Shown piece by piece: positions 1-64,000 of a DNA stretch of 64,000 nucleotides. Numbering within the stretch: position 1 is the first letter of the stretch; every line of letters begins with the position of its first letter. The stretch is from Paracoccaceae bacterium. GTDB lineage: Bacteria; Pseudomonadota; Alphaproteobacteria; Rhodobacterales; Rhodobacteraceae. A program made the position numbers and the translations under genes. Below the pieces are notes generated by a model that had not been told where the DNA came from, did not search any database, and was given only the letters and a program-made list of their open reading frames with translations. The stretch spans positions 22,124-86,123 of the forward strand of contig WOZM01000272.1 of NCBI GenBank assembly GCA_011620265.1. The letters run 5' to 3'.

Positions 1-74
1 CCATGACCTTCATGTCGGGCATGCTGGTCGCGTTCTTCACCGACCGCATCGTGCCGCTGATCGCGGGGATCTGA
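1..74 (+). CDS. fliQ: Flagellar export protein FliQ, C-terminal fragment (truncated by window edge)
   Basis: Open frame ...MTFMSGMLVAFFTDRIVPLIAGI* ending 4 nt before flgF; position fits the fliQ-flgF order I recall from Rhodobacterales. Confidence 0.45.
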   Translation, partial: MTFMSGMLVAFFTDRIVPLIAGI

Positions 75-77
75 ACC

Positions 78-797
78 ATGGACAACGCGAGCTACACGAC
101 GCTGAACCGCCAGTCGGGCCTCATGTCCGAGATGCGGGCGGTCGCGAACAACATCGCCAACCTCTCGACCATCGGCTTTCGCAAGGAAGGGGTGATCTTC
201 GCCGAACATGTCGCCGACCTCGAAGGGGCAGAGCCGTCCCTGTCGATGGCGACGGCCGAGGGGCGGGTCATCAACCTCGCCCAGGGGACGCTGGTGCAGA
301 CCGGCGGCGCCTTCGACCTCGCGATCGAGGGCGAGGGCTTCTTCCAGATCGAGACGCCCGAGGGCAACCGCCTGACCCGCGCCGGATCCTTCACCCCCTC
401 GCCCGAGGGCGAACTGGTGACGCCGGACGGCTACCGTCTTCTCGATCTCGGCGGCGCGCCGGTCTTCGTCCCGACGGATGCCGGGCCCGTTGCGGTCGCC
501 AATGACGGCACCGTCTCGGCCGGCGGCAACCCGGTCGCGCAGATCGGGCTCTTCCTTCCGTCCGACCCCAACGACCTCGTCCATACCGGCGGCACCCGCT
601 TTGCCGCCGATGGCGGGGTGGAGCCCCATGAGGGCGGAACCATGTTCCAGGGGTTCCTCGAGAACTCGAACGTCAATGCCGTGACCGAGATCGCCCGCAT
701 GATCGAGGTGCAGCGCGCCTACGAGATGGGGCAGGGCTTCCTCGACAGCGAGGATGCCCGCATCCGCGCCGTGATCCAGACCCTCGGCCGCACATAA
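78..797 (+). CDS. flgF: Flagellar basal-body rod protein FlgF
   Basis: MDNASYTTLNRQSGLMSEMRAVANNIANLSTIGFRKE N-terminal rod motif; C-terminal EIARMIEVQRAYE. Confidence 0.95.
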   Translation: MDNASYTTLNRQSGLMSEMRAVANNIANLSTIGFRKEGVIFAEHVADLEGAEPSLSMATAEGRVINLAQGTLVQTGGAFDLAIEGEGFFQIETPEGNRLTRAGSFTPSPEGELVTPDGYRLLDLGGAPVFVPTDAGPVAVANDGTVSAGGNPVAQIGLFLPSDPNDLVHTGGTRFAADGGVEPHEGGTMFQGFLENSNVNAVTEIARMIEVQRAYEMGQGFLDSEDARIRAVIQTLGRT

Positions 798-809
798 GGA
801 GACTGACCC

Positions 810-1595
810 ATGCGTGCCCTCCAGATCGCCGCCACCGGCATGAGCGCCCAGCAGATGCGGGTCGAGGTGATATCGAACAATCTCGCCAACATGTCGACGA
901 CCGGCTACAACGCAAGGCGTGCCGAATTCGCCGACCTGCACTACCAGCAGCTGACCCGCCCCGGCACGATCAACGCCAATGACGGAACGATCGTGCCCAC
1001 CGGTGTGCAGCTCGGCCTCGGGGTCAGGCCCGCCGCGGTCACCGTGAATATCTCGCAAGGCTCGCTTTCGGCGACCGGCGGCGATCTCGACCTCGCGATC
1101 GAGGGGCTCGGCTATATCGAGGTATCGCTGCCCTCCGGGGTCTCGGCCTATACCCGCGACGGGGCGCTGAAGCGCTCGGCCGACGGGCTCATCGTCACCT
1201 CGGACGGCTACGAGGTCGCCCCCGGCATCACCATCCCGTCCGACGCGCGGTCGCTCTCGGTCAACGCCGCCGGCGAGGTCTATGCCTATTTCAGCGACCG
1301 GGTGCAGCCCGAGCTTCTGGGCCAGTTCACGCTCGCCGGCTTCGTGAACGAGAAGGGGCTGGAGGCGATCGGTTCCAACCTCTTTCTCGAAACCGCGGCC
1401 TCGGGTCCGGCGACGATCTCGGCGCCCGGCGAGGACGGTCTCGGCACCCTGCGCCAGGGGTTTCTCGAAGACAGCTCGGTCGATGCGGTGCGCGAGATTA
1501 CCGACCTCATCGAGGCGCAGCGCGGCTACGAGCTGAACGCCAAGGTCATCACCGCCGCCGACCAGATGCTCGGCGCGACGACGCAGGTGCGCTGA
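810..1595 (+). CDS. flgG: Flagellar distal rod protein FlgG
   Basis: MRALQIAATGMSAQQMRVEVISNNLANMSTTGY...QGFLEDSSVDAVREITDLIEAQRGYELNAKVI. Confidence 0.97.
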   Translation: MRALQIAATGMSAQQMRVEVISNNLANMSTTGYNARRAEFADLHYQQLTRPGTINANDGTIVPTGVQLGLGVRPAAVTVNISQGSLSATGGDLDLAIEGLGYIEVSLPSGVSAYTRDGALKRSADGLIVTSDGYEVAPGITIPSDARSLSVNAAGEVYAYFSDRVQPELLGQFTLAGFVNEKGLEAIGSNLFLETAASGPATISAPGEDGLGTLRQGFLEDSSVDAVREITDLIEAQRGYELNAKVITAADQMLGATTQVR

Positions 1596-2020
1596 TGCGG
1601 CTGATCCTCGCCCTCATCTTTGTCTGTGCCGCCGGCTCCGCCGTGGCCGAGACCCTCGTCGCGGTGCGGACGCTCCGGGCGCAGACGATCCTCGTGCCCG
1701 AGGATCTGACCGTCATCGCCGGCAGCGTGCCCGGAACCGCGTCCGACCCGACCGAGGTGATCGGGCTCGAGACCAGGGTCGCGATCTATCAGGGGCGGCC
1801 GATCCGCCCCGCCGATCTCGGCCCGCCGGCGATCGTCGATCGCAACCAGAGCGTGGTGCTGAGCTATGTCGCCGGCCCGCTGACCATCACTGCCGAGGGC
1901 CGCGCCCTCGCCAGGGGCGGGGTCGGCGACCGGATCAAGGTAATGAACGTCGCCTCCCGCACGACCGTCACGGGCATCGTCGCCGCGGACGGGTCGGTGC
2001 GGGTCATGGCGGGCAGCTGA
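1595..2020 (+). CDS. flgA: Flagella basal body P-ring formation protein FlgA
   Basis: Signal peptide plus SAF-like domain, overlaps flgG stop, operon context. Confidence 0.9.
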   Translation: MRLILALIFVCAAGSAVAETLVAVRTLRAQTILVPEDLTVIAGSVPGTASDPTEVIGLETRVAIYQGRPIRPADLGPPAIVDRNQSVVLSYVAGPLTITAEGRALARGGVGDRIKVMNVASRTTVTGIVAADGSVRVMAGS

Positions 2021-2035
2021 TTGGGAGAGTTCCGA

Positions 2036-2761
2036 ATGCGTTTTCAGGTTCTGCTGCTTCTGGTGATCGCCCTTGCGGGATGCCAGAGGCTCGAGAGTGT
2101 CGGCAAGGCGCCGGCCTTCACGCCCGTCGAGGGCGGCAACGAGTACTATGCGATGACCACGCCGGGCCTTCCGGCCACCGGCGCGCGCGGCCTTGCGACC
2201 GACGGCGCCTCGCTCTGGACCGGCGCGCGCGGTTCGCTTCTCGGCGACCGCCGGGCGGGCCAGCGCGGCGACATCCTCACCGTGGTGATCGAGATCGACG
2301 ACAAGGCGGAGATCTCGAACTCCACCGGCCGGTCGCGCTCGGGCGCCGACAACATGGGCATCCCGGACCTCCTCGGCATCCCGCAGCGGATCGACCGGAA
2401 CCTGCCCGCGGGCGCCAGCATGGCCAATGCGATCGGCACCAGCTCATCCTCCAGCTACCAGGGTGACGGCTCGGTCGCGCGCAAGGAAAAGCTCACGCTC
2501 CGGGTCGCGGCAACCATCGTCGAGACCTTGCCGAACGGCGTCCTGCGCATCGTCGGCTCGCAGGAGGTGCGGGTGAACTTCGAAGTGCGCGAACTGATCG
2601 TGCAGGGCTTCGTGCGGCCCGAGGACATCTCGCGCCAGAACGAGATCACCTATGACAAGATCGCCGGCGCGCGCATCTCCTATGGCGGCCGCGGCCAGAT
2701 CACCGATGTGCAGCAACCGCGCTACGGCCAGCAGATCGCCGACATCGTCCTGCCGTTCTGA
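2036..2761 (+). CDS. flgH: Flagellar L-ring lipoprotein FlgH
   Basis: Lipobox LALAGC; GDILTVVIEIDDKAEISN; LRIVGSQEVRVNFE; start set at ATG 2036 within the ORF. Confidence 0.95.
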   Translation: MRFQVLLLLVIALAGCQRLESVGKAPAFTPVEGGNEYYAMTTPGLPATGARGLATDGASLWTGARGSLLGDRRAGQRGDILTVVIEIDDKAEISNSTGRSRSGADNMGIPDLLGIPQRIDRNLPAGASMANAIGTSSSSSYQGDGSVARKEKLTLRVAATIVETLPNGVLRIVGSQEVRVNFEVRELIVQGFVRPEDISRQNEITYDKIAGARISYGGRGQITDVQQPRYGQQIADIVLPF

Positions 2762-2769
2762 GAGGTCAC

Positions 2770-3270
2770 ATGCGCAAGCTCCTTCCCATCCTTCTGGCAC
2801 TTTTCGGCCTCGCGGCTGGTGGCGGCGCGGGCTTCCTCCTGCGCCCGCCGCCGGAAGAGACGGTGGAGATCAACCCGTGCGGAAAGGACGAGGCGGAAGG
2901 AGCGCACGGAGCGGTCGCGGCGGAGGCCGATCCGGACGCGCCGCCCGCCCATGAATACGTCAAGCTGAACAACCAGTTCGTCGTGCCGGTCGTCGAGGAT
3001 GGCGAGATCGCGTCGCTCGTCATCCTGTCGATCAGTCTCGAAGTTGCGACCGGGTCGACCGAACAGGTCTATGCCCGCGAACCGAAGCTGCGCGATTCGT
3101 TCCTGCAAGTCCTCTTCGATCACGCGAATGCCGGCGGCTTTCGCGGAGCCTTCACCCAGTCGAACAACATGGATGTGCTCCGCAGCGGCCTTCTGGAGAT
3201 CGCGCGGAAGGCGATGGGGGCGACGGTCTCCGATGTCCTGATCGTCGATATCGTCCGGCAGGACACCTAG
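2770..3270 (+). CDS. Flagellar basal body-associated FliL-like protein (paralogue 1)
   Basis: N-terminal TM, C-terminal LRDSFLQVLFDHA...RSGLLEIARKAMG FliL-like region; follows flgH. Confidence 0.7.
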   Translation: MRKLLPILLALFGLAAGGGAGFLLRPPPEETVEINPCGKDEAEGAHGAVAAEADPDAPPAHEYVKLNNQFVVPVVEDGEIASLVILSISLEVATGSTEQVYAREPKLRDSFLQVLFDHANAGGFRGAFTQSNNMDVLRSGLLEIARKAMGATVSDVLIVDIVRQDT

Positions 3271-3279
3271 CGCCAGGCG

Positions 3280-3672
3280 TCAGGTCGTGCCGGACGATCC
3301 TCGACCGCGCCGCCGGGCGATCTGCCCGGCGATGCGTTGCCGGGCGGTGTCGAGCGCCTGGCAGCGGCCGAACGACCGCGCCGCCGTGGCGCGCTCCACC
3401 GCCGTGCGCGACGTCGCGGCATCGAGATCCTGCAAGAGCACCGACCGCCGTGCGGCGGTCCAGCGGGCAAAGCCCTCCCGTGCCGCGAGAAACGCGGGAT
3501 CGGTCTGGCCTTCGGCGACCGCGCGGGCTTCCGCCGCCGCGGTATCGAGGGCGCGGACCCGGTCTTCGGCCGCCTGCCTCCGGGCGTTCGCCGCCGCGAG
3601 GGACATGAGGTCCGCATCCTTGCGGAGCGTCGCCAGTCGCGCGAGGCCCGCCAGACGTTTCGGATCGATCAT
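3280..3672 (-). CDS. Small helical protein, FliJ-like position (hypothetical flagellar protein)
   Basis: 130 aa, Ala/Arg-rich coiled-coil; stop overlaps the intergenic side and start overlaps flhB. Confidence 0.55.
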   Translation of the reverse strand: MIDPKRLAGLARLATLRKDADLMSLAAANARRQAAEDRVRALDTAAAEARAVAEGQTDPAFLAAREGFARWTAARRSVLLQDLDAATSRTAVERATAARSFGRCQALDTARQRIAGQIARRRGRGSSGTT

Positions 3673-4754
3673 CCGCCCCTCCGTTCCCGCGCCCGACGGC
3701 GCATCTTCTCGGCAAAGCGTATGGCGGCGGCGACGGGGCCGTAATGCTCGGGCAGGATCTCGCGCCCGATCTCGACGCTCGCATGAAGCGCCCGCGCCGT
3801 CGCCGGATCGGACCGGATCGGGACGCCGGCCGTGGCCGCCGCCTCGCGGATGCGGGCGGCGATCTCGTCCATGCCCTTGGCGACGCAGACCGGCGCCCGC
3901 CCGCTCATCCGGTCCCAGCGCAGCGCGACGGCGTAGTGCGTCGGGTTGACGATCACCACGTCGGCCTTCGGGACATCGGCGAGCATCCGGTTCATCGCGA
4001 TCGCCTCGGCCCGCTGCCGGCGTTGGCCGCGCACATGCGGGTCGCCCTCGGACTGCTTCAGCTCGTCCATCAGTTCCTGCCGGGACATCCGGTTCTTCCG
4101 GAGGTGCTCGGCCCGCTGCCAGAGATAGTCGAGGGCACCGGTCGCGCCGCTGACGAGGAAGACGAGGAAGAGGAATTCGACGATCATCCGGGCAAGCTCC
4201 GCCACGACAAGCCCGGGATCGAGCCCCTGGCTCATCAGCGTGCGGGGCAGCCGGGCGGCAAGGAATGCGCCGAGAAGAAGCGAGATCACGACGAGCTTCA
4301 CCGTGCTCTTGGCGAACTCGAAGAGCCCGCCGCGGCCGAATTTCTGCTTCGCATTGGCGATCGGGTCGATCCGCGACAGGCGCGGGCCCAGCTTTTCGGG
4401 GGCGAAGATCAGCGCCCGCTGGGCCAGGATCACGCCGAGGACGGCGACGGCCGGAACGGCGAAGAACGGCAGGGCCGGCAGGATCGCCGAGAGAAGAAGC
4501 CCGCCGGCCGCAGCGCTTCCGCCGCCCAGAAGCAGCGACGACAGCGACTCGGCCCGGTCGATCATCGCCGCGCCATGGTCGCCGAGCCGCCGCAACGCCT
4601 GCGCCCCGCCCGCCGTCGCGGCGACCAGAAGCCCGCCATAGCCGGCCGCGATCGCCAGTTCCGCCGATCGGACGACCTCGCCCCGCCGCCGCGCATCATC
4701 GAGCTTCTTCTGTGTGGCCTCGTGCTCCTTCTCGCCGCTGTCGTCCTCGCTCAT
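3669..4754 (-). CDS. flhB: Flagellar biosynthesis protein FlhB
   Basis: KLDDARRRGEVVRSAEL and the autocleavage motif NPTHYAVAL. Confidence 0.97.
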   Translation of the reverse strand: MSEDDSGEKEHEATQKKLDDARRRGEVVRSAELAIAAGYGGLLVAATAGGAQALRRLGDHGAAMIDRAESLSSLLLGGGSAAAGGLLLSAILPALPFFAVPAVAVLGVILAQRALIFAPEKLGPRLSRIDPIANAKQKFGRGGLFEFAKSTVKLVVISLLLGAFLAARLPRTLMSQGLDPGLVVAELARMIVEFLFLVFLVSGATGALDYLWQRAEHLRKNRMSRQELMDELKQSEGDPHVRGQRRQRAEAIAMNRMLADVPKADVVIVNPTHYAVALRWDRMSGRAPVCVAKGMDEIAARIREAAATAGVPIRSDPATARALHASVEIGREILPEHYGPVAAAIRFAEKMRRRARERRGG

Positions 4755-5527
4755 GCGGCCCCCCCGAAGGGATCGTCTAGAACAGCCTCAAAGGCGCCGA
4801 GCCAGAGCGCGAGGCCAAGGGGGGCCGCGACCGCGAGAAGCATGAGCGCGCCGAGTGTCAGGGCCGGCGCGCCGACGAAAGCGACCATCAGTTGCGGCAT
4901 CGCCCGGTTGATCGCGCCGAGCGCCACGTTGTAGATGAGCGAGGCGATGACGAAGGGCGCGGCAAGGCTGAACGCCAGCGCGAAGGCCCGGGCGATGTGC
5001 CCCGTGCCCCAGCCGCGCACGATCCCCGCATCGGGGAACGCGCCGGGCGGCATTGCGTCGTAGGAGAGGATGAGCACCTCGGCCACCCGCACATGCAGCC
5101 CCGCCATCATCGCGAGCGCGAGGCCACCGGCGACGAAAAGGTGCGACATCGTCGGCATCGGTTCTCCGCCCGCGCCGAAAAGCTGCGACAGCGAGGTCGA
5201 CTGCGCCGCCATCGTGCCGGCCATCTCCAATGCGAGGATCATCAGCCGCAGCACGAGCCCGAGCGAGAGGCCGATCAGCGACTCGGTCGCCAGGCAGACG
5301 AAGACTGGCGCCGCGCCGGAGGTCAGCGGCAGCAGCGCCGGCGCGACGGAAGGCGCGACGATGGCGGTGAAGGCGAGGGCGAGGACGAGTTTTACCCGCA
5401 CCGGCACGGTCTGTTCACCGAAGCCGGGCAGCACCGCCATCACCGCGCCGATGCGCAGGAAGGCGAGGAAGCCCGCGACGGCACCCTGGCTCACGGTGTC
5501 GAGCAGGACCCGCGCGACTTCGTTCAT
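4751..5527 (-). CDS. fliR: Flagellar biosynthesis protein FliR
   Basis: MNEVARVLLDTVSQGAVAGFLAFLRIGAVMAVLPGFGEQTVPVRVKL; start placed at ATG 5527, ORF-track start is too far upstream. Confidence 0.93.
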   Translation of the reverse strand: MNEVARVLLDTVSQGAVAGFLAFLRIGAVMAVLPGFGEQTVPVRVKLVLALAFTAIVAPSVAPALLPLTSGAAPVFVCLATESLIGLSLGLVLRLMILALEMAGTMAAQSTSLSQLFGAGGEPMPTMSHLFVAGGLALAMMAGLHVRVAEVLILSYDAMPPGAFPDAGIVRGWGTGHIARAFALAFSLAAPFVIASLIYNVALGAINRAMPQLMVAFVGAPALTLGALMLLAVAAPLGLALWLGAFEAVLDDPFGGAA

Positions 5528-7611
5528 GCCGCGACCAGCCCGACGATGGACGGCTTCGCGTCGAACCCGATCTCGTCGAAAGAGAGAACCGGGGCGCTGA
5601 TCCCCCGTGCGCCGAGCACGGTCCGGAGAAACCTGCGCCGCCGCGCCGACGTGATCACCGCCGGGAAGAGCCCCTTTTCTCCGGCCTTGGCGATCTTGTC
5701 GGCGACGTTGGTTGCCAGCCGGTTGAACTTGTCGGGCGGAAGCGCGACATCGGTCTGGCCGCGGTCGCCCTCGACCTGGTGGGCGGCGAACATGTCCTCC
5801 CATTCCGGCGCAAGCTGCAGAAGCGGCACCGTCCCGTCCTCGCGCCGGATCTCGGCGACGAGCTGAAAGCCGAGCCGGCGCCGGACATGTTCGCAGATAG
5901 CCTCGGGGCTGCCGGCGCCGCGGCCCTCGGCGATCGCCTCGAGGATCAGCGGCAGGTTGCGGATCGATACCCGTTCGTCGAGCAGGAGCCTCAGCACCGA
6001 CAGGAGCAGGTCGACCGGCACCTTGTCCGGAATGAGCTCGTCAAGAAGCTTGCGGTTTGCCTCGCCCCGCGCCGGATCGGACAGGTTGACGCATTCGTCG
6101 AGCAGCCGCCGCACCGACTTGAGCGACAGGAGCCGGGCGAAGTTGCGCTTGATCACTTCGAGAAGATGCGTGGCGAGAACCTCCGTCGGACCGACAACGG
6201 TCACGCCCGAAAGGGCCGCCGTTTCCTGCGCCGCTTGCGGCACCCAGCGCGCCGGGGCGCCGTAGACCGGCTCCTTCACGTCGCGCCCGACGGGGACGCC
6301 GCTATCGCCGCCGGCAAGGAGCGCGAGGACATGATCGGGGATGAGCCGGTCGCGCGCCTGTTCGACTCCCTGGATACGGATCCGGTACTGCCCCGGCTCC
6401 AGGAGCGCGTCGTCGGTCAGTCGGATTTCCGGCAGGATCAGCCCGTAGACCGAGGCGACATGGTTGCGCATGTTGACGATCCGCGCATCGAGCCCGGTCG
6501 CGGGGTCGAGCACCATCGCCACCAGGTCGGGCGCGAACTCGACATGGATCTCGTCGAGGTCGAGGATGTCGCCCATCGACTTGCGCCGCGGCGCCTCGGC
6601 CTTCGGTGCCTCGGCCCGCGCCACGTCCGCCGCACGCTTTGCCGCGCCACGCCGGACGAATTCGGCAGCGGCGCCGAGGACGATCGCGCCGGCGAGGAAC
6701 GGCAGGAACGGCAGCCCCGGCACGAGCGCGAAGAGCGCCATCAGGAAGGCCACCGTCGCGAGCGCCGGCGGGTATTTCCCGAGCTGTCGGAAAAGCTCCA
6801 GATCCGCCGCCCCCTTGGCGCCGCCGCGCGACAGGAGAAGCGCCGAGGCGATGGAGATGATGACGGCCGGAATCTGGCTCACCAGCCCGTCGCCCACGGT
6901 CAGGATCGCATAGGTCTCCACCGCCTGCCCGAGCGGCATGCCGTGGATCGTGACGCCGATGATGAGCCCCATCACGAGGTTCAAAAGCGTGATCAGAAGC
7001 CCCGCCACCGCGTCGCCCTTGACGAATTTCGACGCGCCGTCGAGCGAGCCGAAGAACGTCGTCTCGGCCTGTTCGCGTTCGCGCCGCGCCTTGGCCTCGG
7101 CATGGTCGATGGCGCCCGCGTTCATGTCGCTGTCGATCGCGAGCTGCTTGCCCGGCATCCCGTCGAGCGCGAAGCGCGCGCCCACCTCGGCCATCCGGCC
7201 GGCGCCCTTGGTGATGACGATGAAGTTCACGATCAGCAACACGCCGAACACCACGAGCCCGATCAGGACCGAGCCCGACATGATGAACATCGCGAAACCC
7301 TCGATCACGTCGCCGGCCGCGTTCGTTCCGGTATGGCCCTGCCCGATGATCAGCTTGGTCGAGGACACGTTGAGCGACAGCCGCAGCATCAGCGAGGCCA
7401 GCAGGATCGTCGGGAAGGCCGAAAAGTCGAGCGGCCGCTCGATGAAGAGCGTGATGGTGAAGATCAGGATCGCGATCGCGAAAGACGCGGCGAGGCCGAT
7501 GTCCAGCACCCAGGCCGGCATCGGCAGGATCATCATCACGATCACCGCCATCAGCGCCAGCGCCAGGAGCACGGTCGGCTGGAAGAGCCTCGCGATCGTC
7601 GTGGCCTGCAT
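5524..7611 (-). CDS. flhA: Flagellar biosynthesis protein FlhA
   Basis: FxIAILIFTITLFIERPLDFSAFPTILLASLMLRLSLNVSSTKLII...; start at MQATTIARLFQP (7611); the ORF-track extension to 8769 runs antisense-free but out of frame of the next gene. Confidence 0.97.
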   Translation of the reverse strand: MQATTIARLFQPTVLLALALMAVIVMMILPMPAWVLDIGLAASFAIAILIFTITLFIERPLDFSAFPTILLASLMLRLSLNVSSTKLIIGQGHTGTNAAGDVIEGFAMFIMSGSVLIGLVVFGVLLIVNFIVITKGAGRMAEVGARFALDGMPGKQLAIDSDMNAGAIDHAEAKARREREQAETTFFGSLDGASKFVKGDAVAGLLITLLNLVMGLIIGVTIHGMPLGQAVETYAILTVGDGLVSQIPAVIISIASALLLSRGGAKGAADLELFRQLGKYPPALATVAFLMALFALVPGLPFLPFLAGAIVLGAAAEFVRRGAAKRAADVARAEAPKAEAPRRKSMGDILDLDEIHVEFAPDLVAMVLDPATGLDARIVNMRNHVASVYGLILPEIRLTDDALLEPGQYRIRIQGVEQARDRLIPDHVLALLAGGDSGVPVGRDVKEPVYGAPARWVPQAAQETAALSGVTVVGPTEVLATHLLEVIKRNFARLLSLKSVRRLLDECVNLSDPARGEANRKLLDELIPDKVPVDLLLSVLRLLLDERVSIRNLPLILEAIAEGRGAGSPEAICEHVRRRLGFQLVAEIRREDGTVPLLQLAPEWEDMFAAHQVEGDRGQTDVALPPDKFNRLATNVADKIAKAGEKGLFPAVITSARRRRFLRTVLGARGISAPVLSFDEIGFDAKPSIVGLVAA

Positions 7612-8399
7612 CAGTTGACCTCGACGGCGGGCGGCGCGCCGAAGAGGCTCGCCCCGCCGCCATTGCCGAGCGGCACCAGCGATCCGAGCCCCGCCGTGCC
7701 GCCGGTCTGGAGAAGCGGATAGCGGTTGACCCGGATCACCGGGGGAAGCGACTCGGATCCGGCCGTGCCGCCCGCAGCCGCAAGGACGATGTCGGGAATT
7801 TCCGGAATCTCGCGCCCGTCCTCGGGCAGGAGCCCGCTGCGGAGCTTTTCGAACCGGGCCTGATAGCGGGTTGCGAATTCGGGGGTGCGGGAATGGTAGG
7901 CGCCGGCGGCGCGGCCCCAGTCGCCCTGTTCGGCATGGAGCGACTTCAGGAAGCGCGCCGCATAGAGCGCGTTGGTGAGAGGATCGAACATGTCGTCGAT
8001 CGACCGGAACGCCTCGCCATGCCATTTGTAGTTGATCTGGAAGCACCCGACATCGAAGCTCCGGGCGCCGCGTTTGTACTCCTTGTAGACATAGGCCCGC
8101 GCCTCGTCCTCGCTGTCGAACCAGAGCCCCTTGCCTTCCATGTTGACGGTCCAGGGCCACGGCCGGAAGGCGCCGCCGCGCTTGCGCCCGGTCTCGCTCA
8201 GCGAGATCGCCTTGAGCACGGAAAGCGGCACGCCGGTTTGCCGCGCCGCCTCCGATGCCACCTCGTCGCAGACGAGCGACAGGTCGGGCGTGGCGCGCGC
8301 GGGCAGCGGAAGCAGGAGCAGGAGGAAGAACGCGGCGACAAGCGCGCGGGCGCGGCGCGGTAGCATGCGGGCCGGGCCTGAAACAGGGAGCGGGTACAT
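7611..8399 (-). CDS. Lytic transglycosylase-like (SLT) protein, candidate flagellar transglycosylase
   Basis: Signal peptide; SLSETGRKRGG, SFDVGCFQINYKWHG, AAGAYHSR SLT-fold motifs; overlaps flhA start. Confidence 0.8.
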   Translation of the reverse strand: MYPLPVSGPARMLPRRARALVAAFFLLLLLPLPARATPDLSLVCDEVASEAARQTGVPLSVLKAISLSETGRKRGGAFRPWPWTVNMEGKGLWFDSEDEARAYVYKEYKRGARSFDVGCFQINYKWHGEAFRSIDDMFDPLTNALYAARFLKSLHAEQGDWGRAAGAYHSRTPEFATRYQARFEKLRSGLLPEDGREIPEIPDIVLAAAGGTAGSESLPPVIRVNRYPLLQTGGTAGLGSLVPLGNGGGASLFGAPPAVEVN

Positions 8400-8479
8400 T
8401 CTGACCTTTCAAAAGCAGTTCTTGCTTCACCGGCCACGCTAGGCACAGGTCGTTGAGATTCGGTAACCGTGTTCCCCGA

Positions 8480-10948
8480 TCAGCCGCCGCTGTCGGTCGC
8501 CGCCAGCAATGCGTCGAGCGCGGTGCGGACCGACCGGCTCGCCTCGATGAGCGAGCGGCTCTCCGCCAGCGGGCCGGCCGGCGCCTCCGGGGCGGTATCC
8601 GCCTCCTGCGCGGGCGCGTTCGCGGGTAGGACGCCGAATGCCTCGAGTGCGGACCGCATCGGCTCGGGCCCACTCTCTGCGACCACGGCCCAGTTTCCTC
8701 CGCGCCAGGCCTCGCGTCCGGCCTTCTCGGCCTCGCCGATCCCGGAATAGCGCGCCGCCGCCGCAACATGATTGCCCGCCATCGCAGCCGCCGCGGCGCG
8801 GAGCTCCCCGGCCTCGCGGTCGTCGAGTCCGGCGAGCTGCTCCTGAGCCTCGGCCGGGTCGAACTCGCCGAGTGCCGCCCGCGCCAGAAGCCGGCGGCCG
8901 CGATCGGTATAGCCCGCCTCGCCCTTCAACAGCCGCCGCGCCTCGCCGGCAAAGCCGCTGTCGGTCAACCGCTCGGCCAGATCGAGGCGCAGGAGGAGGT
9001 CCGGGTTCGCCGCTTCGAGGATGTCCCGGTTGCGAAAATACTGGAGCAGGAACGCGCTCTCCTCCGTCTCCGGCTCGTCCAGCATCGCAAAGAGCCGCCG
9101 AACGGTGTCGGCCCGCACGGTTTCGGGCGCCTCGCCGGCCCAGTGCCGGTAGGCCTCGAAAGCGCGGTCGAAGTCCTGGCCGGAGCCGCGCGCAAGGACG
9201 TGAAGCTGGTTGAGCACCGGACCCCGCGGCCCGTCCTGCAATTCGAAGGCAAGCGCGGCGGCGCTGTCCGCCAGATCCGTCTCGACCGCCTGGCCGCGGG
9301 CGAGGCGCGATTGCACCGCCATGATCAGCGCGTCAACGGACAGGGGATCGTTGCGCCGCGCCAGCGGGTCGAGCACGCGTTCGCCCTCTTCCGCCCGTCC
9401 CGCCGCGAGGTCGATCTGGGCCTCGACCATGCTTAGCGCGGCGCCCGGATCGCCCGGCGCGCGGGCGATGGCGTCGCGCACGGCATGCGCGGCGGCCTCG
9501 TCGCCGACCGACAGGAACCGGTCCGAGAGCTCCGGCCCGAGGCTGCGGCGCAGATGCACGGGCAGGGCGGAATAGGCGCGCAGGACCGCTTCCTCGTCGA
9601 CGTCCGCACCGGGCGGCAGGTCGGGCCAGGCGAGCACCGCCCAAAGCGCGGCCGCGGTGTCGCACCCCGTCATCCCGGCGATCGCCGCCCCGGCGCCGGG
9701 TGTGCCGCCGTCGAGGATCAGCGACATCTCCCGCAAGACCGTCGCGTCGGCGGACTCGACGGCGAAGGAGTCGAGCACCGCGCGCGCTTCGGCTCCGAAA
9801 CCGAGAAACAGGTAAAGCCGGGCAAGCGCGAGAACCGCATCGTCGGACGGCCGGTCGAATTCTCCGACCAGCGGCGCGCGCCTGTCGGCGATCTGGATTG
9901 TCGGAGGCCTGTCGTCCCCCCAATGCACCAGGTCGAAGTCCGAATCCGGCAGGCAGAGGCCGCCCTCCGCCGTGACGGGTGCTCGGGTGACGGTGGAGAG
10001 CGTGTCGCGGTCGATGCTGGTTTCGGCATGGATCGAGGACTGCTGCAAGCCTGTGTGGCCGGCCGTCGCCGGCGGTTCGGCCATTGCGGTTTCCGGATGC
10101 GCCGTCTCCTCTGCCACGCGCGGCTGGGAGGGTCGGTTCACCTCGACAAGCCCCTGCGCCGCGGCTCGGCTGAGTTGGTGGAGGAGATCCGTCTGCGCCT
10201 CGGTCACGCGGGGATCGGGAACCGGCGGCAGGAGGAGGTCCTCCTCCGCGTTCGACGATGCCGCCCCGGCCGGATCGGGCGCCTCCGGGACGGGTAGCCC
10301 CGCATGGCGAGGCTCCGGGAGCGGGGCGGCCTGGGGCGCTTCCTCCGTCCCGGTCCTGTCCGGCTCCGGCGGAAGCTCGGTTCCGCGCCAGAAGAGGGCG
10401 AGCCTCGGGTCGGTCGTCGGCGGCGGGCGGTAGCCGGTCTGCGGGACCTGCCAGAGCGACAGCCGCTCGGAAGCGCCGTCCGCCGGCGGTGCCGGCGGTT
10501 CTTCCGCAACCTCGGCGGTGGTTGCGGCCTCTTCGAGCCGCCGCTCGAACGCCGATCCTTCCGGCGCCGGCCCGTCGGCGATGTCGATCACCAGCGCGCC
10601 CGACCCGGTCACGAAGGCGGTCGCGTGACAGTCGCAGGGGACGGACAGCGCGAGCCTGCCGGGCGCGCCGCCCGCGGTCACGCTACCCAGGCGGTCGCGC
10701 CTGATCAGGCGATAGACGCCCGAGAGGTCGAACTCCACGTCGTCGCGGACGAGGCGCAGCTCATACCCCGTCTCCGTCCGCCCGAGCTCCCAGCCGGAGG
10801 CGGCGCCGAGATCGACAACGAGTCGGGTGAACCCCTCATGCTCTCCCGATCTCAATCTCAGGGTTTCCGCGGCGGCCGATTCCGCGACGATCCCCGCCCA
10901 GAGCCAGGAGAGCGCCAAGAGGCGCAAGGCGATCGCCGGCCGGATCAT
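8480..10948 (-). CDS. Exported protein with AMIN-like N-terminus, Pro/Glu-rich linker and TPR-like helical C-terminus
   Basis: 822 aa; signal peptide; LRLRSGEHEGFTRLVVDLGAASGWELGR AMIN-like strand pattern; overlaps motA stop. Confidence 0.75.
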   Translation of the reverse strand: MIRPAIALRLLALSWLWAGIVAESAAAETLRLRSGEHEGFTRLVVDLGAASGWELGRTETGYELRLVRDDVEFDLSGVYRLIRRDRLGSVTAGGAPGRLALSVPCDCHATAFVTGSGALVIDIADGPAPEGSAFERRLEEAATTAEVAEEPPAPPADGASERLSLWQVPQTGYRPPPTTDPRLALFWRGTELPPEPDRTGTEEAPQAAPLPEPRHAGLPVPEAPDPAGAASSNAEEDLLLPPVPDPRVTEAQTDLLHQLSRAAAQGLVEVNRPSQPRVAEETAHPETAMAEPPATAGHTGLQQSSIHAETSIDRDTLSTVTRAPVTAEGGLCLPDSDFDLVHWGDDRPPTIQIADRRAPLVGEFDRPSDDAVLALARLYLFLGFGAEARAVLDSFAVESADATVLREMSLILDGGTPGAGAAIAGMTGCDTAAALWAVLAWPDLPPGADVDEEAVLRAYSALPVHLRRSLGPELSDRFLSVGDEAAAHAVRDAIARAPGDPGAALSMVEAQIDLAAGRAEEGERVLDPLARRNDPLSVDALIMAVQSRLARGQAVETDLADSAAALAFELQDGPRGPVLNQLHVLARGSGQDFDRAFEAYRHWAGEAPETVRADTVRRLFAMLDEPETEESAFLLQYFRNRDILEAANPDLLLRLDLAERLTDSGFAGEARRLLKGEAGYTDRGRRLLARAALGEFDPAEAQEQLAGLDDREAGELRAAAAAMAGNHVAAAARYSGIGEAEKAGREAWRGGNWAVVAESGPEPMRSALEAFGVLPANAPAQEADTAPEAPAGPLAESRSLIEASRSVRTALDALLAATDSGG

Positions 10949-11814
10949 GCCGCGTCCGACTTCACGGCCTTCAGCGCCTCCTCCAGCGCCGAATAGCTCG
11001 GCCGGATGTGATGCGGCGTATTCTGGCGCCCGACCTCGATGCAGATATTGGCGGCATGGTTGTAGAGATTGGCGACCAGCACCTCGCGGATCAGATTGTA
11101 GAAATGGCTGTCCTCCTCGACGACTGCCTTCACCTTCACCGCGAAGGGTCCGACGAGGCCGTAGGCCAGAAACACGCCGAGGAACGTCCCCACCAGCGCG
11201 CCGCCGATCATCTTGCCGAGGATCTCCGGCGGCTGGTCGATCGAGCCCATCGTCTTGATGACGCCGAGAACCGCGGCGACGATGCCGAGCGCCGGCAGGC
11301 CGTCGGCGATGGTCTGCAACGCATGGGTCGAATGCAGCGCGTGATTCAGATTGGCTTCGAGCTGCTTTTCCAGCACCTCCTCCACCTGATGCGGATCGTC
11401 GTAGTTCATCGAGGCGGAGCGCATCGTGTCGCAGATCAGCTCCACCGCCGCGTGGTCGTGCTGGATCTTCGGATACTTGCCGAAGATCGAGGAATTCTCG
11501 GGATCCTCGACATGGGCCTCGACGGCAACCGGGTTCTGCCGCGCCAGCCGGATCAGCTCGAACAGCAGGCAGAGCAGATCGCGGTAGTCGTCGGGCTTCC
11601 AGTGCGCGCCCTTGAAGACCTTCTTGATGTCCTTCAGCGTGTGCTTGATCGACGCCCCGTCGTTGGAAAGGACGAAGGCCCCGGCCGCCGCGCCGCCGAT
11701 CATGATCATCTCGAACGGGAGGGCCTTGAGGATGATGCCGAGCTTGCCGCCGGCGGCCATATAGCCGCCGAAGACCATGATGAAGATGATCGCGATACCG
11801 ATGATGCCGACCAT
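10945..11814 (-). CDS. motA: Flagellar motor stator protein MotA
   Basis: MVGIIGIAIIFIMVFGGYMAAGGKLGIILKALPFEMIMIGGAAAGAFV...GLPALGIVAAVLGVIKTMGSIDQPPEILG. Confidence 0.97.
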   Translation of the reverse strand: MVGIIGIAIIFIMVFGGYMAAGGKLGIILKALPFEMIMIGGAAAGAFVLSNDGASIKHTLKDIKKVFKGAHWKPDDYRDLLCLLFELIRLARQNPVAVEAHVEDPENSSIFGKYPKIQHDHAAVELICDTMRSASMNYDDPHQVEEVLEKQLEANLNHALHSTHALQTIADGLPALGIVAAVLGVIKTMGSIDQPPEILGKMIGGALVGTFLGVFLAYGLVGPFAVKVKAVVEEDSHFYNLIREVLVANLYNHAANICIEVGRQNTPHHIRPSYSALEEALKAVKSDAA

Positions 11815-11899
11815 GAAGTCATCCTTTCCGCCATCCGAAGGCCGGGGCCGCGTCCCTGGCGCGACCTTCGCAGGCGCGTGTTAACATTCCGTCTTCGCT

Positions 11900-12523
11900 C
11901 TAGTTTCTCGGCGCGTTCGCATTGCGGCCGGCCAGAAGAACGCTGATCGTGTAGGCCGCCTTCGGGTCGAGCCCCGCCATCACCGCCGCCGCCGCGTCAG
12001 GGCGCATCCGGGCGAGGAAACCGGCGGCGAAATCGGGATCCATCTCGCCGAAGAGCGAGGCCGCGTCCTTCGGCTTCATCTTCTCGTAGACGGCGACCAG
12101 CCGGGCGACGTCCTCGTCAGCGGCCTGATCGGCGAGCGTCAGGGTGGCGGAGAGCTTCTCCTCCGCCGCGACGAGGGCCGCGATCTTCTCGTCGATCTCC
12201 GCCTTGGCGAGGGACAGCGCCTGCGACCGGTCCTCCACCTGCGCCTCGCGCTCCGCGAGCCGCGCCTCCCGCGCGCGCAGGTCCTCCAGCATCGCCAGCG
12301 CGCCGGCATCGGGTTCGCAGACCGGCCCGGTCTGCGCCGCCTCGGTCGTCTCGGCTCTATCCGCATTTGCAAGCGCATGACCGGCGCCGGTTCCGATCCG
12401 GATCAGCCCCGACCCGCCGAGGAGGATGGCGATCACGAAAAGGGCGCCGCGGCCGCCGCGCCGTTGCCGCCGGGATTTCCCGCGTAGCTGCCGGGTCGCC
12501 GTTATCTTGCGCTCACCGCTCAT
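11900..12523 (-). CDS. MotE-like protein (MgtE intracellular N-domain-like C-terminus)
   Basis: TM + coiled coil + ARLVAVYEKMKPKDAASLFGEMDPDFAAGFLARMRPDAAAAVMAGLDPKAAY. Confidence 0.75.
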   Translation of the reverse strand: MSGERKITATRQLRGKSRRQRRGGRGALFVIAILLGGSGLIRIGTGAGHALANADRAETTEAAQTGPVCEPDAGALAMLEDLRAREARLAEREAQVEDRSQALSLAKAEIDEKIAALVAAEEKLSATLTLADQAADEDVARLVAVYEKMKPKDAASLFGEMDPDFAAGFLARMRPDAAAAVMAGLDPKAAYTISVLLAGRNANAPRN

Positions 12524-12885
12524 TCCGCTGCCTCCAGCGCGTCCTCGCCCCGGTCGCGGCGGCGGACGACGCGCATCCGCCGGCCCGGCGTGTCAGGCGC
12601 CTCGGGGAGGTCGTGCAGCGTGGCGAGCATCAGTTCGAGCTTCGCAGCCGCCGCCTCCGCCCGTTCGGTCATCTCCCGCAGCGAGGCCGCCGAATCGCCC
12701 GCCGCACCGCGGGCGCTCGCGAGTGCCTTCGTCATGTCGTCGACCTGCGCCGACAGCACGGCGATGGCGCCGCCCATGCCGCCTTCGAGCGCGTTGAACG
12801 CCTTCAGGCGGCGCGACAGGACGAGGCAGTAGATGCCCGCCCCGATCGCCCCGGCCCCGAGAAGGATATCGGCAATCAGATCCAT
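12520..12885 (-). CDS. Small membrane-anchored coiled-coil protein in flagellar operon
   Basis: MDLIADILLGAGAIGAGIYCLVLSRRLKAFN; overlapping start/stop with neighbour. Confidence 0.65.
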   Translation of the reverse strand: MDLIADILLGAGAIGAGIYCLVLSRRLKAFNALEGGMGGAIAVLSAQVDDMTKALASARGAAGDSAASLREMTERAEAAAAKLELMLATLHDLPEAPDTPGRRMRVVRRRDRGEDALEAAE

Positions 12886-12895
12886 CGCGCCTCTC

Positions 12896-13381
12896 CTAGT
12901 TGATCACGAATTCGGTCACGAGAAGGTCGCGCACACGGCCCTCGCCGGCGACCATCTGCACCCGCCGCAGCATTTGCGCGCGCAGCCGCACCAGTGCCGT
13001 CGGGTCCTCGAGTTCCTTCACCTCGACCGCGCGCAGATAGCTGTTCAGCACGTCGAGGATGCGCGGCAGGATCAGAAGCACATCGGGCTGGCTGAGCTTG
13101 GCCACCTCGAGCTGGGCGGTGAAATGCAGGTAGCGCCTCGAGGGATCGGTGCCGAGCGACACGACGATCGGGTCGATCGGCACGAAGGCGATGTCGGGCA
13201 GCGCCTCCACCGGCACCGCATCGTCCGCATGCGCGCTGTCGCCGTGGCCGAGGATCATCCCCGAATAGACTGCGTAGAACCCGCCGCCGCCGAGCGCGAG
13301 CATCAGGCCGAGCCCGAGAATCAGCGGCAGCTTCGATTTCTTCTTCGGGGCCTCTTCGGCCGGTTCTTCCGGTTCGGACAT
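12896..13381 (-). CDS. fliL: Flagellar basal body-associated protein FliL (paralogue 2)
   Basis: Single TM, ...FVPIDPIVVSLGTDPSRRYLHFTAQLEV...LRAQMLRRVQ...VRDLLVTEFVIN. Confidence 0.9.
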   Translation of the reverse strand: MSEPEEPAEEAPKKKSKLPLILGLGLMLALGGGGFYAVYSGMILGHGDSAHADDAVPVEALPDIAFVPIDPIVVSLGTDPSRRYLHFTAQLEVAKLSQPDVLLILPRILDVLNSYLRAVEVKELEDPTALVRLRAQMLRRVQMVAGEGRVRDLLVTEFVIN

Positions 13382-13426
13382 GACGATCCCGCGATTTGAT
13401 GCCCGACCGGTATAGACCGTGGGAAA

Positions 13427-13441
13427 CTAACCGATTGTTAA
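13427..13441. promoter_or_regulatory. Candidate CtrA-like box (CTAA-N7-TTAA) between fliL and fliF
   Basis: CTAACCGATTGTTAA in the divergent fliL/fliF promoter region. Confidence 0.5.
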
Positions 13442-13450
13442 GCGCGATCG

Positions 13451-15094
13451 GTGAAGCATCGGAAAGACGAGGGGCAGAAGCCCGCAATCGGGAGTAGTGT
13501 CGTGCAGCAGCTGACAGCCGTCTGGCAGAACATCGACCCCCGCCGGCGCGTGATCGTGGCGCTGGCGACGCTGGCGATGTTCGCGGCCGTGATGGCGCTG
13601 GCCAATCTCGCCACGAAACCCTCGATGTCGCTGCTTTACGCCGGTCTCGACGGGAATCGCTCGGGCGAGGTCCTGGCCGCCCTCGACCAGCGCAGCGCCA
13701 TCTACGAGGTGCGCGGCACCGCGATCTATGTGGAGACGGCGCGGCGCGACGAGTTGCGGATGACGCTCGCGGCCGAGGGGCTGCCGGCCAACAGCGGCTC
13801 GGGCTACGAGCTTCTCGATTCGCTGACGGGCTTCGGCACCACGTCGCAGATGTTCGACGCCGCCTACCTTCGGGCGAAGGAGGGAGAGCTCGCGCGGACG
13901 ATCATGGCGCTGCCGCAGGTCCGCTCCGCGCGCGTCCATATCGCCGATACGCGGGCACAGGGCTTGCGGTCGCAGTCCCGGCCCTCGGCCTCGGTCGCGG
14001 TCACGACGACCAATGGGGCGATCACCCCGTCGCATGCCAAGGCTCTGAAATACCTCGTCTCTTCGGCGGTCTCCGGGATGTCTCCGGACGATGTGTCGGT
14101 GATCGACGGCGACGGCGCCCTGGTCGATGCCGGCGACGAGCTGACCGGCCCCGCCGGCGAGGACAGGGCGGAGGCGCTCCGCCGCAATGTCGAGCGGCTG
14201 CTCGAGGCGCGCGTCGGCTATGGCAACGCCGTGGTCGAGGTGGCGGTGGAAACCGTGACCGAACGCGAGGCGATCACCGAACGCAGGTTCGACCCCGAGG
14301 GACGGGTGGCGATCTCCACCGATACCGAGGAACGCACCACCTCGGCCAATGATTCCGGGTCGAGCGCCGTGACCGTCGCCTCGAACCTGCCCGCCGGCGA
14401 TGCCGGCGGCAACGGCGGCTCGTCGCAGAGCCAGAACAGCGAGACCCGCGAGCGCACGAATTTCGAGGTCTCGGAAACAACGCGCGAGGTGCTGCGCACA
14501 CCGGGCGCGATCCGCCGGCTGACGGTCGCGGTTCTCGTCGACGGGGTGACGACGGTCGGTGCGGACGGCGCCACGACCATCGAGCCGCGAAGCGAGGAGG
14601 AGCTCGCCGCGCTCCACGACCTCGTTGCCGCCGCCGTCGGCTTCGACGCCGAGCGCGGCGATGTCATCACCCTGAAGTCGATGAGTTTCGAGCCGATCGT
14701 GCCGGCGGCCGAAGGTGCGCCCGGATCGTTCCTCGCCGGCCTCGACGTGATGAGCATCGTCCAGCTCGCGGTCCTCGCGATCGTCAGCCTGGCGCTCGGG
14801 CTCTTCGTCGTCCGCCCGATCCTGTCCTCGCGCGCCACGCGGGTGCCTGAACTCGCGCCCCCTGCCGTCGCCGCCCGTGCCGATGCGTCGGGCGCGCTCA
14901 CGGGCGAGATCGACGATGGCGACTACCTGCCGGGAAGCCTCGCCGTGGTCTCCGACCGGGCGCGCGCCGGGGCTGCGGGAGAGGCAGAGGCCGATCCGGT
15001 CGAACGCCTGCGCCGGATGATCGCCGACCGTCAGGAAGAGACGGTGGAGATCCTGCGCGGCTGGATGGAAGACCCGGAAGAGGAGCAGGCCTGA
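13451..15094 (+). CDS. fliF: Flagellar M-ring protein FliF
   Basis: SLLYAGLDGNRSGEVLAALDQRSAIYEV...RVHIA...SASVAV...ALKYLVSSAVSGMSPDDVSVIDGDG; exact start uncertain. Confidence 0.95.
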   Translation: MKHRKDEGQKPAIGSSVVQQLTAVWQNIDPRRRVIVALATLAMFAAVMALANLATKPSMSLLYAGLDGNRSGEVLAALDQRSAIYEVRGTAIYVETARRDELRMTLAAEGLPANSGSGYELLDSLTGFGTTSQMFDAAYLRAKEGELARTIMALPQVRSARVHIADTRAQGLRSQSRPSASVAVTTTNGAITPSHAKALKYLVSSAVSGMSPDDVSVIDGDGALVDAGDELTGPAGEDRAEALRRNVERLLEARVGYGNAVVEVAVETVTEREAITERRFDPEGRVAISTDTEERTTSANDSGSSAVTVASNLPAGDAGGNGGSSQSQNSETRERTNFEVSETTREVLRTPGAIRRLTVAVLVDGVTTVGADGATTIEPRSEEELAALHDLVAAAVGFDAERGDVITLKSMSFEPIVPAAEGAPGSFLAGLDVMSIVQLAVLAIVSLALGLFVVRPILSSRATRVPELAPPAVAARADASGALTGEIDDGDYLPGSLAVVSDRARAGAAGEAEADPVERLRRMIADRQEETVEILRGWMEDPEEEQA

Positions 15095-15693
15095 TGGCGA
15101 AGCGCGTCCAGTTCGAGGTCTTCGAGCTTACCGACATGACCGATGACCGGGTGGAGCTCGGCCAGGCCGAACTCGAGGAATGCCGGCTCGCGGCCTACGA
15201 ACAGGGCTATACCGCCGGCTGGGACGACGCTGTGGCAGCCCAGGACGGGGAGATCGCCCGGCTCAGGGCCGACCTCGGCCGCAACCTCGAAGACCTGTCC
15301 TTCACCTATCACGAGGCGCACAGCCACGTGCTGCGCACGCTGGAGCCTTTGCTCCACGACATGGTGACGAAGGTCCTGCCGGCGATCGCCCGCGAATCGC
15401 TCGGCCAGATGGTGCTCGACCATCTCAGGCCGATGGCGAAAGACCTCGCCGATCAGCCGGTCACCCTCGTCGCCAACCCCGCCAACCGCGAACTTCTGGA
15501 AAACCTCGTCGTGGCGGAAGCGGCGTTCCCGCTGACCTTCCGCGAGGAGCCGTCGCTCGGAGACGGTCAGGTCTATCTGCGCCTCGGCGAGGCGGAATCG
15601 CGCATCGACCTCGACGGTGTGATCTCGGCGATCTCGGCCGCCGTTTCCGCCTTCTTCCAGATCGAGAAACAAGAGGAGAGACGTCATGGATGA
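15094..15693 (+). CDS. fliH: FliH-like flagellar assembly protein
   Basis: Operon position between fliF and fliN; helical FliH-like C-terminal region. Confidence 0.75.
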   Translation: MAKRVQFEVFELTDMTDDRVELGQAELEECRLAAYEQGYTAGWDDAVAAQDGEIARLRADLGRNLEDLSFTYHEAHSHVLRTLEPLLHDMVTKVLPAIARESLGQMVLDHLRPMAKDLADQPVTLVANPANRELLENLVVAEAAFPLTFREEPSLGDGQVYLRLGEAESRIDLDGVISAISAAVSAFFQIEKQEERRHG

Positions 15694-15970
15694 CCCCGCG
15701 AAGCCCGGCCTCGGCGAAGGCAATCCCTTCACCCAGGTCCCGATCGAGATCACGATCTCGGTCGGGCGGGCGCGCCCCCTTGTGCGCGAACTCCTGCGGC
15801 TGAAGCGCGATGCGGTGCTGCCGCTTGACCGCAAGGTCGACGACCCGGTGGAGCTTTACGTCGGCGACCGTCTGATCGCCCGGGGCGAACTGACCGAGCT
15901 CGACGGCGACCAGGCCGGACAGCTCGCGGTCCGCCTGACCGAAGTCGCCGACCTGCAGAATGGGCTCTGA
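15686..15970 (+). CDS. fliN: Flagellar motor switch protein FliN
   Basis: VPIEITISVGRARPLVRELLRLKRDAVLPLDRKVDDPVELYVGDRLIARGELTELDG. Confidence 0.95.
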   Translation: MDDPAKPGLGEGNPFTQVPIEITISVGRARPLVRELLRLKRDAVLPLDRKVDDPVELYVGDRLIARGELTELDGDQAGQLAVRLTEVADLQNGL

Positions 15971-15973
15971 GCG

Positions 15974-16699
15974 GTGCGGAACGCGGTCTGGATCACGGTT
16001 CTTGCCCTGACCCTGTCAACAAGTGCGGCCGGCGCGCAGGACCTGTCGCTCAGCCTCGGCGACCAGACGCTGACCGGCCAGTCGCTTCTCCTCATCGCGC
16101 TCGTGACCGTGCTCAGCCTCGCGCCGGGGCTTGCGGTGATGGTGACCTGCTTTCCCTTCATCGTCACGGTGCTGTCGATCCTGCGCCAGGCCATCGGCTT
16201 GCAGCAATCGCCGCCCAACATGCTCATCGTCTCGCTGGCGCTGTTCCTGACCTGGTTCATCATGGAACCGGTCTTCTCCGAGGCCTGGGCGGCGGGTGTA
16301 CAACCCCTCATCTCCGGCGCGATCGAGCTTCCGGAAGCCTTCGAGCGCGGCATCGCCCCGTTCCGGATCTTCATGGCCGCGCGGATCGAGACCGATACCT
16401 TCCTCTCCCTCGCTGCCCTCCGCCCCGAGACCGCAACGCTTTCGGAGGCCGGCGCGGCGCCGCTGTCGCTCCTCGTGCCGTCCTTCATGCTCTCGGAAGT
16501 CGCCCGCGCCTTCGAGATCGGCTTTCTGATCTACCTGCCCTTCCTCATCATCGACCTCGTCGTCTCGGCCGTGCTGATGTCGATGGGCATGATGATGGTG
16601 CCACCGGCGGTGGTCGCGCTCCCCTTCAAGCTCGCCTTCTTCGTCGTCGCCGATGGCTGGACGCTGATCTCCGGCGCGCTGGTGCGGAGCTACTTCTAG
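15974..16699 (+). CDS. fliP: Flagellar type III secretion pore protein FliP
   Basis: PGLAVMVTCFPFIVTVLSILRQAIGLQQSPPNMLIVSLALFLTWFIM...FLIYLPFLIIDLVVSAVLMSMGMMMVPP; GTG start. Confidence 0.97.
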   Translation: MRNAVWITVLALTLSTSAAGAQDLSLSLGDQTLTGQSLLLIALVTVLSLAPGLAVMVTCFPFIVTVLSILRQAIGLQQSPPNMLIVSLALFLTWFIMEPVFSEAWAAGVQPLISGAIELPEAFERGIAPFRIFMAARIETDTFLSLAALRPETATLSEAGAAPLSLLVPSFMLSEVARAFEIGFLIYLPFLIIDLVVSAVLMSMGMMMVPPAVVALPFKLAFFVVADGWTLISGALVRSYF

Positions 16700-17033
16700 A
16701 GACCGAGCCGCCCGCCCCGGCCCACGCCACCGGACGCCGGCCCGGCCGATGATCTTACGCACCGCATCGTCATCGGTGGCGGATCACAGCCCCTGACCGA
16801 ATGCATCGCAAGAAGATCGCAAGAAGAAAGAACGGGCGCGGCCCCGGCCAACCCCGCGTCTTTGGTGCCCCGGCCATCGCTCGCTTCCAAGGGCTGCATG
16901 GGCCGGTCGAACGCCCGGAAGCCGCATGAACGAACCACATCTCCCCCGTCGTCCGGTGCGGATCGCTGCAAGCAGGGACGGTAGTGCGGCCGATGCACAG
17001 GCCGGGTTCCACCGGGAGGACCCGGCCGCGATG

Positions 17034-18131
17034 CTATCGTACCAGGAACTCCGCATGCAGCGCGCCGGCGGAATTGATGCTCTTGAGGATGTCGATCATG
17101 TCGCGCGGGCTGACGCCGAGCGCGTTGAGCCCCGCCACCACTTCGGAGAGCGAGGACGCCTCGTTGATCTCGGCCATGCCGATCCCCGGCTCCTCCTCGA
17201 TTGTGGCCGAAGAGCGTGGGACCACCACCGTGTCGCCTTGCGCGAAGGGATTGGGCTGGACGACGACCGGCGCCTCCTCGATCCGGAGCGTGAGGTTGCC
17301 CTGGCTCACCGCAACCCGGCTGATGCGGACATCCGCGCCCATCACGATCGTGCCGGAGCGCTGATCGACGACGACCCGCGCCCGCCGCTCGGGCTCCACC
17401 AGCAGGTTCTCCACCCGGCCGAGCACGTGGGCCGGCGATCCCATCCGCGTCGCCCCGATATCGAGCGCCACCGTGCCGGCATCCGTCATCATTGCGACAC
17501 GGCGGCCGAATTCGTCGTTGATGACCGCCTCGATCCGCCCGGCCGTGGTGAAATCGGGGCTGCGCAAGGCGAGCCGCACCGCGTTCAGCCCGCCGAAATC
17601 GAAGGCAATCTCGCGCTCGACCCGGGCACCCGCCGGAATCGTCCCGGCCGTCGGCACGCCCTGCACGACGCTCGCCGCCTTGCCTTCGGCCGAGGCGCCT
17701 CCGGCGATGATCGTGCCTTGCGCGACGGCATAGATCTCCCCATCCGCGGCGTTCAGCGGCGTCATCACCAGCGTGCCGCCGAGAAGGCTCTTGGCATCAC
17801 CGATGGCCGAGACTGTCACGTCGATCTGGCCGCCAGCGCGGGCGAAGGGCGGCAGGGTCGCGGTGACGAAGACGGCGGCGACGTTCTTCGGCCGGAAGCT
17901 TTCGCCGGTCACGTTCACGCCCAGCCGCTCGAGGATGTTCGACATGATCTCCTCGGTGAAGGGGGCGTTGCGCAGCCCGTCGCCGGTGCCATTGAGGCCG
18001 ACGACAAGGCCGTAGCCCACGAGATCGTTGCCGCGCACCCCGTCGAATTCCACCAGATCCTTGATCCGGATCGGGGCCGCGACGGCTGAAAAGGCGACGA
18101 GGGAAAGCAGCAATACCGCGAGAAATCTCAT
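17034..18131 (-). CDS. flgI: Flagellar P-ring protein FlgI
   Basis: RIKDLVEFDGVRGNDLVGYGLVVGLNGTGD...SPRDMIDILKSINSAGALHAEFLVR. Confidence 0.97.
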   Translation of the reverse strand: MRFLAVLLLSLVAFSAVAAPIRIKDLVEFDGVRGNDLVGYGLVVGLNGTGDGLRNAPFTEEIMSNILERLGVNVTGESFRPKNVAAVFVTATLPPFARAGGQIDVTVSAIGDAKSLLGGTLVMTPLNAADGEIYAVAQGTIIAGGASAEGKAASVVQGVPTAGTIPAGARVEREIAFDFGGLNAVRLALRSPDFTTAGRIEAVINDEFGRRVAMMTDAGTVALDIGATRMGSPAHVLGRVENLLVEPERRARVVVDQRSGTIVMGADVRISRVAVSQGNLTLRIEEAPVVVQPNPFAQGDTVVVPRSSATIEEEPGIGMAEINEASSLSEVVAGLNALGVSPRDMIDILKSINSAGALHAEFLVR

Positions 18132-19144
18132 CTCAGAAAATCCGCCAATGACAGGCGCGAAAGCCGCGCGGTGAGGGTGTAGAGCGTCTCGATCTGGGTC
18201 TGCACCGCCTCGAGGGCGCTCGCCGTGTCGTAGGGATCGGCGGCAATGAGCTCGTTGCGGGCGATCTCCAGCGCCGAGGCTTCGGAGGCGTTGCGGATGG
18301 CGGTATTGCTGATATGGGCCTCGACCGTGCCGATCCGTGCGCGCAAGGCGACCATCTGGTTGCCGGAGGCGATCAGCGCCTCGCCCGAGCGTTTGGCCAG
18401 AAGCGCCCGCCCCGTCGCATCGCCGGGAAGCACCCCTTCAGCGACGAGCGCACCGAGCGCCATGCCCTCGAGCAGATCGCGCAAGGCGGGGTCGGCGGCG
18501 GTGAGGTCCATCGTGACCTCCGCGCCCGGCCCGATCCGGAACGGCGCGAGCGCCGTCGCGGCGCCGCCATAGACCGTGTCGAGATAGCCGCCGCCACCCG
18601 GGGGTGCGTCGAACCAGGCCGCGACCGCGGTCTCGACCCCGCTTGCCGTGACCTGCCCGGCCACGGCCAGCATCAGCGCATCGAGAATGTCCTGCGAGCC
18701 GCTGATCGGCTTCTGGTCGGTCGCGGTGCCGGACAGCAGATAGCGGTCCGCGACCCCGGTATTCAGCGCCGAGACCACCGCATGGAACTTCTGCCGCGCG
18801 TCGCCCGCGGTCGTATCCACCAGCGTCGTCGAGGTGCTCGTCGCCGCCGTCAGAAGGCCGGGCGCCAGATCGGTCGCGATATCCTGCGCGGTCTCGAGCG
18901 CGGCCTGCAGCGTCCCGGTGAAAAGCGCCGCCTCGTTCGTCGCGGTCTTGTAGGCGGCGAGCGTCTTCAGCGAGCGGTCGATCCCGGCCAGCACCTTGAA
19001 GTCGCCCGACACCGCGTCGGCAAGATCCGCCCGCACGCCCGTCGTCATCTCTTCGGTCAGTCGGCCGAGATGTTTTTGCAGTTCGACGTTGTGGCGGCGC
19101 ATCTGGAAGGCCTGGGCCATGTCGCCGATGGAGACGTAGTTCAT
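18128..19144 (-). CDS. flgL: Flagellar hook-associated protein FlgL
   Basis: Flagellin-like N-terminus MNYVSIGDMAQAFQMRRHNVELQKHLGRLTEEMTTG; adjacent to flgK. Confidence 0.88.
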   Translation of the reverse strand: MNYVSIGDMAQAFQMRRHNVELQKHLGRLTEEMTTGVRADLADAVSGDFKVLAGIDRSLKTLAAYKTATNEAALFTGTLQAALETAQDIATDLAPGLLTAATSTSTTLVDTTAGDARQKFHAVVSALNTGVADRYLLSGTATDQKPISGSQDILDALMLAVAGQVTASGVETAVAAWFDAPPGGGGYLDTVYGGAATALAPFRIGPGAEVTMDLTAADPALRDLLEGMALGALVAEGVLPGDATGRALLAKRSGEALIASGNQMVALRARIGTVEAHISNTAIRNASEASALEIARNELIAADPYDTASALEAVQTQIETLYTLTARLSRLSLADFLR

Positions 19145-19147
19145 CGC

Positions 19148-20602
19148 TTAAAGCCCGATCAGTTGCTGGATGAGGTCGTCGATGACCTGTATGACCCGCG
19201 CATTGGCGGAATAGGCCTGCTCGACCAGGAGGAGGTTCTGCATCTCGGCATCGGTATCGACGCCGTCGGCAAGCTGCAGTTCGGTCAGCGCCTCCTGCCG
19301 CGAGACGGAATAGCTTTCGCGGAACTCCGCCTGCTGGCGGGCGCTGGCGATGCCGGAGAGGACATCGGCGGCCAGACCCGAAGTGGACCGGGCCGCGCCG
19401 ATGAAACTGCCCGAGGACGGGATCCGCCCCGCCGACAGGGCCGCGCCGAGGGAATTCAGCAGCGTCGCGTCGCCGACATTCCCGGCCCCGATCGCCCCGA
19501 GCCCGTCGCGCAGGCGCCAGAGCTGGCCGCCAGCCGCCGGATCGACGAGCGCGTTGAGCCGGATGCGCCCGGCGAGCCCCTCTTCCAGCAGGGGATCGAG
19601 CACCGCGCCGGCATCGGTGAAAAGTCCCGGCTGGCCCGGCGCCAGTGTCGGATCGACGGCCGGCGTCTCGAACCGCTCGATCAGGTCGCGGGCCAGCGCG
19701 TCAAGCTGCGCCTGCGCCCCCGGCGCCAGATCGTCGCGGATCGCCAGCATCGCGCCGAGCCTGCCGCCGCCGAGAACGCCGTCGTCGCCCGAGGGCACCG
19801 GCATGCCGTTGATCGTCAGGCCCGACAGCGCGCCCGAGCCGATGGTCATGTCGGCGGTGATGACCCCGACGGGCGTGAAGCCGATCACCGCCGGATTGCC
19901 TTCGAGAAGGATCGCGCCGCCGGTGGTGAAGAGCGCGATCTGGTCGCGGTCGCGTGGAACCTCCCGCACCGGCACGATCTCGGCCACCCGGTCGACGAGA
20001 AGCTGGCGCTGGTCCATCAGCGCCGTCGCGTCGCGACCCGCCGAGCGCTGGGCGAGGATCTCGGCGTTCAGCCGGTCGATCTGGCCCAGCGAGGTGTTCA
20101 ACGTCTCGACCTGGCGGGCGATGCCGGCATCGGCATCCATCCGCGCCTGCTGCACGTCGTGGGTCAGCACACCGAGATGGTCGGTCAGCGTATTGGCCGC
20201 GTCGACCACGCTTTGCAGCCGCGCCTGGCTGTCGGGCCGGCTCGCCGCCTGGACCAGCGCGGCCTCGACCGCGGCAATCCGGGCGGCGAGCGATCCGGCA
20301 TCCTCGGGGTCGCCGAGAAGCGTCTCGACCCGCGAGAGAAATGCGGTCTTGGCGCCGGCATTTCCGGCATCGGCATCGGCGAGCCGCCGATCGGCGAGAA
20401 CCGCGACATTGACCGACCGCGTGATCCCGTCGACCCGCACGCCCGCGCCGGTGCCGCCGAGAGATTGCGGCGAGAGGTGCAGCTCGCGCCGTGCATAGCC
20501 CTCGGTCAGCGCGTTCGAGACGTTGGACGACACGACGCCCGCCGCGCGCGATGACGCGGTGAGGCCCGAGAGGGCATTCGCCAGAGAGGTCGACAGACTC
20601 AT
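19148..20602 (-). CDS. flgK: Flagellar hook-associated protein FlgK
   Basis: SLANALSGLTASSRAAGVVSSNVSNALTEGYARRELHLSPQSLGGTGAGVRVDGITR...EQAYSANARVIQVIDDLIQ. Confidence 0.95.
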   Translation of the reverse strand: MSLSTSLANALSGLTASSRAAGVVSSNVSNALTEGYARRELHLSPQSLGGTGAGVRVDGITRSVNVAVLADRRLADADAGNAGAKTAFLSRVETLLGDPEDAGSLAARIAAVEAALVQAASRPDSQARLQSVVDAANTLTDHLGVLTHDVQQARMDADAGIARQVETLNTSLGQIDRLNAEILAQRSAGRDATALMDQRQLLVDRVAEIVPVREVPRDRDQIALFTTGGAILLEGNPAVIGFTPVGVITADMTIGSGALSGLTINGMPVPSGDDGVLGGGRLGAMLAIRDDLAPGAQAQLDALARDLIERFETPAVDPTLAPGQPGLFTDAGAVLDPLLEEGLAGRIRLNALVDPAAGGQLWRLRDGLGAIGAGNVGDATLLNSLGAALSAGRIPSSGSFIGAARSTSGLAADVLSGIASARQQAEFRESYSVSRQEALTELQLADGVDTDAEMQNLLLVEQAYSANARVIQVIDDLIQQLIGL

Positions 20603-20638
20603 GTTTCAGCCTCCGGATAACGGCCCCACCCGTCCGGA

Positions 20639-21949
20639 TCAGCGTTTGATATTGGTGGTTTCCTGCAGCATCTCGTCCACGGTCTGGATGACCTTGGCAT
20701 TGGACGAATAGGCCCGCTGGGTCTGGATCAGCGCCGTCAGCTCCGCCGCCACGTCGGTGGCCGAGCCTTCCCGCGCATAGCCCACGACCGCGCCCGTCGG
20801 CCCGTCGCCGGCATCCCAGAGGAAGAACGACCCCGAATCGGGCGAGACCTGGAAGGTCTGGTTGTTGAGCGCGATGAGCCCGTTCGGGTTCGGCACGTCG
20901 ACGACCGGGATCTGGTAGATCCGCCGGGTGAAGCCGGTGTCGTAGGTGGCGGTGACATAGCCGTTCTCGTCAACCTCGACGGTGGTGAGGTTGCCGACGG
21001 GCGAGCCGTCCTTGGTGATCGAGGTCGGCGCGAAGTTGTCGGAGAGCTGCGTCAACCCGTTCGGATCGCCGACCTTGCCGATCGTCATGGTGATCGGCCC
21101 GCCGAAGACCGTCAGCGCCAGCGATCCGGTCACCGGATCGTAGGCGCCGCCAGACACCGTCGTCACCGAGGCGAGCGAGCCGCCATTGGCGCGGGTATCG
21201 TCGAAGACCAGGGTGTATTCGCCGATCAGCGCGCCGCTTTGGGCGGAATCGCGGATCTCCATCGTCCAGGTGTTCGAGGCACCCGAGGCCGGAACCGTCG
21301 GCGTGAAGGTGATGTCGAGCGTGTCCGAGGTGCCGAGATTGCCGAAATACTCGACCGAGAGCGGCAGCACGTTGCCCGCGGCCCCCGCCTCCGTCCCGGT
21401 GGCGGGCAGATTGACGCCGAGGTTCATCGTCGTCGTCGGATCGCCCGCCGTCTGGTTCGAGTTGATCACCACCGGCTGGAGCCCGGAGATAGTGTCTCGC
21501 GGCAGGACCGGGATCGAGCCGTCGGCATTCGCCGGCCAGCCGAGCAGCACCAGACCCGATTCGGTGCGCAACACCCCGTCGGCATCGGGACGGAACGAGC
21601 CTGTCGTCGTCATCATCAGGGGCTGCGCGCCGGCGGAGAACGATCCGAGCGACACCGCCGAGGTCACCGGCAGCATGCCGCGTCCCGAAACCGCGAGGTC
21701 GAGCGCGTTCGACGTGGCCACCAGCGCCCCGTGCTCGTCGATCAGCCGGGTCGTCGAGGCGCGTACGCCGCCGGCCGAATAGGTGCCGGCGCCGCGCGCC
21801 TGGTTGATCACGAAATTCTCGAAATCGGTCGAGGCGCGCTTGTAGCCGTAGGTAGCCGAATTCGCGATGTTGTCGGAAATCGTCGCAAGCCGCGTCGCGT
21901 TGGCGCTGAGGCCAGCCACGCCGGCATTGAGCGAGGACGAAATGGACAT
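20639..21949 (-). CDS. flgE: Flagellar hook protein FlgE
   Basis: MSISSSLNAGVAGLSANATRLATISDNIANSATYGYKRAS...TALIQTQRAYSSNAKVIQTVDEMLQETTNIKR. Confidence 0.96.
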   Translation of the reverse strand: MSISSSLNAGVAGLSANATRLATISDNIANSATYGYKRASTDFENFVINQARGAGTYSAGGVRASTTRLIDEHGALVATSNALDLAVSGRGMLPVTSAVSLGSFSAGAQPLMMTTTGSFRPDADGVLRTESGLVLLGWPANADGSIPVLPRDTISGLQPVVINSNQTAGDPTTTMNLGVNLPATGTEAGAAGNVLPLSVEYFGNLGTSDTLDITFTPTVPASGASNTWTMEIRDSAQSGALIGEYTLVFDDTRANGGSLASVTTVSGGAYDPVTGSLALTVFGGPITMTIGKVGDPNGLTQLSDNFAPTSITKDGSPVGNLTTVEVDENGYVTATYDTGFTRRIYQIPVVDVPNPNGLIALNNQTFQVSPDSGSFFLWDAGDGPTGAVVGYAREGSATDVAAELTALIQTQRAYSSNAKVIQTVDEMLQETTNIKR

Positions 21950-22007
21950 GAGTGCCGCCTTTCTGCTGCTGCGTCCGTCAATCTGACCGATCCTGCAGCG
22001 CGGCGGC

Positions 22008-22023
22008 TTAACATCGCCCTAAC
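22008..22023. promoter_or_regulatory. Candidate CtrA-like box (TTAA-N7-CTAA) upstream of flgE
   Basis: TTAACATCGCCCTAAC about 59 nt from the flgE start. Confidence 0.55.
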
Positions 22024-22042
22024 GGATAAAAGCTTAGCGATT

Positions 22043-22894
22043 TCAGGTGTCCGAGCGCAGCAGAATCACCTCGATCCGGTTGTTGCGGGGCGCCATCGGG
22101 TTGCGCAGGGCCGGCTTGCGGTCGGCATATCCGGTGACCCGCTGCACCCGCGCCGCGGCAAGCCCGTCGCCTTCCAGCATCGCCCTGAGCCGCATCGCCC
22201 GCGCCGTCGAGAGATCCCAGGACGGGTTCTCGCGCAGCACTTCCGGCAGCGCCCGGATATGGCCGTTCACCGCGACGCCGTTGCTGACGAGGTCGAAGAC
22301 CCTGGCAACCATCGCCGTGAGGTCCTCGAGGATAGGCGCCGGCCGGTCGGTATCGCCCTGAAAGAGCGGCGCGTCATCGAGGTCGAAGAGCTCGACGATC
22401 AGGCCCTCGTCGGTGACACGGGTGACGATGTGGCGCGCCGCCGCCTCGCTCACCATGCTTTCGCCGCCGATGCCCATCAGCGCCTCCTCGATCTTCCGCA
22501 CCTCTTCGGCGAAGGCGGCGGCATCGGCCGCGCTGTCGCTGCTGTCGGTGCCCGTCTGACCCATCGCCTGGCGTTCCGTGCTGGGCTTCAGGCTCGATGC
22601 GCCGGTGCCGTTCTGGGCGATCTGATCCTCGGAAAACACGCTGTCGCCGCCGAACGATCCGTCGCCGCCGCCCGAGATGCGGCTCAGGGGAATCGTCGGA
22701 CTGAAATAGTCCGCGATGCCCTTGCGTTGCTTTTCCGTCGTTGCATTCAGCAGCCACATCAGCATGAAGAAGGCCATCATGGCGGTCACGAAGTCGGCAT
22801 AGGCAACTTTCCACGCCCCCCCGTGGTGCCCGCCGCCGGCGACGACCTTCTTGCGCTTGATGATGACTGGTGCCGCGTTCGATTGCGCACCCAT
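22043..22894 (-). CDS. motB: Flagellar motor stator protein MotB
   Basis: WKVAYADFVTAMMAFFMLMWLLNAT plug/TM motif and OmpA-like C-terminus (LSTARAMRLRAML...NNRIEVILLR). Confidence 0.95.
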   Translation of the reverse strand: MGAQSNAAPVIIKRKKVVAGGGHHGGAWKVAYADFVTAMMAFFMLMWLLNATTEKQRKGIADYFSPTIPLSRISGGGDGSFGGDSVFSEDQIAQNGTGASSLKPSTERQAMGQTGTDSSDSAADAAAFAEEVRKIEEALMGIGGESMVSEAAARHIVTRVTDEGLIVELFDLDDAPLFQGDTDRPAPILEDLTAMVARVFDLVSNGVAVNGHIRALPEVLRENPSWDLSTARAMRLRAMLEGDGLAAARVQRVTGYADRKPALRNPMAPRNNRIEVILLRSDT

Positions 22895-22939
22895 CCCACC
22901 AACCTTTTTTCACCCGGGGTCAGGGATAGCAGCCGCATC

Positions 22940-22954
22940 TTAACGCCGCCCTAA
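22940..22954. promoter_or_regulatory. Candidate CtrA-like box (TTAA-N7-CTAA) upstream of motB
   Basis: TTAACGCCGCCCTAA about 46 nt upstream of the motB start. Confidence 0.55.
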
Positions 22955-23017
22955 TCCGGGGCGACGATCGGCAGGGGTCCTGGGCGGGATCGGGATGTCC
23001 GGCGGAACGGCCGCGCG

Positions 23018-23545
23018 TCAGCCGGCGCAGCGTTTCGCGGCCTCGTCGAGCGCCGCGCTGACGCCGAGAAGCGAGAATGTGTCCTTGGTCTGCGTCCCGC
23101 GACCCGATCGTGCCGTCAGCACCGCCGAGGCGCCGGCCTTCAGCGCCGCGACGATCTTCGCGTCGTCGTCCTTCGACCCCGACCAGGCCCATTCCCCGTC
23201 GGTGAAAAGCTCGAACGTGGCGCCGCTGACGTCGAGCGCCACGGTCGAACCGCCCGCGAAGGGATAGCCGCCGGTGAAGGACACCTCGCCCTCGGCCGAT
23301 CCCGGCCGGTAGGTCACGAAGAGAAGGATGTCGCCGCGCCGGACCGAGACCGCCTGGCCGTCCTTGGTGTTCACCGTCTCCTTCGGCGCCGAGACGCCCC
23401 AGCATTCCTTGGGGTTCTCCTCGACGAAGACGCTCCAGTCGGTATCGGCGGCCACGCGATTCGTGGACACCTGCCCGACGGCGCCCGTCGCCGTCGTCAG
23501 CGCCAAGAGAAATGCGCCCGTCGCGCGCCAGCTCGGTGAAGTCAT
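23018..23545 (-). CDS. Invasion-associated locus B (IalB)-like periplasmic protein
   Basis: Signal peptide; DWSVFVEENPKECWGVSAP and RGDILLFVTYRPG...VSFTGGYPF patterns; start revised to ATG 23545. Confidence 0.7.
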   Translation of the reverse strand: MTSPSWRATGAFLLALTTATGAVGQVSTNRVAADTDWSVFVEENPKECWGVSAPKETVNTKDGQAVSVRRGDILLFVTYRPGSAEGEVSFTGGYPFAGGSTVALDVSGATFELFTDGEWAWSGSKDDDAKIVAALKAGASAVLTARSGRGTQTKDTFSLLGVSAALDEAAKRCAG

Positions 23546-23718
23546 CTTTGCCGCAGCCTCCAGCTGTCTTTTGCCCCGGCGGTCCCGGCCGGCGCCGCCT
23601 GGAGGCGGCAGCATTTGGCATGGCGGGACGCCCGTCAACTCGATATGCACGTCTTAACGCGAATCCGACAGGGCCGAAAAGCCCCGGAGGCAGAAATTCG
23701 CGCAAAGGTGAGGGGACG

Positions 23719-24714
23719 ATGCCGGCCGTACCGATGATCGAACTGTGGCGGGGCGGGATGCTGGAGAGCGTCCATGTCGGCCACGCGGTGATCTGCGACG
23801 AGACCGGCGGGATCGTCGAAGCCTGGGGCGAACCCGACGCGGTGATCTTCCCGCGCTCCTCCTGCAAGATGATCCAGGCGCTGCCGCTTCTGGAAAGCGG
23901 CGCGGCCGAGGCGTTCGGGCTCGGCGCGGCGCAACTCGCGCTCGCCTGCGCCAGCCATAACGGTGCGGCGATCCATACCGGGCCGGTTTCGCGCTGGCTC
24001 GCCGATCTCGGCCTTGGCGAGGGCGATTTGCGCTGCGGCGTGCAGATGCCTGACGATCCGGCCGCGCGGAAGGATCTGATCTGCTCGGACCGCTCGCCCT
24101 GCCAGATCCACAACAATTGCTCGGGCAAGCATGCCGGCTTCCTGACCCTGGCCAAGCATCTGAAGGCCGGGTCCGAATATCACGAGGTCGATCATCCGGT
24201 TCAGCGCGCGGTCCGCGCCGCGTTCGAGGAGGTCACCGGCGAAGCGTCGCCCGGCTTCGGCATCGACGGCTGTTCGGCGCCGAACTTCGCGACGAGCGTC
24301 CACGGGCTCGCCCGCGCGATGGCCTTCTTCGCCGCCGCGCGGCCCGAGGGCGGCGCGCGCGAACGCGCCGCCGCGCGTCTTGTCGCCGCGATGACCCGTC
24401 ATCCCGATCTCGTCGCGGGCGAGGGCCGGGCCTGCACGAAGCTCATGCGCGCGATGGGCGGCAAGGTGGCCGTCAAGACCGGGGCCGAAGCGGTCTTCGT
24501 GGCGATTCTGCCGGAACAGAAGCGGGGCATCGCCGTGAAGATCATGGATGGCGGCACCCGCGGAGCGGAAGCCGCCATCGCGGCGCTCTTGCGGCGGCTC
24601 GGCGTCCTCGCCCCGGACGATCCGGTCCTTCTCCCCTATCTCACCGGCCCGATCACCAACCGGCGAGGGACGAAGGTCGGCGAAATCCGGCTCGCCCCCG
24701 GTTTCGCCGCCTGA
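23719..24714 (+). CDS. Asparaginase (type II thermolabile-like, AnsA family)
   Basis: PRSSCKMIQALPLLESGAAEAFGL...CQIHNNCSGKHAGFL...GFGIDGCSAPNFATS. Confidence 0.88.
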   Translation: MPAVPMIELWRGGMLESVHVGHAVICDETGGIVEAWGEPDAVIFPRSSCKMIQALPLLESGAAEAFGLGAAQLALACASHNGAAIHTGPVSRWLADLGLGEGDLRCGVQMPDDPAARKDLICSDRSPCQIHNNCSGKHAGFLTLAKHLKAGSEYHEVDHPVQRAVRAAFEEVTGEASPGFGIDGCSAPNFATSVHGLARAMAFFAAARPEGGARERAAARLVAAMTRHPDLVAGEGRACTKLMRAMGGKVAVKTGAEAVFVAILPEQKRGIAVKIMDGGTRGAEAAIAALLRRLGVLAPDDPVLLPYLTGPITNRRGTKVGEIRLAPGFAA

Positions 24715-24802
24715 GCCGGGCGTGATCCGAAGGGGCGCCCGTTCCGGGCGCGAGTCTTTCCTCTCGCGCCCGCCGCTTGCGCGCCGGGCACTCGGGTCGC
24801 CT

Positions 24803-24870
24803 CCGGCGGAGGTATTTCGGAACAGAAGAACGGACGTGGTATTTCTTCTGTTCCGAAATACCTCCCGCGG
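24803..24870. repeat. Long inverted repeat (28-nt arms with 2 mismatches; 23-nt perfect core), bidirectional terminator or mobile palindromic element
   Basis: GGAGGTATTTCGGAACAGAAGAA (24808-24830) is the exact reverse complement of TTCTTCTGTTCCGAAATACCTCC (24843-24865), 12-nt loop. Confidence 0.9.
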
Positions 24871-24936
24871 AGCGGAAATCGCACGAAGTGCCAGAAGGCA
24901 TGTGCCGAAGGCACTCAACCGGATCGCCGCATCACC

Positions 24937-25809
24937 TCAGGCGAAATCCTCGACCGCATAGCCCTGGATATAGAGCAAAGCCGTCAGGTCGCCGTGGTTG
25001 ATGCGGATGTCGCACTGGGCCGCGACCGAGGGCTTGGCGTGAAGCGCCACCCCGGCGCCGGCGAGGCCGAGCATGCCGAGGTCGTTCGCTCCGTCGCCGA
25101 CCGCCATCACCGCGTCGTGGGAGATGCCGAGCCGGTCGCTGATCTCCCGCAGCGCCGCCATCTTGGCCTCGCGCCCGAGGATCGGCCGGGCGACGTCGCC
25201 GGTGAGCGTGCCGCCCTCGACGAGAAGGGTATTGGCCCGGTGCTCGTCGAAGCCGAGATGGGTGGCGACGGCCGTCGTGAACGCGGTGAAGCCGCCAGAG
25301 ACAAGCGCCGCATAGCCGCCATTGGCCTTCATCGTCGCGATCAGGTCGCGCCCGCCGGGCGTGTAGGTGATGCGCTCGGCCAGGACCTGTTCGATGACCG
25401 CTTCGGGCAGGCCTTTCAGCAGCCTGACCCGCTCCAGAAGCGCGCCCTCGAAATCCAGCTCGCCGTTCATCGCCCGCCGGGTGATCTCGGCCACCCGCTT
25501 CCCGACCCCGGCCATGTCCGCCAGCTCGTCGATGCATTCCTGCCCGATCATGGTGGAATCCATGTCGGCGAGGAGCATGGTCTTCTTCCGGCCCTCGGCC
25601 TTCTGCACGACCAGATCGACGCCGACCCCCTGCAAGCCGTCCCAGACCTCCCAGCGGTTCGCGGGCACAGCCTCGACCGCGAATTCCGCCGCCACGCCGG
25701 GGTTCAGCCATTCCACCGCCCCGCCGCCCCAGGCGTCGCGCAACGCCTCCACCGCCGCGCGGTCGAGATCGGCGCGGCCGGGATTGGCGAGAAGGGTGGC
25801 GATGTACAT
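24937..25809 (-). CDS. serB: Phosphoserine phosphatase SerB
   Basis: MLLADMDSTMIGQECIDELADMAG...ALVSGGFTAFT...AVGDGANDLGMLGLAGAGVALHAKP. Confidence 0.96.
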   Translation of the reverse strand: MYIATLLANPGRADLDRAAVEALRDAWGGGAVEWLNPGVAAEFAVEAVPANRWEVWDGLQGVGVDLVVQKAEGRKKTMLLADMDSTMIGQECIDELADMAGVGKRVAEITRRAMNGELDFEGALLERVRLLKGLPEAVIEQVLAERITYTPGGRDLIATMKANGGYAALVSGGFTAFTTAVATHLGFDEHRANTLLVEGGTLTGDVARPILGREAKMAALREISDRLGISHDAVMAVGDGANDLGMLGLAGAGVALHAKPSVAAQCDIRINHGDLTALLYIQGYAVEDFA

Positions 25810-25865
25810 GGCGAAGTTTCCGATAGTGGACGGGCGGCGTCGGTTTTTGTGGCTCAAGCGGCGCT

Positions 25866-25967
25866 TTAGATCACTTTTCCCGCTTGTGCCAGCCTCCGGC
25901 CCCCTCTATCTCCGGCGGCGGGACACCCCTCCCCAACGAGGGGCGAATATCTGGAAGGATACCAGCA
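25866..25967 (+). ncRNA. Putative serC leader cis-regulatory RNA
   Basis: Immediately upstream of serC; stem CCCCT-CCCCAACG-AGGGG (25926-25943) followed by RBS-containing hairpin CTGG-AAGGATA-CCAG (25951-25965) directly before ATG 25968. Confidence 0.75.
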
Positions 25968-27122
<1,155 letters not shown>

Positions 27123-27132
27123 CCGTCCGCAG

Positions 27133-27193
27133 CCCCGGACCACGATCCGGGGCCTCTTCATCGAACCATGAGGTCCCGGATCAGGTCCGGGAC
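27133..27193. repeat. Two REP-like palindromes between serC and serA
   Basis: CCCCGGAccacgaTCCGGGG (27133-27152) and GTCCCGGAtcaggTCCGGGAC (27173-27193). Confidence 0.75.
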
Positions 27194-27229
27194 TGCGTTC
27201 CGAAAATCCTCATGAAGGAGCCTGTTGAA

Positions 27230-28825
27230 ATGGCACCCAAAGTTCTGGTTTCCGACAAACTCAGCGAAACCGCCGTGCAGATCTTCCGCGACCGCGGGGT
27301 CGAGGTCGATTACCTGCCCGATCTGGGCAAGGACAAGGAGAAACTGCTCGAGGTGATCGGCCGGTATGACGGCCTCGCCATCCGCTCGGCCACCAAGGTC
27401 ACGGAGAAGATCCTCGCCGCCGCGACCAGGCTCAAGGTCATCGGCCGCGCCGGGATCGGGGTCGACAATGTCGACATCCCCGCCGCCTCGAAAAGGGGCG
27501 TGATCGTGATGAACACGCCCTTCGGCAACTCGGTGACGACCGCCGAACACGCCATCGCGATGATGTTCGCCGTCGCCCGGCAACTGCCCGAGGCCTCGAC
27601 CTCCACCCATGACGGCAAGTGGGAGAAGAACCGCTTCATGGGGGTCGAGCTTTTCAACAAGACCCTCGGCGTGATCGGCGCCGGCAATATCGGCGGCATC
27701 GTCTGCGACCGGGCGCTCGGGCTCCACATGAAGGTGGTCGCCTACGATCCGTTCCTCAGCGAAGAGCGTGCGAAGGCGATGGGCGTGACCAAGGTGGAAC
27801 TCGACGAGCTTCTGGTGCGCGCCGATTTCATCACGCTCCACGTGCCGCTGACCGACAAGACCCGCAATATCCTGTCGGCCGAGAACATCGCCAAGGCCAA
27901 GAAGGGCGTGCGGATCATCAACTGCGCCCGTGGCGGCCTCGTCGATGAAGCGGCCCTCGCCGAGGCGCTGAAATCCGGCCATGTCGCCGGCGCCGCCTTC
28001 GACGTCTTCGAGGTGGAACCGGCGACGGCGAGCCCGCTCTTCCACCTGCCGAACGTCGTCGTGACCCCGCATCTCGGCGCCGCCACGACCGAGGCGCAGG
28101 AAAACGTGGCCCTTCAGGTGGCCGAGCAGATGTCGGACTACCTCCTGACCGGGGCGGTCCAGAACGCGCTCAACATGCCTTCGGTCACGGCCGAGGAAGC
28201 CGCCGTCATGGGCCCGTGGCTGAAGCTCGCCCAGCATCTCGGCGCCTTCGCCGGGCAGATGACGGACGAGCCGATCAAGGCGATCAACATCCTCTACGAC
28301 GGCACGGTTTCCGAGATGAACCTCCAGGCACTCAACTGCGGCGCCATTGCCGGGATCATGAAGGCGACCAATCCGGACGTGAACATGGTCTCCGCCCCGG
28401 TCGTCGCGAAGGAGCGCGGCATCCAGATCTCGACCACCCGGCAGGAGAAGAGCGGCGTCTTCGACGGCTACATGAAACTGACCGTCGTCACCGAGAGGCG
28501 CGACCGCTCGATCGCCGGCACCGTGTTCAGCGACGGCAAGCCGCGCTTCATCCAGATCAAGGGCATCAACATCGACGCCGAGATCGGGGAGCACATGCTC
28601 TATACGACGAACGAGGACGTGCCGGGGATCATCGGCGCGCTCGGCCAGACAATGGGCGAGAACGGCATCAACATCGCCAATTTCACGCTCGGCCGCTCGT
28701 CGCGCGGCAAGGACGCGATCGCGCTTCTCTATGTCGACGATCCGATCCCGCAGCCGGTGATCGAGCAGTTGATGAAGACCGGGCTCTTCCAGCAGGTGAA
28801 ACCGCTGGTCTTCGACGTCGCCTGA
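27230..28825 (+). CDS. serA: D-3-phosphoglycerate dehydrogenase SerA
   Basis: MAPKVLVSDKLSETAVQIFRDRGVEVDYLPDLGKD...GRAGIGVDNVDIPAASKRGVIVMNTP...C-terminal ACT domain. Confidence 0.97.
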   Translation: MAPKVLVSDKLSETAVQIFRDRGVEVDYLPDLGKDKEKLLEVIGRYDGLAIRSATKVTEKILAAATRLKVIGRAGIGVDNVDIPAASKRGVIVMNTPFGNSVTTAEHAIAMMFAVARQLPEASTSTHDGKWEKNRFMGVELFNKTLGVIGAGNIGGIVCDRALGLHMKVVAYDPFLSEERAKAMGVTKVELDELLVRADFITLHVPLTDKTRNILSAENIAKAKKGVRIINCARGGLVDEAALAEALKSGHVAGAAFDVFEVEPATASPLFHLPNVVVTPHLGAATTEAQENVALQVAEQMSDYLLTGAVQNALNMPSVTAEEAAVMGPWLKLAQHLGAFAGQMTDEPIKAINILYDGTVSEMNLQALNCGAIAGIMKATNPDVNMVSAPVVAKERGIQISTTRQEKSGVFDGYMKLTVVTERRDRSIAGTVFSDGKPRFIQIKGINIDAEIGEHMLYTTNEDVPGIIGALGQTMGENGINIANFTLGRSSRGKDAIALLYVDDPIPQPVIEQLMKTGLFQQVKPLVFDVA

Positions 28826-28836
28826 CACCCCGAACC

Positions 28837-28854
28837 GGGCCGCTTCGGCGGCCC
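28837..28854 (+). terminator. Putative serA terminator hairpin
   Basis: GGGCCGC-TTCG-GCGGCCC perfect stem with UUCG tetraloop 12 nt after the serA stop; weak T-tract. Confidence 0.6.
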
Positions 28855-29115
28855 GCTTCATCTGTGGCACCAATCCGGTCGCCGGCCGGATGAGCGACCG
28901 CGCCGGCGAGATGATGAATTGTCCGAGCCTGATGCCGCATGCCTTCCGCACCGGGCCGGAAGGGCTCCTCGCGCTCTGGCGATCAAGCGGCGACGTGACC
29001 CCCCATTCCTACGCTTTCCTGCCGGTCCCGCAGGCCCTGATCGGCCGAGATTGCCGCATTGCATCCCCCGAGCGGCTCGCGATAGGGTCCGCCCGACTTC
29101 AGGGCGGGACGGACC

Positions 29116-29856
29116 ATGCGCACCTACGCGATCGGCGACATCCACGGCGCTCTCGACAAGCTCGAGGCCGCGCACCGGCTGATCGCGGCCGACCGCGCCG
29201 TGACCGGCGATGCCGTGGCGCCCGTGGTCCATATCGGCGATCTGGTGGATCGTGGCCCCGACAGCCGGGGCGTGATCGACTACCTCATGCGCGGTATCGC
29301 CGGCGGCGCGCCCTGGATCGCCCTCAAGGGCAATCACGACCGCATGTTCGAACGCTTCCTCGGCGATCCCGACAGCCACGATCCGGGCTTGCGCGAAAGC
29401 CTGCACTGGATCGACCCGCGCCTCGGCGGCGGGACGACGCTTGCCTCCTACGGGGTCGAAGGCGCCGGCGAACGGCTGCTCTTCGACCTGCACGACGAGG
29501 CGGTTGCCGCCGTGCCGCAGACTCATGTCGCCTTCCTTGGCGGGCTGAAGCTTCACTACCGGCGCGGTGCAGCCTTGTTCGTCCATGCCGGCATCCGGCC
29601 GGGCGTTCCCCTCGACCGGCAGACCGAGGACGACCTTCTCTGGATCCGCCGGGACTTCCTCGACGATACCAGCGATCACGGGATGCTCGTGGTGCATGGC
29701 CATACCCCGGTCGAGGCCGCCTCCCACTACGGCAATCGCGTCAACATCGACACCGGCGCCGGCTACGGCAGGCCTCTGACCGCCGTGGTGATCGAGGGCG
29801 ACCAGGTCTGGCACCTGACCGGGGACGGCCGCGCGCCGATCCTGCCGCCGGGCTGA
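29116..29856 (+). CDS. Serine/threonine-type metallophosphatase
   Basis: GDIHGALDKL, GDLVDRGPDSRGVIDYL, LKGNHDRM, VHGHTPVE. Confidence 0.92.
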   Translation: MRTYAIGDIHGALDKLEAAHRLIAADRAVTGDAVAPVVHIGDLVDRGPDSRGVIDYLMRGIAGGAPWIALKGNHDRMFERFLGDPDSHDPGLRESLHWIDPRLGGGTTLASYGVEGAGERLLFDLHDEAVAAVPQTHVAFLGGLKLHYRRGAALFVHAGIRPGVPLDRQTEDDLLWIRRDFLDDTSDHGMLVVHGHTPVEAASHYGNRVNIDTGAGYGRPLTAVVIEGDQVWHLTGDGRAPILPPG

Positions 29857-29954
29857 GGGCGGGGCTTGATGCCGGCCTGCATTCGGTGCTTCATCGCCGC
29901 CATGACCCCGCCCGCCTTTTCGACGCGACATCCCGTCCGGGCCGGAGCCGGACG

Positions 29955-30803
29955 ATGAGTGCCGCCGACCGCCCGCGCCGGCGCCACGGCCCGCTCACGC
30001 TCTTCAGCCATCCGCGCCTTGTCCGGCACCGGATCGCCGATCCGCGATGGGTGCTGCCGGACCTGACCATCGCGGTCCTGTCGGATTTCCATGTCTGCCG
30101 CCCCTGGACGCCGCTGTCGGCGCTCAGGCGGATCGTGGCGATGACCAATGCGCTGAAACCCGACCTGATCCTCCTGCCCGGCGATTTCATCGCCGACCGC
30201 AACCTGCCGGCGCGGAGCGTTCCGGCCGCCCTGATCGTCGCCGAACTCGCGCCGCTGACCGCGCCCCTTGGCGTCGCCGCCGTCCTCGGCAATCACGACT
30301 GGTGGGATTGCGCCCTCGCGCGGCAGAGCGACTTCGCCCGCAACTCCGTCGTCGAGGCGCTGGAGGCGAGCCGTATCGCGCTTCTGTCGAACCGGGCGAT
30401 GCGGGTCGAGTTCGGCGGCGGCGCGTTCTGGCTCGCCGGGATCGACAGCCAGCGCGCCCTCAGGCGGCGCGGTCATCCGGGCCTCCACGATCCCGAGGCC
30501 GCCTTCGCCGAGGTGCCGCCCGGCGCCCCGGCGATCCTCATGGCGCATGAGCCCGACTATTTCGCGACGAACGATCCGCGCGCCTTTCTCCAGATCAGCG
30601 GCCATACCCATGGCGGCCAGATGAATGTCGGCGGCTGGCGGCCGCTGACGCCCTCGGCCTACGGGTCGCGCTACGGTTGGGGGCATATCCGCGAAGGCGG
30701 GCGGCACCTCGTCGTCTCGGGCGGCATCGGCTATTCGGGGTTCCCGCTCAGGATCCTCCAGCCGCCCGAGATCACGCTAGTCATGCTGCAGCGCGGCGTG
30801 TAG
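29955..30803 (+). CDS. Metallophosphoesterase (YaeI/YkuE-like)
   Basis: LSDFHVCRPW, LPGDFIAD, VLGNHDWW, SGHTHGGQ motifs; start set at ATG 29955. Confidence 0.9.
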   Translation: MSAADRPRRRHGPLTLFSHPRLVRHRIADPRWVLPDLTIAVLSDFHVCRPWTPLSALRRIVAMTNALKPDLILLPGDFIADRNLPARSVPAALIVAELAPLTAPLGVAAVLGNHDWWDCALARQSDFARNSVVEALEASRIALLSNRAMRVEFGGGAFWLAGIDSQRALRRRGHPGLHDPEAAFAEVPPGAPAILMAHEPDYFATNDPRAFLQISGHTHGGQMNVGGWRPLTPSAYGSRYGWGHIREGGRHLVVSGGIGYSGFPLRILQPPEITLVMLQRGV

Positions 30804-30837
30804 ATTGCCGCCGGCAATTACCTGAGGGAGAAGAGAC

Positions 30838-32016
30838 ATGAGCGACGACATCGTGATCCTGTCCGGCGCGCGCACCGCGATCGGGACATTCGGCGGGGCG
30901 CTGGCCGGAATGGCGCCGATCGACATCGCCACCGTGGCCGCGAAGGCCGCGCTGGAGCGGGCGGGGGTAGAGGGCGACCGCATCGGCCATGTGGTCTTCG
31001 GCCATGTGATCAACACCGAACCGCGCGACATGTATCTCAGCCGCGTCGCCGCGATCCAGGCCGGGGTGCCGAACGGCACGCCGGCGATGAACGTCAACCG
31101 GCTCTGCGGTTCAGGCGTGCAGGCCATCGTCTCCTGTGTGCAGTCGCTGATGCTCGGCGACGCCGATTTCGCACTCGCCGGCGGGGCCGAGAACATGAGC
31201 CGCTCGCCTTATGCACTTCAGGCTGCGCGCTGGGGCCAGAAAATGGGCGACACCAAGGCGCTCGACATGATGACCGGGGCGCTGACCTGTCCGTTCGGCA
31301 CCGGCCATATGGGGGTGACAGCCGAGAACGTCGCGAAGGAACACGACGTGACCCGCGCCGAGCAGGACGCCTTCGCGATGGAAAGCCAGGTCCGCGCGGC
31401 GAAGGCGATCGCCGAGGGCCGGTTCAAGGATCAGATCGTCCCGGTGGAGATCGCCTCGCGCAAGGGCACAGTCGTCTTCGACACGGACGAGCATCCGAAG
31501 GCGACGAGCCTCGAGGCGCTGGGCGGGCTGAAGACGGTGTTCCAGAAGGACGGCACGGTGACCGCCGGCAATGCCTCAGGCATCAACGACGGCGCGGGGG
31601 CCGTGGTTCTGGCGCGGGCCTCGGCCGCCGCGAAGGCCGGGCTGAAGCCCCGCGCCCGGATCCTCGGCTACGCCCATGCCGGGGTGCGACCCGAGGTGAT
31701 GGGCATCGGCCCGGTGCCGGCGGTCGAGACGCTCCTCGCGCGCACCGGCCTCTCGGTCGGCGATTTCGACGTGATCGAATCGAACGAGGCTTTCGCGGCG
31801 CAGGCTCTGGCAGTGTCGAAGGAGCTCGGCTTCGATCCGGCGAAGGTGAACCCCAATGGCGGCGCCATCGCACTTGGCCATCCGGTCGGCGCCACCGGCG
31901 CGATCCTCGCCGTGAAGGCGCTTTACGAGCTGGAGCGCATCGGCGGCAAGCGGGCGCTGATCACCATGTGCATCGGCGGCGGCCAGGGTATCGCGCTCGC
32001 CATCGAGCGGATCTGA
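30838..32016 (+). CDS. Acetyl-CoA C-acyltransferase (thiolase)
   Basis: NRLCGSGVQAIVSCVQ (active Cys), NPNGGAIALGHPVGATGA, CIGGGQGIA. Confidence 0.96.
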   Translation: MSDDIVILSGARTAIGTFGGALAGMAPIDIATVAAKAALERAGVEGDRIGHVVFGHVINTEPRDMYLSRVAAIQAGVPNGTPAMNVNRLCGSGVQAIVSCVQSLMLGDADFALAGGAENMSRSPYALQAARWGQKMGDTKALDMMTGALTCPFGTGHMGVTAENVAKEHDVTRAEQDAFAMESQVRAAKAIAEGRFKDQIVPVEIASRKGTVVFDTDEHPKATSLEALGGLKTVFQKDGTVTAGNASGINDGAGAVVLARASAAAKAGLKPRARILGYAHAGVRPEVMGIGPVPAVETLLARTGLSVGDFDVIESNEAFAAQALAVSKELGFDPAKVNPNGGAIALGHPVGATGAILAVKALYELERIGGKRALITMCIGGGQGIALAIERI

Positions 32017-32038
32017 CCTGTCTGGCGGGACCGGCTCA

Positions 32039-32057
32039 GGGGGCATCGAGCCCCCTT
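32039..32057 (+). terminator. Putative terminator after thiolase gene
   Basis: GGGGGC-ATCGA-GCCCCC-TT hairpin. Confidence 0.55.
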
Positions 32058-32058
32058 C

Positions 32059-32096
32059 GCCGGGCCTCCGGCGGGGATATTTTCGGCAAGATGAAG
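32059..32096. repeat. Dispersed intergenic element GCCGGGCCTCCGGCGGGGATATTTTCGGCAAGATGAAG
   Basis: Hairpin GCCGG-gcct-CCGGC followed by GGGGATATTTTCGGCAAGATGAAG; related to 24802-24830 element. Confidence 0.55.
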
Positions 32097-32097
32097 T

Positions 32098-34131
32098 TCA
32101 GGGGCGGAGCGTCACGGTAGAGGTGGCGCTTCGGCCTTTTGCGTCGATGACCGAGAGGGTGAGGTAGCCCTCGCCGGGCGCGGGGAGGCAGGTTTCGCGG
32201 GCCCGGGCGGCGAGGATCAGCGGCGCGCCGTTGGCGAGCCAGGTGAAGGGCGGGGTGCCGCCCCGGACCTTGAGGGCGAGGCGGTCGGGGGTCTCGACCT
32301 TCGCCCCGTCGGGAGGGAAGGCGATTTCCGGGCCGTCGGAGGCGGTAGCGAAGGCCGCACCGCGCGGGCGGAAGCGTTGCAAGGGTTGCGGCAGGCGGGC
32401 GTTCGGCAGGATCAGTGTCGCGGGCGGTGGCGGTGGCAGCGGGTCGAGCGCAGGTTTCGTCCTTGCGAAGGTTTCGAAGAGGATCGGCGCCGCGAGGTCG
32501 CCACCGAAGGCGCCGGGGACCGAAGCGCCGTCGGCCCGTCCCATCCAGACCCCCGCGACATGGCGCCCGTCGAAGCCGATCGCCCAGGCGTCGCGGTGGC
32601 CGTAGCTGGTGCCGGTCTTGTAGGCGAGCCGGTTGGCGGGGGCATTGGGCGGCGGCGGCAGGCCGGCGAGGATATCGGCGGTGAGCCAGGCCGCCTCGCG
32701 CCCGAAGAGCCGCTGGTCGAGCGGAGCGGCCGCCCCGGCCCGGGCCGAGAGCCGGATCGGCGCGCCAAGTCGGGCGAGAGCCGCGTAGCCTTGCACCAGG
32801 TCTTCCAGCGTCACCCCGACGCCGCCGAGCGCCACCGCGAGGCCGGGCTGGCCGCCGGGCAAGACCGGGTCGACGCCGGCGCGCCGGAGCGTGGCGATCA
32901 GCCGGGCGGGGCCGAGCGCCTCGGTCAGGCTCACCACCGGGATGTTGAGCGACAGGTGCAGCGCCTCGCGGACCGGGATCGTGCCGCGGAAGCCGCGGTC
33001 GAAATTCTGCGGGGCATAGCTGCCGAAGGCGGTGGGCCGGTCCTCGATCAGGGTCTCGGGATGGGCGAGGCCTTCGTCGAAGGCGAGCGCGTAGACGAAG
33101 GGTTTCAGCGTCGAGCCGGGCGAGCGGATGGCGCGGGTCATGTCGACGAACCCGGCGCGCCGGTCGTCGGTCCAGTCGGGCGAGCCGACCGAGGCGAGAA
33201 TCTCGCCGGTCCGGTGATCCGCAACGAGGATGGCGAGCGAGTTTCGGCTGGCCGCGCCGCCGCCCGCGCGGGCGGCGAGCGCCTCGAGCCGGGCCTGGAG
33301 CCCGGCCTCGATGGTGGTCGTGATCCGCCGGGCGAGGGGATCCTCCCGCCGCAGCCGCTCGGCAAGGTGAGGGCTGAGCGCGGGGAAGGGCTTGCGCATG
33401 GCCGGCACCGGCTCGGTCAGCGCCGCCGCCGCGCGGTCCGCGGTCAGGATGCCGGCCCCGGTCATGCGGACGAGCACCCGCGCCCGGGCCTCGGCGGCGG
33501 CGGCGCCGAAGCGGTCGGGCCGCCGGGTTTCAGGCGATTGCGGCAGCGCCACGAGAAGCGCCGCCTCGGCCGGCGTCAGCCGCCGCGGCTCCTTGCCGAG
33601 CCAGGCGAGCGACGCCGCGCGGATGCCTTCGAGATTGCCGCCATAGGGCGCAAGCCTGAGGTAGAGGCCGAGGATCTCCGCCTTCGTCAGCCGCCGCTCC
33701 AGCGCCAGCGCCACCCGCATCTGCCGGAGCTTGCCGCCGAGCCTGCCGGTTCCGCTTTCCTCCAGAAGCCGCGCCACCTGCATCGTCAGCGTCGATCCGC
33801 CCGAGACGAAGCGGCCCTGAGTGACGGCCTGCACCCCGGCGCGGAGAAGTGCGATGGGATCGACGCCGGAATGGTCGCGGAACCGCCTGTCCTCGTAGGC
33901 GATGAGCATGTCGAGAAACAGCGGATCGACCGGGCCGGGATCGAGCCGCCAGCGCCCGTCCGCCACGGTGAAGGCGCGTAGGAGCGTGCCGTCGCGGGCG
34001 ACGACCTCGGTTCCGGTCTCGATGGTCAGCGCCGGCAGGTCGGTCCGCGCGATCCAGAGGTCGGCCGCATCCCGCGCCCAGGCGGCCGCGAGAAGCGCGG
34101 CGGCAAGAACGAGGGGTGCGGCGCGTCTCAC
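32098..34131 (-). CDS. pbpC: Penicillin-binding protein 1C
   Basis: YEDRRFRDHSGVDPIALLRAGVQ...GGSTLTMQVARLLE; SPGSTLKPFVYALAF; KTGTSYGHRDAW; C-terminal BiPBP_C-like. Confidence 0.95.
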   Translation of the reverse strand: MRRAAPLVLAAALLAAAWARDAADLWIARTDLPALTIETGTEVVARDGTLLRAFTVADGRWRLDPGPVDPLFLDMLIAYEDRRFRDHSGVDPIALLRAGVQAVTQGRFVSGGSTLTMQVARLLEESGTGRLGGKLRQMRVALALERRLTKAEILGLYLRLAPYGGNLEGIRAASLAWLGKEPRRLTPAEAALLVALPQSPETRRPDRFGAAAAEARARVLVRMTGAGILTADRAAAALTEPVPAMRKPFPALSPHLAERLRREDPLARRITTTIEAGLQARLEALAARAGGGAASRNSLAILVADHRTGEILASVGSPDWTDDRRAGFVDMTRAIRSPGSTLKPFVYALAFDEGLAHPETLIEDRPTAFGSYAPQNFDRGFRGTIPVREALHLSLNIPVVSLTEALGPARLIATLRRAGVDPVLPGGQPGLAVALGGVGVTLEDLVQGYAALARLGAPIRLSARAGAAAPLDQRLFGREAAWLTADILAGLPPPPNAPANRLAYKTGTSYGHRDAWAIGFDGRHVAGVWMGRADGASVPGAFGGDLAAPILFETFARTKPALDPLPPPPPATLILPNARLPQPLQRFRPRGAAFATASDGPEIAFPPDGAKVETPDRLALKVRGGTPPFTWLANGAPLILAARARETCLPAPGEGYLTLSVIDAKGRSATSTVTLRP

Positions 34132-37100
34132 TCCGTCACCATGACCCGCCCGGTCGCGGTCCGGGCCCGGTAGTCGGGCCGGTACATGTCCTCGACGCTC
34201 GCCGCCGGCTGGTGGAAGCTCCCGGGCGAGATCGCGCGGAGGATATAGGCCAGCCGGAACGGTGCGTCAGAGGTCCAGTCGACGGCGGCGAGGAAGCGGT
34301 CCTGCCGGAACTCGGCGGTCCGCGTCTCGGCGGTGTCGAGCCAGTCGAGGGCCGCGATATCGCCGGCGCGGATCAGCGCGGGGTTGTCGATCTCGAAGCC
34401 CGCCGGCAGGGGATCGCTGACCATCAGCCGGGCCTCGCCCGCGCCGTGCGGCGTCACCTCGATCACCGCGACGAGGCGGGTTCCTTGCGGAACCGTCGCG
34501 ATATCGACCGGCGCGCCTTCGGCCGTGTAGTAGCTCCGCGCGATGGAGTAGCCCTTGCCGCCCGCCGGCTCCGGCTCCACCGGCACGCCGAAGGTCGTCA
34601 GCGTCACGGTGGCCGGCCTTTCGGTGCCGTTGGCGATCACCTGCGGGGCGGCGGCCGCGGCCTCCAGCACCCGGACGAGGGGGCCGGTGACGGGCGCGCC
34701 GTTCACCGTGAAGCCCTCGGCCCCCGGCCGGTCGATCAGCGCATGGGTGGCCAGAAGCGCCCAGGTCGCCTCCTGCGTCGAAAGCCGCTGGCCGGCGAGG
34801 CCGGTCGCCACCCGGTCGCCGAGCGCGTCGGGATCGACAGCCCCCGACCCCGCCTCCGAGGCCAGCGCCAGAAGCGCTGTCGCATCGCGCAGGTTGGTGC
34901 CGTAATCGGCGCGCCAAAGCTGCGCCTCGGCGCCGGGCACCGCCAGCAGCCGTGCCGCCTGCGCGAACATCGCATCCGCCCGGCGCTGGTCGCCGTAGGA
35001 GGCGAGCGCCGCGCCAAGCTGCGCCGCCGCGATCGGCGTGTCGAAGGCCGCGGCCTTCACGTCGGCATAGTAGCGCAGATCGCCCACCGCCGCCGCGCCT
35101 TCCCGCGCCAGCACCATCAGCGCATAGGCGTAAGCCCCGCCGCCTTCGTCGAAATCCGGTGCGTAGTTGATCTGGTTGCGCAGGTTGTCCATCGCGTTGC
35201 GGAATGCAACGTCCGGCACCGCATGGCCCTGCGCTTTCGCCCGGCTGAGGAAATCGGTGACATAGGCGTCGAGCCAGAGATCCCCGGCATCCGCATACCA
35301 GAGCCCGAAGGCGCCGTTGGAGGCCTGGTTGAGCAGGATCGCCGATATGCTCTCCTCCACCCGCCTGGCGATATCGGCGGTGCCACCGGCACCCATCGCC
35401 GCCGCCACCTCGTCGAAATAGAGCAGCGGCAATGCCTTCGACGTGAGTTGCTCGGTGCAGCCGTAGGGGTAGGCGTCGAGGGTGGCGAGCAGCCCCGGCG
35501 CGTCGAAGCGGGCGAGCGGCCCGACGGCGAGCGTCGCGCGGCCCGATCCGGGCAGCAGCCCCGCAAAGACATTCTCGTCGAGCGTGAAGCTTGCCCCGGC
35601 CGCGAGGTCGAAGCGGTTCTGCCGCGCGATTTCCGGGTCGTTGGCCTGAACCGGGATCGTCAGCTCCTTCACCAGTTGCCGGCCATCGGGAGTTGTCAGC
35701 GCCACCCGGATGCTGCCCGGCCCCTCGCCCGCCCCCGCGGTCAGCGGAACCGAAACCTCGGCCTTGCCGTTCTCGGCCAGGTCGACGCCGGACGGTGCGG
35801 ACCCGAGCGCCAGCCCCTCGGCCGTCACGTCGAGGCCCATCCGGCCGGACGGCCCGGTCGCATGGACGATCTCGAGCAGCAGCCGCGCCTCGTCGCCGGG
35901 GGCGAGGAACCGCGGCACCGAAGCCGTGACCACGACCGGATCGCGCACCAGCACCTCGGCCTCGGCCTGACCTACGGCCGTGGCGGACCAGACCACCGCC
36001 ATCAGCCGCACCGTGCCGTTGAAGCTCGGCAACTGGAACCCGGTCCGCGCATAGCCGTCCGCGCCGACCGCGAGGGGGCCGGAAAAATAGGCGACCAGCT
36101 CCTCGGTCGGTGGCGGCGCCTGCATCCTGAGGCCGGTCGCCGCGTCGCCGCCGGACCGGACGGCGCCCATCACCCCGGTTCGCCCGTCGATCAGCCGCCC
36201 GTAAAGGTCGCGGATGCCGATGCCGAGCTTCCGTTGCCCGAAATAATGCCCCTCGGGGTCGGGCGCGGTGAAGCCGGTGAGGTTGAGGATACCCACGTCG
36301 ACGGCGGCGATGGTGGCGAAGACCTCCGCGCCCTCCGCGCCGTCCACCTTCAGCGCGACCGGCAACGGCCCGCGCGGGTCGGCCTCGGACGCCACCTCGA
36401 ACGACGCCGACAGCTTCCGCGCGCCGGGATCGACCGGCGCGTAGGAGAGGCCGAGCGCCCGCGCCGGAACCCGCCCCGCCTCTTCGGCGAGGGGACGCAC
36501 GACCGAGGCGGTGACATAGGCGCCCGCGCCCCAGTCGTCCGTCACCGGCAGCTCGATCACGTTCTCGCCCGCCGTGACCGGCACCGCCTTCATGTCGATG
36601 AGCCGGTTCGACAGCACCGTGACCAAGGCCACGCCCGCCGCCCTCGGTTCAATCTTCAGTCGCGCCGTGTCGCCCGGCCGATAAGCCTCCTTGTCGAGCG
36701 CGACAGTCAGCGTATCCGGCGTCTCGGCCGCGTCGGCGGGGGCGTACCAGCCCGCGTAGAACTCCACCGAGGCGGCGGAATAGGCGCCGTCCGTCGCCTC
36801 CACGACCAGCTCGTAATTACCCCAGCCGACGGCTGCGGAAATCCCGGTGGCGCCCGCCGCCGTCAGGTCCGCCTCTCCCTCGGCGATGCGCGAACGCGTC
36901 GTGGTCACTTCCCAGTTCCAGTTGCCGTAGAGCGAATACCACTGGTAGTTCGTCTCGATCCGGTTGAGCGTCCAACGCACCTGCCGCGCCGCCAGCGTCT
37001 CGTCCGGTCCGACCGCGATCAGGTCGAACCGAGCCTCTGCGCCTTCCGGGACGGTGCCGTCCTCGAAGAGGGGCTTGACGCCGATCACCGGCGCGTCGGG

Positions 37101-39569
37101 CAGGATCCGCCGCGCGATCTCGCGCTCGACCGGCCGGCCGGAGCCTTCCTTGAGCCGGACCGCGATCCGCGCCTCCATCGGCCGGTTCGCCGCCTCGCCG
37201 AGATCGGGGAAGGCGACCCGAACCGTGGCCTTGCCGTCCGCGTCGGTCGGCCGCGTGTCGTAGAGCGCATCGCGGTAGGGCGAGAACGGCTCGTCATATC
37301 GGCCGAAGACATAGCCCGGGAAGGCGTCGAGCGTCGTCAGCGCCGAGATCCGGATATCGCCCTCTACCTCCAGCCCCGCCCCCGGCGCCCCGAAGAGATA
37401 GCGCGCGTCGATGGAGAGGGTCGGCGTGTCGCTGAGCCGGATCGCGCCTTCGGGCAGCGTCAGGTCGAAGTCGATGCGCTCGGGCAGGAAATCCTCGACA
37501 AGGAAGCTCTGGCTCGCCAGCACCCTGCCCTCCTCGACGAAGCCCTCGATCCGCCAGGTCCCGCGCGGGGCGCTGCCGGCGAGCGGCATCGTCGCCACGA
37601 ACCCGCCCGCCCCGGCCCCGGCGAGAAGCGCCCGCGAATACTCGACCCCGTCCGGCCGCACCAGCCGCGCCGTCATCGGCAGGCCGACGAGCGCGTCCAT
37701 CCTGGTGTCCCGCGCCAGTAGCGTCGCGTTCACCGTCTCGCCCGCCCGGTAGGCGCCCCGGTCGGTCGAGAGGAAGACGTCGATCGGCGGCGCCGCCTCG
37801 CGCCCCGCGACGCCCCGGTCGGAAAGGTCGAATTCCGGCTCCGTCAGCGACAGGAAGGCGAAATCGTCGCCCTTCGCGACCGTGACCAAAGCGGGCGCCG
37901 CGCCGCCGGTCCCGGCCGTCATCCCCGGCGCGAAGCGGGCATAGCCGTCCGCATCCGTCACCGCCGTCCCGATCACCGCGTTGGCCCGCGACAGAAGCGT
38001 CGCGGTGACGCCCTCGACCGCGCCCGCATCGCCAAGGCCCCGCACGAAAAGATGGAGCCCGTCCGCCCCCTCCATCGCCGTCAGCCCGAGGTCGGAGATC
38101 ACGAACCACTGCGTCGCCGCCGGGTTGTCATAGGGATCGAGCCCCGGCACGGCGGCCTGCAACGCATAGATGCCGGGCCCGAGATCGGCCATCACCCCAT
38201 CGAGCGGCAGGAGAGTCGTCACGTCGCGATTGATCTCAATCGCGACCTCGCCGGTGCCGGTCCAGACCTCCTCCGTCACCTCGTTCTTCAACTGCTCCGA
38301 CGACCAGTAATCCAGCGGCCGGCCGAAATAATCGCTCTGGATCGCCCGGACGAGGTTGCGGTCAGAGATCCGCAGCAACGTGAGATCGAGCGTGTCGGCA
38401 TTCACCGTCTCGACCGGGATTCCGGTCTGCCCGACCTTCGGCAGAACATAGGCGCGGCCGGGGAACCGGACGGCGGCGCGGCGGTCGCGGACATACTGGG
38501 TGACGGTCGCGTCCGCCGCCAGCACCTCGCCCGCCGCCGAGGGCAGGCCTTCGCGGAAGGTCAGCGCATAGCGGCTGCCATGCGCGACCCCGGTCACACA
38601 GATCTGCCGGCCCGAGGCGTCGACCGCCAACCCGGCCTCGGGGAGCTTCACGAAGGGCGCGTAGTCCACGCCGGCCCGCACGAGGTCCTCGGTGAAGACC
38701 GCGCAGATGCGCGGCGCGGCGCTGTCGCTCTCGACCTGCGTCTCGGCGATGCGGAACCCGTATTTCCCGATCGCATCCTCCAGCGCCGCCGCAGCATCGT
38801 CGCGCGGTTGCAGGCTCTGCGCCAGCCGCAGCGCCGGGATCATGTCGCGACCCCGCTCCAACCGCTCGAAGGCCTGCGCCAGCGTCGCGAGCGCTGTCGC
38901 GCGCAGCGCCGGACTTCCGGCCCGGAGATAGGCGTTGACCGCGGCCGACGCCGCCCGCCCGGCGAGGGCGCGCCGCTCCCCCGCATTGTTCGACCGGATC
39001 GCAAGCAATGCGGCGGCATAGTCCGCCCACTGATCCGGCGCATCGGAGAGATTGAGCGCCGCCCCGGCATACTCCGCCACCCCGTAAAGGTCGCCCGCCG
39101 TCGCGGCCTCCCGCGCGGCGGCCAGAAGCTCCGCCTCGGTCCAGCTACCGGTCAAGTGTTGCAGGCCAAGGCCCCTCGCCTGCGACAGCGCCGCGTCGAA
39201 ATCCTCCGGCCGCAGGAAGGAAAGCTCCGCAGCGCGCGCCCCGGCGGCGGCCAGCGCGGCGGGATCGGTGCCCCGCACCCAGCCCGAAAGCGCGCCCTGA
39301 TAGGCCTGCTGATCGCTCACCTCCGATTTCGGGAAACACGAACTCGACCGGCGGTTATAGGTGAAGGCCTTGCACGCGGTATCGGCCAGACAGGCGGCTT
39401 CGCAGGCCTCGAACCCGACATCGAAGATCGCCCTGAGGTCAGAGCCGTAGAAGTCCAGAGCCTCGACCAGCACCGCCCGCCGCTCGGGGATATAGGCCCG
39501 GTCCTGCGCCCAGGCCCCGGCGGGAAGGAAAAGGCAGGCCGCAAGGGCCGCGATCTGAAGCGTCCGCAT
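34128..39569 (-). CDS. Alpha-2-macroglobulin family protein
   Basis: 1814 aa; MG-repeat features, YPYGCTEQLTSKALPLLYF thioester CxEQ motif; start revised to MRTLQIAALAACLFLPAG. Confidence 0.95.
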   Translation of the reverse strand: MRTLQIAALAACLFLPAGAWAQDRAYIPERRAVLVEALDFYGSDLRAIFDVGFEACEAACLADTACKAFTYNRRSSSCFPKSEVSDQQAYQGALSGWVRGTDPAALAAAGARAAELSFLRPEDFDAALSQARGLGLQHLTGSWTEAELLAAAREAATAGDLYGVAEYAGAALNLSDAPDQWADYAAALLAIRSNNAGERRALAGRAASAAVNAYLRAGSPALRATALATLAQAFERLERGRDMIPALRLAQSLQPRDDAAAALEDAIGKYGFRIAETQVESDSAAPRICAVFTEDLVRAGVDYAPFVKLPEAGLAVDASGRQICVTGVAHGSRYALTFREGLPSAAGEVLAADATVTQYVRDRRAAVRFPGRAYVLPKVGQTGIPVETVNADTLDLTLLRISDRNLVRAIQSDYFGRPLDYWSSEQLKNEVTEEVWTGTGEVAIEINRDVTTLLPLDGVMADLGPGIYALQAAVPGLDPYDNPAATQWFVISDLGLTAMEGADGLHLFVRGLGDAGAVEGVTATLLSRANAVIGTAVTDADGYARFAPGMTAGTGGAAPALVTVAKGDDFAFLSLTEPEFDLSDRGVAGREAAPPIDVFLSTDRGAYRAGETVNATLLARDTRMDALVGLPMTARLVRPDGVEYSRALLAGAGAGGFVATMPLAGSAPRGTWRIEGFVEEGRVLASQSFLVEDFLPERIDFDLTLPEGAIRLSDTPTLSIDARYLFGAPGAGLEVEGDIRISALTTLDAFPGYVFGRYDEPFSPYRDALYDTRPTDADGKATVRVAFPDLGEAANRPMEARIAVRLKEGSGRPVEREIARRILPDAPVIGVKPLFEDGTVPEGAEARFDLIAVGPDETLAARQVRWTLNRIETNYQWYSLYGNWNWEVTTTRSRIAEGEADLTAAGATGISAAVGWGNYELVVEATDGAYSAASVEFYAGWYAPADAAETPDTLTVALDKEAYRPGDTARLKIEPRAAGVALVTVLSNRLIDMKAVPVTAGENVIELPVTDDWGAGAYVTASVVRPLAEEAGRVPARALGLSYAPVDPGARKLSASFEVASEADPRGPLPVALKVDGAEGAEVFATIAAVDVGILNLTGFTAPDPEGHYFGQRKLGIGIRDLYGRLIDGRTGVMGAVRSGGDAATGLRMQAPPPTEELVAYFSGPLAVGADGYARTGFQLPSFNGTVRLMAVVWSATAVGQAEAEVLVRDPVVVTASVPRFLAPGDEARLLLEIVHATGPSGRMGLDVTAEGLALGSAPSGVDLAENGKAEVSVPLTAGAGEGPGSIRVALTTPDGRQLVKELTIPVQANDPEIARQNRFDLAAGASFTLDENVFAGLLPGSGRATLAVGPLARFDAPGLLATLDAYPYGCTEQLTSKALPLLYFDEVAAAMGAGGTADIARRVEESISAILLNQASNGAFGLWYADAGDLWLDAYVTDFLSRAKAQGHAVPDVAFRNAMDNLRNQINYAPDFDEGGGAYAYALMVLAREGAAAVGDLRYYADVKAAAFDTPIAAAQLGAALASYGDQRRADAMFAQAARLLAVPGAEAQLWRADYGTNLRDATALLALASEAGSGAVDPDALGDRVATGLAGQRLSTQEATWALLATHALIDRPGAEGFTVNGAPVTGPLVRVLEAAAAAPQVIANGTERPATVTLTTFGVPVEPEPAGGKGYSIARSYYTAEGAPVDIATVPQGTRLVAVIEVTPHGAGEARLMVSDPLPAGFEIDNPALIRAGDIAALDWLDTAETRTAEFRQDRFLAAVDWTSDAPFRLAYILRAISPGSFHQPAASVEDMYRPDYRARTATGRVMVTE

Positions 39570-39680
39570 CGAAATCTCCTGTAACCGGCAATCCCGGAAT
39601 GCTGACACGGGCCCTGCCGGATTGGCAAGCGCGGCGCAGCCGGCCCGGCCCGCTTAAACCTTCATTCATATCGTTTCGCC

Positions 39681-41957
39681 ATGGTTGGCCCGGCGCGCGG
39701 GGCGGCGCTGCGCGGGGGCGAAGCGGAGACGATCTTGAGCATTGCCGAGAAACTGGCGAAGGAACGGCGGGCGCGACTGGCGGCGGAGCGTCTTCTGGAA
39801 CAGAAGAAACGCGACCTCTTCGCCGCGAATTCGCAGCTTTCCCGCCATGCGCGCAGCCTCTCCGACCAGATCGTCGAACAGCGCCAGGGGTTGGAGCTGG
39901 CGCGGACCGAGGCCGAATCGCTCAAGGGCCGGAACAGCCAGGTCCTGCACGACCTCGAACGCGCCAATTGCGAGGCGGCGGCGGCCCAGCGCCGGCTCTG
40001 GGAAGCGATGGAGACGATTGGCGACGGCTTTGCCGTCTTCGACGTCGATGCCCGGCTCGTCATCGCCAACCAGGTCTACCTCGACCTCTTCGCAACCGCC
40101 GGCATCGCGCTCGGCGACAGCTATCAGAGGCTGCTTCAGATCCTCTCCGACGAGGTCGCCGAGCTTGACGGAGAGGATGCGCAGGACTGGCGCCACGAGA
40201 TGCTCGAACGGCTGGCGCCGGACGAGATCGAACCGATGGTGGTCCGCCTCGCCGATGGCCGCCATATCCGCTTCGTCGATCATCGCGGCGAGGCCGGAGA
40301 ACTCGTCTCGATGGCGCTCGACATCACCGAGGCGATGGAGCGCGAGGCCGAGCTCGAGGAGGCGCGCGCCAGGGCCGAGGCGGCGAACCGCGCCAAGTCG
40401 GCTTTCCTCGCAAACATGAGCCACGAGATCCGGACCCCGATGAACGGGGTCGTCGGCATGGCCGAGCTTCTGTGCGGAACCGATCTGACCGACGAACAGC
40501 GGCTCTTCGCCGAGACGATCAAGTCCTCGGGCGAAGCGCTTCTGGTGATCATCAATGACGTGCTCGACTATTCCAAGATCGAGGCCGAGAAGATGCGGCT
40601 CTACCCCGAGCGCTTCGATCTCGAACGCTGCCTGCATGAGGTGATGCTGCTCCTGCAACCGAAGGCGCGGGAGAAGGGGCTGAAGCTCCTCGTGGATTTC
40701 GACCTCTTCCTGCCCACCCGCTACATCGCCGATCCCGGCCGGATGCGGCAGATTCTCACCAACCTCATCGGCAATGCGGTGAAGTTCACCAGCGCGGGCC
40801 ATGTCCTCGCGCGGGTTGTGGGAATCGAGCGGGCCGATCACGACTACGACCTCCATGTCACGATCGAGGATACCGGCATCGGCATCGCCGCCGATAACGT
40901 CGACCACATCTTCGGCGAGTTCAACCAGGTCGAGGACCAGTCGAACCGCAAGTTCGAGGGGACCGGCCTCGGCCTCGCCATCACCCGGCAACTGGTGGAG
41001 CTGATGGGCGGCACGATCTGGGTCGACAGCGAGCCGGGGCAGGGATCATGCTTCGGCTTCAAGGTCACCTTCGCGCCGGCCGAACCGGCGGGCGCGGCGG
41101 TCCAGCCCGACCGGCCGGTTCTGCTGAAGCGGGCGCTGATTGTCGACGACGTGCAGATCAACCGGGTGATCCTCGAACGCCAGCTTCAGACCTACGGGCT
41201 CGAGGTGACGAATTGCCGGACCCCGGCGGAGGCCTTGCAGGCGCTGGCCGCCGGCCCCGCATTCGACGTGATCCTGACCGATCACGACATGCCCGAGATG
41301 GACGGGCCGGACCTCGCCGACCGGATCCGCGCGGCCGGCGTGACGGTGCCGATCCTGCTCCTGTCCTCGCAGCCCGACGCGGCGGGGGACAGGACGGCCG
41401 AGATGGCGGCGGTGCTGCAAAAACCGGTCCTGCGGAGCCAGCTTCTGAAGGTGCTGCAGGACCTCTCGCATCCCGCCAAGGCCGCCGACTTCGTGCCGAT
41501 CGCCGCCGCACCGGCCGCGCGTTCCGACGAAGAGGCGCGGGCGATGCGGGTGCTCGCCGCCGAGGACAACCGCACCAACCAGCTCGTCTTCCGCAAGATG
41601 GTCGCCGATTTCGATATCGAGCTGCAATTTGCCGGCAATGGCCGCGAGGCGGTCGAGCTGTGGCGCAGCTTCCGGCCCGACATGATCTTCATGGACATAT
41701 CCATGCCCGAGATGGACGGCCGCGAGGCCGCCCGCGCGATCCGCGCGATCGAGGCCGAACGCGGGCTCGCCCCGGTGCCCATCGTCGCGCTGACGGCGCA
41801 CGCGATGGAGGGCGACCGCGCGTCGATCCTCGCTGCCGGGATCGACCACTACCTGACGAAACCGCTGAAGAAGGCCGCGATCGCCGCCAGGATCGCCGAG
41901 AACTGCCCCGCCACCGCCCGCCCCGCCATTCCCGCGGCGTCGGGCGAGCCGGCCTGA
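39681..41957 (+). CDS. Cytosolic hybrid sensor histidine kinase with PAS, HisKA, HATPase and two receiver domains
   Basis: [36 protein letters not shown]; two [17 protein letters not shown] and [13 protein letters not shown]; no obvious TM. Confidence 0.93.
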
Positions 41958-41976
41958 CCGCGCGTCGGGCGGGCCT

Positions 41977-42035
41977 CGTAAGGTGGGTTTCAACCCACCC
42001 TCCGCCAGCCAAGGTGGGTTGAAACCCACCTTACG
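41977..42035. repeat. Perfect inverted repeat, 23-nt arms, each arm itself palindromic; between convergent genes
   Basis: CGTAAGGTGGGTTTCAACCCACC (41977-41999) / GGTGGGTTGAAACCCACCTTACG (42013-42035). Confidence 0.95.
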
Positions 42036-42225
42036 AAAGCGGCGAGCTTCTACGCAGTCGGTTCGGTGGACCCCGATATGTCCCGGCCGAACCGCGATGT
42101 CCGGCACGGCGCGTCCGCGATACGCGGGCGGGCGGCGGAATCCTGGCTCGATTGCAGAATAGGTCGTTAATTATCAGATAGATGGGCGTCAATTCCTCGG
42201 ATGAAACGCCGCGGTTTCCACACCT

Positions 42226-44268
42226 TCACCCCTCGCCGATGATCGTGAGGAAGGCCGGCCCGAACCGGTCCGCCTTCTGCTCGCCCATGCCGGCGATCCG
42301 CCCCAGCTCTGCCAGCGACCCCGGCCGCGTCTCGGCGATCTTCTTCAGCGTCGAATGGGTGCAGGAGAGGTACTTCCCGGTCCCGTCCTCGCCCCGCGAC
42401 AGCTCCGCCTGCGCGGCCATCAACCGGTCGAAAAGCGCCCCCTCCGCCCGCCCGGCGAGCTTCATCCGCGCCGGATGCACCGCGTCGGCCCCGCCGGTGA
42501 TGACCTCGAGAAACGCCGCGCCGTAGCTTTCGAGCTTCTTCGCGCCCACCCCGTTCACCCGCGCCATCTGGTCGAGAGTGGCGGGCCGCGTCTCGGCCAT
42601 CTCGATCAGCGTCCGGTCGGGGAAGATCACATAGGCCGGCACCCGCGCCGCCTCGGCCAGCGCGCGCCGCTTCGCCTTCAGCGCCGACAGCAGCGGCGCG
42701 TCCTCGTCCGAAACCAGCGCCTTCACGACCGGCCCGGCCGACGCCGTGCGGATCGTGTCGCGGCGGAGCGTGACGCCGGCCTCGCCGCGCAGGATCGGCC
42801 GGGCTGCCTCGGTCATCCGGAAGGCGCCGTGCCGCTCGGGATCGGGGCGGATCAGGTCATGCCCCATCATCTGCCGGAACACTGCCTGCCACTGGGCCTT
42901 CGGCAGGTCGCGGCCCACCCCGTAGGTCGGCAGCTCGTCATGCCGGCGCTCGCGGATCTTCCCGGTCCGCGCGCCGGTGAGAATGTCGATGAGGTGCCCC
43001 GCGCCGAAGCTCTCTCCGGTCCGCAGGATCGCCGACAGCGCCTTTCGGACCGCCTCGGTGCCGTCGAACGTCTCGGGGGGCGTGTCGCACATGTCGCAGT
43101 TGCCGCAAGGGCCCGCCGTCTCGCCGAAATAGCCGAGCAGCCGCTGGCGCCGGCAGCCGGTCGCCTCGGCGAGACCGAGAAGCGCGTTGAGCCGGGCGTG
43201 ATCGGCGGCCTTGCGGTCGGCCGGGGCCAGCCCCTCGTCGACCTGGGCTCGGCGGAGGCGGATATCCTCGGGGCCGTAGAGCGTCAGCGTCTCGGCCGGC
43301 GCGCCATCGCGGCCGGCGCGGCCGATCTCCTGATAATAGGCCTCGATCGACTTCGGCAGGTCGGCATGGGCGACCCAGCGGATGTCGGGCTTGTCGATGC
43401 CCATGCCGAAGGCCACGGTCGCGACGACGATGAGGCCGTCCTCGCGCTGGAATCGCGCCTCGACCTCGCGCCTATTGTCCGGGTTCATGCCGCCGTGATA
43501 GTGGCAGGCGCTGTGCCCGGCCTCGCGGAGCGCGGCGGCGAGCGTCTCGGTCTTGGCGCGGGTCGCGGTATAGGTGATGCCCGACTGGCCCTTGCGGGCG
43601 GCGGCGAAGGCGAGGATCTGGCGGCGGGGCTGGTCCTTCACCGCGAAGGCGAGGTGGATGTTCGGCCGGTCGAAGCCGCGCAGGAAGGTCTGCGGTTCCG
43701 CCCCGTCGAACAGCCTTGTGACGATCTCGCCCCGTGTCTCTTCGTCCGCCGTGGCGGTGAAGGCCGCGAGGGGCACGTTCAGCGCGCGGCGCAGCTCTCC
43801 GATGCGCAGGTAGTCGGGGCGGAAATCATGGCCCCACTGGCTGACGCAATGCGCCTCGTCCACGGCGATGAGGCTGGTGCCGATGCGCCGCAGAAGCGTC
43901 AGCGTGCCGCCCGAGGCGAGCCGCTCCGGCGCCATGTAGAGCAGCTTCAGCCGGCCCTCGTCGAGCGCGGCGAAGACGCCTTCCGTCTCTTCCTCGGTAT
44001 TGCCGGAGGTCAGCGCCCCGGCCTCCACCCCGGCCTCCCGGAGGGCGCGGACCTGGTCGCGCATCAGCGCGATGAGGGGCGAGATGACGACCGTCACGCC
44101 GTCGCGCATCAGCGCGGGAAGCTGGAAGCAAAGCGACTTGCCGCCGCCCGTCGGCATGATCGCAAGCGCGTTCCGCCCCTCCGCCACGGCAGAGACGATC
44201 TCGGCCTGGCCAGGCCGGAATTCGGAGAATCCGAATACGGAGGAGAGGAGGTCCTCGGCGCGGGTCAT
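42226..44268 (-). CDS. recQ: ATP-dependent DNA helicase RecQ
   Basis: FRPGQAEIV, MPTGGGKSLCFQLPAL, DEAHCVSQWGHDFRPDY, YYQEIGRAGRDG, HRDC region. Confidence 0.96.
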   Translation of the reverse strand: MTRAEDLLSSVFGFSEFRPGQAEIVSAVAEGRNALAIMPTGGGKSLCFQLPALMRDGVTVVISPLIALMRDQVRALREAGVEAGALTSGNTEEETEGVFAALDEGRLKLLYMAPERLASGGTLTLLRRIGTSLIAVDEAHCVSQWGHDFRPDYLRIGELRRALNVPLAAFTATADEETRGEIVTRLFDGAEPQTFLRGFDRPNIHLAFAVKDQPRRQILAFAAARKGQSGITYTATRAKTETLAAALREAGHSACHYHGGMNPDNRREVEARFQREDGLIVVATVAFGMGIDKPDIRWVAHADLPKSIEAYYQEIGRAGRDGAPAETLTLYGPEDIRLRRAQVDEGLAPADRKAADHARLNALLGLAEATGCRRQRLLGYFGETAGPCGNCDMCDTPPETFDGTEAVRKALSAILRTGESFGAGHLIDILTGARTGKIRERRHDELPTYGVGRDLPKAQWQAVFRQMMGHDLIRPDPERHGAFRMTEAARPILRGEAGVTLRRDTIRTASAGPVVKALVSDEDAPLLSALKAKRRALAEAARVPAYVIFPDRTLIEMAETRPATLDQMARVNGVGAKKLESYGAAFLEVITGGADAVHPARMKLAGRAEGALFDRLMAAQAELSRGEDGTGKYLSCTHSTLKKIAETRPGSLAELGRIAGMGEQKADRFGPAFLTIIGEG

Positions 44269-44333
44269 GGCTCGCGGGTTCTTGTTGCTCGATTGGCCGC
44301 GACCCTGTCACAGCCGCCCGCTACGGGCAAGGC

Positions 44334-44627
44334 TCAGTAGCCGTAGAAGAACCCGGCGTTGTTGATCAGCACCCGCTGCAGGATGATCAGCGCGATGAAG
44401 GCGACGAGCGGCGCGAGGTCGAGCCCCGGCGTCTGCGGCAGCACGCGGCGGATCGGGGCGTAGATCGGCTCCAGCAGCCGGTTCAGACCGTACCAGATCT
44501 GGCCGACCATCGGCTGGCGGATGTTCAGGACCTGGAAGTTCAAAAGCCAGGACATGATGATATGGGTGATCATGATGAACCAGACCACGTTGAGGATGAT
44601 CATCAGCGCATCGAAGAGCGAGGCCAT
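44334..44627 (-). CDS. YggT family membrane protein
   Basis: MASLFDALMIILNVVWFIMITHIIMSWLLNFQVLN...EPIYAPIRRVLPQTPGLDLAPLVAFIALIILQRVL. Confidence 0.92.
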   Translation of the reverse strand: MASLFDALMIILNVVWFIMITHIIMSWLLNFQVLNIRQPMVGQIWYGLNRLLEPIYAPIRRVLPQTPGLDLAPLVAFIALIILQRVLINNAGFFYGY

Positions 44628-44765
44628 CAGGGTCTCCGGTTGAAAAGGACGGGCCAGAGGTAAGGCGCGCGGGGGCGGAGCGCAACCGTCTAACGCAACG
44701 TCGCCGGTTGACGCCCCGGCGCCGCTGCGTCACCCCGGGGGCAAACCCCGAGGAAAGGCGCGCCG

Positions 44766-45296
44766 ATGTATCCCTTCGTTCGCATGGCGAAAGAAATCTG
44801 GAAGAACCGCCGCGCCGCGCCGCTCGGGATCACCGAGGCGCATGTCTCGCACCATATCTGCTGGCCCTGGGACCTCGACCTCTGGGCCGAGCTGAACAAC
44901 GGCCGAACGCTGACGCTCTATGACCTCGGGCGGATTCCGCTGGCGATGCGGACCGGGCTTGGCGATCTCATCCGCAGGCGTCGCTGGGGGATCACGGTCG
45001 CCGGCAATACCGTGCGCTACCGCCGCCGCGTCAGGATTTTCGACCGGGTGGAGATCGTCAGCCGCTGCATCGGCTGGGACGCCCGCTTCATCTACATGGA
45101 GCAAAGCATGTGGCGGGCGGGCGAATGCACGAGCCATATGCTCCTTCGCTCCGCCGTCACCTCGAATTCCGGCATCGTGCCGCCGGCCGAGGTTCTGGCC
45201 GCCCTCGGCCAGCCGGGCGGAAGCCCCGATCTGCCGGGCTGGGTCCGCGCCTGGATCGCGGCCGATGCCGAACGGCCCTGGCCGCCCCGGCGCTGA
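44766..45296 (+). CDS. Acyl-CoA thioesterase-like protein (4HBT/hotdog)
   Basis: HHICWPWDLDLWAELNNGRTLTLYDLGR...VEIVSRCIGWDARFIYMEQSMWRAGE. Confidence 0.85.
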   Translation: MYPFVRMAKEIWKNRRAAPLGITEAHVSHHICWPWDLDLWAELNNGRTLTLYDLGRIPLAMRTGLGDLIRRRRWGITVAGNTVRYRRRVRIFDRVEIVSRCIGWDARFIYMEQSMWRAGECTSHMLLRSAVTSNSGIVPPAEVLAALGQPGGSPDLPGWVRAWIAADAERPWPPRR

Positions 45297-45352
45297 AGCT
45301 TGCGCCCGGTCGGGTTTTCGGGCTTCATCCGGCAAGAGGCGAGGGCAGGAAC

Positions 45353-46720
45353 ATGACGGCATCGGCGAAGAAGCGCATCTGGGGCTGGTGGTTCTTCGAC
45401 TGGGCGAGCCAGCCCTTCAACACACTCTGCCTGACCTTCGTCTTCGGCCCCTATTTCGCCGAGGTGGCGCGGGCGCATTTCACCGGTCAGGGGCTCGACG
45501 CCGAAGCGGCAGGCGCCGCCGCGCAGGCCTATTGGGGCTGGGGACAGTCGATTTCCGGCGTGATCATCGCGGTGCTTGCCCCGATCCTCGGCGCCATCGC
45601 CGACAGGTCCGGCAGGCGGATGATCTGGATCTGGATCTTCTCGGCCGTCTACGTCGTCGGCTCCTGGATGCTCTGGACACTGATGCCGGGAGAGCCGGAC
45701 CTCCTGCGGGCGATGATGTGGTTCGGGCTCGGCCTCATCGGCATGGAATTCGCGACGATCTTCACCAATTCGCTGATGCCGGACCTGACCGGCGACGCGG
45801 ATATGGGCAAGGTCTCGGGTTCGGGCTTCGCCTTCGGCTATGTCGGCGGCATCGTGGCGCTGGTCATCATGCTCCTCTTCTTCAACGAAAGCAGCGCGAC
45901 CGGAAAGACGCTGATCGGGCTCGACCCGCTCTTCGGCCTCGACGCGGCGACGCGGGAGGGGACGCGCGCGGTCGGGCCGCTGACGGCGGTCTGGTACATC
46001 GTCTTCATGATCCCGTTCTTCGCCTGGGTGCGCGAACCTAAGGGACCGGCGCGCCGCTTCAGCTTCGCCGCCGCGATGGCCGATCTCTGGCGGCTTCTGA
46101 AATCGCTGAAGGGCCGGCAGAGCCTTGCCGCCCATCTCGTCAGCTCGATGTTCTATCGCGACGCGCTGAACGCGCTTTACGGCTTCGGCGGGGTCTATGC
46201 CTCGGGCGTCCTCGGCTGGTCGGTGACGAAGATCGGCGTCTTCGGCATCGTCGGCGCGATCTCGGGCGCGCTCTTCGCCTGGCTCGGCGGCAAGATGGAC
46301 AGCGCGCGCGGGCCGAAGCCGGTCATCAACATCGCCATGTATGTGCTGATCGCGGTCTGCCTCGTCATCGCCGGCATGTCGCGCGATGCGTTCTACGGCG
46401 CGCCCTTCGCGCCCGGCTCGGCATTGCCGGACTACATCTTCTACGCTTGCGGCATCCTGATCGGCGCGGCGGGCGGCTCGATCCAGGCGGCAAGCCGGAC
46501 GATGATGGTCTTCCACACCACGCAGGAGCGCGCGACCGAGGCCTTCGGCCTCTACGCGCTCTCGGGCAAGGCCACGGCCTTCATCGCGCCCTTCTCCATC
46601 GCGCTTTTCACCACGATCAGCGGATCGCAGCGGATTGGCATCTCGATCCCGTTGATCGTTCTCTTCCTCGTCGGCATGATGATCCTGAGATGGGTCAAGC
46701 CATATGGAGAGCGCATTTGA
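45353..46720 (+). CDS. MFS transporter (UMF1/Atg22-like family)
   Basis: IWGWWFFDWASQPFNTLCLTFVFGPYF; ILGAIADRSGRRM; QAASRTMMVFHTTQERATEAFGLYALSGKATAF. Confidence 0.9.
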   Translation: MTASAKKRIWGWWFFDWASQPFNTLCLTFVFGPYFAEVARAHFTGQGLDAEAAGAAAQAYWGWGQSISGVIIAVLAPILGAIADRSGRRMIWIWIFSAVYVVGSWMLWTLMPGEPDLLRAMMWFGLGLIGMEFATIFTNSLMPDLTGDADMGKVSGSGFAFGYVGGIVALVIMLLFFNESSATGKTLIGLDPLFGLDAATREGTRAVGPLTAVWYIVFMIPFFAWVREPKGPARRFSFAAAMADLWRLLKSLKGRQSLAAHLVSSMFYRDALNALYGFGGVYASGVLGWSVTKIGVFGIVGAISGALFAWLGGKMDSARGPKPVINIAMYVLIAVCLVIAGMSRDAFYGAPFAPGSALPDYIFYACGILIGAAGGSIQAASRTMMVFHTTQERATEAFGLYALSGKATAFIAPFSIALFTTISGSQRIGISIPLIVLFLVGMMILRWVKPYGERI

Positions 46721-47613
46721 GACGGAACGGCCTGCTTCCTGCCCTTTTGGCGGTGATGTCCTTCGGCGGCGCGGCCCTGGCCGAGCCGCTGGCGAACCAG
46801 CTCTTCGGCGCGACGAAAGTGGCGTCGCGGCAGGCGCCGGCGGCGATCGGCACATATGCCAAGGGCTGCGGCGCGGGCTTCGTCGAGCTCCCCGAAAGCG
46901 GGCCGACCTGGCAGGCGATGCGGCTTTCCCGCAACCGCAACTGGGGCCATCCGGCGCTTGTGCAGTTCGTGGCCGACCTCTCGGCCACCGCGCGCCAGCT
47001 CGGCTGGCCGGGCCTTTATATCGGCGACATGAGCCAGCCGCGCGGCGGGCCAATGACGAGCGGTCACGCCAGCCACCAGATCGGCCTTGATGCCGATATC
47101 TGGATGCTGCCGCCGCATCGGCTGAACCTCAGCCGGGGCGAGCGCGAGAGGATCAGCTCGGTCTCGGTCCGCACCGACGACCAGAGGCGCGTGAACGGCA
47201 ACTGGACCGCGACCCATTACCAGTTGATGCGCGCCGCCGCCTCCGATCCCCGGGTCGACCGGATCTTCGTCGCCGCCGCCGTGAAGGTCGAGATGTGCAA
47301 GACCGCGCGCGGAGCGGACAAGGCATGGCTGCAGAAGATCCGGCCGCTCTACGGGCACAACACCCATTTCCATGTCCGGCTGAAATGCCCTGCCGGCTCG
47401 CGCAACTGCGAGACCCAGACCCCGACCGTCGCCGAATTGTCGAAAGGCGGGGATGGCTGCGACGAGTCGCTGACCTGGTGGGTCACGACCTATCTTGACG
47501 AGCTGAAGAACCCGCCGAAGACCAAGCCCAAGGGGCCGCGCAAGAGGACGCCGCGCGAGTTCACGATGGCCGACCTGCCCAGACAATGCTCCGCCGTCCT
47601 GACCTCGGACTGA
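46717..47613 (+). CDS. mepA: Penicillin-insensitive murein endopeptidase MepA
   Basis: GDMSQPRGGPMTSGHASHQIGLDADIWM; HNTHFHVRLKCPAGS; putative TTG start. Confidence 0.92.
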   Translation: MRRNGLLPALLAVMSFGGAALAEPLANQLFGATKVASRQAPAAIGTYAKGCGAGFVELPESGPTWQAMRLSRNRNWGHPALVQFVADLSATARQLGWPGLYIGDMSQPRGGPMTSGHASHQIGLDADIWMLPPHRLNLSRGERERISSVSVRTDDQRRVNGNWTATHYQLMRAAASDPRVDRIFVAAAVKVEMCKTARGADKAWLQKIRPLYGHNTHFHVRLKCPAGSRNCETQTPTVAELSKGGDGCDESLTWWVTTYLDELKNPPKTKPKGPRKRTPREFTMADLPRQCSAVLTSD

Positions 47614-48476
47614 TCCTCGCGGCGGCGGTCGCCGTCACCGGCGCGGTCTCCGCCGCCCCGCGCGCGGACTATGTCGGCACCTTCGTCTGGACCGATCCGT
47701 CGCCGAAATTCGGCGGGTTTTCGGCGCTCGACCTGCGCCCCGACGGTCTCGGCTTTGTGGCGGTCTCGGACAGCGCGGCATTTTTCAACGGCCGCTTCAC
47801 GCGCGGAACGAATGGCGAGGTTGTCGAGGTTGAGGCCGCACCTCCGGTGATCCCGCTGTCGCATCACGGAACCCCGGTGCAGGACCCGATGGACGATGCC
47901 GAGGGCGTCGCCTTCGCGCCGGACGGCGGGCTCTACGTCTCCTACGAGACCGAGGACCGCATCGCGCACTATGGTGCGGAGGGCCGGATCTGGCTTGGCG
48001 AGGACTGGCCCGAGCTCTTCAAGGGGTTCGAGGTCAATTTCGGGATCGAGGCGCTGGCGATCGACGCGGAGGGCGCGCTCTACGCAATGCCCGAACGCTC
48101 CGTCCCGCGTTCCGCGCCGATCCCGGTCTTCCGTGGCCGGGACGGCGTATGGGACCGGCCCTTCACGCTCAGCCGCGACGGCAACTGGCTGCCGGTCGGC
48201 GCGGATTTCGGCCCCGACGGGCGGCTCTATCTGCTGGAGCGGGACTACTGGGGCATGGTCGGCTTCATGAGCCGGGTCAGGCGGATCACGCTCGACGGCG
48301 ACCGGGTCGCGGCGGACGAGGTTCTGCTGCACACCCGAGCCGGCACGCATGACAACCTCGAGGGCCTCGCCGTCTGGCAGGACGCCGAAGGCGCGATCCG
48401 GCTGACGATGATCTCGGACGACAACTTCCTGCCGACCCAGCGCACCGAGATCGTTGACTACCGCGTGACCGAGTGA
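47586..48476 (+). CDS. Esterase-like activity of phytase family protein (paralogue A)
   Basis: Signal peptide; FGGFSALDLRPDGLGFVAVSDS...TMISDDNFLPTQRTEIVDYRV. Confidence 0.82.
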   Translation: MLRRPDLGLILAAAVAVTGAVSAAPRADYVGTFVWTDPSPKFGGFSALDLRPDGLGFVAVSDSAAFFNGRFTRGTNGEVVEVEAAPPVIPLSHHGTPVQDPMDDAEGVAFAPDGGLYVSYETEDRIAHYGAEGRIWLGEDWPELFKGFEVNFGIEALAIDAEGALYAMPERSVPRSAPIPVFRGRDGVWDRPFTLSRDGNWLPVGADFGPDGRLYLLERDYWGMVGFMSRVRRITLDGDRVAADEVLLHTRAGTHDNLEGLAVWQDAEGAIRLTMISDDNFLPTQRTEIVDYRVTE

Positions 48477-48569
48477 CTTGACCGCATCCCCGCAAGGGCG
48501 TAGAGGCCGCCCGTTCCCCGACGGACCGGGGGACCAAGTCGCCGCGACCTTGTAAAAAACGGATATGTC

Positions 48570-49193
48570 ATGACCCGAAATCTGATCCCTGGCATCCTTG
48601 CCATGGCCGCCATCGTGGTGGCCTCGAACATCCTCGTGCAGTTCCTGTTCGGCCAGTGGCTGACCTGGGGCGCCTTCACCTATCCCTTCGCCTTCCTTGT
48701 CACCGACCTCACGAACCGCCTTCAGGGGCCCGCCGCCGCGCGCAAGGTCGTCGTCGCGGGCTTCGTCGTCGGCGTGATCTCTTCGCTCATCGGCACCCGG
48801 ATCATCGGCGAATTCGGCCCGCTGGTGACGCTCCGCATCGCCATCGGCTCCGGCCTCGCCTTCCTCGTGGCGCAGTTGATGGACGTCTCGGTCTTCAACC
48901 GCCTGCGGGAGGGAAGCTGGTGGCGGGCGCCGCTCGTCTCGACCCTGATCGGCGCATCGCTCGACACCGCGATCTTCTTCTCCGTCGCGTTCTCCGCCGC
49001 GCTGAGCTTCGTCGAACCGGCCAATGACGTGGGCTGGGCGGGCGAGGTCCTGCCGCTTCTCGGCATCGGTCCCGTCGTCCCGCTCTGGGTGTCGCTCGCG
49101 AGCGCCGACTGGCTCGTCAAGCTGTCGCTCGCAATTGTGGCACTCGTGCCGTTCAGGGTAATTGTTTCAAAGTTGACAGCAAAAGTTGCGTAA
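48570..49193 (+). CDS. VUT family / queuosine precursor transporter-like protein
   Basis: WLTWGAFTYPFAFLVTDLTNRLQGPAAARKVV...VFNRLREGSWWRAPLVSTLIGASLDTAIFFSVAF. Confidence 0.88.
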   Translation: MTRNLIPGILAMAAIVVASNILVQFLFGQWLTWGAFTYPFAFLVTDLTNRLQGPAAARKVVVAGFVVGVISSLIGTRIIGEFGPLVTLRIAIGSGLAFLVAQLMDVSVFNRLREGSWWRAPLVSTLIGASLDTAIFFSVAFSAALSFVEPANDVGWAGEVLPLLGIGPVVPLWVSLASADWLVKLSLAIVALVPFRVIVSKLTAKVA

Positions 49194-49263
49194 AAACTTT
49201 TGACAAACACAAAATCTGTGGCAGCCTGTGGATAACGGCAACGCAGAGAAAGGAGGTGATCCA

Positions 49264-49320
49264 GTGTCTAGAGTGATATTGGAGAGAGGTGTCGGGACAG
49301 TCAGGGGGGCCGTGGCCTGA
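49264..49320 (+). CDS. Candidate 18-aa leader peptide VSRVILERGVGTVRGAVA (GTG start)
   Basis: GTG start about 7 nt after GGAGG in an extended perfect SD; 18 sense codons then TGA. Confidence 0.35.
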   Translation: MSRVILERGVGTVRGAVA

Positions 49321-49402
49321 GGGCAAACCCAAGGGCATAGAACCCTGACTGGGCCTCGTCGACTTTCGACACCCTAACTGGCCCATCTCCGTAGATCTCG
49401 GA

Positions 49403-49430
49403 GGGCCGCTCCAACCCGGAGCGGCCCTTT
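49403..49430 (+). terminator. Strong hairpin terminator upstream of arfB
   Basis: GGGCCGCTCC-AACCC-GGAGCGGCCC-TTT perfect 10-bp stem. Confidence 0.75.
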
Positions 49431-49494
49431 CCGTTTGCGATCCCCCGGGGCGTCCACGCTATTCTCGGCGCCGACCCGACCGAAGGCAAAGCCC

Positions 49495-49917
49495 ATGCTG
49501 CATATCACCGACGACATCACGATTGCCGACTGGGAACTGACGGAGAGCTTCATCCGCGCGTCGGGGCCGGGCGGGCAGAACGTCAACAAGGTCTCGACCG
49601 CCGTCGAACTGAGGTTCGAGGCCGAGCGCAGCCCGCATCTGTCCCCCCAGGTCAAGGCGCGGCTGAAGCGGCTGGCCGGACGGCGCTGGACCGCCGAGGG
49701 CGCCATCGTCATCCGCGCCGAGGAAACCCGCAGCCAGGCCCGCAACCGCGAGCTTGCGCGCGAGCGGCTGGCCGAGCTGATCCGCGCCGCGCTCGTGGCA
49801 CCAAAGCGGCGGATCGCGACGCGCCCGACGCTCGGCAGCAAGAAGCGCCGGTTGAAGGCCAAGACCGAACGCGGCACAGTCAAGTCCCTGCGCGGCAAGG
49901 TCGAGGACGAGGATTGA
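49495..49917 (+). CDS. arfB: Alternative ribosome-rescue peptidyl-tRNA hydrolase ArfB
   Basis: SGPGGQNVNKVSTAVELRF GGQ motif; basic C-terminal tail KKRRLKAKTERGTVKSLRGKVEDED. Confidence 0.95.
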   Translation: MLHITDDITIADWELTESFIRASGPGGQNVNKVSTAVELRFEAERSPHLSPQVKARLKRLAGRRWTAEGAIVIRAEETRSQARNRELARERLAELIRAALVAPKRRIATRPTLGSKKRRLKAKTERGTVKSLRGKVEDED

Positions 49918-50081
49918 TCCCGCCCGGCCCGGCCGGTTTCGGATGCCCGGCGTGCAGTCCGTGGCCGATTTCCCTCTGATCGCGGGGCAACTTGCCGCTA
50001 TCGCGAAGTCAAGCCTTGCGGTCCGGGGAATTCGGGTCGAAAACTGCACCCGCCGGCAGATGGGGTCGAGACAAGCGCAAC

Positions 50082-51488
50082 ATGCTGAAGAAAGCCTTCA
50101 TGCTCGTGTCCGGCAACGCCTTCGGCTCGGCGCTCCTGCTCTTGCGCAACCTGATCATTGCGCGGCTGATCAGCCCCGAGGATTACGGCATCGCCTCCAC
50201 TTTCGCGATCGCCATGTCGATCGTCGAGATGTTGTCCTATCTCGGTCTGAACCAGATGATCGTCATCGACAAGGATGGCGACGATCCCGGCGTGCAGAAG
50301 GCGATGCAGGGCTTTCAGGTGCTGCGCGGCCTGATGTCGAGCGCGCTCCTCTTCGTCATCGCCTACCCCTACGCGCGCTTCCTCGGGATCGAGCATATCG
50401 CCTGGGCCTATCAGGCCATCGCCTTCATTCCGCTCGTGAACGGATTGCAGCATTTCGACATGCACCGGCTGAAGCGGCATCTGAACTTCACGCCCTGGAT
50501 CGTCACCCAGGCGGTGCCGCCGCTGATCTCGGTCCTCTCGGTCTGGCCGCTGGCGCTTTACTTCGGCGACTACCGGATCATGCTGGTGGCACTTTTCGTG
50601 CAGGCCGGGGCGATGGTGATCCTGTCGCATGTGATGGCCGAGCGGCGCTATGGCCTGACCTTCGATTTCGCGCTGATCCGGCGGGCGACGGTCTTCGGCT
50701 GGCCGCTTCTTCTGAACGGCGTCCTGCTCTTCGGTGTCTTCAACGGCGAGCGGCTGATCGTCGGACGTGAGTTGGGGATGAGCCAGCTTGCAGTCTTCTC
50801 GATGTCGATCACCCTGACCCTGACGCCGACGCTGGTCCTCGCCGGGGCGACGCAGGCGTTGTTCCTGCCGCAACTCAGCGCCTCCCGCGACCGCGACGAA
50901 TCCTTCCGCTGGCTCGGCGTCGCGGCGACCGAGGCGGGCCTTGCCATCGGCGTCCTTCTGATCCTCGGCGTGGTCCTCTTGGGCGGGCCGGTGATCCACC
51001 TGCTGCTCGGGCCGAAATACGCGGCAATCCTGGAGATTCTGGTGCCGATGGCGGTGGTGCAGGCGGTGCGCGTGGCAAAGACCGGCGGATCGACCGTGGC
51101 CTTGTCGAAGGAGCGTTCGGGCAACGCGGCGGCGGCGAACCTCTTCCGGGTGCTGTCGCTGCCGATCTCGTGGTATGCCGTGACCCATACCGGCACGGTG
51201 ATGACGGTGATCTTCATCGCCATCACTGCCGAGGCGCTCGGCTATCTTCTGTCGCTGAGGCTCGCCGCGCGGCGGACGGGTATCCTGCTCGGGCCGCTGG
51301 TCCTGCCCTCGACCCTCACCGCGATGGCCTGTCTCGCCGCGCTGGTCGATGCCTGGGTGCATCCGCCCCAGACCGGCTTCGCCGCCCATCTCGACTGGTC
51401 GCGCTGGGCCGTCGCGGCGGTCTGCCTTGCCGCGCTTGCCTCGATGTCGGCGCTCCGCGGCTATCTCTGGCGACGATTCGTCCGCTAA
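50082..51488 (+). CDS. Oligosaccharide flippase / polysaccharide biosynthesis membrane protein
   Basis: MLKKAFMLVSGNAFGSALLLLRNLIIARLISPEDYGIASTF Wzx/MOP-like N-terminus, many TM segments. Confidence 0.9.
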   Translation: MLKKAFMLVSGNAFGSALLLLRNLIIARLISPEDYGIASTFAIAMSIVEMLSYLGLNQMIVIDKDGDDPGVQKAMQGFQVLRGLMSSALLFVIAYPYARFLGIEHIAWAYQAIAFIPLVNGLQHFDMHRLKRHLNFTPWIVTQAVPPLISVLSVWPLALYFGDYRIMLVALFVQAGAMVILSHVMAERRYGLTFDFALIRRATVFGWPLLLNGVLLFGVFNGERLIVGRELGMSQLAVFSMSITLTLTPTLVLAGATQALFLPQLSASRDRDESFRWLGVAATEAGLAIGVLLILGVVLLGGPVIHLLLGPKYAAILEILVPMAVVQAVRVAKTGGSTVALSKERSGNAAAANLFRVLSLPISWYAVTHTGTVMTVIFIAITAEALGYLLSLRLAARRTGILLGPLVLPSTLTAMACLAALVDAWVHPPQTGFAAHLDWSRWAVAAVCLAALASMSALRGYLWRRFVR

Positions 51489-51577
51489 AGCGTTTCGGAT
51501 CTGCATTGCATCGGAATTCGAGTTTTTCCCATTCGAATTCAGATACATGCAATTTCAACATGAACCCGAAACGCTTT
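51487..51577. repeat. 91-nt nested inverted repeat between convergent genes
   Basis: AAAGCGTTTCGG/CCGAAACGCTTT (51487-51498/51566-51577); TTGCAT/ATGCAA (51506-51511/51547-51552); GAATTCGA/TCGAATTC (51514-51521/51533-51540). Confidence 0.85.
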
Positions 51578-51579
51578 GG

Positions 51580-52152
51580 TCAGGCGCGCATTTTCACCAC
51601 CTTCGCCGGCACGCCGACGGCGATGGCGCCGGCCGGCACGTCCCGGGTGACGACCGAGCCTGCCCCGATCACCGCCCCGTCGCCGATGGTGACGCCCGCG
51701 GTCAGGATCGCACGGGTGCCGATCCAGCAATCCTCGCCGATGGTGATGTCGCGCTCCACCATCTCCTGATCGGTGATGCGGGTCCCGGCGGCGAGGCCGT
51801 AATCGGCCGCGGTGACGAAGCATTCCGGCCCGAACGTGGTGCGCGCGCCGACGCGGATCCAGCTTTTCGTCTTCCCGGCCCAGAGCGATGAGCGCGCGCC
51901 GACCTGCACCTGGTCGCCAAGCGCGATGCGCTCGCCGTTGGCAAACGAGACATTCGGCGCGAGCCGCACGTCGCGGCCGAGCGTCAGAAGCCGGCGCTGC
52001 TTCACATGGGTGTAGCCGTAGTAGTGCAGGATCCGGAACGGATGGGCGAGAACCCCGGGGTCGAGAAACGACCGGACCGCCCGGGTCAGGCGCGACAACA
52101 GCGATCTTCTGGCAACGGCCATACCGGTCTCCTTCAGGGGTCGCCCCGACAT
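51580..52152 (-). CDS. WcaF-like hexapeptide-repeat acetyltransferase
   Basis: Left-handed beta-helix repeats: [52 protein letters not shown]. Confidence 0.88.
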
Positions 52153-52287
52153 TAAGCATTCCCGCGGCCGCCGCGCAATTCCGCCCGTTTGCCGATCCCG
52201 CTTTCCGCTCTGGTCCGATCCCTGTCAATTTGCTAACACTTTCGCGGGTTAACCGGCCGGGGAACCCGGCGTCCCCAGTGAGTTGAC

Positions 52288-53304
52288 ATGTCCGAACCAG
52301 ACTTCCCGATTGCCGTCGTCGTCGTCGCCTTCCATTCGGCCGATGTGATCCTCGGCTGCGTGGAAAGCCTTCTGGCGCAGGAGGGCGGCAGGCCCGCGGT
52401 GATCGTCGTCGACAACGCCTCGGCCGACGGGACGGTCGCCACCTTGCGCGACTGGGCCGGCGCGAAGGGGGTCGACCTGCGCGAGTTCGACGCCGCCGAC
52501 CGGCCTGACCGCGCGGCGGCCGGGGCGGTGACGCTGGTCCATTCCGGCGCCAACCGGGGTTTTGCCGGCGGCGTCAATGTCGGGCTTGCCGTGGCGGCGG
52601 CGATGCCCGAGATCGGGCATTTCTGGGTGCTGAACCCCGACGCCTTCGCCGACAAGGCCGCCTGCCGCGCGATCCTTGCCGCCGCGGCCGAGACGCCCGG
52701 CTATGCCCTGATGGGCGGCCGGGTCTGCTTTGCCGAGCCGCCGCACCGGGTGCAGATCGACGGCGGGCTCGTCAACCTCTGGACCGGGGTGTCGGGCAAC
52801 GTCAATCTCGGCCGGCCGGCGGAGGAGGCGGTGCTGCCGAAGGGCGAAGACCTCGATTTCATCACCGGCGCCAGCATGGTCGCCTCGCGCGGCTTCTACG
52901 AGGCGGTGGGTCCGATGCGCGAGGATTATTTCCTTTACTACGAGGAGGCCGACTGGGCGCTTCGTCGCGGCGACATGCCGCTCGTCGTGGCACCGGGACT
53001 GGTGGTCCATCACCATGCCGGCACCGCGATCGGCTCGCCGACGCTCGAACGCCTCGCCTCGCCGTTTTCCTTCTGGTTCAAGTATCACAGCCGGATGCTC
53101 TTCATGCGCCGGTTCAATCCCGTTGGCCTGCCGGTCGCGATGGCCTATGCGACGGCGAAGGCGGGGCAGCTTCTGCTCAAGGGCGCCTTGCCGCAGGCCG
53201 GTGCGCTCCTGCGCGCGGTCTGGGGGCTCGGGCCGCCGAAAGCGGTGCGCGAAAGGCTCTCGCCCGAGGCGCGGCGGATCGCGTTCGACCGTGCGCGGAG
53301 CTAG
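52288..53304 (+). CDS. Glycosyltransferase family 2
   Basis: AVVVVAFHSADVILGCVESLLAQ...IVVDNASADGTV...NRGFAGGVNVGLAVA...DYFLYYEEADWALR. Confidence 0.92.
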   Translation: MSEPDFPIAVVVVAFHSADVILGCVESLLAQEGGRPAVIVVDNASADGTVATLRDWAGAKGVDLREFDAADRPDRAAAGAVTLVHSGANRGFAGGVNVGLAVAAAMPEIGHFWVLNPDAFADKAACRAILAAAAETPGYALMGGRVCFAEPPHRVQIDGGLVNLWTGVSGNVNLGRPAEEAVLPKGEDLDFITGASMVASRGFYEAVGPMREDYFLYYEEADWALRRGDMPLVVAPGLVVHHHAGTAIGSPTLERLASPFSFWFKYHSRMLFMRRFNPVGLPVAMAYATAKAGQLLLKGALPQAGALLRAVWGLGPPKAVRERLSPEARRIAFDRARS

Positions 53305-54166
53305 CGTCACGACCGGGCTGGTGGCCTGCCTGATGGCGGGCGCTGCCGGCGCCGCCGACCTCATGCCGCGCGGCACCTATGAATGGCAGGAGGACCATGA
53401 TTGGTTCGGTGGCTTTTCCGGTCTCGCGATGGCCGAGGGCGGCGCCTCCTTCCTGACCGTCAGCGACGAGGGCGAGATGGTCCGCGCCCGCGTCCGGCGC
53501 GACGAGACCGGCCGGATCGCGGAGGTCGAGAGCGAATGGCAGGCCCGGCTCCGCGACAATTCCGGCAAGCCCGTGAGCGGCTTCACCGCCGATGCCGAGG
53601 CGCTCAGCGTAGCGCCGGGCGGTACGGTCTTTGTCGCTTATGAGAGCTATACGCGGATCACCTCCGTCACCCTGCCGGACCTGATGCCGGTGACGCTCCA
53701 TGCCTGGGACAGGTTCCGCGACCTCTGGGGCAATGCCGGGTTCGAAGGGCTCGCGGTGCTGCCCGACGGACGGCTGATCGCGATCCTCGAAGCGTCCGAC
53801 GATGGCACCTTCGCCACGTTCATCGGCCGGAACGCCGACTGGCGGCCCGGACCGCCGCTCCCCGCCGAAGGTGGGTTCGACGCGGTCGATGCGGGCTTCG
53901 GCCCGGACGGAAAGTTCTGGCTTCTCGAACGTCGGCTGGGCTCGGTGGTCGGCTTCGCCACCCGCATCCGCCGCTTCGCCTTTGCCGACGGCGGGTTCGG
54001 CCCTCCCGAGACGCTGCTGGAGACATCCCCCGGCACACTCGACAACATGGAAGGGATGAGCCTCTGGACCGACGCGGACGGCCATACCATCGTCAGCCTG
54101 ATCTCGGACGACAATTTCCTCTTCGTCCAGAAAACCATCCTCGCCGAATATGAGCTCCGCGAATGA
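53291..54166 (+). CDS. Esterase-like activity of phytase family protein (paralogue B)
   Basis: Signal peptide; WFGGFSGLAMAEGGASFLTVSDEGE...TLDNMEGMSLWTDADGHTIVSLISDDNFLFVQKTILAEYEL; probable GTG start. Confidence 0.8.
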   Translation: MRGASVTTGLVACLMAGAAGAADLMPRGTYEWQEDHDWFGGFSGLAMAEGGASFLTVSDEGEMVRARVRRDETGRIAEVESEWQARLRDNSGKPVSGFTADAEALSVAPGGTVFVAYESYTRITSVTLPDLMPVTLHAWDRFRDLWGNAGFEGLAVLPDGRLIAILEASDDGTFATFIGRNADWRPGPPLPAEGGFDAVDAGFGPDGKFWLLERRLGSVVGFATRIRRFAFADGGFGPPETLLETSPGTLDNMEGMSLWTDADGHTIVSLISDDNFLFVQKTILAEYELRE

Positions 54167-54278
54167 GCAGGCCGGCGCACAGATCGGCGCCGGGGCGGGC
54201 CGGCGCGACGCTTCGGCTTTGCGAAAGGACCGTGAAACCGCTATCAGCGGGACCGGACGGCCGAGACGGGAGAAAACC

Positions 54279-55490
54279 ATGACAGCGAAGGTGAAACGGC
54301 GGATCCTGATCGTCCTCGAGAACCTCCCCGTGCCGCTCGACCGCCGGGTCTGGCTCGAGGCGACGACGCTGACCCAGGCGGGCTACGATGTCAGCGTGAT
54401 CTGCCCCACCGGGCGCGGATGGGACAAGCAGTTCGAGGTCATCGACGATATCCACATCTACCGCTACCCCGAGCCGGACGAGGCGCATTCGGGTGCGGTG
54501 GCCTATGCCAGGGAATATCTCTGGTCGCTCTGGCACTGGTTCCGGCTCGCCCGCCGGGTGCGGCGCGAGCGCGGCTTCGACGTGATCCACGGCTGCAACC
54601 CGCCCGACCTCGTCTTCCTTCTGGCGCTGCGCTACCGCCTTGCCGGCGTGCGCTACCTCTTCGACCATCACGATGTCTGCCCGGAGCTTTTCGAGGCGAA
54701 GTTCGACAAGAAAGGTCTGCTCTACAAGATCATGCTGATCTGGGAGCGGATGACCTTCGCTTCAGCCTCGGTGTCGATTGCCACCAATGAGAGTTTCCGC
54801 GAGATCGCGATGCGGCGGGGCCGGATGGCGCCGGAGGATGTCTTCGTCGTGCGTTCGGCGCCGAAGATCGAGAAGTTCCTGATCCGCCCCCCCGATCCGG
54901 CGATGCGCAAGGGGGCGGGAACCGTCCTCGGCTATATCGGCGTGATCGGCCAGCAGGAGGGGATGGACCTTCTGGTTGCGGCGGCCGAGCACCTGATCCG
55001 GCGGCTCGGGCGGTCGGACGTTCATTTCATCATCGTCGGCTTCGGGCCGGAGCTGCCGAACGTGAAGGCCGACGTGACGCGGCGCGGGCTCGACCCCTAT
55101 TTCACCTTCACCGGTCCGCTCTACGACGAGGACATGCTCCGGGCGCTCAACAGTTGCGATATCGGGGTAAGCCCGGACCCCAGAAACGCGATGAACGACA
55201 TCTCGACCATGAACAAGGTCATGGAATACATGACGCTGGAAAAGCCGGTGGTGCAGTTCGACCTGAAGGAGGGCCGGGCATCGGCCGGCGAGGCATCGCT
55301 TTACGCCAGGGCGAACGATCCGGAGGATTTCGCCGCGAAGATCGCCGAACTGATGGACGCGCCGGAGCGGCGGGCAGAGATGGGCCGGATCGGCCGGGCG
55401 CGGGTGACGGAGCGTCTGAGCTGGGCCCATTCGGTGCCGCATCTTCTTGCGGCTTACGACCGGATCTTCGCCAGGATGGGGCGCGGCTGA
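54279..55490 (+). CDS. Glycosyltransferase family 4
   Basis: RILIVLENLPVPLDRRVWLEATTLTQAGYDVSVICPTG...YLFDHHDVCPELFEAKF...LGYIGVIGQQEGMDLLVAAAEHL; start revised to ATG 54279. Confidence 0.92.
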   Translation: MTAKVKRRILIVLENLPVPLDRRVWLEATTLTQAGYDVSVICPTGRGWDKQFEVIDDIHIYRYPEPDEAHSGAVAYAREYLWSLWHWFRLARRVRRERGFDVIHGCNPPDLVFLLALRYRLAGVRYLFDHHDVCPELFEAKFDKKGLLYKIMLIWERMTFASASVSIATNESFREIAMRRGRMAPEDVFVVRSAPKIEKFLIRPPDPAMRKGAGTVLGYIGVIGQQEGMDLLVAAAEHLIRRLGRSDVHFIIVGFGPELPNVKADVTRRGLDPYFTFTGPLYDEDMLRALNSCDIGVSPDPRNAMNDISTMNKVMEYMTLEKPVVQFDLKEGRASAGEASLYARANDPEDFAAKIAELMDAPERRAEMGRIGRARVTERLSWAHSVPHLLAAYDRIFARMGRG

Positions 55491-55501
55491 GCCTGCCGTC
55501 G

Positions 55502-56143
55502 TCAGGCGTCGTCCGTCTCGTGGTCGGGCAACGCCAGCGCCGCCACCCATCCGGCGAGAAACCCGCCGAGATGGGTTTCCCAGGCCAGCCGCCCGCCCGT
55601 CATCCACCAGATCAGCGCATTGCCGAGGACGAGCGCGGCGGCCGTCCCGGCGAGCGGGCCGACCGGCCGCCCGCCCGCGATTCGCTGCCGGAAATCCAGC
55701 GACATGAAGGCGCCGACAAGCCCGAAGAGAGCGCCCGAGGCGCCGACCATCGGTGCGGACGCGCGCGACAGGGCGGCGAAGCCGAACGCGCCGCCGAGAA
55801 CGGAGACGCCGTAAAGCGCCAGGAACCGTCCCGTGCCGATCCGCGCGACGAGCGGCGGCGTCAGCGCGAGAAGCGTCGTCATGTTGATCGCGAGATGCCA
55901 CAGGCCGGCATGGAGGAAGCCGTAGCTCGCGAACATCAGGACCGGCTGGAGCGGATAGTTCGGCCGCCAGTTGCCGAGGAGCCCGACCCAGAAGCCGGCA
56001 TATTCGTAGGCGACGGATCGCCACCAGGGACGCCCCCAAAGCCCGAAATCGGCCCCGAGAAGCACCAGTTCCGGCAGGACCGAAAGCGCGAAGATCGCCC
56101 AGACCGCTCCCGGAATGCGGCCCCTTCCCGCCAGCGCGGTCAT
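55502..56143 (-). CDS. Rhomboid family intramembrane serine protease
   Basis: HAGLWHLAINMTTLLALTPPL, GASGALFGLVGAFM (catalytic Ser), WETHLGGFLAGW (catalytic His). Confidence 0.92.
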   Translation of the reverse strand: MTALAGRGRIPGAVWAIFALSVLPELVLLGADFGLWGRPWWRSVAYEYAGFWVGLLGNWRPNYPLQPVLMFASYGFLHAGLWHLAINMTTLLALTPPLVARIGTGRFLALYGVSVLGGAFGFAALSRASAPMVGASGALFGLVGAFMSLDFRQRIAGGRPVGPLAGTAAALVLGNALIWWMTGGRLAWETHLGGFLAGWVAALALPDHETDDA

Positions 56144-56195
56144 TCCGGCGCTCCGTGCATACGGGGCGGATGCGGGCACGCTCGCCGCATCGCCG

Positions 56196-57797
56196 TCAGA
56201 ACGGCACGAAGCGCGGCAAGTCGGCGAGGCTCAGCATCATGAAGCGCATCAGCCGCGCCTCGGCCTCCGCCTCGGTCTCGTCCGCCTCGATCGGGGTGAC
56301 GAACCGTACCAGCGCGCCGTCGGTCCGGCCGAGCGTCATGCTGTCGGTCAGCACGCTCAGCTTCGCCCGGAAGTCGTTCGCCACCCGCTTGCCACGCCCC
56401 TCGAACCAGTAATAGACGAGCTGCTTCGACAATCCCTTCTGGATCACCGCCCGGTTCGCCCGGAAACTGCCATAGCCGACGGCGCCAAGATCGAGCGGCA
56501 CCTCTTCAAGCGAAAACACCTCCCACCCGCCGGTCGGCAGGCAGACCTCGGGCGAATGGATGCCCTGACCCTCGGTCTGCTTGGCGTACCAGGCGACGAA
56601 GAAGCTGACGACGCTCCTTTCGCCCGGCTTCTGATAGAAGGCGTTGAGGTAGTCGTCCGCTCCGAGGACCCGCTCGACGGCCGGTTCGAGATCGACGGTA
56701 TAGCTTTGCCAATTCTCGACATTGCGCGGGAAGAGCAGGAGCGGATCGCGCGCCGGAGCCACGGCCTCGGGCGCGGGCAGCGTATTCCAGGCGGCGGATG
56801 CCGCCCCGGTCAGAAGCACGGCCATAGCCAGCGCCGGTGCCGCGCGGATCGAAAGAACGCGGGCGAGGATGCCGCCGAAACCCTGGAAATCGAGGTCGAT
56901 CGCCTCGGCCAGCGGCATCGGCTTCGGCGTCAGCCGTTGCAGTCCCATCGCCATGCCGAAGAGGATCGCCACGCAGACGAGGAAGATCACCCAGCCCTCG
57001 AAGAAATGCAGGAACCCCTCCGCCTGCTCGATCCCGTAGCGGTCGACAAGGACGCCGATGATGCCGATGCGGACCGAGTTCATCAGGACCGTGAGCGGTG
57101 CGGCGGACAAGAGCAGCACCGCCTTGTGCCAGATCGGTCCCCGGTAGAGGATCGCGAAGAGGTAGGAGAAGCTCAGGATCGGGAAAAGGTAGCGCAGGCC
57201 CGAACAGGCCTCGGCCACCTGAAGCTTGTAGATGCCGAGGTCGATGACGTTGCCTTCGAGATAGACCGCGACGCCCGCGAGGCTGACGAACCAGACGCCG
57301 AGCGCCGAGGACACCCATTGCAGGAAGATCGTCAGCTTCCAGTAGAGCATCTGCGGCAAGGGCAGCATGAAGATCAGATGGAACACCGGCAACTGGTGCC
57401 GCCGGCCGCGATCCCAGCCGAAGATCGTGAGCACCACGCCCGAGACCCAGAGGATGAAGGCATAGGTGACGATGTCGGGCACCCGCATCAGGTTGCCGAG
57501 TGCTGCGAGCGCAAGCGATCCGGCGATGACGACGAGGCCGGGCCAGCGCAGCCGCGCCCCTGCCTCCGGCGGTGGCATCCGGCGCTGTTCGCGCAGGAAG
57601 AGGTAGAGCGAGATCAGCGGGATCAGCGGCCCGTGGCTGTATTCCGCCGTCGACCAGGCCTGCGCGAGCGAGACGAAGCCGATCCAGAAGATTGGCAGCG
57701 ACGCGACGAGCAGGAGGCCGAACAGCGCGACACCAGCCGGTCGGATGGTGCCGGGCGCGAGGCCGGCGGTCTGGTCAGGACTGGTGGACTGCGTCAT
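56196..57797 (-). CDS. xrtD: Exosortase (XrtD-type) fused to EpsI-like domain
   Basis: Catalytic triad contexts [14 protein letters not shown] (Cys), [10 protein letters not shown] (Arg), [12 protein letters not shown] (His); C-terminal EpsI-like [15 protein letters not shown]. Confidence 0.88.
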
Positions 57798-57917
57798 CTT
57801 GCGATTGCCCGCCGAAACTCTGCAACTGCCGTGAACTTAAGGGAAAACACCGACCGACGCGACCGGATTCCGCTCCGTGCCGATAACGATGCCGCCCGCG
57901 CCCCGGTCGTGGCCCCG

Positions 57918-59420
57918 TCAGGGGCGGAAATTGAAGGTCCGGTCGAGGCTCAGGAAGACCGCGTTCGACTGCGCGTCGCCGACAATCGAGGAATCGGAGC
58001 GCTGGCGCAACTGCACCCCGCCGGTCATCGCCCAGTCCTGCGTCAGGTCGCGCGAATAGGAGGCGCGGAGCGTCGTCCGCTCGATCGTCGGCGCGGCGCC
58101 GATCCCGGCGCTTTCCGACCGGCCCCAGTTGAGCGCGAGGTTGATCCGCGAATTGTTGTCGATCTCATAGCCGTAGCCGACCGTCAGGCGGGTATCGAGA
58201 ACGTCCTCGTCGATGTTGTTGGTCGACACCGTGCGGTTCAGTGACACCGAAATGTCCGACGACTTCATCTGGCGGCTATAGGCCACCGTCGCGATGACAT
58301 AGGTATCGCCACCCGGCGTCTTGGTGCCGCCGATGGAGGCGCGCAGGTTCCCGAGCGGCAATTGCAGGTCGCGGCCGAAGCGCAGGGTCGTGCTGGTACC
58401 GTTCTGGTTGAGCGTCGAATCGAGCGAGGCGAAGGCCGTGCCGTTCGGCAGCGTCTGGGTCAGGGCGACGGCGCCGGTCGCGCCGTCGCGCCGGGCGGTG
58501 CCGAGGATCGTGTCGGTCTCGACCTCGGTATAGCCGACCTGGGCATCGAGGATGAGGACCGGGTTGATGTCCTGCACCACGCCGATGGCGTAGTCGGTGG
58601 TCTGCCGCTCCGTCCGGTTGGTGTCCTCGGCGCTGTAGTCGGTCAACCCGGCGCTGAAGCGCAGGCTGGTCACAGGCGAGAGTTTCATCAGCACATTGGC
58701 GTCGATCGTGTCGGTCTCGGTATCGAAGAGCCGCACGTTGGACGCGATCGCGGCCGCGTCGTAGTCCTTCTCGTCATGGCCAAGGTCGAGCGTGAAGGTC
58801 AGCGGATCGTTGATCCACGTCACATAGTTGAGCGCGGCGTTCATGAACGTCACCGTGCCGCCGCCAGCGTAGAGGCCGTTGAAATTGGTCTCTTCCTGCT
58901 CGATCTGGAACGGATCGAGGAATTCGCGGTCGACATAGCGGTAACGCCCGGTCAGCGTGAGCTGGCTGTTGACGCCGTCGTGCCGGTATCTGAGCCGCAG
59001 CGTCGGATCCTCGAACCCCGAGATCGAGCGGTTGGGAATGTCGGCATAGCGCAAGACGCCCGAACCGATCAGGCTGAAATCCTGAACGCCGGTCACGCTG
59101 CTGAGATTGAAGTCCAGCCGGTTGTCCCAGATCGTCGAGGTGCCGCTGCTGTTCGTCTGGAGCTGGAAATTGTCGTCCACGGTCAGCATCGAACTGATAC
59201 CGATATCGAACTGAAGACCACCCTGCGCCGGGGCGGCCGCGGTCGCGCCCGTCGCCGCGGTCGTGCCCGTCGCCGCAGTGGCGGCGGTCGTCCCGGTCGC
59301 GGCCATGGTCCCGGTCGTGCCGGTTCCGATTGTGCCTGCGCTCCCCTGAGGGAGCGCTGCGTTGGGCCAGATTGTCGAGATTGCCGCGATTGCCGCGATC
59401 GTTTTGCTGCTCGTCCCCAC
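57918..59420 (-). CDS. Outer-membrane beta-barrel protein with Gly/Thr/Ala low-complexity N-terminal segment
   Basis: Alternating amphipathic strands, terminal aromatic-rich VFLSLDRTFNFRP; low-complexity GTTAATGATAAA segment after the N-terminus. Confidence 0.78.
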   Translation of the reverse strand: MGTSSKTIAAIAAISTIWPNAALPQGSAGTIGTGTTGTMAATGTTAATAATGTTAATGATAAAPAQGGLQFDIGISSMLTVDDNFQLQTNSSGTSTIWDNRLDFNLSSVTGVQDFSLIGSGVLRYADIPNRSISGFEDPTLRLRYRHDGVNSQLTLTGRYRYVDREFLDPFQIEQEETNFNGLYAGGGTVTFMNAALNYVTWINDPLTFTLDLGHDEKDYDAAAIASNVRLFDTETDTIDANVLMKLSPVTSLRFSAGLTDYSAEDTNRTERQTTDYAIGVVQDINPVLILDAQVGYTEVETDTILGTARRDGATGAVALTQTLPNGTAFASLDSTLNQNGTSTTLRFGRDLQLPLGNLRASIGGTKTPGGDTYVIATVAYSRQMKSSDISVSLNRTVSTNNIDEDVLDTRLTVGYGYEIDNNSRINLALNWGRSESAGIGAAPTIERTTLRASYSRDLTQDWAMTGGVQLRQRSDSSIVGDAQSNAVFLSLDRTFNFRP

Positions 59421-59433
59421 CTTGTCCGCCTCT

Positions 59434-60075
59434 TTATTCGAAGAGCTTGCGCTCCGGTACCACGATCACGTCGCCTTCCCGCAACACGATCACCGGTGCT
59501 TTGGCGCCAGCCTGCACGGCCTTGAAATTATACTTGTATACCGTTTCCGTCCCGGTCTTCGTGTCGGGACGACGCAACTGGATGCGCTTGGTGGCCGCGA
59601 ACCGGGTCAGGCCGCCGCTTTCCGCGAGGAACTGCAGAAGCGTGGTGCCCGGCTTGACGTCGACGCGGCCCTGGTTGGTAACCTCGCCCAGCGCAAAGAC
59701 CGAGACCGTGCCGTAGCCGTAGGTGCCGACATTGGCGGCGGCGGCCTGGGCGACGGCGCTGTTGACGGCCGAGGTGACTGGATTGAGCTGACCGACCGAC
59801 AGGAACACCGTCGGCGGCGACGCGAAGTTCGGCGCGAGCGCAGACGAAATCGTGCCGCGCAACCCTTCGACGCTCTGGCCCGCGGCGCGCACCGTGCCGA
59901 CGAGCGGCAGGCTCACCTTGCCGTCGGGCAGGACGAGAAGGCTGCGGTTGAGGCTCGGGTCTTCCAGCACCTCCATCTGCAGAACGTCGCCCGCCTGGAT
60001 GCGGTAGCCGCTTTGGGCCCATGCAGCAGGAACAAGAAGAACGGCCAGAAAAAGGCCCAGCAGGGCTCTAAACAT
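59434..60075 (-). CDS. Polysaccharide export (Wza/Poly_export) protein
   Basis: SGYRIQAGDVLQMEVLEDPSLNRSLLVLPDGKVSLPLVGTVRAAGQSVEGLRGTISSAL. Confidence 0.9.
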   Translation of the reverse strand: MFRALLGLFLAVLLVPAAWAQSGYRIQAGDVLQMEVLEDPSLNRSLLVLPDGKVSLPLVGTVRAAGQSVEGLRGTISSALAPNFASPPTVFLSVGQLNPVTSAVNSAVAQAAAANVGTYGYGTVSVFALGEVTNQGRVDVKPGTTLLQFLAESGGLTRFAATKRIQLRRPDTKTGTETVYKYNFKAVQAGAKAPVIVLREGDVIVVPERKLFE

Positions 60076-60209
60076 CTCGGATCCCCAATCACATTCGAAT
60101 CGGGGCAAGATTACGGGGGACCGGCGCTGAATCAAAATGTTAACTTGCGAAGCTCACCCGGATCGGCGGCTCCGTCCGCCAGAGTGCCCCCTCGGCAACA
60201 GGCGCATCA

Positions 60210-62660
60210 TCAGTTTCCGGCGGTGACGCCTTCTGTTTCCAGCCGCAGGGCCTCGCTGCGGGCCGTCGCGACGAATTCGCGCGAATCGCCCTCGCCCGCC
60301 CGTGCCAGCACCTCGCGGAATTCGGCGAGCGCCTCGGGCTTGCGGTCGAGCGCGAGGTAGGTCATTGCCAGGTGGTAGCGCACCATCGGATCCTGACCGA
60401 GACCGACGACCGCCTTTTCCAGTTCCTTCACCGCATCGTCATAATGGCCGCGCTGATAGGCGATCCAGCCATAGGTGTCCTGATAGGGCGCCAGGGTGCT
60501 GCCGCGCAGGCGGCGGGCGATGACCTCGGCCCGGGCGAGGCTGTCGGGATCGGTACGATAGGTCGACAGGAGGCTCGCGAGGTTGTTGGCGATGATCGGG
60601 TTCGCGCTGTTCTGCTTGTAGAGATCCTCGTAGATCCCGATCGCGCCGTCGACATCGCTGGCGCGTTCGAGGAAGCCCGCCTTGGCCCATTTCAACTCGG
60701 CCGAGTCCGGCAGCGCGACGAGCGCCTCGTCGATCAAGGCCGCGGCCTCGCCCATGCGGGCGGGCGTGGAGACGACGATGCGGGCGAGCGCCAGCCAGAC
60801 CGGCAGTCGGCTCTTGTCGTCCTCGAGGAGGCTCCTGTAGGCGGCTTCCGCCTCGGCCGTCTGGCCGGTCAGCGCCCGCACCGAGGCGTCGATGAAGCGC
60901 AGGTCGGGATCCTCGGGGTTCTCGGCCAGAAGGCTTTCCGAATAGGCGAGCGCCTTGTCGTTGCGGCCCTCCGCGAGGTGGGCGCGCAGGATCGCGACCT
61001 TGGCGTCGAGCCCGCCGGCGCCCTCGTCGACGAGGCCCTGCAGATAGCCGATCGCCTGATCGGTGTTCTGCTGGCCCGACAGGATCGCCGCGCGCAGGGA
61101 CTGCGCCGCAGCCCGCGCGGCGGGATCCTTCTGCGTCGCAAGCTCGGCGGCGACGGTTTCGGCGCGCGGCCAGTCCTGCACCTGCACGTAGATCTGCCCC
61201 AGAGGCACCAGAAGCGACGTGGTGCCCGGCGCGATCCTGAGCGCGTCGATGATCACCCCTTCGGCCGGGATCAGCTTGTTCTCGGAGGCGAGGAACTGCG
61301 CGTAGCGCAAGGATTCCTCCGGCGCCCGGTTGGAGGCGGAGACCGCAAGCGACAGCGTCTCGCGCATAAGGTCGCGGTTGCCGTCGCGTTCGTAAGCCTG
61401 CGCCATCAGGGTCAGGATCGAGGCGTCGCGCGGATTCTGGTCGTAGGCCCGGCGCAGGATCGCCACCGCCTCGCCGACCTCGTCGTCGAGGATGAGCCAG
61501 CTCGCCTTGAGCTTCAGCGCCTCGGCGTCTCCGGCATCCTCGGCCAGGACCTCCTCGACCAGCGCGCGGGCGCCGACGGCGTTGCCGGTGACCGTCAGCA
61601 TCCGGGCAAGGCCGACCTTGCTGCGCCGCGTCTCTTCCGAGGGCGGGGCGTTCTTGACGATGTCCTGCATCTCGGCGATGGCCGCGTCGCGCTGGCCGAG
61701 GTCGAAGATGAACCCCGCACGCGCGGCGCGGTAGACCGGCGATGCGGCGCCCGAGGCGATCAACCGCTCCAACTCGGCGACCGCCGCTTCGGGGCCGCGC
61801 TGTTCGGCAAGGAAACGCACGAGGTCGAGGACCGGCGTCTGTTCCTCGCTGCCCGGCTTGATCCGGGCGCGCAGATGCGCCTCGGCCTTGTCGGTCTCGT
61901 CCCGCGAGATGTACCAGCGGACCAGCGCCTGACCCATCTCCGGCGAGTCGGGAAACCGCGCGACCATGTCGCGGAGCCCGTCCTCGACCGCCGCGTCGTC
62001 GCCGAGCGCGGCGTGAACCGACAGCCGCTGGGCCAGGAGCGCGCGGTCCTCCGGCGCGATCTCGATCGCGGAATTCAGTTCGAGAAGCGCGTCGTCGTAG
62101 TTCTGTCCGCGGATAAGGTCGTCGATGAGAACGCGCCGCAGCAACAGGTTGCCCGGCAGCTCTTGTTTCAGTTTGCGCACGCCCGACGCGGCCGCGATCT
62201 GGCCGCTGACATCGTTGCCCTCGGTCGCCTTGCCGTAATCCGCCGCCAGCTTGACCGCCTGCAGCGCCAGGTCGTCCGGCGTCTTTTCAAGAACCGCGCC
62301 CGCGTAGCGCGCTGCCGTGACCCAGTCGCCGCCCTGCGCCGCGATCTCGGCGAGCGCCCGTTGCGTATCCATGTCATCGGGATACTGCTCGGCCAGCCGC
62401 AGATACTGCGAAAACGCCTCGCGCAGGTTGCCACGGCCGCGTTCGGCCTCCGCATAGGCGCGACGTGCCTCGCGATGCTGGCCGTTCAGCTTGAAGACGT
62501 TGCGGAACTCGACCAGCGCCCGGTCGATATCGCCGGCCTCGAGGTATTCGAGGCCCGACTGGTAGAACTTTTCGGCACGTTCCTCGGCCGAGTCGCAGGC
62601 CGCCAGCGCCGTCAGGCTGATGCTCAGCGCGATGGCTGTCAGGGTCTTGCGAAGGGCCAT
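60210..62660 (-). CDS. TPR lipoprotein, PrsT-like (exosortase/EPS-associated)
   Basis: Lipobox LTALAACDS; AEKFYQSGLEYLEAGDIDRALVEFRNVFKLN; many TPR motifs to the C-terminus. Confidence 0.85.
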   Translation of the reverse strand: MALRKTLTAIALSISLTALAACDSAEERAEKFYQSGLEYLEAGDIDRALVEFRNVFKLNGQHREARRAYAEAERGRGNLREAFSQYLRLAEQYPDDMDTQRALAEIAAQGGDWVTAARYAGAVLEKTPDDLALQAVKLAADYGKATEGNDVSGQIAAASGVRKLKQELPGNLLLRRVLIDDLIRGQNYDDALLELNSAIEIAPEDRALLAQRLSVHAALGDDAAVEDGLRDMVARFPDSPEMGQALVRWYISRDETDKAEAHLRARIKPGSEEQTPVLDLVRFLAEQRGPEAAVAELERLIASGAASPVYRAARAGFIFDLGQRDAAIAEMQDIVKNAPPSEETRRSKVGLARMLTVTGNAVGARALVEEVLAEDAGDAEALKLKASWLILDDEVGEAVAILRRAYDQNPRDASILTLMAQAYERDGNRDLMRETLSLAVSASNRAPEESLRYAQFLASENKLIPAEGVIIDALRIAPGTTSLLVPLGQIYVQVQDWPRAETVAAELATQKDPAARAAAQSLRAAILSGQQNTDQAIGYLQGLVDEGAGGLDAKVAILRAHLAEGRNDKALAYSESLLAENPEDPDLRFIDASVRALTGQTAEAEAAYRSLLEDDKSRLPVWLALARIVVSTPARMGEAAALIDEALVALPDSAELKWAKAGFLERASDVDGAIGIYEDLYKQNSANPIIANNLASLLSTYRTDPDSLARAEVIARRLRGSTLAPYQDTYGWIAYQRGHYDDAVKELEKAVVGLGQDPMVRYHLAMTYLALDRKPEALAEFREVLARAGEGDSREFVATARSEALRLETEGVTAGN

Positions 62661-62782
62661 TCGTCGTCCTCGATAGGTGCCCCGATTCCTATGCCGTGAA
62701 ACTTGGGCTATTCCAAGGCCATTTGTCCCGCGACATGAGTCAGTCACGCGGCTCCTGCCCGAAAGCGGCGGCGAGGGTCAAA

Positions 62783-63472
62783 TCAATATCCCGTGCCCTT
62801 GACGACGACACGCACCGTCGCGAAGAGCAGCTTCAGGTCGGTGCCGAGCGACAGCGTCTCGTCATATTCGCGGTCGAATTCCGCGCGTTTGGAGAACTCG
62901 ACCTCGTTGCGGTCCGACACCTGCCACGGCCCGGTGATGCCGGGGCGCAGCGCATAATAGGCCGTCCCGGTATAGAGCGCGCGCTGGTTCGGCATCATCG
63001 GGCGCGGCCCGACCAGCGACATGTCCCCGATCAGCACGTTCCAGAGCTGCGGCAACTCGTCGAGCGAGGTCTTGCGCAGGAACCGCCCGACCCTGGTGAT
63101 GCGGGGATCGGATTTGAGCTTCTGCGTACTGTTCCATTCCAGCCGCGCCTCGGCGTTGCGCGACAGATATTCCTCGAGAAGACGGTCCGCCTGCGGCACC
63201 ATGGTCCGCAGCTTCAGCATCCGGAACGTCCGCCCGCCCCGCCCGACCCGGTCGTTCCAGTAGAACGGCGCCGATCCGTCGAGCGCGACGACGATCGCCA
63301 GCACGGCGATGACCGGGACGACGATGATGCTGGCCAGAAGCACTGCAGCCACGTCAAGCTCGCGCTTGATGACATTGCGGTAAAGCCCGCGGCGGTTCGA
63401 AATGTTCACAAGACCCACCGGAGCGCTCGCCATGCCAAAATCGTCGGAGAGGTCATTGATCTGAAGCGTCAT
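62783..63472 (-). CDS. Undecaprenyl-phosphate sugar transferase (ExoY/bacterial sugar transferase family)
   Basis: KRELDVAAVLLASIIVVPVIAVLAIVVALDGSAPFYWNDRVGRGGRTFRMLKLRTM...KTSLDELPQLWNVLIGDMSLVGPRP. Confidence 0.94.
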   Translation of the reverse strand: MTLQINDLSDDFGMASAPVGLVNISNRRGLYRNVIKRELDVAAVLLASIIVVPVIAVLAIVVALDGSAPFYWNDRVGRGGRTFRMLKLRTMVPQADRLLEEYLSRNAEARLEWNSTQKLKSDPRITRVGRFLRKTSLDELPQLWNVLIGDMSLVGPRPMMPNQRALYTGTAYYALRPGITGPWQVSDRNEVEFSKRAEFDREYDETLSLGTDLKLLFATVRVVVKGTGY

Positions 63473-63985
63473 ACCCAAGCTCCGCCCGGAACACCCATTA
63501 CTCACCCACAATCAAATGCTTTCGGACGCGACGGTTGCGTCCGGCGTCAGTAATCGCGATTCCTGGATGCGGCAACATCCACCCGCCTTTTCTTATCACC
63601 ATAAGGCCGACCGAGGAATCAAGATTTCGAATCTAAAGGGTTTTTTGCCGCAAGGGCACGAAACGCGCCGGTCGGAGGGCGTCGAGCGGGGCACAGCCGA
63701 GGCGGATCTTCGAAATTTGTTTCCTTTTCCGCAACAGTATTTCGCTTGCGGCCGTTTGTCGTGTCTCGCGCGCGATTGTGTTGCATCATGCGGGATATCG
63801 ATTCGATGTGCATATAAAAAGCGGTTATAGGGGGTCGGCAGAGCCGACGAGGAACGCCATTAAGTTGCCGAAGTTGTGTGACTGTTTACCCCGTGAGTTC
63901 CGGGCGCCCCCGGGGTAACAAGTCATATGCGGCACGGGCCGGGACCGATACGGCCCCGATACGGCATTGGTAAGATGGATTACGG

Positions 63986-64000
63986 ATGAACAAGGTCGTG
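63986..64000 (+). CDS. Possible start of a gene truncated by the window (MNKVV...)
   Basis: ATGAACAAGGTCGTG at the window end, downstream of a 470-bp intergenic region. Confidence 0.3.

Follow-up and report, generated by a model that had tools for sequence, protein, structure and literature searches.

An alphaproteobacterial small RNA with an extended Shine-Dalgarno sequence and a short reading frame, related to Caulobacter CC2171

The RNA locus and its surroundings

In this work we have used sequence comparison to characterise a structured RNA of ~190 nt, closed by a terminator, that occupies positions 49234-49430 on the forward strand of the window (the whole stretch of 64,000 nucleotides analysed) and whose fold has a z-score of -4.3 against shuffled sequences. 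A preliminary description had presented the region as an attenuator-like leader of arfB, and a check of the window sequence recovered every element of that description in its place. The features of the locus are the following:

48570-49193 (+), gene for a Vut_1 family transporter (PF02592)
49200-49227 (+), likely promoter: TTGACA at 49200-49205, a 16-nt spacer and a weak -10-like CAGCCT at 49222-49227
49234-49430 (+), whole RNA, with a putative start (~49234) and its end at the terminator tail; it holds the sub-threshold match to CC2171 (49240-49428) and the conserved block and terminator found in relatives
49247-49264 (+), extended Shine-Dalgarno (SD) sequence AGAAAGGAGGTGATCCAG, with 18 contiguous Watson-Crick pairs to the 3' tail of 16S rRNA
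49252-49258 (+), 5' strand of helix P1, GGAGGTG, within the SD
49260-49283 (+), hairpin P2, TCCAGTGTC/GATATTGGA, which buries the GTG start
49264-49320 (+), ORF of 18 codons, VSRVILERGVGTVRGAVA, from the GTG start to the stop TGA (49318-49320)
49298-49351 (+), stem P4, CAGTCAGGG (49298-49306) with CCCTGACTG (49343-49351), spanning the ORF end and the stop codon
49317-49334 (+), apical hairpin whose 5' arm contains the stop codon; weak at this locus and of 7-9 bp in many relatives
49384-49390 (+), 3' strand of P1, CATCTCC, anti-SD-like and directly before the terminator; many relatives have CACCTCC or CGCCTCC at this place
49403-49431 (+), intrinsic terminator with a 10-bp G+C-rich stem (49403-49427) and a short T tract
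49495-49917 (+), arfB-like gene (RF-1 domain, PF00472), a neighbour and not a conserved part of the RNA

The promoter and the transcription start are both predictions, the -10 having been picked by eye; a promoter scan gave no consensus match at the locus, and TTGACA and the block after it are conserved among relatives of the RNA. A terminator scan reported no terminator with five T at the RNA, whose T tract lies under the T-run threshold of the tool. Within the probable promoter, at 49227-49235 on the reverse strand, there is an exact DnaA box, TTATCCACA, the sole one in the window (0.02 expected) and common only to the closest relatives (L002 and L003), where it may reflect DnaA-linked control or chance.

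Other identities were considered and discarded. A replication origin at the locus was rejected on the lack of a clear GC-skew turn and the restriction of the DnaA box to the closest relatives, and a mobile origin of the RNA on the lack of matches in plasmid or phage records. Neither is the RNA an rRNA fragment or antisense, the shared part being only the 18-nt complement of the 3' tail. Elsewhere in the window we noted a serC leader (RF00517, 25916-25967 (+), 73.5 bits, above the gathering score) and a 95-nt tRNA-Gly(ccc) called by ARAGORN at 46892-46986 (+), which overlaps long open frames and is probably a false positive.

Distribution, relationship to CC2171 and gene context

When Rfam was scanned without a cut-off, one end-to-end match stood out on the strand of the RNA, RF01867 (CC2171), with 34.4 bits and an E-value of 9e-6. 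Since the gathering cut-off of this family is 75 bits, the RNA is, by its score, a relative of CC2171 and not a filed member of RF01867. The preliminary description had not recognised any known family, which needs correcting in that the RNA is a sub-threshold relative of one. Across the class, the CC2171 model matched 61 of 289 genomes, 9 of them above the cut-off. Genomes G112, G370, G377, G343, G139 and G259 each carried two or three such CC2171-like matches, which may be paralogues, as against the one per genome seen elsewhere.

Of 385 alphaproteobacterial genomes, 80 contained the pattern GAAAGGAGGTGRTCNNRTG, with few exceptions as a single copy, while the reversed control gave 0 and the other Pseudomonadota sampled showed no occurrence. 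With a longer pattern and a collection of 85,462 species, 79 among the 80 matches listed were titled alphaproteobacterial or only 'Proteobacteria'. The preliminary description had made its proposal depend on conservation among relatives, and this was borne out: of 101 genomes sampled from the same family, 83 gave a BLAST match to the RNA, and the terminator and part of P4 covary. With the reservation that the locus sets of the different searches overlap, were reduced by identical sequence only and come from unevenly sampled taxa, the RNA appears to be a small RNA gene that is single-copy, normally one per genome, and confined to Alphaproteobacteria. An RNA known only as an uncharacterised Caulobacter sRNA would then have relatives in many lineages of the class. 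One among the 80 matches listed, with the extended SD and a 21-codon ORF (L137, 5050-5070), lies in a MAG labelled Gemmatimonadota and may be contamination or an isolated case. RNA-seq of Mesorhizobium huakuii has detected a relative of the RNA, MH_s33 (PMC5596092), and our literature search found no functional study or experiment on the RNA beyond such detected transcripts of relatives.

The gene context was compared in a Rhodobacteraceae set of 102 loci which, being defined by a Vut_1 neighbour or the peptide pattern, may include a few misassigned members; the Vut_1 gene lies upstream in 98 of them. The proposal that the RNA is an attenuator of arfB is favoured by the fact that an arfB gene follows, always on the same strand, within the retrieved sequence of 80 of these loci. 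It is missing from about a fifth, however, and in at least one of the arfB-less loci the longest downstream ORF is convergent. The congener Defluviimonas denitrificans has no arfB within 3.8 kb downstream, although its copy of the RNA is 94% identical. Among flanks outside the set, an arfB match was seen at two loci only, in a Hyphomonadaceae MAG (L164) and a Rhodobacteraceae MAG (L173), so that the gene is essentially absent beside the RNA in other orders; the neighbours are unrelated between lineages, and some are convergent. The mutually exclusive antiterminator on which the proposal also depended (CTCCG 49387-49391 with CGGAG 49399-49403) is present in the window but forms in only 5 of 62 aligned Rhodobacteraceae rows, and in 3 of 62 in free register. 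Neither a constant downstream gene nor a conserved exclusive antiterminator, as expected of a cis-acting leader-peptide attenuator, was found; a translated short ORF is indicated by comparative statistics only. Given the varying neighbours, the missing arfB in the congener and the rarity of the antiterminator, we conclude that by these comparisons the RNA is a stand-alone gene.

The Shine-Dalgarno sequence, the reading frame and the fold

The SD was first described as a 13-nt complement of 16S rRNA, AAGGAGGTGATCC (49250-49262), followed by a GTG at 49264. Both are present, the 13-mer as one exact copy in the window, and the pairing is in fact longer, with 18 contiguous Watson-Crick pairs, or 19 counting G-U, because alphaproteobacterial 16S rRNA ends in CTGGATCACCTCCTTTCT (tails read from three related genomes, the source assembly having no assembled 16S). 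Complementarity of this extent goes well past what chance would give. The same extended SD also precedes longer ORFs, of 54-57 codons and with signal-peptide-like sequences, at three loci (L068, L088 and L089); these may be ordinary genes for small proteins that have the SD in common with the RNA. The complementarity spans the single-stranded tail and reaches the last bases of 16S, and both forms of an A/G variant, GRUCC, still pair with it (A-U or G-U). This is what would be expected if the RNA paired with 16S for a purpose other than translation, such as maturation of the 16S 3' end or the holding of idle 30S subunits, with the ORF preventing permanent occupation. For pairing alone, however, an ideally spaced start, an open frame and a stop would be needless, and we regard this explanation as improbable.

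The 18-codon ORF of the preliminary description proved to be real. Its length is exactly 18 codons in 99 of the 102 Rhodobacteraceae loci, with the other two frames ending at scattered positions; the start alternates between ATG and GTG, and the stop is TGA in 49, TAG in 41 and TAA in 9 of the 18-codon ORFs. When 98 distinct ORFs were compared, A and G proved about equally frequent at the second and at the third base of the stop, and yet TGG was found 0 times against 20 expected (P 4e-19, sequences taken as independent). The 1666 codons of these ORFs contain 0 in-frame stops, as opposed to 52 and 54 in the other two frames.

A true reading frame is also what a functional micropeptide gene, whose product would be the peptide of 14-26 aa, would show, and some constraint on the peptide was detected: for codons 2-12 in Rhodobacteraceae (SRVILERGVGT) the dN/dS-like ratio is 0.65 vs 0.88-0.94 out of frame, which is mild, and in Bradyrhizobium the sequence ...KRCHLAGIAR is well kept. 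Codons 13-18, however, have a ratio of 1.08, the ORFs of 18 codons from other groups than Rhodobacteraceae (chiefly Sphingomonadales) have ratios of 1.54 and 1.15, neither group thus showing amino-acid constraint, and the peptides look unrelated between lineages, all of which makes a gene for a working micropeptide doubtful. The ORF length goes by lineage, with 14 codons in Bradyrhizobium, 22-23 in Mesorhizobium and its relatives and mostly 20-26 elsewhere. As codons 13-18 are free of amino-acid constraint, selection appears to act on the passage of ribosomes and on a fixed stop, and little or not at all on the peptide. A frame selected for its length and stop position, and hardly for its peptide, would part 'being translated' from 'making a peptide'.

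Over 62 Rhodobacteraceae sequences, none of 500 shuffles and none of the slid versions scores as high as the structure as a whole. The terminator is conserved in 61 of 62 rows, with 8 of 8 main pairs changed on both sides; of the terminator/antiterminator pair first proposed, the 10-bp terminator stem stands and the antiterminator does not. A helix missed in the preliminary description, P1, pairs the SD core GGAGGTG with the CRYCUCC before the terminator in 57 of 62 rows; its pairs vary on one side only, without double-sided covariation, because the SD itself is invariant. P2 has 94.4% of cells paired over the 62 sequences and is part of the minimum-energy fold. The two nested stems proposed earlier fared differently: GGTGTCG (49288-49294) with CGACACC (49367-49373) is present but specific to the window (1 of 62 rows), whereas the CAGTCAGGG/CCCTGACTG stem, our P4, is present and partly conserved, with 5 of 8 pairs of its main helix changed on both sides, although pairing extends to only 68.7% of cells.

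A hairpin tends to enclose the stop codon in Rhodobacteraceae, in Bradyrhizobium and in the 18-codon Sphingomonadales set; for the apical hairpin listed above, the mean over 98 sequences is -8.2 kcal/mol vs -4.1 for shuffles. As a class-wide feature the stop hairpin was rejected, since in the 20-27-codon group it does not rise above chance. In most lineages outside Rhodobacteraceae, the pre-terminator strand is instead the partner of the first codons, at -17.2 kcal/mol vs -11.2 for partners taken from dissimilar relatives.

Possible modes of action and comparison with known systems

We tentatively favour the proposal that this stand-alone, single-copy alphaproteobacterial small RNA serves as a translated mini-mRNA, with ribosome loading as the gate on its structure. 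On capture by the very strong SD, a 30S subunit would open the RNA at the helix between the SD and the anti-SD mimic; one or two ribosomes would travel along the ORF to its fixed stop, their passage holding the RNA open; and with free 30S subunits scarce the RNA would close again. Loading would thus act as a switch between two forms, one closed and one open with ribosomes bound. Through such a switch the RNA could be a sensor or holder of ribosomes, its 3' strand could be exposed to act in trans, or both; the peptide is probably a by-product. A sink for 30S subunits and a stand-alone sRNA, both raised in the preliminary description, may also apply. The 16S complementarity, the start at an ideal distance, the lineage-fixed ORF length, the stop and the terminator, all read from sequence, argue for the mini-mRNA. 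The mild amino-acid bias kept by codons 2-12, the different ORF lengths of the lineages (14, 18 and 20-27 codons) and a stop hairpin not above chance in the 20-27-codon group argue against it, as do intergenic Caulobacter ncRNAs reported as untranslated in the available part of Schrader et al. 2014 (PMC4117421), where the RNA is not named. With this RNA, the idea that ribosome occupancy can shape an RNA could be put to a clean test in manipulable organisms (Rhodobacterales, Caulobacter and rhizobia).

A more specific form of the mini-mRNA proposal, rather unlikely as it stands, is a device that reads out free 30S: the 16S tail and the anti-SD mimic within the RNA would be rivals for a single SD, and the fixed-length ORF, independently of its peptide, would time or limit the open state. 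If true, the RNA would sense translation capacity directly, and would do so widely among Alphaproteobacteria.

A trans-acting, dual-function sRNA is unlikely. Its anti-SD-like or other single-stranded parts would bind mRNAs, and translation would only stabilise the RNA or regulate its availability. A stand-alone gene with a terminator fits this explanation, as does the likeness of the pre-terminator CRYCUCC to anti-SD motifs of known alphaproteobacterial sRNAs (PMC12559287, PMC3927594), but the strand is not anti-SD-like outside Rhodobacteraceae and, the SD itself excepted, no conserved single-stranded seed was seen across lineages. A leader-peptide attenuator of arfB, at most in some Rhodobacteraceae, is very improbable in view of the inconstant linkage and the rare antiterminator.

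Some features of the RNA are found in known systems. Long SD pairing at translation starts occurs in the extended SD motifs of Staphylococcus aureus, which, in the available part of the report (PMC13009471), are a general mRNA feature, whereas here they belong to one dedicated small RNA. The alpha-r8 (MmgR/SisA-D) and CCUCCUCCC-loop sRNAs are also alphaproteobacterial and have anti-SD-like segments; they carry an anti-SD, while the RNA described here has a full-length SD with an ORF. The single-stranded core of alpha-r8/MmgR, UUUCCUCCCU, is absent from 49234-49430, where Rfam gave no match to alpha-r8 or the CCUCCUCCC-loop sRNAs. In the DUF1127 uORF attenuator of Sinorhizobium meliloti (PMC12218461) the ribosome-binding site of the uORF similarly pairs with early codons and reports the translation state, but with a fixed downstream gene and probably Rho-dependent termination, in contrast to a stand-alone RNA with an intrinsic terminator. 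The trp attenuator RNA rnTrpL/peTrpL of the same species (PMC10117765) shares the short ORF, the terminator and the release as a small transcript; its ORF is leaderless and a biosynthetic gene lies downstream, whereas here the SD is extreme and no downstream gene is constant. CC2171 (RF01867), a Caulobacter sRNA of unknown function, has an identical 5' block of 22 nt, GAAAGGAGGUGAUCCAGUGUCU (GAAAGGAGGUGAUCCAGUGUC), a similar length, a G+C-rich 3' terminator hairpin and a model that matches end to end. The score is 34.4 bits against a cut-off of 75, and the ORF, the internal stems and the partner of the pre-terminator strand differ: in CC2171 the pre-terminator GACAAUG pairs with codons 3-5, CAUUGUC, while here the pre-terminator strand pairs with the SD. 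CC2171 is listed in Rfam as an sRNA gene, whereas the RNA described here has a reading frame that appears to be under selection.
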